A stretch of 40,163 bases of DNA from Streptosporangiales bacterium (GTDB taxonomy: Bacteria; Actinomycetota; Actinomycetes; Streptosporangiales; Streptosporangiaceae), in contig WHSL01000027.1 in assembly GCA_009380095.1 (NCBI GenBank), positions 1 through 40,163 on the forward strand, written 5' to 3'. Shown one piece after another: positions 1-40,163 of this stretch (within the stretch, counting starts at the first letter, position 1; each line of letters opens with the position of its first letter). The notes under the pieces are model-generated. The model searched no databases. It was not told the origin of the DNA and saw only the letters and a program-made list of their open reading frames with translations. The position numbers and the translations under genes were made by a program.

Positions 1-1175
1 CGAGCGGGGGCGGGGTGGTCGCGGACTAGCAGGGTGGCTGTGGCGCCGGCGAAGGTGAGCAGGGCGAGGAGGGTGTAGCCGGAGGGGTAGCCGCCGGCCA
101 GCTCGGCGAAGAGCGCTCCGCCTGCCGGGGCGAGGGCGGTGACGGCCTGGATGGGCGCGGTGAAGACGCCGTTGATACGGCCGAAGGCCACCGTCCCCCA
201 CCGGTCGGCGACCGCCGTGGCCTGCAGCAGCGTGTAGATCCCGCGCACCATCCCGGCCACCACCGCCACCGCGATCATGAGCACCGCCGGCCCCACGTAC
301 AGGCCGAGCGTCACCACCGTGACCCCGCCCGCGGCCACCACCAGGAAGGTCCGGCCGCGCGGTGAGGTGCGCCGGGTCAGCACGCCGTAGAAGATCCGCC
401 CGAGCACCTGGCCCGCGCCGCACAGCCCCAGGCCGAGCGCGGCGAGCTGGGTGCTCATGCCGCGCGAGGTGAACAGCGGGACCAGGTTGACGGTCGCCGC
501 GTACATGCCGAACGCCCCCGCGGCCATCCCGCCGGCGAGGATCGCGAACCCGCGCCCGCGCAGCACCCGCCGCGCGTGCTCGGCGCCGTCCACCGGCGCG
601 CCGTCCGCCGCCGGGTCGGCTACGTGCCTGCCCGGCCACGGCGGCGTGAGGAAGATCGCGTGCAGCGGCACCACGATCACCGCGAGGATGCCGGCCAGCA
701 CCAGGTACGTCGCCCGCCAGCCGAACTGCTCGAGCAGCACGGCGGTGATCGGGGCGAACACGGTGCTGGCGAACCCGCCCGCCAGCGTGACGGTGGTCAG
801 CGCGCGGACGCGGTCGGGCCCGTACCAGCGGGTGATCGCGATGAACGCGGGCGGGTAGAGCAGCGCGGCCTGCGCGGCCCCGGCGAGCACCCAGGCCGCG
901 AAGAACAGCGGCAGGTTCGGCGCGGCGGCGATGGCGAGCAGTGCGACCACGCCGAGTACGGCGCCGCCCGTCATCACCGGCCGCGGGCCGTGCGCGTCGA
1001 TCAGCCGGCCGACCACCACCCCGGCGAGCGCCGACGTGATGGCTCCCGTGGAGAACGCGGCCATGGCCGTGGCGGTGGCCCACCCGGTGTCGCGCGTCAC
1101 CTCGGCGACCACCACCGGGAACGCGTAGTAGAGGATGCCCCAGCTGGTGATCTCCGTGACGCACAGCGCGATCAT
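1..1175 (-). CDS. MFS transporter, 3' end outside window
   Basis: This is a major facilitator superfamily permease of the inner membrane; its substrate is unknown. The minus strand is open from the window edge to beyond 1175, and its translation is a run of hydrophobic helices with the cytoplasmic loop GRLIDAHGPRPV after helix 2, the usual MFS loop position. The protein continues past the left edge, so the C-terminus is missing. The ATG at 1175 begins directly with membrane segment 1. The frame stays open upstream into the aldolase gene, so a slightly longer product from a non-ATG start near 1211 is possible. It follows the class II aldolase on the same strand almost without a gap, which suggests co-transcription and uptake of the substrate or export of a product of that enzyme. 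Confidence 0.85.
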   Translation of the reverse strand, partial: MIALCVTEITSWGILYYAFPVVVAEVTRDTGWATATAMAAFSTGAITSALAGVVVGRLIDAHGPRPVMTGGAVLGVVALLAIAAAPNLPLFFAAWVLAGAAQAALLYPPAFIAITRWYGPDRVRALTTVTLAGGFASTVFAPITAVLLEQFGWRATYLVLAGILAVIVVPLHAIFLTPPWPGRHVADPAADGAPVDGAEHARRVLRGRGFAILAGGMAAGAFGMYAATVNLVPLFTSRGMSTQLAALGLGLCGAGQVLGRIFYGVLTRRTSPRGRTFLVVAAGGVTVVTLGLYVGPAVLMIAVAVVAGMVRGIYTLLQATAVADRWGTVAFGRINGVFTAPIQAVTALAPAGGALFAELAGGYPSGYTLLALLTFAGATATLLVRDHPAPA

Positions 1176-1207
1176 CGCGCGCCGCAGGGCGGGAGCGGAC
1201 GTGCCCG

Positions 1208-1996
1208 TCAGTCCTTGTAGCCGGGCGCGACCCGGTCCAGCAGCCGCAGCAGCGCGGACCAGGCGAGCTCCGTCGAATCGTCGTCGGTCACGTCGTCGCC
1301 GTCCGCCTCGCCGGCGAACTGCCGCGCGGTGTACGCGCACACCTCCGCGTCCGGCAGCCGCAGCGCCGCCCCGCCGGCCTGGGCGGCGAGCTGGATCTCG
1401 CACGCCTTGTCCAGATAGAACATCCGCAGGAACGCCTCCGCGGCGGTCTCCCCGACGGTGAGCAGGCCGTGGTCACGGAGGATCATCACCGGCTTGTCAC
1501 CGAGGTCGGCGACGAGCCGCTCCCGCTCGTCCGCGTTGAGCGCGATGCCCTCGTAGTCGTGATACGCGACCTTGCCGTAGAACTCCAGCGAGATCTGGTT
1601 GACCGGCAGCAGCCCTTGCTCCTGCGCGGCCACCGCGGTGCCCGCCCGGGTGTGCGTGTGCACGACGCACCGCGCGTCCTCGCGGGCCCCGTGCACCGCG
1701 CTGTGGATCATGAAGCCGGCCGGGTTGACCTTGTACGGCGTCGGCTCCACCGGCCGCCCGTCGAGCCCGATCTTGACCAGGCTGGACGCGGTGATCTCCT
1801 CGAACAGCAGCCCGTACGGATTGATCAGGAAGTGGTGGTCCGGCCCGGGAAGCCGTACCGACACGTGCGTGAAGATGAGGTCGGTCATCCGGAAGTGGGC
1901 GAGCAGCCGGTAGACGGCGGCGAGCTCCTCGCGCAGCCGCCGCTCCTCGCCGGGAGTGGCCGTCGGCACCTGGGTGGATTCGGCAGCGAGGGTCAT
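1208..1996 (-). CDS. Class II aldolase/adducin family protein
   Basis: This is a cytoplasmic zinc-type class II aldolase/adducin fold enzyme (262 aa). Family members cleave or decarboxylate phosphorylated sugars and sugar acids, as fuculose-1-phosphate aldolase and 3-oxo-tetronate 4-phosphate decarboxylase do. The metal-binding HTH motif is at about residues 113-115 (HTHTRAG), and a third histidine lies in RDHGLL near residue 176. A longer open frame exists upstream, but ATG at 1996 has GGAG 9-10 bases before it; ATG at 2005 would overlap that site. An MFS gene follows downstream. RpiB and 3-hydroxyisobutyrate-dehydrogenase-like genes lie divergently across a 216-base gap. Together they suggest sugar-acid catabolism, although no kinase is seen here. 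The substrate cannot be read from the sequence. Confidence 0.88.
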   Translation of the reverse strand: MTLAAESTQVPTATPGEERRLREELAAVYRLLAHFRMTDLIFTHVSVRLPGPDHHFLINPYGLLFEEITASSLVKIGLDGRPVEPTPYKVNPAGFMIHSAVHGAREDARCVVHTHTRAGTAVAAQEQGLLPVNQISLEFYGKVAYHDYEGIALNADERERLVADLGDKPVMILRDHGLLTVGETAAEAFLRMFYLDKACEIQLAAQAGGAALRLPDAEVCAYTARQFAGEADGDDVTDDDSTELAWSALLRLLDRVAPGYKD

Positions 1997-2078
1997 GGCG
2001 TCCATTCTCCGACACACCGGTTCCGCCGGCACGGCCGGGCCCGTACGGATCCCCGCGAAACGACCCGGTAACGAGATC

Positions 2079-2108
2079 TTGACATCACGTGCCGTAATGG
2101 CATGAGGT
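2079..2108 (+). promoter_or_regulatory. Possible promoter and operator before rpiB operon
   Basis: A perfect TTGACA lies at 2079-2084 and, after 18 bases, TGAGGT at 2103-2108 is a weak -10 candidate. Between them is a short inverted repeat, TGCC-N5-GGCA (2090-2102), where a repressor could bind. The gene start is about 100 bases downstream, so the leader would be long. The -35 box is convincing and the -10 is not. Confidence 0.35.
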
Positions 2109-2212
2109 ACCTGGCAAGTCCGTGTGCCGGGAGGCCACGTCCGGCACCGGGCCCCGACCCAGCAGACGCTCCCATGTATCGGGGGATTGGGGCCGAGCGG
2201 CCACGGAGGGCC

Positions 2213-2674
2213 ATGCGCATCGCACTCGGCAACGATCACGCGGGCTTCGGACTGAAGCCCCATGTTCGTGACACCTTGACCGCGCTCGGTGCGGAGGTCA
2301 CCGACCACGGCACGCACAGTGCCGAGCCCGTCGACTTTCCCGACATCGCCGCGGCCGTCTGCCAGGACGTCCTGGCCGGCCGCGCCGACCGGGCGGTCCT
2401 CGTCTGCGGTACGGGCGTCGGCGCGTCCATCGCCGCCAACAAGATCCCCGGAATCCGGGCGATGGTGTGCAACGAGACCTACTCGGCCCGGCAGGGCGTG
2501 GAGCACGACGACGTCAACGTGCTCTGCCTGGGCGGCTGGCTGATCGGCCCGGTGATCGCCGAGCAGGTCGTCCGCGCCTTCCTGGAGGCCGAGTTCAGCA
2601 CCGACGAAGACTTCCGCCGACGGGTCGCCAAGCTGCGTGACCTCGAGCTCCGTGCAGGAGAGGGGCGATCATGA
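2213..2674 (+). CDS. rpiB: RpiB/LacA/LacB family sugar-phosphate isomerase
   Basis: This is an aldose-ketose isomerase of the RpiB family (153 aa, the usual length), cytoplasmic. Classic members interconvert ribose 5-phosphate and ribulose 5-phosphate; paralogues act on four- and six-carbon sugar phosphates. The N-terminal GNDHAG motif is at residues 6-11, the active-site loop CGTGVGASIAANK near residues 66-78, and the late ARQGVEHDD motif carries the family histidine. The start is ATG 2213, with GGAGGG just upstream; the longer open frame has no support. Its stop overlaps the start of the Nramp-like transporter (ATGA), and a dehydrogenase follows in the operon. A second, catabolic RpiB paralogue is therefore more likely than the housekeeping pentose-phosphate enzyme, but sequence alone cannot settle it. 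Confidence 0.85.
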   Translation: MRIALGNDHAGFGLKPHVRDTLTALGAEVTDHGTHSAEPVDFPDIAAAVCQDVLAGRADRAVLVCGTGVGASIAANKIPGIRAMVCNETYSARQGVEHDDVNVLCLGGWLIGPVIAEQVVRAFLEAEFSTDEDFRRRVAKLRDLELRAGEGRS

Positions 2675-4146
2675 GCGACGAGATACAGGAACAGGAATCG
2701 GCCGAGCGGATCCGCTATCCCGAACTCCCATCGGAGATCGCGGGCCCCAGGTTCGGCTTCAAGGGTGCGCTGCTGGTCTTCGGGCCGGGGGTGATCGTCG
2801 CCTCGAGCACCATCGGCTCCGGTGAGCTGATCTTCTCCGCGCGCGGCGGCGCGGTCTTCAGCTACGCCATCATGTGGACGTTCGTGGTGGCGGCCGCCGC
2901 CAAGTTCGCGATGGTGTACGCCACCAACCGGTACATGGTGGTCACCGGTGAGAACCCGATGCACCGATGGGCGGTCCAGTTCCCGGGCCCGCGCGGCTGG
3001 TTCCCGATGCTGATCGGCCTCATCTCGGTGGTCTCCTTCCCGTCCTGGGCGGGCGGGCTGTCCACCGCCATCGGCCAGCTCATGCCACAGATGACCGGGA
3101 TCGGTGCCGGCGCGTCGGCCGGCCAGTGGTGGGCCACCGGGCTGCTCCTCCTGGCCGGGGTGCTCGCGTGGACCGGCAGCTACGACCGGATGGAGAAGGC
3201 CCAGACGGTGATCGTTGGTCTCATGATCGTCGCCGTGGCCGTCTCCATGTTCGCGCTCACGCCGGACTGGCTGGGCGCGCTCGGCGGCCTGATCCCGCAA
3301 CTCCCCGCGTACGACACGTGGGTGGCCACGGACTACCCGGACATCGCCTCGCGGCCCATCTGGCTGGAGATCGCCACGTACCTGGGGGCGATCGGCGGCG
3401 GCGTCTACGACTACGTCGGGTACTCCGGCATGCTGCGCGAGAAGAAGTGGGGTCTGCTCGGCTACGAGCGTACGAGCGACCTGCGCGAGCGCTTCCTCGC
3501 CCTGCCCAAGGGCAGCCGGCTGCCGCTGTCGGACGACGCCGAGGACGTGCGGACGGCCAAGAAGTGGCAGCGCGCGCCGTTCGGCGACACGCTGCTCTCC
3601 TTCGCGGCGGTCACCGTGCTGGCGATCATGTTCGCCATCAACGGCGCCGCACTGCTGCACGAACAGCGCCAGGTCCCCGAGGGCGAGGAGACCCTGCTCC
3701 ATCAGGCGCAGTTCCTCACCACGCTCAGCCCGGCGCTGGAGTACCTCTACTACGTCGGCGTCTTCTTCGCCTTCTTCGGCACCCTGTACGCGCTGTGGGA
3801 GATCTACAGCTACACGACGTACGAGACCCTCGGAGCGGTCTTCCCCAAGATCCGCCGGGGCGGGGTCGCGCTGGTCCGCAGGTACCTCTACCCGTACGTG
3901 GCCATCGCCGGCGTCGCCCTGATCTGGACGGTGGGCGAGCTGGTGGCGATCGTGACACCGGCCTCCGTGCTCGGCGGTGTGCTCGGCTGTGGCCTGTTCG
4001 CCCTGGCACTGCTCTGGACGGAGAAGGCGATGCTGCCCGAGGCGTACCGGATGCGCCCGGCCATGCGCTGGTACGTGCTGGTCGCGGGCATCCTGCTCAC
4101 CGTGCTCGGCATCGTGTCGGTGTACGAGCTCGTGGCGGGGCTCTGA
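2671..4146 (+). CDS. Nramp-related membrane transporter lacking metal motif
   Basis: This is a polytopic inner-membrane protein of 491 aa with about 11 hydrophobic segments and the LeuT-like start of Nramp proteins (FGPGVIVASSTIGSGEL, residues 37-53). Canonical Nramp metal transporters have DPGN in helix 1 and MPH in helix 6. Here helix 1 reads SSTIGSGE and the helix 6 region reads GGGVYDYVGYSGMLREKKWG (about 247-266), so neither metal-ligand motif is present. It belongs to a divergent Nramp-like branch whose substrate is not established. The ATG overlaps the rpiB stop, and a 127-aa membrane protein follows 3 bases after its own stop. It may carry an organic substrate for the operon's isomerase and dehydrogenase, or a non-classical ion; this is inference. 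Confidence 0.8.
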   Translation: MSDEIQEQESAERIRYPELPSEIAGPRFGFKGALLVFGPGVIVASSTIGSGELIFSARGGAVFSYAIMWTFVVAAAAKFAMVYATNRYMVVTGENPMHRWAVQFPGPRGWFPMLIGLISVVSFPSWAGGLSTAIGQLMPQMTGIGAGASAGQWWATGLLLLAGVLAWTGSYDRMEKAQTVIVGLMIVAVAVSMFALTPDWLGALGGLIPQLPAYDTWVATDYPDIASRPIWLEIATYLGAIGGGVYDYVGYSGMLREKKWGLLGYERTSDLRERFLALPKGSRLPLSDDAEDVRTAKKWQRAPFGDTLLSFAAVTVLAIMFAINGAALLHEQRQVPEGEETLLHQAQFLTTLSPALEYLYYVGVFFAFFGTLYALWEIYSYTTYETLGAVFPKIRRGGVALVRRYLYPYVAIAGVALIWTVGELVAIVTPASVLGGVLGCGLFALALLWTEKAMLPEAYRMRPAMRWYVLVAGILLTVLGIVSVYELVAGL

Positions 4147-4149
4147 CGC

Positions 4150-4533
4150 GTGCGGCTCAGCACCGTTCTGGCCACCGGCTGCCTGACCCTGATCTCGGTC
4201 TGGCAGGCGGCCGATGGCCGGTACGTCTGGGCGGGGGTGTTCATCGCCCTCGCCCTCGGCAACCTGGGGCTGGCGGTCTGGTCCGGACGGGGCCGGGCCG
4301 CAGCCGCGCCGGCACCACACGACCTCGACGTGGAGCGTGAGAAGCGGGTACGCGCCGGCTGGCTGCGCATCACCCTGTTCGGCTGGATCGCGGCCGTCGC
4401 CGGAGCGTTCGTGTTCCCTCCGATGAGCCTGGTGCTGGCGGGGCTGTCCATGTACGCGACGGTGCGTTACCGGCGGAGCGGGATGCTCATCGCCGCGGCG
4501 GAGAGGAGCGGGGATGCCCCGCAGACCGGATGA
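4150..4533 (+). CDS. Small membrane protein of unknown function
   Basis: This 127-aa protein is not recognised. It has hydrophobic stretches at about residues 4-18, 24-43 and 72-105 (the last probably two helices), with a charged middle loop (DLDVEREKRVRAG) and a polar C-terminus. The GTG start is 3 bases after the transporter stop, and its last 20 bases overlap the next gene, so it is firmly within the operon. Its position suggests an accessory subunit or partner of the Nramp-like transporter. The GTG is the only start next to the upstream stop; no strong ribosome site is visible, consistent with translational coupling. Confidence 0.7.
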   Translation: MRLSTVLATGCLTLISVWQAADGRYVWAGVFIALALGNLGLAVWSGRGRAAAAPAPHDLDVEREKRVRAGWLRITLFGWIAAVAGAFVFPPMSLVLAGLSMYATVRYRRSGMLIAAAERSGDAPQTG

Positions 4534-5506
4534 CCTGGCCTTCGTCGGCCTCGGCGCGATGGGGGCGCCGATGGCGCGCAACCTGCTGCGCGCCGGCCAC
4601 CGCGTGCAGGTCTACGACGTGCGCGCCGCCGCGGTGGAGAACCTGGCCACCGATGGTGCGATCGCGGCCGGGAGCGCGGCCGCCGCGGCCAAGGGGGCGA
4701 GCCACGTGTTCGTCTCGCTGCCGGACGAACCGCACGTACGGAACGCGCTGCTGGACGAGGACGCCGGCGTGGTGGCGGGCGCGGCCGCGGGCACCGTCGT
4801 CACCGACCTGTCCACGATCACGCCGGGGGCGAGCCGGGAGTTCGCCGAGGCGCTCGCGGCCTACCGGATCGGGTATCTCGACGCCCCGGTCAGCGGCGGG
4901 GTGAAGGGGGCCGAGGAGGGCACCCTGTCGATCATGGCGGGTGGGCCGGCGGAGGACTTCGCCCGCGCCGAGCCGCTGCTGCGCGTGCTGGGCCGTACGG
5001 TCGCGCACGTGGGGCCGGCCGGGATGGGACAGCTGTTCAAGAGCTGCAACCAGATCATCTGCGCGATGAACCTGCAGGCCATCTGCGAGGCCCTGGCCCT
5101 GGCGCGGGCGTACGACGCCGACCTCGGGCAGCTGCGCGAGCTGTTGATGGGCGGTGCCGCGAGCTCGTGGATGCTGGAGAACCTCGCGCCGCTGATGATC
5201 GACGGCGACACGAGCGCCGGATTCCGGATCGAGCTCCAGCTCAAGGACCTCCGGATCGCCGCGCGCGCCGCCGCCGAGACGGGCGTACCGCTGCCCGGCA
5301 CCGGGCAGGTCTCCTGGATGTACCAGGAGGCGGTCGCGCACGGCGAGGGCGGCAACGGCAACCAGGCGCTGTTCCGCGTCTACGACAGGCTCACCGGCTC
5401 CGCGTCCGGCGAGCCGTCGGCCGGCCCCGCCGGCCCCGCCGGCCCCGCTGGCCCCGCTGGCCCCGCCGGTCCGGCCGGTCCCGCCGGGCCGGTCAACGGT
5501 CCGTGA
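4514..5506 (+). CDS. 3-hydroxyisobutyrate dehydrogenase family oxidoreductase
   Basis: This NAD(P)-dependent beta-hydroxyacid dehydrogenase (330 aa) belongs to the family that includes 3-hydroxyisobutyrate dehydrogenase, tartronate semialdehyde reductase and L-threonate dehydrogenase. The Rossmann motif GLGAMG is at residues 12-17, the substrate loop DAPVSGG at 123-129 and the catalytic lysine at 176 (GQLFKSCNQ). The core ends near residue 298, the normal family length. A tail of seven Gly-Pro-Ala triplets plus GPVNGP follows (304-330), which is unusual for the family. It starts with ATG inside the preceding gene after GGAGAGGAGCGGGG. The last 14 bases overlap the convergent second dehydrogenase. 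Its place after rpiB and a transporter fits oxidation of a hydroxy acid taken up by the cell. Confidence 0.9.
   Translation: MPRRPDDLAFVGLGAMGAPMARNLLRAGHRVQVYDVRAAAVENLATDGAIAAGSAAAAAKGASHVFVSLPDEPHVRNALLDEDAGVVAGAAAGTVVTDLSTITPGASREFAEALAAYRIGYLDAPVSGGVKGAEEGTLSIMAGGPAEDFARAEPLLRVLGRTVAHVGPAGMGQLFKSCNQIICAMNLQAICEALALARAYDADLGQLRELLMGGAASSWMLENLAPLMIDGDTSAGFRIELQLKDLRIAARAAAETGVPLPGTGQVSWMYQEAVAHGEGGNGNQALFRVYDRLTGSASGEPSAGPAGPAGPAGPAGPAGPAGPAGPVNGP
5423..5494 (+). repeat. 9-base tandem repeat encoding Gly-Pro-Ala triplets
   Basis: About eight copies of a GGCCCCGCC-type 9-base unit are present, with copies varying at third codon positions. In frame they encode (GPA)7-GPV at the C-terminus of the dehydrogenase. 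Such an array could expand by slippage. Confidence 0.85.
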
Positions 5507-6332
5507 GGTCGCGGTAGCGCTCGCGGAACGCGGGCGCGAGCGCCTGGGAGGCCAGCCCGGCCAGCGGAAGGCTGACGCCGGCCTCCCGGGCGACGAGCAC
5601 CACGTCGAACAGATCTTTACCGAAGTATCGATAGGCCGCCTCGGTCCCCGCGTCCCGGTGATCGCGGAGCAGCCGGTCGAAGAATCCCCAGTTCCGGACG
5701 GTCCAGGAGTCTCCCGTGGTGGCGGTGGCCAGATCGATCAACCGGTCCTCGGCGATGTCGTGCGCCGCCGCGAGCGTCACCGCCTCCAGCGCCACGAGGT
5801 GGTTGGCGTACGTCATCAGCTGCAGGGAGAGCTTGGCCGCGGCGCCCGCGCCGGGCGGCCCGAGCAGCTCGACCCGCTCGCCGATGGCCGCGAAGTACGC
5901 CTCGCAGCGGGCCAGCGCCTCGGGTTCGCCGCCCGCCATCACGGTCAGCGTCCCGGCCGCGGCGCCCATGTCCCCGCCGCTCACCGGCGCGTCCACTACC
6001 CGTACGCCCGAGTCCTGCAGCGCGGTGACGGTCCGGGGGAGCACGGTGGAGTGCACGATGACCACGGTCTCCGGCCGCGCGGCCGCCGCGATCTCCCGGG
6101 TGACCTCGGTGACCTGCGTGTCGTCCAGCACCGCCAGGCCGATCAGGTCGCACCCTGCCGCCACCGCCGCCGGCCCGTCCGTGGCGACCGCGCCCTCCCG
6201 TTCCGCGGCGGCCACCGCCCCGGGCCGTACGTCGTACACGCGCACCTCGAAGCCGGCCCTGACCAGGGTCGCGGCCATAGGTGCGCCGATGTTCCCGAGA
6301 CCGATGAAGCCGGCGCGGGGGGAGTCGCTCAT
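5493..6332 (-). CDS. NAD(P)-dependent 3-HIBDH-family oxidoreductase
   Basis: This is a second beta-hydroxyacid dehydrogenase (279 aa) of the same family as the convergent gene 4514-5506 but clearly different in sequence. GLGNIG is at residues 11-16, DAPVSGG near 114-120 and the catalytic lysine near 166 (GAGAAAKLSLQ). It has no proline-rich tail. The start is ATG 6332, preceded by a clear GGAGG with 5 bases of spacing; the longer open frame to 6371 is not needed. Its gene diverges from the amidohydrolase at 6529 across a 196-base gap that holds a 7-base inverted repeat (GATCAAG/CTTGATC), too short and distant to call an operator. The two genes may respond to the same compound. The substrate is unknown. 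Confidence 0.9.
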   Translation of the reverse strand: MSDSPRAGFIGLGNIGAPMAATLVRAGFEVRVYDVRPGAVAAAEREGAVATDGPAAVAAGCDLIGLAVLDDTQVTEVTREIAAAARPETVVIVHSTVLPRTVTALQDSGVRVVDAPVSGGDMGAAAGTLTVMAGGEPEALARCEAYFAAIGERVELLGPPGAGAAAKLSLQLMTYANHLVALEAVTLAAAHDIAEDRLIDLATATTGDSWTVRNWGFFDRLLRDHRDAGTEAAYRYFGKDLFDVVLVAREAGVSLPLAGLASQALAPAFRERYRDLTDR

Positions 6333-6528
6333 CACAACCTCCATGTGTGGGTCGTTCCCGATGGTGCGCACTCGAGGGCGAAACGATCAAGGGCGGCGGG
6401 GCGGCTTCTCCGCTCGGCGCCGTCTCCCGCACGCGTTCCGGAAGCTTGATCCACGGGTCGTCACCCGCGGGGTCCGTGCGTCGTTGTCCCGACCGTCCAC
6501 GCAGAGCGAGGAGCGCTGAGCCGGCCCG

Positions 6529-7443
6529 ATGAGCCCGTACGACGGCCCGATCACCGATGCCCATGTCCACTTCTGGGATCCGGAGCGCAACGACCACCCC
6601 TGGCTGAGACCCGACGTGCTGATCCCGTTCCGGTACGGGGACTACACGGCGATCAAGAAGCGGTATCTGCCGTACGACCTACGGACCGACTCCGCGGGAC
6701 ACGACGTCCGCTCCGCGATCTACATCGAGACCGAGTGGAACCCCCAGGATCCGATCGGCGAGATGGAGTACGCGTCGAGCCTGGCGGCGGCGTACCCGTG
6801 GCCGAACGCGCTGGTGGGGGCGGTTCGGCTGGACCGGCCCGACGCGGCGGAGCTGATCGCGCGGATCGCGGAGTTCCCGTTGGCGCGCGGTATCCGCCAC
6901 AAACCGGGCGGGCCCGCCTCGCCCGCGGAGCGCTCGGCCGGGCGGCGTACGCTGATGTCCGATTCCACCTGGCGGAACGGGTATCGCGAGCTCGCCCGGC
7001 ACGGGCTGCACTTCGAGCTGCAGACCCCGTGGTGGAACCTTGACGAGGCGCGTGACCTGGCGGCCAAGATGCCGGACGTGCCGATGGTGCTGAACCACGC
7101 CGGGCTGCCCGGCGACCGGGGCGACGACGCGCTCGCCGCCTGGGGCGACGCGATCGAAGGGCTCGCCGCCGAGCCGAACGTGTTGATCAAGATCTCCGGG
7201 CTGGGGGACCCGGGGGAAGCGTGGACGCCGGAGCGCAACGCCCGGATCGTCCGCCGCGCCATCGAGGCGTTCGGCGCGTCCCGGGCCATGTTCGCCAGCA
7301 ACTTCCCCGTGGACCGGCTGTGCGCCACGTACGACGAGATCTACGCCGGGTTCAAGCAGCTGACCGCCGACCTCAGCCCGCACGAACAGCAGGACCTCTT
7401 CCACGCCAACGCCGTCCGCCTCTACCGGCCGGTCGGCGCCTGA
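6529..7443 (+). CDS. Amidohydrolase family protein (lactonase-like, COG3618 type)
   Basis: This is a TIM-barrel metal-dependent hydrolase (304 aa) of the amidohydrolase_2 group that includes L-fuconolactonase, L-rhamnonolactonase and 4-sulfomuconolactonase. The N-terminus carries the HxH metal motif in DAHVHFWDP (about residues 10-18). Later motifs include VLNHAG (metal or catalytic histidine region) and FASNFPVD, which holds the late conserved aspartate. A lactonase would feed sugar acids to dehydratases or dehydrogenases such as those encoded beside it, and a pentonate-type dehydratase lies at 32667-34391. The start ATG has only a distant purine-rich site (GAGGAG 15-20 bases upstream), so it may be slightly off or weakly translated. 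The exact lactone is unknown. Confidence 0.85.
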   Translation: MSPYDGPITDAHVHFWDPERNDHPWLRPDVLIPFRYGDYTAIKKRYLPYDLRTDSAGHDVRSAIYIETEWNPQDPIGEMEYASSLAAAYPWPNALVGAVRLDRPDAAELIARIAEFPLARGIRHKPGGPASPAERSAGRRTLMSDSTWRNGYRELARHGLHFELQTPWWNLDEARDLAAKMPDVPMVLNHAGLPGDRGDDALAAWGDAIEGLAAEPNVLIKISGLGDPGEAWTPERNARIVRRAIEAFGASRAMFASNFPVDRLCATYDEIYAGFKQLTADLSPHEQQDLFHANAVRLYRPVGA

Positions 7444-7504
7444 CCCCCCGGGGGATAACCGGTGGCGTACGGCGGCCTGGTGCTACAGGATCCCGTCTGT
7501 GATC

Positions 7505-7822
7505 TCACGCATCCGGGTCGGTCAGCACCACCCACCCGGTGCCGTCCGGCTGCCGGCGGTCGTCCACGACACTCGCCCCGGCCCCCAGCAGCCGCGCCAC
7601 GTCCTCGTCCCGGGAGTCGCGCGGCCGGAGGCACAGGTGCATCCGGTTCTTCACGGTCTTGGACTCGGGGACCCTGAGGAACAGCAGCTCCTGCCCCTCA
7701 CCGATCCGAATGCCCACCTCGTCGTCGCCGGGCGCGTCCTCGCTCCCCACCGGCAGGTCGAGCACCTGGCTCCAGAACGTGGCCAGCCGGTACGGGTCCG
7801 CGCAGTCCACCGAGATGTGCAT
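7505..7822 (-). CDS. VOC family (glyoxalase-fold) protein, C-terminus cut
   Basis: This is a 105-aa vicinal-oxygen-chelate/glyoxalase-like protein of the small actinobacterial type beginning MHISVDCADPYRLATFW. The body matches the two beta-alpha-beta modules of the family, but it stops at WVVLTDPDA. Homologues normally continue with a GNEFC-type tail that holds the last strand and a frequent metal or substrate-facing residue. That tail is encoded on the opposite strand immediately beyond this gene's start codon (7823-7861). The gene is therefore probably damaged, most simply by an inversion of the body. It may be non-functional. The neighbours are unrelated. Confidence 0.7.
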   Translation of the reverse strand: MHISVDCADPYRLATFWSQVLDLPVGSEDAPGDDEVGIRIGEGQELLFLRVPESKTVKNRMHLCLRPRDSRDEDVARLLGAGASVVDDRRQPDGTGWVVLTDPDA

Positions 7823-7861
7823 GAGGGCAACGAGTTCTGCATGCTGCGGGGGCAGTCGTGA
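7823..7861 (+). pseudogene. Orphan 3' end of a VOC gene (EGNEFCMLRGQS)
   Basis: Read in frame from 7823 the plus strand encodes EGNEFCMLRGQS and a TGA. This is the typical C-terminal ending of VOC proteins, whose DPEGNEFC-type motif closes the fold. It has no body of its own on this strand, and it starts exactly where the minus-strand VOC gene begins. It is interpreted as the tail left behind when the rest of the gene was inverted, or the remnant of a deleted neighbour. Confidence 0.6.
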
Positions 7862-7897
7862 CCCCCTGAGCGCGCGGTACGAGCACGCTGCACGACC

Positions 7898-7936
7898 AGG
7901 CGGAACGGTCAGGCGGAACGGCCAGGCGGAACGGTC
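7898..7936. repeat. 13-base tandem repeat at hydrolase 3' end
   Basis: There are three consecutive copies of AGGCGGAACGGYC, followed by a partial fourth. The array runs into the stop codon of the minus-strand SGNH hydrolase. No function is assigned. Confidence 0.85.
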
Positions 7937-9113
7937 AGGCGGCGGTGAAGGCGCCTCCCTTGGCGAAGGCCAGCTCGGCGAAGCGTTCCCCGATGCGGCG
8001 GTGGGTGTCGGCGTCCGGATGGATCTGATCGGGCAGCGGCAGCTCGGCGAAGTCCGGCTCGCCGTAGAGGTCGCGGCCGTCGAGGTAGAACAGGTGCGGA
8101 TCCTGGGCCGACCGCTGTGTCACGATCTGGCGCAGCTCGTCCCGGATGACGCCGAGGGTCAGTTTCCCGGTCGCGCGCTCCGCCGGATCGCCCGCGGCCC
8201 GGAAGGTCAGCTTGCCGGCACCGAGCTCGGCGAGGTCCGCGGCGCTCGGGCCGGGTGTCTCCTCGTGGATGGGGCAGAGGATCGGCGAGACGACGAGCAG
8301 CGGCGTGGTCGGGTGGCCCTCGCGGATGGTGTCGAGGAAGCCGTGCACGGCCGGGGTGAAGGCGCGCAGCCGCATCAGGTCGGAGTTCACCAGGTTGATG
8401 CCGATCTTGATGCTGACCAGGTCCGCCTGGGCGTCCCGCACCGCCCGGGCGGTGAACGGGTCGAGCAGGGCGCTGCCGCCGAACCCCAGGTTGACCAGCT
8501 CGACGCCGCCGAGGGCCGCGGCGAGCGCGGGCCACGTCGTGGTGGGGCTGGCGGCGTCCGAACCGTGACTGATCGAGCTGCCGTGATGCAGCCACACCCG
8601 GCGCCCCCGGTCCGCCATGGGCTCGACGGGGGCGTCGGTACGCAGCGCGATGAGCTCGGTGGTCTCGTTGTGCGGCAGCCAGACCTCGACGTCCTTGGGG
8701 TCGCCGGGAAGGCCGCTGAACCGGACCGTGCCGCCCGGGCCCGGCCGGTATTCGGTGGCCCCGGTGGCCATGTCCCAGGTCAGCGTGTTGCCGCCGGTCA
8801 CATCGGCCTGCGCGGCCAGGTGGCCGTCGATGGTCAGGTCGTACACCCCGGCGGGACGGGGCGGGGCGCCCAGGTAGACCCGTTTGGTGGGCACGACGTC
8901 CAGCTCGACCGCGGTCGCCCGGGTGCGGAAGGCGACCCGGACGCCTGACGGCTGGGACTCGGCCATGGCCAGTTGCCCGTCCGCGAACTGGGCGCGGGCC
9001 CAGGCGGGCAGGCGGTGCGGCAGCAGCCCGTGCTCCGTGCGCTCCACATCGAGGGCGCCGCGCAACAGCTCCGCGGTGACCGGTGTGCTGATCAAGTCTT
9101 TCTCGGTGTCCAT
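7935..9113 (-). CDS. SGNH/GDSL-type hydrolase, two-domain
   Basis: This 392-aa hydrolase has an N-terminal beta-rich domain (about 1-165) and a C-terminal SGNH esterase domain. The family blocks are visible: GSSISHG with nucleophile Ser180, GFGGSALL (block II glycine), GINLVNS (block III, GxN) and DQIHP with Asp362 and His365 as the catalytic pair. No signal peptide is seen, so it is probably cytoplasmic. Such proteins deacylate or de-esterify small molecules or glycans. The start ATG 9113 follows AGGTGA with good spacing and lies 5 bases after the TetR stop, so the regulator and hydrolase form a two-gene operon. The natural substrate is unknown. Confidence 0.88.
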   Translation of the reverse strand: MDTEKDLISTPVTAELLRGALDVERTEHGLLPHRLPAWARAQFADGQLAMAESQPSGVRVAFRTRATAVELDVVPTKRVYLGAPPRPAGVYDLTIDGHLAAQADVTGGNTLTWDMATGATEYRPGPGGTVRFSGLPGDPKDVEVWLPHNETTELIALRTDAPVEPMADRGRRVWLHHGSSISHGSDAASPTTTWPALAAALGGVELVNLGFGGSALLDPFTARAVRDAQADLVSIKIGINLVNSDLMRLRAFTPAVHGFLDTIREGHPTTPLLVVSPILCPIHEETPGPSAADLAELGAGKLTFRAAGDPAERATGKLTLGVIRDELRQIVTQRSAQDPHLFYLDGRDLYGEPDFAELPLPDQIHPDADTHRRIGERFAELAFAKGGAFTAA

Positions 9114-9118
9114 CGTCG

Positions 9119-9697
9119 TCACCTGTTGATCGAATCGGGCCAGTTCCGCAGCAGCGCATCGAGAGCGTCGAGGACCCTCGACCAGGTCTCCTCCGTGTCC
9201 GGTGCGCTGTGGCTGAACCCGCCGCCCAGCTCGAGGCTGACATAGCCGTGGAAGACGCTGCCGAGCAGCCGGACCGCGTGCGTGCGGTCCGGCTCCGGCA
9301 GGTCGTAGCCGCGGAGCATGGCCCGGGTCATCTCGGCGTGTCTCGGGCCCGCGCTGTCGGCCGCGGTCTCGGGGTCGAGCCGAAGCTGGGCCGCCGCGTA
9401 GCGGCCGGGGTGCTCGCGGGCGTAGTCGCGGTAGACGTTCGCCAGGGCGGCCAGCGCGTCCTTTCCGGCGCGCCCGGCCAGCGCGGCGGCGCCCCGCTCG
9501 GCGAGCTCCTCCAGGGCGAGCAGGGCGACCTGCGTCTTGAGGTCCTGGGAGCTCTTCACGTGTGAGTACAGACTCGCGACCTTGACGTCGAACCGCCGCG
9601 CGAGCGCCGAGGCGGTCACCTTGTCGAAGCCGGCCTCGTCGGCCAGCTCCGCCCCCGCCTTGGCCAGCCGTTCCGTGGTCAGCCCCGCCCGCGCCAT
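9119..9697 (-). CDS. TetR/AcrR family transcriptional regulator
   Basis: This is a 192-aa one-component repressor. The N-terminal helix-turn-helix spans about residues 8-52, with the recognition part VTASALARRFDVKVASLYSHV. The C-terminal ligand domain resembles the WHG-type TetR C-terminal group, with the family-like VFHGYVSLELGGGF segment near 150-163. It is the first gene of an operon with the SGNH hydrolase. An inverted repeat 28 bases upstream of its start (9725-9741) is a likely autoregulatory site. The ligand may be the hydrolase substrate or product. Confidence 0.9.
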   Translation of the reverse strand: MARAGLTTERLAKAGAELADEAGFDKVTASALARRFDVKVASLYSHVKSSQDLKTQVALLALEELAERGAAALAGRAGKDALAALANVYRDYAREHPGRYAAAQLRLDPETAADSAGPRHAEMTRAMLRGYDLPEPDRTHAVRLLGSVFHGYVSLELGGGFSHSAPDTEETWSRVLDALDALLRNWPDSINR

Positions 9698-9724
9698 GCC
9701 CGCACTCTCTTCCCTCAGTCAATC

Positions 9725-9741
9725 GCCTAAAGATCTTAGGC
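9725..9741. promoter_or_regulatory. Putative TetR operator (GCCTAA-N5-TTAGGC)
   Basis: Perfect 6-base inverted arms, GCCTAA and TTAGGC, flank AGATC. It is an AT-rich island directly upstream of the TetR gene at 9697 and near a TATAGT-like -10 box (minus strand, 9747-9752). Size, symmetry and position are typical of a TetR self-operator. Confidence 0.6.
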
Positions 9742-9763
9742 AACTCACTATAGACCCACTGCG

Positions 9764-10141
9764 TCAGTGCGGGGGCCGGGCGGGGGAGATGGCGTTGCCG
9801 GTCGAGCAGCCGGCCTCGCCGGGCATGCGCTGGGCGCGCGGAGGCGTCCAGACGTCGGTACGGCCCGGGGCGACCCGCGCCAGCACGCAGTCGGTGGCGC
9901 CACCGAGCCAGGGCCGTACGGACAGGGACACGCCGACCACGCCGTCGCGGGTCTCGTACGCGGTGTGGATCTTCGGATCGAGGTGGAGCCCGGCCACGGC
10001 GGAGCGGATGCCGGCCTCCCGTACGGTGCCGTCCGCGGCGACCTCGGGGAGCGCCCGGCGCAGCCGCTTCTCGGGGATCTCCGGGTCCTTCGGCCACGGC
10101 CCCCCGGACCGCCGGTGACCGGGGGGCGGCCGGGGTGTCAC
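9764..10141 (-). CDS. Hypothetical protein, last gene of CoA-ester operon
   Basis: This 125-aa protein is not recognised. The frame opens with a GTG whose GTGA overlaps the stop of the CitE-like lyase, so it is translationally coupled to the operon. The N-terminus is proline- and arginine-rich. The rest looks like a small folded domain with two cysteines (TDCVLARV and GEAGCSTGN), possibly a disulfide pair. No signal peptide or membrane helix is visible, although two conserved-looking cysteines would suit a secreted protein whose leader has been lost. An internal start further downstream is possible. Confidence 0.5.
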   Translation of the reverse strand: MTPRPPPGHRRSGGPWPKDPEIPEKRLRRALPEVAADGTVREAGIRSAVAGLHLDPKIHTAYETRDGVVGVSLSVRPWLGGATDCVLARVAPGRTDVWTPPRAQRMPGEAGCSTGNAISPARPPH

Positions 10142-11025
10142 ATGCCGATGAGGTCGGCCCGGTCGATGGTGTTCTGGAGGATGCGTACGGAGGCCACGTC
10201 GATCATGTCGCCGTCGACCGCGACCGAGCCGAGGCCCTTGGCCTGGGCCTCGGCGTACGCGGCGGCGACCTTGCGGGCGTGCGCCACCTCCGCCGGGTCG
10301 GGGGAGAACTCCTCGTTGGCCGCGTTGATCTGGTTGGGGTGGATGGCCCACTTGCCGATGTAGCCGATCGCCTCGGAGTACCGGCACTGGGTGCGGTAAC
10401 CCGCGTCGTCGTTGAAGGCGGCGAACGGCCCGTCCACCGCGTCGATCCGGGCCGCGCGCGCCGCGACGACGATCTTGTTGCGGGCGTAGTGCCAGATGTC
10501 GCCGGGGTAGGAGGCGTCCGCGCCGGGCCGTACGCCCTGCGAGGCCGAGTAGTCGCCGGGCCCGAAGATCAGCGCCTCCAGCCGGGGGCTGGCCGTCGCG
10601 ATCTCCTCCACGTTGATCAGCGCCTCGACCTCCTCGATCAGCACCTCGATGCCGATCCTCTTGGTCAGCCCGAGCGACTCCTCGAGCTGGGTGAGGAGCA
10701 CGTCCACCCACCACACGTCCCGCGCCGCCTTGACCTTCGGCACGATCAGCAGGTCCAGCGCCGCGCCCGCGCCCTCGACGACCTCGATGATGTCGCGGTA
10801 CGCGTACGGGGTCTCCAGGTCGTTGATCCGTACGGCCCGGGTGCCGGGCTTCCAGTCCAGGCTGGTCAGCGCGTGCACGACCTTGCCGCGCGCGCTCGCC
10901 TTCTCGTTCGGCGCCACCGCGTCCTCGAGGTCGCAGAAGACCAGGTCGGCGTCGCTCCCGGCGGCCTTGACGAGCATCTTCTCGCTGCTGCCGGGGGTGG
11001 ACAGTTCACTGCGTCGCAGCCGCAT
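10138..11025 (-). CDS. HpcH/HpaI (CitE-like) CoA-ester lyase
   Basis: This is a TIM-barrel magnesium-dependent C-C lyase of the CitE/malyl-CoA lyase group (295 aa). The features seen are FCDLEDAV near 30-37, Arg66 in VRIND, Glu127 in IGIEVLIEE and Asp158 in GPGDYSAS, which correspond to the CoA-binding arginine and the two metal ligands, plus the late IHPNQI motif. Relatives cleave malyl-, beta-methylmalyl- or citramalyl-CoA. Start ATG 11025 has GGGAG nine bases upstream and is preferred to GTG 11049. Position after CoA-transferase, MaoC and acyl-CoA dehydrogenase makes it the likely cleavage step of the pathway. The precise hydroxyacyl-CoA is not known. Confidence 0.88.
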   Translation of the reverse strand: MRLRRSELSTPGSSEKMLVKAAGSDADLVFCDLEDAVAPNEKASARGKVVHALTSLDWKPGTRAVRINDLETPYAYRDIIEVVEGAGAALDLLIVPKVKAARDVWWVDVLLTQLEESLGLTKRIGIEVLIEEVEALINVEEIATASPRLEALIFGPGDYSASQGVRPGADASYPGDIWHYARNKIVVAARAARIDAVDGPFAAFNDDAGYRTQCRYSEAIGYIGKWAIHPNQINAANEEFSPDPAEVAHARKVAAAYAEAQAKGLGSVAVDGDMIDVASVRILQNTIDRADLIGM

Positions 11026-11057
11026 CGGCGGACGCTCCCTTCCGTTCACGGGTGATC

Positions 11058-11089
11058 GGTGGCTCGGTGGCTCGGTGGCTCAGTGGCTC
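11058..11089. repeat. 8-base tandem repeat (GGTGGCTC x4)
   Basis: Three perfect copies and one copy with a single change overlap the stop codon of the minus-strand CoA-transferase. They may lengthen or shorten its C-terminus by slippage. Confidence 0.85.
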
Positions 11090-12285
11090 TGCTCGCCGAC
11101 GGGCGGCCGCGGCGCCGGGATGCCGAACTCCTCGAGTACCTCGGCGGTGTGCTCACCGAGCAGCGGCCCCCGCCGGTACGCGGGTTCCGGGTGGCCGGCG
11201 AACTTGATCGGCTGGCCGGCGATGGTGACGGGTGTGGCCGAGCCCGGCTGCTCGACGTCGATGAGCATGTTGCGGGCGGCCACGTGCGGGTCGGCGAAGA
11301 TCGCGTCCGCGGTGTTGACGGGGCCGCACGGTACGCTCCCGGACAGCTCGGCCACGACGACGTCACGCGCGCGGACTCCGGTCCACGCCTCGATCACCGC
11401 ACGCACCTCGTCGCGCCGCGCGGCGCGCTCGGCGTTGGTGGCGAACCGCGGGTCCGCCGCCAGCTCCGGCCGGCCGATGACCTCGGCCAGCCGCTCCCAG
11501 TGCCGGTCGCCGGGGGCGGCCACCGTCACCCACCCGTCGGCGGCCCGGTAGACGCCGAACGGGCAGAAGATCGGGTGGTCGTTGCCCACCTGACCGGCCA
11601 CCTGGCCGAGCACGGAGTACTGGTAGACGCTGCGCTCGCAGAGCGAGATCATCGCGTCGTACATGGACACGTCCACGAACCGGCCGCGGCCCGTGCTGCG
11701 CGCCTCGTGCACCGCCGCCAGCACCCCGACCACGGTCAGCGCGGCCGGGAAGATGTCGCCGACGCCCGGGCCGACCTTGGTGGGCGGGCCGTCCGGCGCC
11801 CCGGTGATCGCCATCAGCCCGCCCATGGCCTGGGCCACCACGTCGTAGGCGGGACGGTCCACGTACGGGCCCGCGCCGGTGCGCGGGTCGCCGAAGCCGC
11901 GCAGCGCCCCGTACACGAGCCGGGGATTGTCCGCGGAGAGCGTCTCGTACGACAGGCCCATCCGATCCATCACGCCGGCCCGGAAGTTCTCCATCAGTAC
12001 GTCGGCGTGTGCGGCGAGCCGCCGGACGAGCCCGGTGCCCTCGCTCGTGGCGAGGTCGGCGACGACGCTCCGTTTGCCCCGGTTGACGCTCTGGAAGTAG
12101 CCGCCCAGCACCCGTTCGTCGTCATCGGCCCGGTACGGCCCCTGCACGCGGGTCATGTCGCCGTTCGGCGGCTCCACCTTGATCACGTCCGCGCCGAGGT
12201 CGGCGAGGAGCATGGTCGCGTACGGGCCGGCCAGCGCGCGGGTCATGTCCACGACGACGAGCCCGGACAGCGGGCCGCCGGTCAC
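11080..12285 (-). CDS. Class III (CaiB/BaiF) CoA-transferase
   Basis: This is a formyl-CoA-transferase-type enzyme of 401 aa that moves CoA between carboxylic acids. The N-terminal fold motif (VVDMTRALAGPYATMLLADLGADVIKVE region, residues 10-38) is typical, and the catalytic aspartate is Asp177 in GPGVGDIFP. The C-terminal motif GPVNT near residue 325 is also standard. It starts at GTG 12285, overlapping the MaoC stop, and the next gene is the CoA-ester lyase. It therefore most likely activates the pathway's free acid using a cheap CoA donor such as succinyl-CoA or acetyl-CoA. In known pathways this family activates mesaconate, itaconate and methylsuccinate. The actual acid here is inferred to be a branched or dicarboxylic one. 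Confidence 0.9.
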   Translation of the reverse strand: MTGGPLSGLVVVDMTRALAGPYATMLLADLGADVIKVEPPNGDMTRVQGPYRADDDERVLGGYFQSVNRGKRSVVADLATSEGTGLVRRLAAHADVLMENFRAGVMDRMGLSYETLSADNPRLVYGALRGFGDPRTGAGPYVDRPAYDVVAQAMGGLMAITGAPDGPPTKVGPGVGDIFPAALTVVGVLAAVHEARSTGRGRFVDVSMYDAMISLCERSVYQYSVLGQVAGQVGNDHPIFCPFGVYRAADGWVTVAAPGDRHWERLAEVIGRPELAADPRFATNAERAARRDEVRAVIEAWTGVRARDVVVAELSGSVPCGPVNTADAIFADPHVAARNMLIDVEQPGSATPVTIAGQPIKFAGHPEPAYRRGPLLGEHTAEVLEEFGIPAPRPPVGEQSH

Positions 12286-12740
12286 GTGGGCCGCCGTTTG
12301 ATCAGCACCCGGCGTACGCCCTCGAAGACGATCTGGTCCCGGTCGTTGACGCCCCAGTGCCGGAACGTCACGATCCCGGCGTCCGGCCGGTCGCCGTCCT
12401 CGGCGGAGACCACCTCGGTGTAGGCGTAGAGCGTGTCGCCGTGGAATACGGGGGAGGGGAAGCGGATCCCGTCCATCTCCAGCTCGGCCAGGGCCTGCTC
12501 GCCGGTGTCCTGATACGCCAGGCCGATCACCATGGACGCGGTGATCCCGCCGAACACGATGCGGTGGCCGAACTCCGTCTCCTTCATCTGGTGTTCGTTG
12601 AAGTGGCCCTGCGCGGTGTTCATCACCAGGTGGGTGATGAGGACGTTGTCCATCTCGGTGACGGTCTTGCCGCGCGCGTGCCGGAACAGGTCGCCGGGCT
12701 TGAAGTCCTCGAAGAAGTTGTCCGTTCCGGTGAGGCTCAT
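12282..12740 (-). CDS. MaoC family enoyl-CoA hydratase (dehydratase), first copy
   Basis: This is a 152-aa single hot-dog domain protein of the MaoC hydratase group. The hydratase region reads MNTAQGHFNEHQMKETEFG (about residues 40-58), a variant of the R-hydratase motif seen in mesaconyl-CoA-hydratase-like proteins, followed by VFGGITASMVIGL. ATG 12740 overlaps the stop of the acyl-CoA dehydrogenase (ATGA), and the stop overlaps the CoA-transferase GTG. It probably hydrates the enoyl-CoA made by the dehydrogenase. It differs strongly from the second MaoC at 13927, so the two may form a heteromer or act at different steps. Confidence 0.85.
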   Translation of the reverse strand: MSLTGTDNFFEDFKPGDLFRHARGKTVTEMDNVLITHLVMNTAQGHFNEHQMKETEFGHRIVFGGITASMVIGLAYQDTGEQALAELEMDGIRFPSPVFHGDTLYAYTEVVSAEDGDRPDAGIVTFRHWGVNDRDQIVFEGVRRVLIKRRPT

Positions 12741-13930
12741 GAGGCCCTCCCGAGCAGCGCGTCGGAGATGATCCGCTGCTGGATCTCCGAGGTGCCTTCG
12801 AAGATCTTGGTCAGCCGCGCGTCCCGCCAGTACCGCTCCACCGCGAAGTCGGTGGTGTAGCCGGCGCCGCCGTGGATCTGCAGGCCCTCGCTGGTGACCC
12901 GCTCGGCCATCTCGCTGGCGTACAGCTTCACCATGGAGGCGGGGGTGGAGCAGGGCACGCCGGCCTCGATGTCGGCGCAGACCTCGTACATCAGTGACCG
13001 GGCGATCTCGATCTCGGTGGCCATGTTGGCGATCTTGAAGCGGATGGCCTGGTTGTGGCCGATCGGGCGGCCGAACTGTTCGCGCTGGTGGCAGTAGGCG
13101 ATGGAGTCCTCCAGCGCGCCCCGGGCCAGCCCGATCGCGCGGGCCGCCGTGTGCACCCGGGCCACGTCCAGGAACGTCATGGCCTGCTGGAAGCCGCGGC
13201 CCTCCTCGCCGGCCAGGGCCTCCCCGGGGACGCGGCAGTCGTCGAAGGACAGCTCCCAGGTCTTCCAGCCGTGGTAGCCGATCTTGCGGACCGGGTTGCC
13301 GTGGACGCCCGGGGGCAGCGTGCCGCGTTCCTTCTCGATGATGAAGGAGCTGATGCCGCGGTGCCGGGCGGCCGGGTCGAGCGGCTCCGTACGGGCGAAG
13401 ACGCGGATGAAGTCGGCTCCGTCGGCGAACGTGCACCACATCTTCTGGCCGTTGATCACCCAGGCGTCGCCGTCCCGGTGTGCGCGGGTGGTCAGCGCGG
13501 CCACGTCGGAGCCGGCGCCCGGCTCGGACAGCGCGAACGCCTCCAGGCAGTCGCCGCGGGCCGAGGCCGGGAGCATCCGGTCCTGGAGGTGCGGGGGGAA
13601 CGAGCCCTCGCCCTTGTTGCCGCGGGCGATGATGCTCGCCACGCTCATCCAGGCACGGGCCAGCTCTTCGGCCACGATCACGTACTCGAAGACGCCGAGG
13701 CCGAGCCCGCCGTACTTCTCCGGGGTCATGATGCCGAAGAAGCCGAGCTCGCCCATCTTGTCGCGGAGGTCCATCGGGATCTCGCCGCCCGTGGAGTCCA
13801 GCTCGTTGGCCACCGGGAGCACCTCGTGCATCGCGAACTCGCGGGCCAGGCCGCGGATGGCCAGGCGGTCCTCGGTGAGGTGCGCGGAGTGGGCGGCGAT
13901 CGCGCTGGGGTCGGTGGTTCGCGGGGTCAC
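12737..13930 (-). CDS. Acyl-CoA dehydrogenase
   Basis: This is an FAD-dependent acyl-CoA dehydrogenase of normal length (397 aa). The flavin and substrate loop ALSEPGAGSD is at residues 133-142, MWCTFADGAD near 164-173, the late REQFGRPIG motif is present, and the catalytic base is probably Glu378 in FEGTSEIQ. It uses an electron-transfer flavoprotein as acceptor; no etf genes lie nearby. The GTG start at 13930 overlaps the upstream MaoC stop. In the operon it would introduce the double bond that a MaoC hydrates. The branched or dicarboxylic specificity, for example methylsuccinyl-CoA-like, is an inference from the neighbours. Confidence 0.93.
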   Translation of the reverse strand: MTPRTTDPSAIAAHSAHLTEDRLAIRGLAREFAMHEVLPVANELDSTGGEIPMDLRDKMGELGFFGIMTPEKYGGLGLGVFEYVIVAEELARAWMSVASIIARGNKGEGSFPPHLQDRMLPASARGDCLEAFALSEPGAGSDVAALTTRAHRDGDAWVINGQKMWCTFADGADFIRVFARTEPLDPAARHRGISSFIIEKERGTLPPGVHGNPVRKIGYHGWKTWELSFDDCRVPGEALAGEEGRGFQQAMTFLDVARVHTAARAIGLARGALEDSIAYCHQREQFGRPIGHNQAIRFKIANMATEIEIARSLMYEVCADIEAGVPCSTPASMVKLYASEMAERVTSEGLQIHGGAGYTTDFAVERYWRDARLTKIFEGTSEIQQRIISDALLGRAS

Positions 13931-14424
13931 GGGCGCTCCTCCGCGTCGCGCTTGCGGATCAGGTTCGTGCGTTCGAAGTCGATGATGAGCTCGGCGCCGG
14001 AGCGGCCTTCGGTGTGCCAGGTGACGATGCCCTGGGTGGGGCGGCTCTTGGACTCGCGGATCGCGGTCACGGTGCTCGCCGCCGTGAGCGTCTCGCCCAC
14101 CGCGACCGGGCGGTGGAAGGTGAGGGCGTTGACGCCGAGGAAGGCGCCGCCGGCCTCGCTGAGGTCCTGCACGCTGAGGCCGAACACGGTGAGGAAGACC
14201 AGCATCGGGTTGACGACCAGGCCTTGGTGGCCTTGCCCTCGGGCGTATTCGGCGTTGAAGTGCGCCGGGTTGTAGCTCAGGGTGAGGGCGCTGAAGGTGA
14301 CCGTGTCGGATTCGGTGAGGGTGCGGCCCCAGTGGTGTTCGAAGCGGTCGCCTACGGTGAAGTCTTCGAATGTGTGGCCTTTGGGCCAGGGGCGGGCTCG
14401 GGCGCGCAGCGTCGATGCGTCCAA
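13927..14424 (-). CDS. MaoC family dehydratase, second copy
   Basis: This is a hot-dog fold hydratase/dehydratase of 165 aa. The active-site region reads LSYNPAHFNAEYARGQG (about residues 49-65) with VVNPML after it; this resembles mesaconyl-CoA hydratase-type MaoC proteins. The frame has no good ATG, but TTG 14424 has GGAGG nine bases upstream and is chosen. It overlaps the acyl-CoA dehydrogenase start. Together with the other MaoC it brackets the dehydrogenase, so two hydration or dehydration steps, or a two-subunit enzyme, are possible. Confidence 0.83.
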   Translation of the reverse strand: MDASTLRARARPWPKGHTFEDFTVGDRFEHHWGRTLTESDTVTFSALTLSYNPAHFNAEYARGQGHQGLVVNPMLVFLTVFGLSVQDLSEAGGAFLGVNALTFHRPVAVGETLTAASTVTAIRESKSRPTQGIVTWHTEGRSGAELIIDFERTNLIRKRDAEERP

Positions 14425-14443
14425 CGGTGCCTTCCTCCAGGGG

Positions 14444-15808
14444 TTAGGGGAGCGGGCTTGCCAGGGTGGTGAGCTCGGTCAGGTCTTCGAGGGTGTCGAG
14501 GGCCAGTACGGCGCTGGACAGCTTCTTGGCGCGTGCTTCGCCGAGGTGGGGTTCGGTCAGCCCGTGGAATTTGGCCAGGAGACCAGGGGTCTGTTCGCCG
14601 GGGTCGTCCACCCAGTTGGGGGTGCCGGTGTCGGCCTCGCCGCGGTAGGTGGCGCCGTTGCTGGTGGTGACGGTGACGGTGCCGTTCCACTGGGTCAGGT
14701 GCTCGTCCGGGACCACGGTCACCCGGTCGCGGAGGGCTGTGAGGCGGGGGTCGGTCACCGTGGCGGTGGTGAAGCGGCTCTCGTCGGCGGTGCCTTCCGC
14801 GAGGGCCAGGGCTGCGGTGAAGCGGAGGCTGAACTTGCCCTCCAGAGCGGTGCGTGGCTCGGGGATGGCGCAGACGTGTAGATGTCCGGCGCTCACCCGC
14901 AGCTCCACCGTGTCGGTCTCCTCGGGGAGCTCCGGGTGCTCCTCTCTGAGCCGGAGGAGCGCGTTGATGGGGGCGTGGGTGAGGTAGCAGGAGGCGTGCA
15001 TCTTGAACAGCGCCTGGGGGACGTACCAGGGTTCGCCGAAGGGGGTGATGAAGGTGTCGTCGAAGCCGTCGGCTTGGGTCTCGGCGAGTCCCTGGTGGGC
15101 GGTGAGCGGTTCGTCGGCGCTGGTCATGCCCTGTTCGGCGAGGAGTGCGGCGAGGACTCCGGCCGAGGCGGCGCGGCCTGCGTGGAGTGGTTTGCACATC
15201 GTGCCGAACATGGCCTTCAACCCGGCGGCCTGGGTGGCGGCGATGCCCAGGGCTCGGGCGGTGGCCTCGGCGTCGAGGCGCATGAGCCGCGCGGCCGCGG
15301 CGGCGGCGCCGAGGGTGCCGACCGTGGCGGTGGTGTGGAAGCCGCGTTCGTAGTGGCCGGTGAGGGCGGCTCCGATGCGGCATTCCACCTCGAATCCGGC
15401 GGCGAAGGCGGTGAGGAGGGCGGCGCCGGAGAGGCCGCGTGACTGTGCCACCGCGAGCGCGGCCGGGAGGACCGGTGCGGAGGGGTGGCCGCCCATGGCG
15501 GCGGCTACGTCGTCGAAGTCGAGGGCGTGGGCGGCGGTGCCGTTGACGAGGGCGGCATCGAGGGCTCGTACGGACTCCGGCCGGCCGAGGATGGCGGCGT
15601 CTCCCGTCCCCGCTGACGTGCCGTCGGCGGCCAGTGCGGTCCGGACGACCTCGGTGACGGGTTCTCGCGACCCCGCGATGGCGACGCCGAGGACGTCGAG
15701 TACGCAGAGCTTCGCGGCGGTACGGACTCCGGGCGGCAGGTCGGCGAGGGAGAGGGCGGCCACCTCCCGGGCGAGCAGCGCGGTGGCGCCCTGGCTGTCG
15801 ATGTGCAC
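14444..15808 (-). CDS. MmgE/PrpD family protein, first copy
   Basis: This protein of about 454 aa belongs to the MmgE/PrpD family, whose known members are 2-methylcitrate dehydratase, cis-aconitate decarboxylase and an iminodisuccinate-epimerase-like enzyme. The typical segments NGTAAHALDFDD (near 90), GFEVECRIG and MCKPLHAGRAASAG (near 205-218) are all present. AGGAG lies 7 bases before GTG 15808, so that start is preferred over the GTG six bases upstream, which overlaps the site. It is the first gene of the CoA-ester operon, 19 bases before the MaoC gene, and faces the IclR gene. It may dehydrate or isomerise a tricarboxylic or hydroxy acid before CoA activation. Confidence 0.88.
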   Translation of the reverse strand: MHIDSQGATALLAREVAALSLADLPPGVRTAAKLCVLDVLGVAIAGSREPVTEVVRTALAADGTSAGTGDAAILGRPESVRALDAALVNGTAAHALDFDDVAAAMGGHPSAPVLPAALAVAQSRGLSGAALLTAFAAGFEVECRIGAALTGHYERGFHTTATVGTLGAAAAAARLMRLDAEATARALGIAATQAAGLKAMFGTMCKPLHAGRAASAGVLAALLAEQGMTSADEPLTAHQGLAETQADGFDDTFITPFGEPWYVPQALFKMHASCYLTHAPINALLRLREEHPELPEETDTVELRVSAGHLHVCAIPEPRTALEGKFSLRFTAALALAEGTADESRFTTATVTDPRLTALRDRVTVVPDEHLTQWNGTVTVTTSNGATYRGEADTGTPNWVDDPGEQTPGLLAKFHGLTEPHLGEARAKKLSSAVLALDTLEDLTELTTLASPLP

Positions 15809-15822
15809 GGGCACTCCTGGAT

Positions 15823-15855
15823 TGTGCCGGATCGTGGAACGCTGTGCCAGAATCG
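15823..15855. promoter_or_regulatory. Direct-repeat operator candidate between iclR and prpD
   Basis: TGTGCCGGATCG (15823-15834) and TGTGCCAGAATCG (15843-15855) are near-identical direct repeats whose starts are exactly 20 bases apart, about two helical turns. They lie in the 101-base gap between the divergent PrpD operon and IclR gene, right in front of the PrpD ribosome site. An IclR dimer-of-dimers could bind here. Confidence 0.5.
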
Positions 15856-15909
15856 ACTCACAACATCCCCCGGCGGCGGAGGGGTGTCAAGTACGGTTCG
15901 GTGGTGTCC

Positions 15910-16653
15910 ATGCAGAGTGTGACGCGCACGCTGAAGGTGATCGAGGAGATCGCGCGGCGGCAGCCGGTGGGGGTCGGCGAGCTCGCCCGTTCCCTCGGTT
16001 TGCCGAAGTCCACGGTGCAGCGGATCCTGGGCACGCTGCACGAGGCCGGGTGGCTGACGCCGGCCGGTGGCGACCTCACCCGGTGGCTGCTGTCCGCACG
16101 GATCGCGGCGATCGGTTACCGCAGCGCGCCGGAGGTGGGGCTGCGGGAGACCGCGCTCGGGCCGATGCGCGAGCTGGGCGACGTGACCGGGGAGACCATC
16201 CACCTCTCGGTTCCGGACGGCGACCGCTGCATGGTGCTCATCGAGCGGGTGGACAGCACCCAGGCGGTCCGTACGTACAACCAGCTCGGCACGACCTCGC
16301 CGTTCCACACCACGTCCACCGGGCGGTCGGTGCTGGCCCACCTGCCCGCGGACGTCGCCGACGCGATCATCGCCCGCGGCCTGGAGCGCTTCACCGACCG
16401 CACCGTCACGGACCCGGACGTACTCCGCGCCGACCTCGCCGCCATCCGCAGCCGCGGCTACGCGATCAACCTCGGCGAGAACCGCACCAACGTCTGCGCC
16501 ATCGGCGCCCCCGTCTTCGGCCCCTCCGGCGCCCCCATAGCCGGCATCTGCATCTCCATGCCCGACCTCCGCTACACGGAACACCGCCTCCCCGAATGGG
16601 GCGAACGAGTCCACAAAACCGCCACCACCATCACGACAACCCTCACCCGCTAA
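15910..16653 (+). CDS. IclR family transcriptional regulator, first copy
   Basis: This is a regulator with an N-terminal winged helix (LARSLGLPKSTVQRIL within about residues 21-36) and a C-terminal IclR effector domain (ETIHLSVPDGDRCMVL, RGYAINLGENRTNVCAIGAPVF). The total is about 247 aa from ATG 15910, normal for the family. GTG codons at 15901 and 15904 and an earlier ATG at 15844 are in frame, but the conserved domain starts at QSVTRTLKVIEEI, so the later start is preferred. It is divergent from the PrpD-MaoC-ACAD-CoA-transferase-lyase operon and is the natural candidate to control it. The effector is likely a pathway acid. Confidence 0.9.
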   Translation: MQSVTRTLKVIEEIARRQPVGVGELARSLGLPKSTVQRILGTLHEAGWLTPAGGDLTRWLLSARIAAIGYRSAPEVGLRETALGPMRELGDVTGETIHLSVPDGDRCMVLIERVDSTQAVRTYNQLGTTSPFHTTSTGRSVLAHLPADVADAIIARGLERFTDRTVTDPDVLRADLAAIRSRGYAINLGENRTNVCAIGAPVFGPSGAPIAGICISMPDLRYTEHRLPEWGERVHKTATTITTTLTR

Positions 16654-16657
16654 CCCC

Positions 16658-16675
16658 ACCCCAATTTGTTGATCA
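16658..16675 (+). repeat. Repeat copy A (ACCCCAATTTGTTGATCA)
   Basis: This AT-rich 18-base sequence in a GC-rich setting lies 5 bases past the IclR stop. It is identical over its last 17 bases to copy C and, inverted, to copy B. Confidence 0.9.
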
Positions 16676-16782
16676 AGGGTCCTGTACGGGCCTGCGGCCG
16701 ATGTGCGGAGGGGTGGTGGAAGCCGTGAATGGGGGGCTTGTGTGATTCGCGGAGGGCGTGGAGCCTCGGCAGGATGGCCCGC

Positions 16783-17748
16783 ATGGGCGACGAACTCATC
16801 GATCTGCAGTGCGGTGTGTTGACGCGGAAGCAGGCGCAGAATCTGGGCATTTCCGACGCCGTCATCCAGGAGAGGATCGCGTACGCGGAATGGCAGCGCC
16901 TCTATTGGGGCGTGTACGCCACATTCCCCGGAAAAGTTCCCCGAATGAGCCGGTTATGGGCGGCGGTCTTACGCGCGGGCCCCGGCGCCGCGCTCAGCCA
17001 CACGACCGCGGCCGAGCTGTACGGGCTGGCCGACGAGACGCCCGGCCCGATCCACATCACGGTCCCGCGTGACCGGCGGGTCGTGCGGGAACGGGACCTG
17101 GTGATCCACGTTTCGGCGTACGCCGAGCCGGCGGTCGACCCCGCCGCCCGGCCCAGTCGTATCAGGGTGGAGCACACGGTTCTCGACCTCGTGGCGCAGG
17201 CGGAGCGGTTGGGCGACGCGCTGGGGTGGGTCACCCGCGCGTGCGGCAACCGGCTCACCACAGCGGAGCGGCTGCGAGCCGCGCTGGGGGAACGTACCCG
17301 GTTGCGATGGCGTCACGAACTGGAGGCCGCGCTCTCGGATGTGGGGGCGGGGGCCCAGTCCGTACTGGAACTGGGTTATCTGCGGCGGTGCGAGCGGGCG
17401 CATGGTCTGCCGCCTGCCCGGCGGCAGGAACGCGTCATCCGCGAGGGGCGGAGCCAGTACCGGGACGTCGAGTACGCGGAGTTCGGCGTGATCGTCGAGC
17501 TCGACGGGGTGATCGTGCACACGGATGAGACGCGACCGAGGGACCGGCGGCGCGACAACCTCAACACCATCGAGGCCGCGGCGACTCTGCGGTACGGCTG
17601 GTCGGACGTCTACGACTCGCCTTGCAAGGTGACGGAGCAGGTGCACAGCGCCCTGGCCAACCGCGGCTGGGCGGGCACCCCGTACGCCTGCGGCGCTCCC
17701 TCCTGCCCCTTCCCCCGATCCCGGCCCTCCCCAGAGCCGCAACCCTAA
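16783..17748 (+). CDS. AbiEi antitoxin-domain / DUF559 nuclease-fold protein
   Basis: This protein of about 321 aa has an N-terminal winged-helix segment (LTRKQAQNLGISDAVIQERI, then WQRLYWGVYA) like the AbiEi type IV antitoxin domain. It has a helical middle and a C-terminal DUF559 domain of the Vsr/PD-(D/E)xK fold. In that domain DVEYAEFGVIVELDG and the following HTD, DRRRDN carry the acidic and basic residues of the predicted nuclease site, which look intact. No AbiEii-type toxin gene is adjacent. ATG 16783 follows AGGA with 8-base spacing; ATG 16774 is also possible. Two TTA leucine codons occur (16954, 16969), rare in such genomes and a possible sign of transfer or bldA-type control. It sits alone between inverted repeats. 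Confidence 0.78.
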   Translation: MGDELIDLQCGVLTRKQAQNLGISDAVIQERIAYAEWQRLYWGVYATFPGKVPRMSRLWAAVLRAGPGAALSHTTAAELYGLADETPGPIHITVPRDRRVVRERDLVIHVSAYAEPAVDPAARPSRIRVEHTVLDLVAQAERLGDALGWVTRACGNRLTTAERLRAALGERTRLRWRHELEAALSDVGAGAQSVLELGYLRRCERAHGLPPARRQERVIREGRSQYRDVEYAEFGVIVELDGVIVHTDETRPRDRRRDNLNTIEAAATLRYGWSDVYDSPCKVTEQVHSALANRGWAGTPYACGAPSCPFPRSRPSPEPQP

Positions 17749-17758
17749 GGACGCCCCA

Positions 17759-17777
17759 TGATCAACAAATTGGGGGG
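17759..17777 (-). repeat. Repeat copy B, inverted
   Basis: It reads TGATCAACAAATTGGGGGG on the plus strand, the reverse complement of copies A and C. It starts 10 bases after the AbiEi/DUF559 stop. Confidence 0.9.
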
Positions 17778-17808
17778 CGGATTTTGCAAGGGCGACCTGC
17801 GGGTTCTC

Positions 17809-19248
17809 CTACAAATTCCTTCCCCCAATTTGTTGATCATGGGGGCGGAGGTGGGTGGTCAGGGGGGTGAGGTTGGCGAGGGTGGGGAGGGTGAAGGCGG
17901 CTTCGGTGAGGATGGTGGCGGTGGTCTCGTCGACGGTGCGGGTGGCGTTGCCGTGGAATTTGGTGGCGAGTTCGTGGGCGGAGAGGGGGTTGCCGGGGCC
18001 GCCCCGGTTGACGTTCACGCGCTCCTCCAGGAGCGTGCCGTCCGTACGGGTCACTCGGAGCACGGCGGGGAACTGGTGCGGGAAGATCTCGTCGCAGCGG
18101 GCGTCCGGCACGCATCGGACCTTCGCCGCCAGTGCGAGCCGTTCCGGATTCTTCGCCGCGGCGTCGGTGAAGTCCTCGTGGAACACGCCGAGCCCGCCCC
18201 CGCCGAGCAGCGCCGCGGCCACCGTGTACGGCCCGCTGAACGCCGCGTGATACCCCGACTCCGGCCGCGCCTTGGCCGCGGCCGGCTCGCCGATGGTGCG
18301 CAGCACCGCCGACGCCGCCCCCAGCTCGATCGACGCGATGTCCGCCGGGTCCAGGCCGCCCTCCCGCAGCCGGCGGGCGGCGTCGATCCCGGCGTGGGTG
18401 AAGTGGTTGCACGGGTATGGCTTGAAGAAGATCCCCGGTAGCTCCCACTCCTCGCCGAGCCCGTCGGTGATCGCCTCCGGCCGCGCCCCGTCCCCGCAGT
18501 ACGCCTGCAGGAACCCGAACCGGCCCTCGAGCACGGTCGGCGGCCCGGTGATGCCGTGCGCGGCGAGCTCCGCGGCGGCCACCCCGGCGTGCGCCGCCCA
18601 GCCGCAGTGCACCCGCTTCACGGTCCCGCCGGTCCGGTTCGCCTCGATGACGCCCGCGCCCATGCTCGCCGCGACGCCCGCCGCCGAGGCGATGCCGTCC
18701 GCGTCGAGGCCGAGCAGCATGCCGGCGGCGATCGCGGCGCCGATCGTGCCGCAGATCGAGGTGGCGTGCAGTCCGCGCTCGAAGAAGATCGAGTTGCCGA
18801 GCGCGGGGTCGTAGCCGGCCATGCCGATCCGTACGGTCGCCTCGATGCCCACGCCCGCCGCGTCCAGCAGCTCCGCGCCGCCGCGCCCGTGGGTCTCCGC
18901 CACCGCCAGCGCCGCGGGGATCACCGAGGAGGAGGGGTGCAGCACCGACGGCAGGTGCGTGTCGTCGAAGTCCAGCGCGTGCGCGAGGGTGCCGTTGACC
19001 AGCGCGGCGGCGGGGGCCGGGAGCCGTACCGCGGAGCCGATGGCGGTGGCCTGGGCCGCCCCGCCCCAGCCCCGCGCGACCGCGCCGACCGCCCGGGCCG
19101 GCTCCTCGGTGGTCGCGGCGAGCGCGTTGCCGGTGAGGTCGAGCACCCGGCGCGCCACGTCCTCGCGCAACGCGGCGGGCAGGCCCTGTTCCCGGATCCG
19201 TACGGCCAGGTCGGCGAGGTGCTGCACCGGCGTACGGTCCCCGCTCAC
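17809..19248 (-). CDS. MmgE/PrpD family protein, second copy
   Basis: This 479-aa MmgE/PrpD family enzyme shows NGTLAHALDFDDTHLPSVLH (near 84-103) and the later TVKRVHCGWAAHAG segment. It shares the fold, but little detail, with the copy at 14444. The GTG start at 19248 overlaps the stop of the cyclase gene, so it is the third gene of the IclR-cyclase-PrpD set. The normal protein should end near TPLTTHLRP; here about ten further residues (HDQQIGGRNL) are read from the repeat copy C, with the stop in the repeat loop. The fold is probably unharmed. It may dehydrate or isomerise a product of the cyclase and hydantoinase steps; the substrate is unknown. Confidence 0.88.
   Translation of the reverse strand: MSGDRTPVQHLADLAVRIREQGLPAALREDVARRVLDLTGNALAATTEEPARAVGAVARGWGGAAQATAIGSAVRLPAPAAALVNGTLAHALDFDDTHLPSVLHPSSSVIPAALAVAETHGRGGAELLDAAGVGIEATVRIGMAGYDPALGNSIFFERGLHATSICGTIGAAIAAGMLLGLDADGIASAAGVAASMGAGVIEANRTGGTVKRVHCGWAAHAGVAAAELAAHGITGPPTVLEGRFGFLQAYCGDGARPEAITDGLGEEWELPGIFFKPYPCNHFTHAGIDAARRLREGGLDPADIASIELGAASAVLRTIGEPAAAKARPESGYHAAFSGPYTVAAALLGGGGLGVFHEDFTDAAAKNPERLALAAKVRCVPDARCDEIFPHQFPAVLRVTRTDGTLLEERVNVNRGGPGNPLSAHELATKFHGNATRTVDETTATILTEAAFTLPTLANLTPLTTHLRPHDQQIGGRNL
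17822..17839 (+). repeat. Repeat copy C, forms hairpin with copy B
   Basis: The core CCCCCAATTTGTTGATCA is continued by TGGGGGC, so that B and C pair almost perfectly over about 24 bases around a 44-base loop. The minus-strand PrpD reading frame passes through C and stops inside the loop (17809-17811). The large hairpin could also act as a bidirectional terminator, although it has no T tract. Confidence 0.88.
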
Positions 19249-20054
19249 GCCGCCACCGCCGCGAGCGGGCGGACGGGGGAGCCGGTGCCGCCGACGATGC
19301 GCAGCGGCGCGAGCACGAACGTGAACACGGTGAGCCCGTCCGACGCGGCCTCTTCGAGGTTCAGGTGCTCGATGATGTGCACGCCGTGCTCGACGAGCAG
19401 CACCCGGTGCACCGGCAGCACGCGGTGCCCGGCGCCGGGGGCGACGCGCTCGTACGCGGTGGTGTCGGCGCCGGTGGCGATCACGCCCCGCTCGGCCAGC
19501 CAGTGCGCGCCGTCCTCGGAGACGCCCGGCACCCCGGTGTCGTGCCCGAGGTAGGCCGCGGCGTCGTCGAAGAGCCGCGCCCAGCCGGTCCGTACGAGCG
19601 CGACGTCGCCCGCACCGATCCGTACGCCGGCGCGCTCCTCGGCGGCCGCCAGGTCGGCGGCCCCGACGCCCTCGGCCGCGGGCAGCGTCGGCACCCCGCG
19701 CACGCCGGCGACGTCGAGCAGGACGCCGCGGGTGAGCATGGCCGGCGTGTGCTCGGCGCCGCCCGTGCTGAACGTCCCGCCGCGCTGCGCCTCATCGGCG
19801 TCCACCCCGCCGTGCAGCAGTCCGTTCTGGCTGACGTGCGCGAGGGCGTCGATGTGCGTGCCGACGTGACCGCCGGTCACGATGATCTCGTTGGCCGCGG
19901 AGCCGCCGTCGGGCCGTACGGCGTCGCCGTGCCGGCGGTTCAGCGTCATCCGGAAACCGGGGTGGTTGGGCGAGCAGGGCATGCCGGTGAACAGGGGCTG
20001 TCCGAGATCGACAAGGCGCACTCCCGCCTGGACGGCTTGGAGCAGTGGGTCCAC
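19245..20054 (-). CDS. Cyclase family protein (kynurenine formamidase-like fold)
   Basis: This 269-aa metal-dependent hydrolase belongs to the cyclase/KynB family; members hydrolyse formamides, cyclic amides or lactone-like esters. The metal motif HVGTHIDALAH is at residues 63-73 with His63, His67, Asp69 and His73. The frame is open far upstream, but GTG 20054 has an AAGGA site with 6-base spacing, and the domain begins right after it. It lies between the IclR regulator (128 bases upstream) and the PrpD gene, which it overlaps. A hydantoinase is encoded by the divergent operon, so successive amide hydrolyses of one compound are plausible. Confidence 0.86.
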   Translation of the reverse strand: MDPLLQAVQAGVRLVDLGQPLFTGMPCSPNHPGFRMTLNRRHGDAVRPDGGSAANEIIVTGGHVGTHIDALAHVSQNGLLHGGVDADEAQRGGTFSTGGAEHTPAMLTRGVLLDVAGVRGVPTLPAAEGVGAADLAAAEERAGVRIGAGDVALVRTGWARLFDDAAAYLGHDTGVPGVSEDGAHWLAERGVIATGADTTAYERVAPGAGHRVLPVHRVLLVEHGVHIIEHLNLEEAASDGLTVFTFVLAPLRIVGGTGSPVRPLAAVAA

Positions 20055-20114
20055 GCGATTCCTTCCGTCGGAGGTCGGTCCCTCGGGGGTCGGGGTCGGT
20101 CCGTCCAGGTTCAA

Positions 20115-20159
20115 TCCGTCCGGGCGCGGTCCGTCCGGGCGCGGTCCGTCCGGGCTGGC
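20115..20159. repeat. 15-base tandem repeat between iclR and cyclase genes
   Basis: Three units of TCCGTCCGGGCGCGG (the last one diverged) lie within a longer degenerate stretch, 20081-20175. This fills the gap between the IclR stop and the cyclase start. Read in the cyclase frame it gives DGPRP-like pentapeptides, but no start codon places it in the protein. Confidence 0.8.
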
Positions 20160-20182
20160 CGGTCCGTCCCGGTCGATCCGTT

Positions 20183-20983
20183 CTAGGGCGGCCCGTCGGG
20201 GGTCGCGCCGGTGGGGAGACCGCCGGACCAGCCGAGCATCCGGGACACACGGTCCGCCGCCGCGATGACGAGCGGCGCGTACCGCTGCCCCGCGGCCTCG
20301 TCGAGCCGCGGGTACGGCCCGCAGACGGAGATGGCGCCGGTGACGGAACCGTCGAAGGAGAAGATGGGCGCCGCCACCGAGGCGGCCCCCGGCTGCCGCT
20401 CGCCGTGCGAGTACGCGTAGCCGCGCGACCGGACCCGGCGCAGCACGTCCCGGAGCCGTTCGGGGTCGATCACGGTGGCGGGGGTGATCGCCGGCAGCTG
20501 CCCGGCCAGGCACTCCTCGCGCTCCTCCTCGGGGAGGAAGGCCAGCATGCACTGGCTGGAACCGCCCGCGTACAGCGGGAACCTGCGCCCCACCTCGACC
20601 GTCATCTTGATCTCGTGCCGGCTCTCGATCTGGTCGAGGTAGACGCGGCCGCCGGGCACCCGCGCGGACAGCGTGATGGTCTCGCCGATGTCGGCGTGCA
20701 GTCGGCGCATGACCGGCATGGCCGCGTCGCGGAGCCGCGAGTCGCGCAGCGCCCGCGCGCCGAGCATCGCGCTGGCCTGGCCCAGCCGGTAGCCGCGGGT
20801 CTCCGTGTCGGCGGCGATCAGCCCGCGGGTGAGCAGCGCGCGCAGGATCCGGTGCACCACGGCCTTGCTCAGACCGAGCCGCCGGGCGATCTCCGAGACG
20901 CCGAGCGTTTCCGAGGCATCGGTGAACGCCAGCAGTACGTCGGCCACCCGGGCCGCCGACTCGGTGCCCGCGCCCTCGCTCAC
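20183..20983 (-). CDS. IclR family transcriptional regulator, second copy
   Basis: This 266-aa IclR protein has its winged helix at about residues 9-60 (VSEIARRLGLSKAVVHRIL) and its effector domain in the rest, including GETITLSARVPGGRVYLDQIES, GGSSQCMLAFLPEE and RGYAYSHGERQPGAASVAAPIF. The GTG start at 20983 is preceded by AGAGGA. It is divergent from the liv-type ABC operon and upstream of the cyclase and PrpD genes. The shared 285-base region contains two GTTCC-N7-GGAAC sites and a 17-base tandem repeat, so it probably controls both operons in response to their substrate. Confidence 0.92.
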   Translation of the reverse strand: MSEGAGTESAARVADVLLAFTDASETLGVSEIARRLGLSKAVVHRILRALLTRGLIAADTETRGYRLGQASAMLGARALRDSRLRDAAMPVMRRLHADIGETITLSARVPGGRVYLDQIESRHEIKMTVEVGRRFPLYAGGSSQCMLAFLPEEEREECLAGQLPAITPATVIDPERLRDVLRRVRSRGYAYSHGERQPGAASVAAPIFSFDGSVTGAISVCGPYPRLDEAAGQRYAPLVIAAADRVSRMLGWSGGLPTGATPDGPP

Positions 20984-21000
20984 ATGGGTCCTCTCGGCTC

Positions 21001-21051
21001 ATACCGTTCTTCGGCCGATACCGTTCTTCGGCCGGCACCGGCCTTCGGCGG
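21001..21051. repeat. 17-base tandem repeat upstream of iclR
   Basis: Two perfect copies of ATACCGTTCTTCGGCCG (21001-21017, 21018-21034) are followed by a third with 12 of 17 bases matching (21035-21051). The array lies 17 bases upstream of the minus-strand IclR start and could be a regulatory array. Confidence 0.8.
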
Positions 21052-21072
21052 ACGCCGTCGTTGACGAAATCC

Positions 21073-21089
21073 GTTCCTCCAGCCGGAAC
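21073..21089. promoter_or_regulatory. Putative IclR operator 1 (GTTCC-N7-GGAAC)
   Basis: An inverted repeat with perfect 5-base arms and a 7-base spacer lies between the divergent iclR and liv-type genes. The same arms and spacer recur at 21205-21221. Confidence 0.55.
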
Positions 21090-21160
21090 ATCACGAAAGC
21101 ACCGCTCGCGGGCACCCGTCAAGATGAAGCGGCAGCCGACACCGGATTCAGGATCGACCA

Positions 21161-21190
21161 TTGACAGGCCGTACGAACGCTGAGAAAGAT
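21161..21190 (+). promoter_or_regulatory. Putative promoter of the liv-type operon
   Basis: A perfect TTGACA at 21161-21166 is followed after 18 bases by AAAGAT at 21185-21190. The predicted start of transcription, near 21197, is just before operator 2, so a bound repressor would block it. Confidence 0.5.
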
Positions 21191-21204
21191 GGCGAAACGC
21201 CATC

Positions 21205-21221
21205 GTTCCGGTAGCGGGAAC
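21205..21221. promoter_or_regulatory. Putative IclR operator 2 (GTTCC-N7-GGAAC)
   Basis: This is the second copy of the inverted repeat, extended by one base on each side (C...G). It lies between the predicted promoter and the substrate-binding-protein gene. Confidence 0.55.
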
Positions 21222-21268
21222 GCGTTGCGGCTTCCGCCGTCCGGACGAAGTCCAGGAGCTGGCCGGAT

Positions 21269-22516
21269 ATGACGAAGACCTGGATCATCGCACTCGCCGC
21301 CTCGGTCACCCTCGCGCTCGCGGGGTGCGGAGGCTCGGCGCCCGGCGGCACGTCGGGGGGCGCCGGCGCGCAGACCGGGCCGATCAAGATCGGCTCCCTG
21401 CACCCGCTGAGCGGGTCCAGCGCCGCCGACGGACAGCAGCTGGAGAACGGCGCCAAGCTGGCGGTCGAGGCGATCAACGCGGCCGGGGGCGTCAAGTCGC
21501 TGGGCGGCGCCAAGCTGGAGCTGACCAGCGGCGATACGCAGGGCAAGCCCAACATCGGGCAGAGCGAGGCGCAGCGGCTCATCCAGGACGGCGCCGTCGC
21601 GATCGTGGGCACGTACATGAGCGCCGTGAGCGCGAACGTCGCCTCCGTGGCCGAGCGCAACCAGGTGCCGTTCGTCATGGACATCACCGGGGACGACGCG
21701 ATCCTGAGCCATGGATACAAGTACTCCTTCCGGCTGCAGCCGCCCACGATGAGGATCGGCGCGGAGAGCGCGCGGCACCTCGCCGAGCTGTCCGAACAGC
21801 AGGGCAAGCCGGTCAAGAAGGTCGCCTACCTGCACGAGCAGAGCGCGTACGGCACCAGCGCCATGACCGGTTTCCGCGAGGAGGCCGAGCGCCTCGGCAT
21901 CACCGTGGACCCGGTGATCAGCTACGACCCGGTCGGCGTCTCCGACCTCACCACGCAGATCACCCAGGTCAAGGCGTCCGGCGCGGACGTGCTCGCGGTG
22001 ACCGGCTACTACCGCGACGGGGTGCTCGCCGCGAAGGCGGTGGGCTCGGTGAAGCCCGGGCTCGACGCCGTGTACGGCGTGGCCGACGGCGCGTTCGACC
22101 TGCCCCAGTTCCCCAAGGACGCGGGCGCGGCCGGGGAGGGCTTCTTCGACGTCAACTACCGGCTGGACCTGAACAACCCGGAGACCAAGCGGCTCGCCGA
22201 CACCTATAAGCAGCGCTTCGGCGACGAGATCCGTACCGGCGCGGTGCTCGCCTACGACGCCGTACGGACCATCGCGACCGGCCTGGAGAAGTCCGGCTCC
22301 CGCGACCCCAAGAAGCTGCGCGACGTGATCTCCTCCGGCTCGCTGCCGTCCATGCTCGTCGGCAAGGGGCCTGTCAAGTTCGACGCCACCGGCCAGAACG
22401 TCAACGCCATCCCGGTGATGATGCAGGTCCACGATGGTGCCGTCCAGGTGGTCCACCCCAAGGAGCACGCCGAGCCCGAGGCGCGGCCGGACTACCCGGC
22501 CGCGCCGGGGAGTTGA
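21269..22516 (+). CDS. livK: Branched-chain amino acid-type ABC substrate-binding lipoprotein
   Basis: This is a LivK-type periplasmic-binding-fold lipoprotein (415 aa). A signal peptide with lipobox LALAGC places the lipidated cysteine at residue 20, so the mature protein is anchored outside the membrane. The body is a type I fold (IKIGSLHPLSGSSAADG, then the GTYMSAVSANVASVAERNQV region). AGGAG lies about 10 bases before the ATG. It is the first gene of a five-gene transporter set plus a hydantoinase and is preceded by a promoter and an IclR-type site. Family members bind amino acids, amides, urea or aromatic acids. The hydantoinase context suggests a cyclic amide or a carbamoyl amino acid rather than leucine. 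Confidence 0.92.
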   Translation: MTKTWIIALAASVTLALAGCGGSAPGGTSGGAGAQTGPIKIGSLHPLSGSSAADGQQLENGAKLAVEAINAAGGVKSLGGAKLELTSGDTQGKPNIGQSEAQRLIQDGAVAIVGTYMSAVSANVASVAERNQVPFVMDITGDDAILSHGYKYSFRLQPPTMRIGAESARHLAELSEQQGKPVKKVAYLHEQSAYGTSAMTGFREEAERLGITVDPVISYDPVGVSDLTTQITQVKASGADVLAVTGYYRDGVLAAKAVGSVKPGLDAVYGVADGAFDLPQFPKDAGAAGEGFFDVNYRLDLNNPETKRLADTYKQRFGDEIRTGAVLAYDAVRTIATGLEKSGSRDPKKLRDVISSGSLPSMLVGKGPVKFDATGQNVNAIPVMMQVHDGAVQVVHPKEHAEPEARPDYPAAPGS

Positions 22517-23505
22517 CGGCCGAGGCGCGGCCGGTCGTCCCTGAACCCAGGTGGGGCGGCCGGTCCCTTACGGCGGCCCGCGCCGCCGCCGTCCTGATCG
22601 CGCTGATCGCGGCGGTCACGGTCGCGTACGCGACCCAGGGCCAGCCGGTGGTCGTCACCCAGGCGGTGATCACCGGCATCCTCACCGGCGGGGTGTACGG
22701 CCTCGTGGCGATGGGGCTGACGCTGATCTTCGGCGTGCTGGACATCGTCAACTTCGCGCACGGCGCGTTCCTCGCGCTGGCCATGTTCGTCACCTTCGGC
22801 CTCGTCGCCGCGCTCGGCGTGCACCCGTACGCGGCGCTCGCGGTAAGCGTTCCACTCCTGTTCGCGCTCGGCTGGGTGCTGCAGTACGGGCTGCTCAACC
22901 GGGCCATGGGCGGCCCGCTGCAGAACCAGCTGCTGATCACGCTGGGCATCTCGCTGCTGATCGAGAACGCGCTGCTGCTGTTCCTCGGCGCGAACCCGCG
23001 CTCCGCGCCGCTGCCCGGGGACCGTGCCCTGCCGGTGCTCGGCGCGGTCGCCGACACCTCCCGGGTGCTGGCCTTCGCGGCGGCGCTCGCGCTGGCCGGA
23101 GCGCTGTGGCTGATCCTCACGCGCACCCGGGTGGGCACCGCGATCCGGGCCGTGGCGGCCGACCCGCGCGGCGCCGAGCACGTCGGCGTCGACGTGCGCC
23201 GGATCTACGCGCTCACGTTCGCGCTCGGCACCGCGTGCGCGGGCGCGGCCGGAACGCTTGTCGCCCCGTTCGCCACGATCGAGCCGACCACCGGCCAGCT
23301 CTTCACGATCGTGGCGTTCGTGGTGGTCGTGCTCGGCGGCATGGGCAACGTGCCGGGAGCGCTCGCGGGAGGGCTGGTGATCGGGCTGACCGAGCAGCTC
23401 GGCGGGGTCTTCCTGCCCGGGCAGAGCCCGATGCTGCCGGTGTTCGTGGTGTTCGTGCTGGCGCTGTTCCTGCGGCCGCAAGGGCTCTTCGGAGGCAACG
23501 GGTGA
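22513..23505 (+). CDS. livH: Branched-chain amino acid-type ABC permease LivH
   Basis: This is an inner-membrane permease of the LivH/UrtB family (330 aa, about eight or nine helices). The segment GGVYGLVAMGLTLIFGVLDIVNFAHGAF near residue 57 is the family hallmark, and GGMGNVPGALAGG near 277 is the conserved late motif. The start is TTG 22513, overlapping the livK stop; no other start fits. It pairs with LivM to form the channel. Confidence 0.93.
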   Translation: MTAEARPVVPEPRWGGRSLTAARAAAVLIALIAAVTVAYATQGQPVVVTQAVITGILTGGVYGLVAMGLTLIFGVLDIVNFAHGAFLALAMFVTFGLVAALGVHPYAALAVSVPLLFALGWVLQYGLLNRAMGGPLQNQLLITLGISLLIENALLLFLGANPRSAPLPGDRALPVLGAVADTSRVLAFAAALALAGALWLILTRTRVGTAIRAVAADPRGAEHVGVDVRRIYALTFALGTACAGAAGTLVAPFATIEPTTGQLFTIVAFVVVVLGGMGNVPGALAGGLVIGLTEQLGGVFLPGQSPMLPVFVVFVLALFLRPQGLFGGNG

Positions 23506-24524
23506 CGCGGCCGGGCGGGCTCCCCGGCCTCGGCGGGCGCGGGACGAGGCGGAACCTGCTGCTCATCGCCCTGCTGTGCGCGGTGATGATCCCGCTGCCG
23601 CTGGTGCTTCCGCCCGCGCAGCAGGCGGTCGCCGTACGGGTGCTGATCTTCGCCCTGATGGGGCTGGGCTGGAACCTGATGAGCGGGTTCGGCGGCATGT
23701 TCAGCTTCGGGCACGCCGCGTACTTCGGCATCGGCGCGTACACCGGCGCGTGGCTGCTGGTGGAGCGCGGCGTCTCGCCGTGGATCGGGATGCTCGCCGG
23801 CGCGGCGCTGGCCGCGGCGTTCGGCCTGCTGATCGGTTTCCTGTCGTTCCGGTACAAGCTGCGCGGCGCGTACTTCGCCCTCGCCACGTTCGCCTTCGCG
23901 GAGATGCTGCGGCTCATCGCCACCAACAGCGACCTGGTCAACCGGGCCCAGGGCTACAACGTGCCGCTGATCCAGGGCTCCTCGCTGTGGATGCTGCAGT
24001 TCCCGCTCGGCTCGCCCGGCTACTTCTGGGTGGCGCTCGCCCTGGTGGCGGCCGCGGTCGCGGTGACCTGGCTGTTCCTGCGCTCGCGCGCGGGCCGGTT
24101 CACGATCGCGGTGCGCGACGACGAGACCGCCGCGGAGTCGCTCGGCGTTTCCGCGATGCGGTACAAGTTGCTGACGATGGCGCTCTCGGCGGCGATCACC
24201 TCCGTGGCCGGCGCCTTCTACGTGCAGTACTACATGTTCGTCGACCCCGACCTGGCGTTCGGCGCGAACGTGTCGATCCAGGCCATCCTGCCCGCGGTGA
24301 TCGGCGGCGTGGGCACGCTCTGGGGGCCGGTGGTGGGCGCTGTGGTGCTCGGCCCGCTCTCCGACGTGACCGCGACCCTGCTGCGCAACCCGCCGGAGGC
24401 GCTGTCCATGCTGGCCGGCCGGGCCGGGCTGGACGTGATGCTGTACGCCGCCCTCCTGATCGTGATGGTCCTGGCCCTGCCCAAGGGCCTGTACGGGACC
24501 CTCGCGGAGAGGCGGCGCGGGTGA
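23502..24524 (+). CDS. livM: Branched-chain amino acid-type ABC permease LivM
   Basis: This second membrane subunit (340 aa) starts at GTG 23502, overlapping the livH stop (GTGA). The family segments ALMGLGWNLMSGFGGMFSFG and GIGAYTGAW lie near residues 49-83, and the EAA-like loop RDDETAAESLGV that contacts the ATPases is near 205. GGVGTLWGPVVGA is near 268. The longer open frame from 22551 is a shadow across livH. Confidence 0.93.
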   Translation: MTRPGGLPGLGGRGTRRNLLLIALLCAVMIPLPLVLPPAQQAVAVRVLIFALMGLGWNLMSGFGGMFSFGHAAYFGIGAYTGAWLLVERGVSPWIGMLAGAALAAAFGLLIGFLSFRYKLRGAYFALATFAFAEMLRLIATNSDLVNRAQGYNVPLIQGSSLWMLQFPLGSPGYFWVALALVAAAVAVTWLFLRSRAGRFTIAVRDDETAAESLGVSAMRYKLLTMALSAAITSVAGAFYVQYYMFVDPDLAFGANVSIQAILPAVIGGVGTLWGPVVGAVVLGPLSDVTATLLRNPPEALSMLAGRAGLDVMLYAALLIVMVLALPKGLYGTLAERRRG

Positions 24525-25246
24525 CCGTACTGGAGGTGAACGACGTCCGGAAGGCGTTCCGCGGCCTGCACGCCGTGGACGGGGTGAGCTTCACGGTCGA
24601 GCGCGGCGCGATCCTCGGCGTGATCGGGCCGAACGGGGCCGGCAAGACCACCCTCTTCGACCTGATCGGCGGGACGCTCCGCCCGGACGCGGGGCGCGTC
24701 GTGCTGGACGGGCGGGACGTCACCGGATCCCCGGCGCACCGGGTGGCCCGCGCCGGGCTGGCCCGTACGTTCCAGCTGATGCGGCCGTTCGCGTCGATGA
24801 CCGTACGGGAGAACGTGTGCGTGGCCGCCCTCACCCGGGACCGCGCGGGCGCGGACGAGAGGGCCGACGCCGTGATCGCCCGGGTCGGCCTCGAACCCTG
24901 GCGGGACACCCGCGCCGGCGAGCTCCCCACCGCCGGCCGCAAACGCCTCGAGCTCGCCCGCGCGCTGGCCACGCGGCCGCACGTGCTGCTGCTCGACGAG
25001 GTGCTCTCCGGCCTTGTCCCGGCCGAGCGCGAGCCCCTGCTGGAACTGCTCACCGGACTGCGCGACGCCGAGGGGCTGACGCTCGTCCTCATCGAGCACA
25101 TCATGGCGGCGGTGATGCGCCTCTCGGACCGGGTGCTGGTGCTCGACCAGGGACGCGTTCTGGCCACCGGAACGCCGGAGGAGGTGACCCGTGACCCCCG
25201 TGTCATCGAGGTCTACCTCGGGGAGGAGCGCTTCGATGACGGATGA
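24521..25246 (+). CDS. livG: ABC transporter ATP-binding protein LivG
   Basis: This cytoplasmic ATPase subunit (241 aa) begins at GTG 24521, overlapping livM. Walker A is GPNGAGKTT (about 36-44), and the signature is degenerate (LPTAGRKRLELARAL). Walker B is HVLLLDEVLSGL, where the usual proline after DE is valine; the H-loop histidine lies in IEHIM. The long insertion after Walker A and the TFQLMRPFASMTVRENV segment are typical of LivG. Confidence 0.93.
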   Translation: MTVLEVNDVRKAFRGLHAVDGVSFTVERGAILGVIGPNGAGKTTLFDLIGGTLRPDAGRVVLDGRDVTGSPAHRVARAGLARTFQLMRPFASMTVRENVCVAALTRDRAGADERADAVIARVGLEPWRDTRAGELPTAGRKRLELARALATRPHVLLLDEVLSGLVPAEREPLLELLTGLRDAEGLTLVLIEHIMAAVMRLSDRVLVLDQGRVLATGTPEEVTRDPRVIEVYLGEERFDDG

Positions 25247-25991
25247 CGCGCTGCTCCGGCTGGACGGGGTGAGCGCCGGGTACCGGGGCCTGACGATCCT
25301 GCACGACCTCGGCCTGCGCGTCGCCGAGGGGGAGATCGTCGCGCTGGTCGGGGCGAACGGCGCGGGGAAGACGACGACCCTGCGCACCATCTCCGGCGTG
25401 TTGCGGCCGACCTCCGGGACCGTCACGTACGCCGGGCGGTCCACGGCAGGGCTCCGTACCAGCGAGCTGGTCGCCGCCGGGCTCGTCCACGTACCGGAGG
25501 ACCGTGCCCTGTTCGGGCCGCTCACGGTCGCGGAGAACCTCGCCATGGGGGCGTGGCGCCGGCGGGCGACCGCCGAGGCCCTGGAGGAGGCGTACGGGCT
25601 CTTCCCCGTGCTGGCCGAGCGGCGCCGGCAGACCGCGGAGACGCTCAGCGGCGGCCAGCAGCAGATGCTGGCGATCGCGCGGGCCCTCATGTCCGGGCCG
25701 CGGGTGCTCATGCTGGACGAGCCCTCGACAGGGCTCGCGCCCAAGCTCACCCGGGCCGTCCTCGACGCGGTCCGCGCGATCCGCGACCGGGGCGTCGCCG
25801 TACTGCTGGTGGAACAGAACGCCGCTCAGGCCTTGGCGGTGGCCGACCGGGCGTATGTGCTGGAGAGCGGCACCGCCGTGCTCGAGGGCGGCGGTGCGGA
25901 GCTCGCCGGTGACGAGCGCGTCCGGCGCGCGTACCTGGGACTGTCCGGCTTGGAACCGAAAATCGGGAGGGATGAGGATGGCCGCCTTTGA
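25236..25991 (+). CDS. livF: ABC transporter ATP-binding protein LivF
   Basis: This second ATPase (251 aa) has Walker A GANGAGKTT (about 39-47), signature LSGGQQQMLAIARAL, Walker B VLMLDEPSTGL and switch VEQN. ATG 25236 lies inside the livG end with GGGAGGAG upstream; the longer open frame is not used. It acts with LivG to drive uptake. Confidence 0.93.
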   Translation: MTDDALLRLDGVSAGYRGLTILHDLGLRVAEGEIVALVGANGAGKTTTLRTISGVLRPTSGTVTYAGRSTAGLRTSELVAAGLVHVPEDRALFGPLTVAENLAMGAWRRRATAEALEEAYGLFPVLAERRRQTAETLSGGQQQMLAIARALMSGPRVLMLDEPSTGLAPKLTRAVLDAVRAIRDRGVAVLLVEQNAAQALAVADRAYVLESGTAVLEGGGAELAGDERVRRAYLGLSGLEPKIGRDEDGRL

Positions 25992-27444
25992 CACGCTGGT
26001 CAAGAACGTGAGGGTGGTGACGCCGGGTACCGGCGATCCCCTTCCGCTCGACCTCGGCATCGCGGGCGGCCGCTTCGCCCGGATCGCGGTGGACATCCCG
26101 GTGGACGAGGCGGCCGAGGTCGTCGACGGGCGCGGGCTGCTCGCCTTCCCCGGAGTGGTGGACGCGCACCAGCACTGGGGGATCTACAACCCGCTGTCCG
26201 ACGACGCGGACACCGAGAGCCGGGCCTGTGCCCAAGGCGGCGTGACGACCTCGCTCACGTACATGCGGACCGGGCAGTACTACCTGAACCGCGGCGGGCC
26301 GTACGCGGAGTTCTTCCCCGAGGTGCTGGCCGCCACGGAGGGACGCTCGTACGTCGACTACGCGTTCCACCTGGCTCCCATGATGCGGGAGCACATCGCG
26401 GAACTTCCCGACCTGGTGCGACGGTTCGGCGTCACATCCTTCAAGATCTTCATGTTCTACGGGAGCCACGGCCTGCACGGCCGTTCCTCCGACCAGAGCA
26501 CGTTCCTGATGATCCCGCCGGACGAGCGGTACGACCTCGCGCACTTCGAGTTCGTCATGCGCGGCGTGCGGCAGGCCCGGGAGAAGCATCCGGAGCTGGC
26601 GTCCGCCATCTCGCTCTCGCTGCACTGCGAGACGGCCGAGATCATGACCGCGTACACCCGGCTGGTGGAGGAGCAGGGCACGCTGAGCGGGCTCGCGGCC
26701 TACAGCGCGTCCCGGCCGCAGCACTCCGAGGGGCTGGCCGTCACCATCGCCGCGTACCTCGCGCACGAGACCGGGCTGCCCGCCATCAACCTGCTGCACC
26801 TGTCCTCACGGAAGGCGCTGGACGCCGCCGTACGGATGGCCCGGACGTTCCCGCACATCGACTTCCGCCGCGAGGTCACGGTGGGGCACCTGCTCGCCGA
26901 CTGCGACACCGCGGCCGGCATCGGCGGCAAGGTCAACCCGCCGATCCGGCCCCGGGAGGACGTCGAGGCGCTGTGGGCGTACATGCTGGACGGGACCGTC
27001 GACTGGGTCGTCAGCGATCACGCCTGCTGCCGCGACGAGACGAAGTTCGGCTCGCCGCGGGACGACGTCTTCGCCGCCAAGTCCGGGTTCGGTGGGACCG
27101 AGTACCTGCTCCCCGGGCTCGTCGGGGAGGGGCGGCGGCGTGGGCTCTCGTACGGCCGCATCGCCCAGCTGACCTCATGGAACCCGGCGCAGCGCCTCGG
27201 CCTGCCGACCAAGGGGGCGATCGCCGAGGGTTACGACGCCGACCTCTGCCTCGTCGATCCCGCGCGGTCGTGGGTGGCGCACGCGGCGGACTCCGAGTCC
27301 GCCCAGGAGTACAGCCCCTTCGAGGGCTTCGAGCTCGGCGCCAAGGTCACCGACACCTGGGTCCGCGGCATCCACGTCCTCGACGCCGGCAACATCACCG
27401 GCCACCCCCGCGGCCGCTACCTCCACCGCCCCACCCCTCGCTAA
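25978..27444 (+). CDS. Hydantoinase/dihydropyrimidinase-type amidohydrolase
   Basis: This 488-aa cyclic amidohydrolase is close in length to D-hydantoinases and dihydropyrimidinases. All metal residues of the binuclear centre appear present: HQH at about 64-66, the lysine to be carboxylated near 156 (SFKIFMFYG), His216 (SLHCE), His274 (LLHLSS) and Asp347 (VVSDHACC). It opens a cyclic amide such as a hydantoin, dihydropyrimidine or related imide, yielding an N-carbamoyl or amide acid. The preferred start is ATG 25978 (GGGAGG with 7-base spacing); ATG 25972 is also in frame. It overlaps the end of livF, so the imported compound is probably its substrate. No carbamoylase gene is visible; the cyclase across the promoter may take the next step. 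Confidence 0.88.
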   Translation: MAAFDTLVKNVRVVTPGTGDPLPLDLGIAGGRFARIAVDIPVDEAAEVVDGRGLLAFPGVVDAHQHWGIYNPLSDDADTESRACAQGGVTTSLTYMRTGQYYLNRGGPYAEFFPEVLAATEGRSYVDYAFHLAPMMREHIAELPDLVRRFGVTSFKIFMFYGSHGLHGRSSDQSTFLMIPPDERYDLAHFEFVMRGVRQAREKHPELASAISLSLHCETAEIMTAYTRLVEEQGTLSGLAAYSASRPQHSEGLAVTIAAYLAHETGLPAINLLHLSSRKALDAAVRMARTFPHIDFRREVTVGHLLADCDTAAGIGGKVNPPIRPREDVEALWAYMLDGTVDWVVSDHACCRDETKFGSPRDDVFAAKSGFGGTEYLLPGLVGEGRRRGLSYGRIAQLTSWNPAQRLGLPTKGAIAEGYDADLCLVDPARSWVAHAADSESAQEYSPFEGFELGAKVTDTWVRGIHVLDAGNITGHPRGRYLHRPTPR

Positions 27445-27934
27445 CGGGGCGGGGGGAGGGCGATCCAGTCCTGCCAGGTGATGTCGTGGCCGATCATGCG
27501 GGGGTGCTCGAACGGCCAGTCTTCGGCGATCCAGCGGGGGACCAGGGCGTCGAGGTCGCGTTCGAGGGGGGTGCCGACGCGGTCGTCGACCACCCACCAG
27601 GAGACCTCGGCGTCGGCGCCGGCCCGCTCCGGCGGGTCGATGTAGACGCAGCCGAGCAGCTCCGTCTCGGCGTCGTCGAACAGCGCGTAGTCGAAGGACT
27701 GATGGGCCGCGATCTCCACCTCGTGGCGGATCAGTCCGTACGGTCCTCCTCGTACGTCATGTCGGGGCGCGGCCACCCCCAGGCCGGGCCGAAGATCGTC
27801 CACAGCCGCGGCTGCGAGCCCATCACGGCGGGATGGTCGAGCGCGGTGTCGTCGCCGGTGATCGGGCGCAGGAGGAAGCCGCCGGGGACCGGGACGCGCA
27901 GCGGATGCGCGAAGTCGGCGGGAAGCCAGGTCAT
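27441..27934 (-). pseudogene. GNAT family N-acetyltransferase, frameshifted
   Basis: Two overlapping frames together make one GNAT-like protein. The first part runs from ATG 27934 (MTWLPADFAHPLRV ... MTYEEDRTD) to a TGA at 27731-27733. The second continues in another frame from LIRHEVEIAAHQSF to the TAG at 27441. Inserting a single C near 27731-27736 (GGACTGATC to GGACCTGATC) restores an unbroken protein of about 164 aa. This is either a recent one-base deletion or a sequencing error. Its stop overlaps the convergent hydantoinase stop by four bases. The start seems leaderless. The acetyl acceptor is unknown. Confidence 0.75.
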
Positions 27935-27955
27935 GCGCCGGAGGTTATCCGGCGC
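27935..27955 (-). promoter_or_regulatory. Leaderless -10 box inside a perfect hairpin
   Basis: GCGCCGG and CCGGCGC (7-base arms, 7-base loop) flank AGGTTAT, which on the minus strand gives TAACCT, a TANNNT-type -10 box 7 bases before the GNAT ATG. The palindrome may be an operator over a leaderless promoter, or a weak terminator for the methyltransferase gene upstream on the same strand. Confidence 0.45.
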
Positions 27956-28010
27956 CGGAGCACCATCGCGAACGGGTCACCGCCGCCGGCCGGACCGGCA
28001 CGGGGCCCGG

Positions 28011-28820
28011 TCAGGGCTTACGGGCGACGCCGCCGAAGTGCCAGCGCGTGGGCTCCGGCTCCGGCCTGGGGTCGATCTCCGGGTGCCACCACGGCAGGTG
28101 TACGGCCCCGGGCTCGACCATCTCCCAGTCGCCGAAGAACTCCTTGATCCGCTCCGGCTCGCGCAGCTGCACCGACTCGGTCGCCCGGTCGTACGTATCG
28201 GTCATCTTCTTGACCGCCGCGGACCCCGCGGCCGTGGTGCCGTGCGCGATGGTCAGGTAACTGCCCGGGGCGACCGCGTCGCGGAAGCTGGCCACGACGC
28301 CGTCCGGGTCCTGGGTGTCGGGGATGAAGTGCAGCACCGCGACGAACAGCACGCCGACCGGCTCGTTCAGGTCGATCAGCCGCTTGAGCTCGGGGTGGCC
28401 CAGCACCTCCGCCGGCTCGCGGATGTCGGCGGCCACGATCGTGGTGTGCTCGTCGTCACCGAGCAGGGCCTCGCCGTGCGCCTGCACGATCGGGTCGTTG
28501 TCGACGCAGACCACGCGCGCGCCGGGCGTCTCCTGCTGGGCGATCTCGTTGACATTGCCCTGCGTGGGCAGCCCGGCCCCCAGGTCGATGAACTGCCTGA
28601 TGCCGGCCCGGCACAGGTGCCGGACCGCGCGTCCCAGGAAGTGACGGTTCTCCCGGGCCGTCTGGAACAGCTCCGGGATGGCGCGCCGCATGTCCTCGGC
28701 GGCCGCCCGGTCCACGGCGTAGTTGTCCTTACCGCCGAGATAGTAGTCGTACATCCGGGCGGGGCTGGGCTTGGACATGTCGATCAGTGGGGAGTGCGGC
28801 CGGCGCCCACGCGTGTCCAT
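28011..28820 (-). CDS. SAM-dependent methyltransferase (Methyltransf_19/DUF574)
   Basis: This 269-aa methyltransferase belongs to the actinobacterial Methyltransf_19 family. N-terminal RMYDYYLGGKDNYAVDR (about 22-38) is the family hallmark, the SAM-binding motif I is FIDLGAGLPTQGN (about 77-89), and acidic motif II is VCVDNDPIV. The family is strongly expanded in actinomycetes, and its acceptors are mostly unknown. There is no ribosome site before ATG 28820, but TAGGGT lies 6 bases upstream, so the message is likely leaderless. It runs alone toward the GNAT pseudogene and is divergent from the LLM oxidoreductase. Confidence 0.92.
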   Translation of the reverse strand: MDTRGRRPHSPLIDMSKPSPARMYDYYLGGKDNYAVDRAAAEDMRRAIPELFQTARENRHFLGRAVRHLCRAGIRQFIDLGAGLPTQGNVNEIAQQETPGARVVCVDNDPIVQAHGEALLGDDEHTTIVAADIREPAEVLGHPELKRLIDLNEPVGVLFVAVLHFIPDTQDPDGVVASFRDAVAPGSYLTIAHGTTAAGSAAVKKMTDTYDRATESVQLREPERIKEFFGDWEMVEPGAVHLPWWHPEIDPRPEPEPTRWHFGGVARKP

Positions 28821-28826
28821 GCGACT

Positions 28827-28832
28827 ACCCTA
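28827..28832 (-). promoter_or_regulatory. Leaderless -10 box (TAGGGT) of methyltransferase
   Basis: TAGGGT fits TANNNT and is 6 bases before the ATG, the spacing expected for leaderless actinobacterial transcripts. Two direct CCCTTACGG copies between 28840 and 28880 lie upstream and may be regulator sites. Confidence 0.5.
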
Positions 28833-28951
28833 ACGATCCTGACCCCCTTACGGCAGGCGAGATCGGCTTCCCTTACGGAAATCCCCGGAAAAGCCGGACC
28901 GCCTGTGGCACGTTGGACCCCTCGAAGTGGAGAGCGAACGGAAGGGCGAGC

Positions 28952-29950
28952 ATGGCCTTCGGAGTGGTGTTCACGCAGGGCGTGGTCTCCGGTGATCCGC
29001 ACCGGGTCACCCACGAGATCCTGGAGCAGGCGGAGGCCGCCGACCGGCTGGGCTTCTCCGCCGCGCTCACCACCGAGCACAAGTACTCCGAGGAGTACTT
29101 CGGGTCGCCGCTGCACATGGCGTACGCGATCGCGGCCCGTACGGAGCGGGTCAAGGTCGGCACCAGCATCGCGATCGCCCCGCTCTACAACCCGGTGGAG
29201 CTCGCGCAGGACGCGGCGATGCTCGACCAGCTCTCCGGCGGCCGGCTCTGGCTCGGCCTCGGCGCCGGCTACCTCCCCGAGGACTTCTCGACCGTCGGCG
29301 TTCCGTTCGACGGCCGCGGGCAGCGGTTCGACGAGACGGTGCGGATCATACGGCAGGGGTGGACCGAGGAGCGGTTCTCCTTCTCCGGCCAGGTCTACGA
29401 CCTGAAGGACATCGCGGTCATTCCGAAGCCGATGCAGAGCCCGCCGCCCATCCACCTCGGCGCCTGGACGCCGGGGGGCCTGGCCCGCGCGGGCCGGCTC
29501 GGCGACGGCTGGATCACGAACGCGCTGATGTCGGTGGACACCATGCGCACGCTCGGCGACATGTACCGGTCGTCCGCAGCGGACCACGGCCGGAGCCCCA
29601 AGGTCACCGCGATCCGGTTCTGCTGGACCGCGGAGAGCCGCGAGGACGCCGTACGGGACTTCGGCTCCACCGCGCTCGACATGGTGCGCACCCTGTTCAC
29701 GTACGGGGCCATCACCGACATGCCGGGCGTCACCTCAGCCGACCAGATCACCCTCGAGGACGCGATGCGCGACCGGATGATCTTCGGCACGCCGGACGAG
29801 TGCGCCGCCGCGGTCGAGGAGTACCGCACCCGCGCCCAGGTCGACGACCTGCTGCTGATCTTCCGCCACCCGTCCGGGCCGGCCCAGGATCGCGTGCTCG
29901 CCGCCATGGAGCTGTTCGGCACGGAGGTCATCCCCCGGTTCGCCGCATGA
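28952..29950 (+). CDS. LLM class flavin-dependent oxidoreductase
   Basis: This 332-aa TIM-barrel protein is of the luciferase-like monooxygenase family (bacterial luciferase, F420-dependent or FMN-dependent). N-terminal FGVVFTQGVVSG, LTTEHKYSEEYFGSPLHMA, TERVKVGTSIAIAPLYNPVELAQ and GGRLWLGLGAGYLPEDFSTVG are the usual order of conserved segments; GAWTPGGLARAGRLGDGWI follows. The start ATG 28952 has GGAAGGG upstream. It overlaps the next gene (ATGA), so it works with the Gfo/Idh/MocA protein. The cofactor and substrate cannot be decided from sequence. Confidence 0.9.
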   Translation: MAFGVVFTQGVVSGDPHRVTHEILEQAEAADRLGFSAALTTEHKYSEEYFGSPLHMAYAIAARTERVKVGTSIAIAPLYNPVELAQDAAMLDQLSGGRLWLGLGAGYLPEDFSTVGVPFDGRGQRFDETVRIIRQGWTEERFSFSGQVYDLKDIAVIPKPMQSPPPIHLGAWTPGGLARAGRLGDGWITNALMSVDTMRTLGDMYRSSAADHGRSPKVTAIRFCWTAESREDAVRDFGSTALDMVRTLFTYGAITDMPGVTSADQITLEDAMRDRMIFGTPDECAAAVEEYRTRAQVDDLLLIFRHPSGPAQDRVLAAMELFGTEVIPRFAA

Positions 29951-30993
29951 CGCCGCTGCGGGTCGGTGTCATCGGGGCCGCGTACTCGCTGACCGCGCAT
30001 CTGCCGGTGTACGCGGCGCTGCCCGAGTTCCGGGTGACCGCGATCGCCACCGCGCACCGGGAGACCGCGGAGGCGGCCGCCGAGCAGGCCGGGGGAGCGG
30101 CGGCGTACGACGACTATCGCGCCATGGTCGCCTCGCCCGAGGTGGACCTGGTGGACGTGGTGACCCGGCCGCGGCTGCACGCCGCGATGGCGGTGGCCGG
30201 GCTGGAGGCGGGCAAGCACGTGCTGTGCGAGGCGCCGCTCGCGGTCAGCGCCGGAGAGGGTTCCGCCATGCGGGACGCCGCGCGGGCGGCCGGAACCCTG
30301 GCCGTCGTGGACATGCAGTCGCGGTTCTCTCCGGGGCTGTGGCACCTGCGCGCCCTCGTCCGCGAGGGGTGGCTGGGGACGGTGGAGAACGTCGCCGTCA
30401 CGGCCTTCTACCCTTCGTTCGCCCGGCCGGAGGCCGTGGGAAACAACATCTGGTGCGCCGACGCGGCGAACGGCGCCAGTTCGCTGCGCGTGCACGGCCT
30501 GCACTCGCTGGACCTGATCCGGTGGGTCTTCGGGCCGCTGGACCAGGTCACCGGGGTGACCGCGGTCCGCCGCCCGGGCTGGCCGGCCGCCGTGGGCGCG
30601 CCGCCCGCGACGAGCGCCGACAGCGCCGCCGTCGCCGGCACCGCCGGCGGCGCCCCGTTCTCCCTGCACTCCTCGTGGACGGCGTGGCACGGCGACGGCT
30701 GGCGGCTCACCGCGTACGGCAGCGCGGGCCGGCTCGTCGCCGAGGCGGCCGGTCACACCGGCCACTTCCCGGTCACCCTGTACGGGCAGCGCGCCGACGA
30801 CGCGGAACCGGTCCGGCTGGAACCGCCCCCGGACGACAACGACGTCCCGGAGCTGGACCGTACGGCCCCGCAGTACCCGTTCGCCCGCCTCGCCCGTACC
30901 CTCGCCGCCTCGGCCGGGGACCGCTACCCCCACCCCGACCTGCCGACCTTCGACGACGGCCTGGCCCTGCTCGGCATCGCCGACGCGCTCTGA
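29947..30993 (+). CDS. Gfo/Idh/MocA family protein lacking catalytic lysine
   Basis: This 348-aa protein has an N-terminal Rossmann domain (LRVGVIGAAY, residues 4-13) and the C-terminal alpha/beta domain of the family. The usual EKP motif reads CEAPLA, with alanine at about position 96 in place of the lysine that normally contacts the nicotinamide and substrate. Catalysis may therefore be changed, or the protein may be structural or regulatory. It overlaps the LLM oxidoreductase stop and ends in a hairpin terminator, so the two form an operon. Confidence 0.85.
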   Translation: MTPLRVGVIGAAYSLTAHLPVYAALPEFRVTAIATAHRETAEAAAEQAGGAAAYDDYRAMVASPEVDLVDVVTRPRLHAAMAVAGLEAGKHVLCEAPLAVSAGEGSAMRDAARAAGTLAVVDMQSRFSPGLWHLRALVREGWLGTVENVAVTAFYPSFARPEAVGNNIWCADAANGASSLRVHGLHSLDLIRWVFGPLDQVTGVTAVRRPGWPAAVGAPPATSADSAAVAGTAGGAPFSLHSSWTAWHGDGWRLTAYGSAGRLVAEAAGHTGHFPVTLYGQRADDAEPVRLEPPPDDNDVPELDRTAPQYPFARLARTLAASAGDRYPHPDLPTFDDGLALLGIADAL

Positions 30994-31020
30994 CCGGCCC
31001 CCGGGCGACGCGGGAGCCGG
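30994..31020 (+). terminator. Hairpin terminator after Gfo/Idh gene
   Basis: CCGGCCCCCG and CGGGAGCCGG pair over 9 of 10 positions around a 7-base loop, immediately after the stop codon. There is no T tract, as is common in actinomycetes. Confidence 0.6.
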
Positions 31021-31140
31021 GAGCGGGGTTTACGGGCGTGCCAGTCCTCACCACGCCGGACGCGGATGTTGCATCGCCCCTGATCACGGGCCACTGTGAC
31101 GGGCAACGAACCGTACAGCGGCGCTCGGGAGGTGTCCGGC

Positions 31141-31803
31141 ATGCCTGAGAGTCCGCCAGGCCACCTGCGCATCGTCCCGGAGGACGCGGGCGGCCGCATC
31201 GCCGCCCGGCGCGTCGAGCTCGGCCTCACCTATGACCGGCTCGCCGAGTTGGCGGGCATGTCCCCGGACTACGTACGCAGGCTGGAGGAGCACCGGACCC
31301 AGGTCTCGCCGAACGCGGTGCTGCGGCTCGCGCGGGCGCTGGGCACCACCGCGGAGGCGCTGCTGGGCGAGGGCACGCTGATCGCGTACGTGCCCGCCGA
31401 CGAGCGGCCGCCGCCCGTACAGCCGCTCGGCGAGGCCGAGTGCCGCCGGCTGCTGGCGCCGGGCGGCATCGCCCGGATCGCGTTCGACACCGAGGCCTGG
31501 CCGGAGGTGCTGCCGGTGGTGTTCGCGATGGCGGGCGGGGTCGTGGTGGTACGGACTTCGTCATCCGGGCCGCTCGCCGCGTTCGCCGGGGGCGAGGTGT
31601 GGTTCGAGACCGATCACCTGGACGAGACCCGGTGCGAGGGGTGGACCGTACGGGTGACCGGCACGGCGGCGCGGATCACCGCGGCCGAGGTGCGCGCGCT
31701 GCGGGAGCGCTCCGGTGAGCGCCCCTGGGCCGGCACCATCCGCGACGCCTACCTGCGCATCCGCGCCACCTCCATCGCCGGCCGCCGCCTCCGCACCGGC
31801 TGA
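31141..31803 (+). CDS. HTH regulator with PNPOx-like domain
   Basis: This 220-aa fusion has an XRE-type helix-turn-helix at about residues 18-75 (IAARRVELGLTYDRLAELAGMSPDYVRRLEE). The C-terminal split-barrel domain is of the pyridoxamine-5'-phosphate-oxidase-like group (about 92-215), with motifs GGIARIAFDTEAWPEVLPV and WTVRVTGTAARI. The C-terminal domain may bind a flavin or sense a ligand. ATG 31141 has GGGAGG at good spacing, so the longer frame from 31096 is rejected. It stands alone, convergent with the DUF6282 gene 7 bases away. Confidence 0.87.
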   Translation: MPESPPGHLRIVPEDAGGRIAARRVELGLTYDRLAELAGMSPDYVRRLEEHRTQVSPNAVLRLARALGTTAEALLGEGTLIAYVPADERPPPVQPLGEAECRRLLAPGGIARIAFDTEAWPEVLPVVFAMAGGVVVVRTSSSGPLAAFAGGEVWFETDHLDETRCEGWTVRVTGTAARITAAEVRALRERSGERPWAGTIRDAYLRIRATSIAGRRLRTG

Positions 31804-31810
31804 CCTCGGG

Positions 31811-32644
31811 TCAGGGGGCGACGAGGGCATACGGGTTCTCGCCGGCCATGGCCTGCACCGCGCCGGGGTCGAGGCCCGCGGCCGTCAGCGCCTCCATGAG
31901 CGCCGCGAGACCCTCCACGTGCCCGGGCGCCCCGGCCGCGCCCGCGTCGGAGGAGAGCACGCAGCGCTGTGGCCCCACCTCGGTGATGAAGGCGGCCAGC
32001 TCCTCCGCCGAATGCCCGCCCGAGGTGTACTGCAGCGAGGTGATCTCCGCGTACGCGCCCAACTCGGTGAGCTCGCGGGTCCGCGAGGCGGACAGCCCCG
32101 GGACGATCAGGCCGGGATGGGTGAGCAGCACCCGCCGTACGCCGTGCTCGCGCGCGGCCGTCACCAGCCACCCCACCTCCTCGGCCCCGATGTGCCCGGT
32201 GGCGATCACCGCGTCCGCGGCGGCCACCAGGTCGAGGATCCGCCGCGCGTGCTTCTCCAGCGCCCCCTCCACGGGCGGCAGCGCGTACGCGGCCTCGGGC
32301 GAGGTCGGCGTGCAGACGACCGGGTGCTCCCAGCCCGAGCTGCGCTGCGCGTGCGCGTCCACGGTCGGCATCCAGACCACGCGCCCGCCGAGGTGCAGGC
32401 AGCTCTCCACGGCGTACGGGTTGATGCCGCCGACGGGGGCGTTCAGCACCACGCCCCCGTAGATGGACAGCCCGGTCGCGGCGGAGGCCGCCACCGCCCG
32501 GCCCACGGTCAGCTCGCAGTGCTCCTTGAGGACGCCGCCCGCGTACCCGGCGGCGGCGAGGTTGCGCGCGGCGGTCAGGTCGTCGGCGGAGCGGGGCCGC
32601 CCGCTGGGCGCGGAGTGCACGTGCACATCGAAGAAGTCCGGCAC
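31811..32644 (-). CDS. DUF6282-type metal-dependent hydrolase
   Basis: This 277-aa amidohydrolase-like protein has N-terminal metal motif FDVHVHSAP (His8, His10), KEHCE near 40, GHIGAEEVG, LLTHPG and late LSSDAG. This order of His and Asp residues suits a TIM-barrel hydrolase, and the protein resembles the DUF6282 group. GTG 32644 has GGAGG nine bases upstream. It follows the IlvD/Edd dehydratase by 22 bases on the same strand, so it may hydrolyse a lactone or amide in the same pathway. The reaction is unknown. Confidence 0.8.
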   Translation of the reverse strand: MPDFFDVHVHSAPSGRPRSADDLTAARNLAAAGYAGGVLKEHCELTVGRAVAASAATGLSIYGGVVLNAPVGGINPYAVESCLHLGGRVVWMPTVDAHAQRSSGWEHPVVCTPTSPEAAYALPPVEGALEKHARRILDLVAAADAVIATGHIGAEEVGWLVTAAREHGVRRVLLTHPGLIVPGLSASRTRELTELGAYAEITSLQYTSGGHSAEELAAFITEVGPQRCVLSSDAGAAGAPGHVEGLAALMEALTAAGLDPGAVQAMAGENPYALVAP

Positions 32645-32666
32645 TGGCTCTGCCCTCCTGGGGGAT

Positions 32667-34391
32667 TCAGAACTTCGGCTGCTCGTAGGCCTCCACGGGG
32701 TCGCGGCCGCGGAGGAAGTCGAAGTCGGCGCCGCGGTCCGCCTGCTCGACGTGGTCGAGGAAGAGGCGGCCGTAGCCGCGGGTGTAGTGGCGCTCCGGTG
32801 GGGTCCACTCGGCGCGGCGGCGGGCCAGCTCGTCGTCGGAGACCTTCAGCTCGAGTCGCCGTTCGGGCACGTCGAGCTCGATGAGGTCGCCGTCGCGGAC
32901 CAGGGCGAGGGGGCCGCCGACCGCCGACTCGGGGGTCACGTGCAGGACGACGGTGCCGAAGGCGGTGCCGCTCATCCGCCCGTCGGAGATCCGCACCATG
33001 TCCCGTACGCCCTGCTTGAGCAGCTTCTTCGGGATCGGCAGGTTGCCCACCTCGGGCATGCCGGGCCCGCCCACCGGGCCCACGTTCTGCAGCACGAGCA
33101 CCGAGGAGGCGTCCACGTCGAGGTCCGGGTCGTCGATGCGCGCGGAGAGGTCCGCCACGTCGCGGAAGACGAGCGCGCGGCCGGTGTGCGTCATCAGGTC
33201 CTCGCCCGCGGCCGCCTGCTTGATCACCGCGCCGCCGGGGGCGAGGTTGCCGCGCAGCACCGCGGTGCCGCCGTGCGGCAGCACCGGGTCGCTCAGCGGG
33301 CGGATGACGTCGGCGTCCTCGATGCGGGCGTCCGTCACGTTCTCGGCGAGCGTACGGCCGGTGACGGTGAGCTCGTCGCCGTGCAGCAGCGGCAGCAGCT
33401 CGCGCAGCACGCCGGGGATGCCGCCGGCGTTGAACAGCGCCTCCATCTGGTACTTGCCGGCCGGGCGGAGGTTGGCGATCACCGGCGTACGGTGGCTGAT
33501 CTCGTCCCACAGCTCCAGCGGCAGGTCGATGCCGGCGCGGCCCGCGATGGCGGGCAGGTGCACGACCGCGTTGGTGCTGCCGGCGATCGCGCTGAACAAC
33601 GTGACGGCGTTCTCGAAGGACCGCCGGGTGAGGATCCGGGACGGCCGCAGCCCCTCGGCGACCATCTCCACGATCCGCCGCCCGGACCGCTCGGCGAGCC
33701 GGCGCCGCCGGGCGTCCATCGCGGGGATGGCGGCGTTGCCGGGCAGGGCCATGCCGAGCACCTCGGTCATCGCGTTCATGGTGGACGCGGTGCCCATCAC
33801 CATGCAGTGCCCGGGGCTGCGGACGATCCCGTCCTCGAGCGCCTTGTACGTCTCCTCGTCCATCTCACCGGCGCGGTACTCCTGCGTGAGCCGGCGGCAG
33901 TCCGTACAGGCGCCGAGCGTCTCGCCGCGGAACCACCCGTCGAGCATCGGGCCGCCGCTCACCATGATCGACGGGATGTCCGCGGAGATCGCTCCCATCA
34001 GCGCCGCCGGGGTCGTCTTGTCGCAGGCGGCGAGCAGGACGACGCCGTCCAGCGGCTGCCCGCGGATCATCTCCTCGGTGTCCATCGCGGCGAGGTTGCG
34101 CAGCAGCATCGAGGTGGGGCTGAGGAAGATCTCGCCGAGCGAGATGGTGGGGAATTCCATCGGCATGCCGCCGGCCTGCCAGACGCCGCGCTTCACGGAC
34201 TCGGCGATGTCCTTGAAGTGCGCGTGGCAGTTGTTCAGCTCGGACCACGTGTTGCAGATCCCGATCACCGGCTTGCGCAGCGACTCCTCGTCGAAACCCA
34301 TCGCCTTGGTGAAGGCCCGGTGCTGGAAGCCCGGGAGCCCCGGGTCCCCGAAGAAGGCCCGGCTGCGCGCGCCGCCGTCTGAATCCGGCAT
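32667..34391 (-). CDS. IlvD/Edd family dehydratase (pentonate type)
   Basis: This Fe-S dehydratase (574 aa) of the sugar-acid branch includes L-arabinonate and D-xylonate dehydratases. The ligands fit a [2Fe-2S] centre: Cys46 (CNTWSELNNCH), Cys123 (ACDKTTPA, with Lys125 as the carbamylated metal ligand) and Cys196 (GHCMVMGTASTM). The motif CNTWSE separates it from valine/isoleucine-pathway dihydroxyacid dehydratase. The product would be a 2-keto-3-deoxy sugar acid. Start ATG 34391 follows GAGGAG. It is divergent from the TetR-led operon and co-directional with the DUF6282 hydrolase. The lactonase-like amidohydrolase at 6529 could supply its substrate. Confidence 0.9.
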   Translation of the reverse strand: MPDSDGGARSRAFFGDPGLPGFQHRAFTKAMGFDEESLRKPVIGICNTWSELNNCHAHFKDIAESVKRGVWQAGGMPMEFPTISLGEIFLSPTSMLLRNLAAMDTEEMIRGQPLDGVVLLAACDKTTPAALMGAISADIPSIMVSGGPMLDGWFRGETLGACTDCRRLTQEYRAGEMDEETYKALEDGIVRSPGHCMVMGTASTMNAMTEVLGMALPGNAAIPAMDARRRRLAERSGRRIVEMVAEGLRPSRILTRRSFENAVTLFSAIAGSTNAVVHLPAIAGRAGIDLPLELWDEISHRTPVIANLRPAGKYQMEALFNAGGIPGVLRELLPLLHGDELTVTGRTLAENVTDARIEDADVIRPLSDPVLPHGGTAVLRGNLAPGGAVIKQAAAGEDLMTHTGRALVFRDVADLSARIDDPDLDVDASSVLVLQNVGPVGGPGMPEVGNLPIPKKLLKQGVRDMVRISDGRMSGTAFGTVVLHVTPESAVGGPLALVRDGDLIELDVPERRLELKVSDDELARRRAEWTPPERHYTRGYGRLFLDHVEQADRGADFDFLRGRDPVEAYEQPKF

Positions 34392-34480
34392 CCGTTCTCC
34401 TCATGGTCGTCCCTGGGCCGGCAGCCGCGTACGGCCGCGTCCACATGATCACAGGTGACGGACATCGTGCACCAGGGGTC

Positions 34481-34510
34481 TTGACCGGACATAACTCCTC
34501 GAACTACGTT
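34481..34510 (+). promoter_or_regulatory. Promoter of tetR-led operon
   Basis: TTGACC (34481-34486), an 18-base spacer and TACGTT (34505-34510) form a good sigma-70-type promoter. Transcription should begin near 34517-34519. Confidence 0.6.
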
Positions 34511-34518
34511 CAAGCGCC

Positions 34519-35223
34519 ATGGCGAACGAACGTTCGTTCGGTGGATCGGGGAGGGTGGATTTGAGGGCTGACCGGATCTCGCTGGCGCGCAACGTGGCGG
34601 CCAGTGGTGACGCGTACGCCGGCGGGTCGCCGGGCGCGCCGCCGGGGAGCAAGGAGGAGGCGATCGTCGGGGCCGCCATCGAGCTGCTCGGCGAGCGCGG
34701 GTTCCACGGGGCCGGGCTGCGGCAGATCGCGACCCGCGCCGGGGTGAGTCTCGCCAACGTCTACACGTACTTCCCGTCCAAGGCCGACCTGCTGCTCGCC
34801 ATCCTCAAGCGGGCCTGCGCGGACCTGCTCGTCCAGGTGCAGGACTCGGTCCGCGGTGCTGGATCGGGGGCGGACGAGCGGTTCGTCGCGGCCGCCTCCG
34901 CGTACGTACGGTTCTGCGCCACGCGTTCCACCGAGATGTTCATCGCGGACAGCGAGGTCCGCTACCTCGACCCGGAGCGGCGCGAGGAGCTGCTGGTGCA
35001 CCGGGACGCGATCCAGGACGTGTTCGAGCGGATCGTCGCCGACGGTGTCCGCGGCGGGCGCTTCGCGACCCCGTACCCGGACCAGGCCTGCCTCGCCGTG
35101 CTCACCATGTGCAGCGGCGTCGCGCAGTGGTACCGGCCGGACGGCCCGCTCACCGCCGACGCGCTCGCCGAGCGGTTCGCGCACTACGCGCTCGCGCTCG
35201 TGGAGGAGGGCCCGGCACGATGA
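34519..35223 (+). CDS. TetR/AcrR family transcriptional regulator
   Basis: This TetR repressor has its helix-turn-helix at about residues 45-90 (AAIELLGERGFHGAG, then LRQIATRAGVSLANVYTYFPSKADLL) and a helical C-terminal ligand domain. ATG 34519 (234 aa) has no ribosome site but lies where the promoter would start a leaderless message. TTG 34561 has GGAGGG at 5-base spacing and would leave the palindrome untranslated, so the start is uncertain by 14 codons. It is the first gene of a run through MaoC-SCP2, alpha/beta hydrolase and acyl-CoA synthetase with ATGA overlaps. It probably senses an acid or CoA ester of that pathway. Confidence 0.88.
   Translation: MANERSFGGSGRVDLRADRISLARNVAASGDAYAGGSPGAPPGSKEEAIVGAAIELLGERGFHGAGLRQIATRAGVSLANVYTYFPSKADLLLAILKRACADLLVQVQDSVRGAGSGADERFVAAASAYVRFCATRSTEMFIADSEVRYLDPERREELLVHRDAIQDVFERIVADGVRGGRFATPYPDQACLAVLTMCSGVAQWYRPDGPLTADALAERFAHYALALVEEGPAR
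34523..34540. promoter_or_regulatory. Perfect palindromic TetR operator
   Basis: CGAACGAACGTTCGTTCG is an exact 18-base palindrome placed just after the predicted transcription start. It matches the general form of TetR-family sites in actinomycetes and is probably bound by the regulator it precedes or overlaps. Confidence 0.7.
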
Positions 35224-36104
35224 CGCCCGGCCCGACGACGACCGTGACCGCGGCCCAGGCGGTCACCGGCCGGTACTTCGAGGACTATCGCCTCGGCGAG
35301 GTGATCACCAGCGGCGGCCGTACCGTCAGCGCCGCCGACATCGCCGCCTTCATCGAGCTGGCGGGGGACCGCGACCCCATCCACACCGACCCCGCGTCCG
35401 CCCGCGTCGCCGGGTTCCCGGGGGTGATCGCGCCCGGCCCGATGGCCACGGCGATCTTCTTCGGCCTGCTGTACGACACCGGGCTGGCGCGCGGCACCAC
35501 GCTGGCCGCCCTGGACACGCACTGGACGTACCGCCGCCCCGTCGTCGCCGGCAGCACGCTGCGCTTCGCCATGACGATCACCCGGCGGCGCCGCGCGTCG
35601 GCCGGCGACCGGGGTGTCTTGAACCGCGCCATCGACCTGTACGACCAGGACGGCATCGTCGGCACCGGCACCAGCGCGGGGCTGGTCCGCTGCCGGGACG
35701 CCGAGGCCTCGGCGGGCGAGTACGCCGCCGACCCCTGCTCCCCGGCCTGGACCGAGCGGCTCGCCGAGCTGCTCAACGGGCGGCCCGCGTTCGTGGACTC
35801 CGCCGCCTCCTTCGACGGGGTGATCGGCCTGGCCTGCGGGGACGTACGGACCCAGCTCAAGATCTACCGCGGGCGGGTGATCGACCACGGCCGCTGGACG
35901 CCGGACGGCCCCGACTTCACCGTGGGCGGCGACGAGCTGGCGTGGGCCGAGCTGGCCACCGCGCCGGTCAACGACTACCTGCGCCGCGTCATGACCGGGC
36001 GGTTCTCCGCCACTGGGAACGGCTACACCTATCAGCGGCTCACCAAGACGCTCGTGCTGATGTGGGACGCGATCCGCGACCTGACGGCGGGGGAGGGCGG
36101 ATGA
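35220..36104 (+). CDS. MaoC hydratase domain fused to SCP2-like domain
   Basis: This 294-aa protein has an N-terminal MaoC hot-dog domain (about 15-160: FEDYRLGEVITSGGRTVSAADI, then LAGDRDPIHTDP with the hydratase Asp/His signature, and GVIAPGPMATAIFF). A C-terminal segment (about 195-290) looks like a sterol-carrier-protein-2 domain, with LKIYRGRVIDHG, DFTVGGDELAWAELA and GRFSATGN. Such a fusion recalls the hydratase-2 plus SCP2 part of eukaryotic MFE-2. It would hydrate an enoyl-CoA with a hydrophobic tail. It overlaps the TetR stop and the next ATG. The SCP2 assignment is by pattern. Confidence 0.75.
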   Translation: MTPGPTTTVTAAQAVTGRYFEDYRLGEVITSGGRTVSAADIAAFIELAGDRDPIHTDPASARVAGFPGVIAPGPMATAIFFGLLYDTGLARGTTLAALDTHWTYRRPVVAGSTLRFAMTITRRRRASAGDRGVLNRAIDLYDQDGIVGTGTSAGLVRCRDAEASAGEYAADPCSPAWTERLAELLNGRPAFVDSAASFDGVIGLACGDVRTQLKIYRGRVIDHGRWTPDGPDFTVGGDELAWAELATAPVNDYLRRVMTGRFSATGNGYTYQRLTKTLVLMWDAIRDLTAGEGG

Positions 36105-36919
36105 ACGGGCTCGCCCTGCACCGGGCCGGGTACGTGCCGACCTCGCTCGGCCGCTGCTTCGTCGAGGTCGCGGGCGAGGGCCCCGCCGTACTGCTGCTGC
36201 ACACCGCCGGGCAGTCCGGCGTGCAGTGGGAGGAGACGCTGCGGCGCCTGCCCACGTTCGGCTTCACCGCCGTCGTGCCTGATCTGCCCGGGCACGGCCG
36301 GTCCGACCCGGCTCGCGGCGGTCCGGTCGAGGACGTCGACGGCTACCGGCGGGCCTGCGAGGAGATCGCCGCCGGCCTCGGGCTGGAGTGCTTCTACGTG
36401 GCAGGCGTTTCGGTGGGCGGAAAGCTCGCGCTGGACTTCGCCGTGCACGGTGACGGCCGCGTTCTCGGCGTGGTGGCGTGTGGGGCCGAGGCGTACAACC
36501 GCAAGCAGTCGGCGTCCGGACTGCGCCGTGCCCGGGAGGGCTCGGCCTCGCCGAGCGCCGCGGAGCGCACCTACTACGGCACGCTGGCCTCGGTCGGCTC
36601 GTCGGTGCCCGCGGACCGGGCCGAGCTCATCGCCGCCCGGCACCGCCGCGAGGATCCGCTCGTCACCGCCACCGACCTGGGCGCCTGGGCCGTGCACGAC
36701 CTGCGCGGCCGGCTCGGAAAGGTGCGCTGCCCGGTCCACCTGGTGGCCGGCGCCGAGGACTTCTGGATCGACCTGGACGACGTACGGGCCACCGCCGCGG
36801 AGATCCCCGGCGCGCGGGTCACCGTGCTCGACGGGGTCGGCCACTACCCGATGGAAGAACTCCCCGACTTTCCGGAGCGGCTCGCCGCCTGGCTGCGTGA
36901 GCTGGAGGAGGCTCGATGA
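36101..36919 (+). CDS. Alpha/beta hydrolase
   Basis: This 272-aa alpha/beta hydrolase has its nucleophile at Ser104 in GVSVGG, the acid at about Asp220 (AGAEDFW) and the histidine at about 248 (GVGHYPME). The oxyanion region is LLLHTAGQSG. It resembles C-C bond or ester hydrolases of catabolic operons. Both ends overlap its neighbours (ATGA), so it is translated with MaoC-SCP2 and the acyl-CoA synthetase. It may release a free acid that the synthetase then activates. Confidence 0.9.
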   Translation: MNGLALHRAGYVPTSLGRCFVEVAGEGPAVLLLHTAGQSGVQWEETLRRLPTFGFTAVVPDLPGHGRSDPARGGPVEDVDGYRRACEEIAAGLGLECFYVAGVSVGGKLALDFAVHGDGRVLGVVACGAEAYNRKQSASGLRRAREGSASPSAAERTYYGTLASVGSSVPADRAELIAARHRREDPLVTATDLGAWAVHDLRGRLGKVRCPVHLVAGAEDFWIDLDDVRATAAEIPGARVTVLDGVGHYPMEELPDFPERLAAWLRELEEAR

Positions 36920-38697
36920 CCGCAGAACCCACCACCGCAGCGACGTCCCTCACCGCGCTGCTCGCCGAGCGGGCCGCGGCCACACCCGACGCCATCGCCG
37001 TGATCGAGACCGCCGCGATCGAGGGCGCCCGGTCCGAGGGCGCCGGGTCCGAGAGGGCAGGGTCCGAGAGGGCAGGGTCCGAAGACGTGGGCAGCCGCCG
37101 GCTCAGTTACGCGGGTCTGCGCGCCACCTCCGAGGCCCTCGCCGCGCGGCTGCACAGCGAAGGCGTCCGCGCCGGCGACTGCGTGGCGGTCTGGCTGCCG
37201 AACTGGCTGGACGCGCTGGTCTGGCAGTTCGCCGTGGCCCGCCTCGGCGCCTCGGTGCTCGGCGTGAACACCCGCTACAACGTGCACGAGCTGGTCCACC
37301 TCGTCACCGTGGCCCGCCCGGTCTGCGTGGCGCTGCCGGACGACTTCCACGGCATCGACTTCCGCGGGAGGCTGCGCGAGGCGCTGGACACCGCGAAGCC
37401 GGAGACCACGGCGCTCGTCGCGGTGGTCGCCCAGAACCGCGCCCCCGACCCGGCAGGGTTCGATCTAGGCGGTGGCGCCTTCGTCCACCGCACGGCCGAC
37501 GGCCTCGGCACCCCGGGTACCGGAGCGACGGCGCCGACGGGAGCGCCGGCATCCGCCGGGACACCCGCGGCCGCGGCGCCGCCGCCGCCGCTGCCGGATC
37601 CGGCGGCGATCGTCAACTACTTCACGACCTCCGGCTCCACCGGGAACCCCAAGCTCGCCGGCCACGACCAGGCCGCCGTCACCCGGCACGCCGCGGCCGG
37701 CGCGGCCGCGTTCGGCATGACGGAGACCACGCCGGTGATGCTCTGCGTGCTCCCGCTGCTCGGGGTGTTCGGCTTCAACGCCGTCATGGCCACCCTGCAC
37801 GCGGGCGGCACCTGCCTGTTCACCCCGGTCTTCGACCCCGCGCGGACCGTCGCGGACATGGTCACGTACGGCGTCACCCACACGATCGGCGGCGATGACC
37901 TGCACGGCCGGCTGATGGACTCCTGGCGCGAGGACCCGCGCCCGCTGCGCGCCTGGCGCCAGGCCGGCATCGCCGACTTCGCCGGCCGCTCCCCGGCGAT
38001 CGCCGACTGGGCGCAGACCGAGTTCGGCGTGCCGGTCCGCGGCGTGTACGGGTCCTCGGAAGTGTTCGCGCTGACGGCGGTGCGAGGCCCGGACCTGTCC
38101 CCGGCCGATCGCGTACGCGGCGGCGGCCGTCCCGTGGACGCCGGCATCGAGGTCCGCGCCTGCGACCCGGTCAGCGGCGCGGTCCTCGCCCCGGGTGAGC
38201 AGGGCGAGCTACAGTTCCGCGGCTACAACGTGCTGCCCGGCTATCTGCGCAACCCCGAGGCGAACGCGGCCGTGTTCACCGAGGACGGCTGGTTCCGCAG
38301 CGGCGACCTCGGCAGCGTCGACGACCCCGGGACCGGCACGTTCACCTACGTCTGCCGGATGGGCGACGCGCTGCGGCTGCACGGGTTCCTCACCGAGCCC
38401 GCCGAGATCGAGAACTACCTCGCCGCGCACCCTCAGGTGGCGACGGCGAAGGTCGTCGCCGCCGACCGCGGCGACGGCATGGGAGTCGCGGTCGCGTTCG
38501 TGGTGCCCGCCGACCCGGGCCGCCCGCCCGGCGAGGACGAGCTCATCGCGTACTGCCGCTCCGGCCTGGCCCGGTACAAGGTCCCGAGCCGGGTGGTGCC
38601 GCTGGACGCCTTCCCCACCACGGCGGGCACCAACGGCACCAAGATCAGGACCGCCGAACTACGGCGGCGCGCCACCGAACTGCTGACCGACGCCTGA
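36916..38697 (+). CDS. AMP-binding acyl-CoA synthetase/ligase
   Basis: This 593-aa adenylate-forming enzyme has its phosphate loop at FTTSGSTGNPKL (about 236-247), the A5-like GVYGSSEV, the A7 motif GWFRSGDLG and C-terminal Lys576 in NGTKIRTAEL as the probable adenylation lysine. It would activate a carboxylic acid to its CoA ester. The N-terminal domain carries five EGAGS-type pentapeptides (about 36-60), and an Ala/Pro-rich linker is at 200-228; both look like inserted flexible loops. It overlaps the hydrolase stop, and the MHS transporter follows after 40 bases. The acid is unknown. Confidence 0.9.
   Translation: MTAEPTTAATSLTALLAERAAATPDAIAVIETAAIEGARSEGAGSERAGSERAGSEDVGSRRLSYAGLRATSEALAARLHSEGVRAGDCVAVWLPNWLDALVWQFAVARLGASVLGVNTRYNVHELVHLVTVARPVCVALPDDFHGIDFRGRLREALDTAKPETTALVAVVAQNRAPDPAGFDLGGGAFVHRTADGLGTPGTGATAPTGAPASAGTPAAAAPPPPLPDPAAIVNYFTTSGSTGNPKLAGHDQAAVTRHAAAGAAAFGMTETTPVMLCVLPLLGVFGFNAVMATLHAGGTCLFTPVFDPARTVADMVTYGVTHTIGGDDLHGRLMDSWREDPRPLRAWRQAGIADFAGRSPAIADWAQTEFGVPVRGVYGSSEVFALTAVRGPDLSPADRVRGGGRPVDAGIEVRACDPVSGAVLAPGEQGELQFRGYNVLPGYLRNPEANAAVFTEDGWFRSGDLGSVDDPGTGTFTYVCRMGDALRLHGFLTEPAEIENYLAAHPQVATAKVVAADRGDGMGVAVAFVVPADPGRPPGEDELIAYCRSGLARYKVPSRVVPLDAFPTTAGTNGTKIRTAELRRRATELLTDA
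37021..37095 (+). repeat. 15-base tandem repeat encoding five pentapeptides
   Basis: Five 15-base units code for EGARS, EGAGS, ERAGS, ERAGS and EDVGS inside the acyl-CoA synthetase. Two units are identical, which suggests recent expansion. Confidence 0.85.
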
Positions 38698-38737
38698 GCG
38701 AGACCCAGTCCCTTCGCCCCCTCGATGGGAGCCCTCG

Positions 38738-40084
38738 ATGTCCGACACAACCTCTACGCGTACCCAGGTCAAGATGGGCCGGATCGTCACGGCCGCGACC
38801 ACGGCGACCACCATCGAGTGGTTTGACTTCGCCGTGTACGCGACGGCCGCGTCGCTGGTCCTCGGCGAGCTGTTCTTCCCCAACTTCAGTTCGGTCGCGG
38901 GGACGCTGTCCTCGTACGCGACCCTGGCCGTCGGGTTCATCGCCCGCCCGATCGGCGGCATCATCGCCGGTCACCTGGGTGACAAGGTGGGCCGCAAGCC
39001 CGTACTCGTGGCGGCTCTGATCGTCATGGGCCTGGCCACCACGCTGATCGGCCTGCTGCCCACGTACGCCGCCATCGGCGTGTGGGCTCCCGTACTGCTC
39101 GTCGTGCTGCGGCTGGTCCAGGGCCTCGGCGTGGGGGCGCAGTGGGGCGGCGCGACGCTGCTGCTGACCGAGTCGGCGCCCGCCCACCGGCGCGGCTTCT
39201 ACGGCAGCTTCACGCAGGTCGGCGCGATCCTCGGGTTCGTGCTCGGGAACACGGCGTTCCTGCTCGTCGAGGTGCTCGTGCCGGAGGGCGCGGTGAACAC
39301 GTGGGGCTGGCGGCTGCCGTTCCTCACCGGCATCGTGCTCGTCGCGATCAGCGCGTACATCAACAAGCGCGTCGAGGACACGCCGGTCTTCAAGGAGATG
39401 CAGCAGGCCCGAGAGTCCACGACCGTTGATCCCGCGAGCGCGACGCCGAAGAGGTCCCCGCTGGGCCAGGTGGTCCGCCACCACTGGAAGACGATCGGGC
39501 TCGCCGCCGGCGCCTTCATGGTGGTCAACTCCGCGTACTACATCTTCGCGGCCGGAATGCTCAGCTACGGCACCAAGGCGCTCGGCTACTCCAGCGGGGA
39601 GATCCTCGCCATCGTCGTGCTGGCCGGGCTCACCCAGGTGATCACCATGCCGCTGGCCGGGCACATCAGCGACAAGGTCGGGCGCCGTCCCATCTATCTC
39701 GTGGGATGTGCGCTGATGGCGCTGTGGGCGGTGCCACTGTTCCTGCTCGTCGACACCGGTGTCTGGGGGCTGACGTTCCTCGGCCTCGTGCTCGGCTACA
39801 CGTTCCACTCGATGATGTACGGGCCGCAGGCCGCCCTGTACGCGGAGCTGTTTCCCGCCGAGGTCCGCTACTCCGGCGCGTCGCTCGGCTACCAGCTCGC
39901 GTCGATCTTCGCCGGCGGCCTCGCGCCGTTCATCATGACCGGCCTGCTGGCCGCCACCGGCAGCTCCCTGTCGGTCGCCGGCTACATCATCGCCATGGCG
40001 GTCATCACCTTCGCCTCGGTCTACGCCATGGCCGAGACCTCCCGCCGCAGCCTCTATCACGAGAAGGAGCCCGCCACGGTTTGA
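38738..40084 (+). CDS. MHS-family MFS transporter
   Basis: This is a metabolite:H+ symporter of the MFS (448 aa, 12 helices), the group that includes ShiA, KgtP and ProP-like carriers of organic acids and osmolytes. TATTIEWFDFAVYATAAS near 22-39 and GHLGDKVGRKPVLV near 77-90 are the MHS hallmarks, and SDKVGRRPIYL is the repeated loop in the second half. It is downstream of the acyl-CoA synthetase on the same strand and is followed by a strong terminator, so it is likely the uptake system for the acid used by this operon. Confidence 0.92.
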   Translation: MSDTTSTRTQVKMGRIVTAATTATTIEWFDFAVYATAASLVLGELFFPNFSSVAGTLSSYATLAVGFIARPIGGIIAGHLGDKVGRKPVLVAALIVMGLATTLIGLLPTYAAIGVWAPVLLVVLRLVQGLGVGAQWGGATLLLTESAPAHRRGFYGSFTQVGAILGFVLGNTAFLLVEVLVPEGAVNTWGWRLPFLTGIVLVAISAYINKRVEDTPVFKEMQQARESTTVDPASATPKRSPLGQVVRHHWKTIGLAAGAFMVVNSAYYIFAAGMLSYGTKALGYSSGEILAIVVLAGLTQVITMPLAGHISDKVGRRPIYLVGCALMALWAVPLFLLVDTGVWGLTFLGLVLGYTFHSMMYGPQAALYAELFPAEVRYSGASLGYQLASIFAGGLAPFIMTGLLAATGSSLSVAGYIIAMAVITFASVYAMAETSRRSLYHEKEPATV

Positions 40085-40111
40085 GCGGGCCGCTCCACCA
40101 GGCCGAACGCG

Positions 40112-40155
40112 TGGCCGGTTCCCTCGTCCGGATTCCGTGGCGAGGGAACCGGCCA
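40112..40155 (+). terminator. Strong hairpin terminator
   Basis: A perfect 15-base stem (TGGCCGGTTCCCTCG with CGAGGGAACCGGCCA) encloses a 14-base loop, 27 bases after the MHS transporter stop. There is no T run after it. Confidence 0.75.
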
Positions 40156-40163
40156 TGTCCTAG

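Follow-up and report, generated by a model that had tools for sequence, protein, structure and literature searches.

A nuclease-like AbiEi/DUF559 gene paired with dispersed palindromes suggests a kind of element unrecognised so far in an actinobacterial family

The pairing of a nuclease-like gene with dispersed palindromes described here suggests a kind of element unrecognised so far, selfish or repeat-spreading. Palindromes stand on both sides of part of the homologues of this gene in a recurrent geometry, acidic residues are conserved in the proteins, and the palindromes are dispersed in three genomes. On balance, we lean towards an explanation in which gene and palindromes form a gene-repeat pair, the protein binding or acting on its cognate palindrome and the palindrome being copied by cutting and repair. 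Dispersed palindromes are otherwise linked with Y1 transposases (RAYTs) or with MITEs derived from IS elements, and a search of the open literature (titles and abstracts, subscription papers lying outside it) found no description of DUF559 or AbiEi genes with dispersed palindromes.

Results

The locus and its palindrome

The window is the whole stretch of 40,163 nt of contig WHSL01000027.1 (Streptosporangiales bacterium) that was analysed, and all coordinates are positions in it (Table 1). A sequence-only reading of this DNA had pointed to three copies of the 17-mer CCCCAATTTGTTGATCA around the gene. These three exact copies were recovered at 16659-16675 (plus strand), 17759-17775 (minus strand) and 17823-17839 (plus strand), and the window held no further match at up to 3 mismatches, against a chance expectation of 0.02. 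The copies at 17759 and 17823 are the two arms of a single 91-bp palindrome (17754-17844), and only the copy at 16659 stands alone, as an unpaired single arm or half-arm (16659-16679). The gene is accordingly bounded by a full palindrome downstream, while its left flank holds a half-arm like at least nine others in the genome. Nor does the unit lie exactly between two stop codons, as had been supposed, since the minus-strand MmgE/PrpD gene runs into the palindrome, the final 11 codons and the TAG stop of this gene being palindrome sequence. The RNA fold of the 101-base stretch around the palindrome reached -66 kcal/mol (z -8.4), and Rfam gave no match to the palindrome at the gathering threshold.

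Table 1. Features around the AbiEi/DUF559 gene in the window
Feature	Position	Strand	Remark
IclR-family regulator gene	15844..16653	+	end 5 bp before left half-arm
Left palindrome half-arm CCCCAATTTGTTGATCAAGGG	16659..16679	+	94 bp upstream of likely start codon
AbiEi-type DNA-binding + DUF559 nuclease-like gene (predicted)	16774..17748	+	start from homologues; ORF opens 16729
91-bp palindrome, ends CATGATC...GATCATG	17754..17844	.	5 bp past AbiEi/DUF559 stop codon
MmgE/PrpD-family gene	17809..19248	-	final 11 codons + stop within palindrome

The surroundings (13927-20983) form a cluster of two MmgE/PrpD genes, two IclR regulators and a MaoC/mesaconyl-CoA hydratase-like gene. The order IclR-gene-PrpD was absent among the matches listed for 199 other family genomes, with two candidate places per genome scored, and neither a target-site duplication nor a pair of empty and occupied sites was identified for the gene.

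The protein

On its own, the window protein scored under the Pfam cut-offs for both AbiEi_1 (21.1 bits, cut-off 22.2) and DUF559 (13.3 bits, cut-off 20.6). The AbiEi-DUF559 identity that the sequence-only reading had given it is carried by the PADLOC AbiEi model, which matched the window protein at 1.2e-23, and by the 32 aligned homologues, of which 25 matched AbiEi_4 and 8 matched DUF559 at E<=0.01 (best DUF559 match 1.3e-4). Positions invariant in this alignment, which includes the window protein, comprise D231, E242-x-D244-G245, H249, D257, R260 and three cysteines. The acidic set among them is presumably that of PD-(D/E)XK/DUF559 nucleases, and residues of this type go together with the DUF559 matches. 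The best profile neighbours in the PDB, all of them weak, were two entries at E 0.02 for the N-terminus, 9hlo (AbiGI) and 6y8q (an abortive phage infection protein), and the endonuclease-like protein 3hrl for the C-terminus (E 0.15); a single-sequence structure prediction was uninformative (pLDDT 36). From these comparisons, the protein is predicted to be an AbiEi-type DNA-binding part joined to a DUF559 nuclease-like domain.

Homologues at E<=1e-10 were present in 43 of 149 other family genomes. The protein search gave no match in plasmids, no relative in viral contigs and two distant phage records (33% and 28%). A search of its own genome gave one close copy and three more distant proteins (29-34% identity). 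For two of these three, no repeat was common to the two flanks, and for the third no usable alignment was obtained; some palindrome was located within 400 bp of two of the three, L146 (score 22, GC-rich) and L147 (score 13).

Palindromes on both sides of homologous genes

In an early sample of 19 relatives' loci, 5 carried repeats on either side of the gene that were longer than in any shuffle. At four of these five, the repeats were direct copies of 47-69 bp with a spacing of 1.07-1.11 kb, palindromic to a varying degree. A panel of 60 homologue loci was then taken, best first, from the family homologue matches listed. When their two 420-bp flanks were compared, similarity at E<=1e-3, partly non-palindromic, was found at 17 of the 60 loci and in the window. 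With the same automatic palindrome score applied to loci and controls, scores of at least 14 within 300 bp upstream were obtained for 18 of 54 loci, window included, versus 5 of 173 control ORFs; within 300 bp downstream, the counts were 10 of 54 versus 7 of 173, and on both sides 5 of 54 versus none of 173.

A strict both-sided test, defined as a palindrome on one side and a similar copy on the other, was passed by 11 of 53 loci; of 396 control ORFs, drawn from 12 of the genomes, none passed (Fisher 2e-11), flanks being cut from alignment ends for homologues and from ORF ends for controls. The remaining 42 loci failed, and the window is one of them, with no more than a half-arm as its left copy. 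A looser all-against-all comparison found 14 of 60 relatives' loci in ten genera to be both-sided (L289, L291, L293, L300, L301, L309, L313, L315, L316, L320, L331, L335, L341 and L348), and two far homologues in genome G002, with 27-29% identity, had the same arrangement. The REP/RAYT-like pairing of palindromes with a DUF559-type protein that the sequence-only reading had envisaged is supported by these loci.

The both-sided palindromes measured 37-64 bp and kept a recurrent geometry at 13 of the 14 loci, L291 being without gene coordinates. The upstream palindrome ended 8-127 bp ahead of the start, distances that are approximate because starts were inferred; the downstream one began -26 to +51 bp from the stop, nine of them within 7 bp, and the two repeats were spaced 1046-1167 bp apart. 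With 94 bp upstream, +5 bp at the stop and a spacing of 1095 bp, the window fits this pattern.

These results bear on the idea that the upstream palindrome is the autoregulatory operator of an AbiEi-type repressor, the downstream and dispersed copies being further binding sites or chance, without mobility. The excess of upstream over downstream palindromes (18 versus 10 of 54 loci) speaks for an operator, as does the binding of AbiEi and Rv2827c to paired inverted repeats of similar size upstream of their own genes, according to the accessible part of PMC7319586. We nevertheless consider this explanation unlikely: it does not account for the second copy at the stop codon, and the window genome holds dozens of copies at gene 3' ends and none, out of 58, between divergent genes.

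Specificity and dispersal of the palindromes in relatives

Among homologues, the palindromes mostly differed from gene to gene. The two homologues of genome G062 had two different palindromes, with 3 and 2 further copies in 277 kb, and in G002 the palindrome families of two homologues occupied 8 and 9 further places in 405 kb and that of a third homologue one; at E<=1e-3, nothing similar to the G002 families occurred in the loci examined from other genomes. One further place each was found for the palindromes of L315 (G152) and L293 (G050), and none elsewhere in 205 kb for those of L313 and L314 (G152). Two genes in G050 have one palindrome type in common, and L289 and L291, two genes in one genome, have a common type. 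Dispersal was sampled in few genomes, the samples from the other genomes being small. At L426, L427, L431 and L433 of G002, the palindrome family of the L438 homologue was seen in short tandem arrays of arms, somewhat BIME-like.

Between genera, palindrome similarity weakly followed protein similarity (rho 0.18, with 6 of 500 permutations equally high) in a co-variation test on 34 loci, for which a palindrome of score 12 with a GC content below 72% was required. The pattern CATGATC-N30-58-GATCATG, which represents one subtype and has a background of a few matches per genome, reached a density of at least 2 per Mb in 15 of the 32 genomes whose homologue was strong (E<=1e-40), in 0 of 11 where it was weak and in 2 of 106 that had none (Mann-Whitney 3e-9, uncorrected for phylogeny; the window genome stood outside these classes). 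The two exceptions, with many CATGATC palindromes and no detected homologue, were G092 and G140, two species in genus g23, where a far homologue may have been overlooked.

Dispersed copies in the genome of the window

A covariance model built on 12 copies, which match it by construction, found 51 distinct palindrome sites at E<=1e-3 in the 6.09-Mb draft genome after merging matches on both strands; two adjacent sites on contig C403 have 10 bp in common. The genome further holds seven short hairpins (E 0.01-0.5) and at least nine half-arms that stand alone. The family has a conserved core of about 66 bp; subfamilies are visible in it, and some copies lack an arm or the tip. Among its members the window copy is unusual, because dispersed copies with intact outer arms mostly end in CAAGATC; the CATGATC-type pattern had only 4 matches in this genome, 0.7 per Mb. 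With these 51 sites, a cassette private to the gene is ruled out in the window genome, and the specificity of the repeat for the gene, assumed in the sequence-only reading, did not hold: Pfam (E<=1e-5) assigned the 30 scanned proteins neighbouring copies to UvrD, adenosine deaminase, gamma-glutamyltransferase and pantothenate kinase, among others, two having no match, and there was neither a DUF559 protein nor a transposase among them.

Outside this genome, the model at E<=1e-3 matched nothing in 149 other family genomes nor in 296 others of the order, under strict filters that weak copies could escape. The exact core pattern was missing from viral contigs and from the GTDB contig collection, from which own-genome records were possibly left out, and the element was not found in plasmids or phages. 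Evidence for RNA covariation, on an alignment of 44 of 46 copies with the two weakest omitted, was mixed and weak: the covariation score was equalled in 87 of 500 shuffles, the further pair types in 2 of 500, and RNAalifold predicted no pairs. A second string common to the element surroundings, GGTTGACCTGGGGTT, was noted at L101, L107, L127 and L138 (contigs C403, C404, C254 and C233, respectively).

Genomic placement

Placement was scored with a codon-usage gene caller for 58 copies. Convergent gaps held 24 of them and tandem gaps 28, five were at contig edges, one was within a called gene and none was in a divergent gap; element-free gene pairs of the same stretches were 29 convergent, 143 tandem and 49 divergent. 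A facing stop codon lay within 10 bp of 52 of the 58 copies, versus 31% under uniform placement. The median convergent gap was 89 bp where an element was present (n=24) and 17 bp where there was none (n=29), a difference that insertions would produce.

At the convergent bpa/HAD pair, the element fills an 88-bp spacer. This arrangement was kept in 17 of 80 relatives; in the other 63, the stretch contained no HAD homologue. The element was absent from all 17 spacers, of which three measured -4 to 18 bp and the rest, unrelated in sequence, 37 to 147 bp. We count the long convergent gaps and the bpa/HAD site as support for the palindrome having been gained in the lineage of the window. Two sites are noted for their gene order. 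A DUF6350 gene (L093, G000:C22:12807-14416), unrelated to the AbiEi/DUF559 gene, has a short hairpin on one side and a full element on the other, which shows that other genes can be flanked too and counts against the pairing. At L090 (G000:C161:4600-9600), the element lies between convergent aminotransferase and adenosine deaminase genes, which were co-oriented in 17 of the 17 relatives' loci where both were found (29 loci examined); this would be a lineage-specific inversion with the palindrome at the junction.

Taken alone, the copies in this genome look like a REP/MITE-like or terminator-like family. The sequence-only reading had named the repeat's occurrence at many gene ends unrelated to DUF559 genes as evidence against a cassette, and since the copies stand mostly at facing stops beside unrelated neighbours, this is what the own genome presents, while the relatives' loci reverse the picture. 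Bidirectional transcription terminators of the lineage, one of which the gene merely adjoins, would explain the nearness to facing stop codons and the strong hairpin (-66 kcal/mol), and many of the relatives' bpa/HAD spacers of at least 37 bp hold, by eye, other GC-rich inverted repeats. A shared core of about 66 bp is nevertheless not expected among unrelated terminators, and the pairs on both sides of homologues in ten other genera are left unexplained, which makes the terminator explanation quite improbable. Lower still stand the chances that an unrelated transposase moves the palindromes, as MITEs or REPs, with DUF559 genes as frequent insertion targets or passengers: subfamilies and truncated copies do resemble mobile repeats, but the own genome lacks a match to the Y1 transposase, the sole transposase family searched, none of the 396 control ORFs was flanked, and the two genes of G062 have two different palindrome families, each dispersed (the two G050 genes having one type).

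Discussion

If gene and palindromes form a gene-repeat pair, the AbiEi-like N-terminal part would bind the cognate palindrome, with its two arms in inverted order, and the C-terminal DUF559 (PD-(D/E)XK-like) domain would act on DNA at the palindrome. Cutting and repair would lead to the palindrome being copied, the copies would survive mostly at gene 3' ends, and the gene itself would stand between two palindromes, the left one of the window having been worn down to a half-arm. Binding, copying and mobility of the palindrome through the protein are what the loci most likely reflect, and the protein probably cuts it. Autoregulatory operator and terminator roles may be part of the same gene-repeat system.

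More tentatively, and with chances that we put a little short of even, these loci could represent a new element class, found in at least 11 genera of one actinobacterial family, in which a fusion of an AbiEi-type operator-binding part and a PD-(D/E)XK nuclease spreads its own operator-like palindrome, different proteins going with different palindrome families, as a transposase-free counterpart of REP/RAYT. If true, this would assign a function to a protein family that has none so far, account for the palindrome families that single lineages have at their gene ends, and provide protein-DNA pairs whose specificity is directly testable in vitro.

Among known systems, REP/BIME repeats with their RAYT genes (REPtrons) are similar in having dispersed intergenic palindromes, a single flanked gene and possibly several gene-repeat pairs per genome. 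Dispersed palindromes whose family also flanks the gene were found in the window (one full copy and a half-arm), in G062 and G002, and at the loci passing the strict test. The protein is different, being AbiEi/DUF559-like here, whereas a RAYT is a Y1 HUH transposase. The Y1 transposase family (PF01797) had 0 matches in the window genome, a 97% complete draft, in a search whose control was positive in 5 of 14 known genomes, and a RAYT was rejected on this result. The palindromes are also longer, 37-92 bp against the 20-40 bp of REPs, and REPs bear a GTAG or CGTC tag at one end, according to the accessible part of PMC3733652; by eye, no such tag is present in the family consensus. Membership in REP/RAYT fails because both the Y1 match and the tag are lacking.

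MITEs and stem-loop families (ERIC, Correia and others; this literature also includes PMC2267715, of which a part was accessible) are likewise short, palindromic, intergenic and lineage-specific, with decaying or truncated copies. In the present family the inverted repeat is clear, no target-site duplication was seen by eye in the flanks, and the search for IS genes covered PF01797. The movement of MITEs is attributed to transposases that recognise the MITE ends (accessible parts of PMC3733652 and PMC2229807); the protein associated here belongs to another class.

In the type IV toxin-antitoxin system AbiE, as far as the accessible part of PMC7319586 describes it, an AbiEi antitoxin recognises, upstream of its own gene, a pair of 23-bp inverted repeats with 3 bp between them, the sites of Rv2827c have 13 bp within pairs, and neither protein bound the other's sites. 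The present system differs in its fused nuclease-like C-terminal domain, in repeats that are also downstream and dispersed, and, in the window, in the absence of an adjoining AbiEii (DUF1814) toxin gene, the neighbours being the IclR and MmgE/PrpD genes. It resembles AbiE in its AbiEi-like N-terminal part and in paired inverted repeats upstream of the gene, which match those described in that part of PMC7319586 in size and place.
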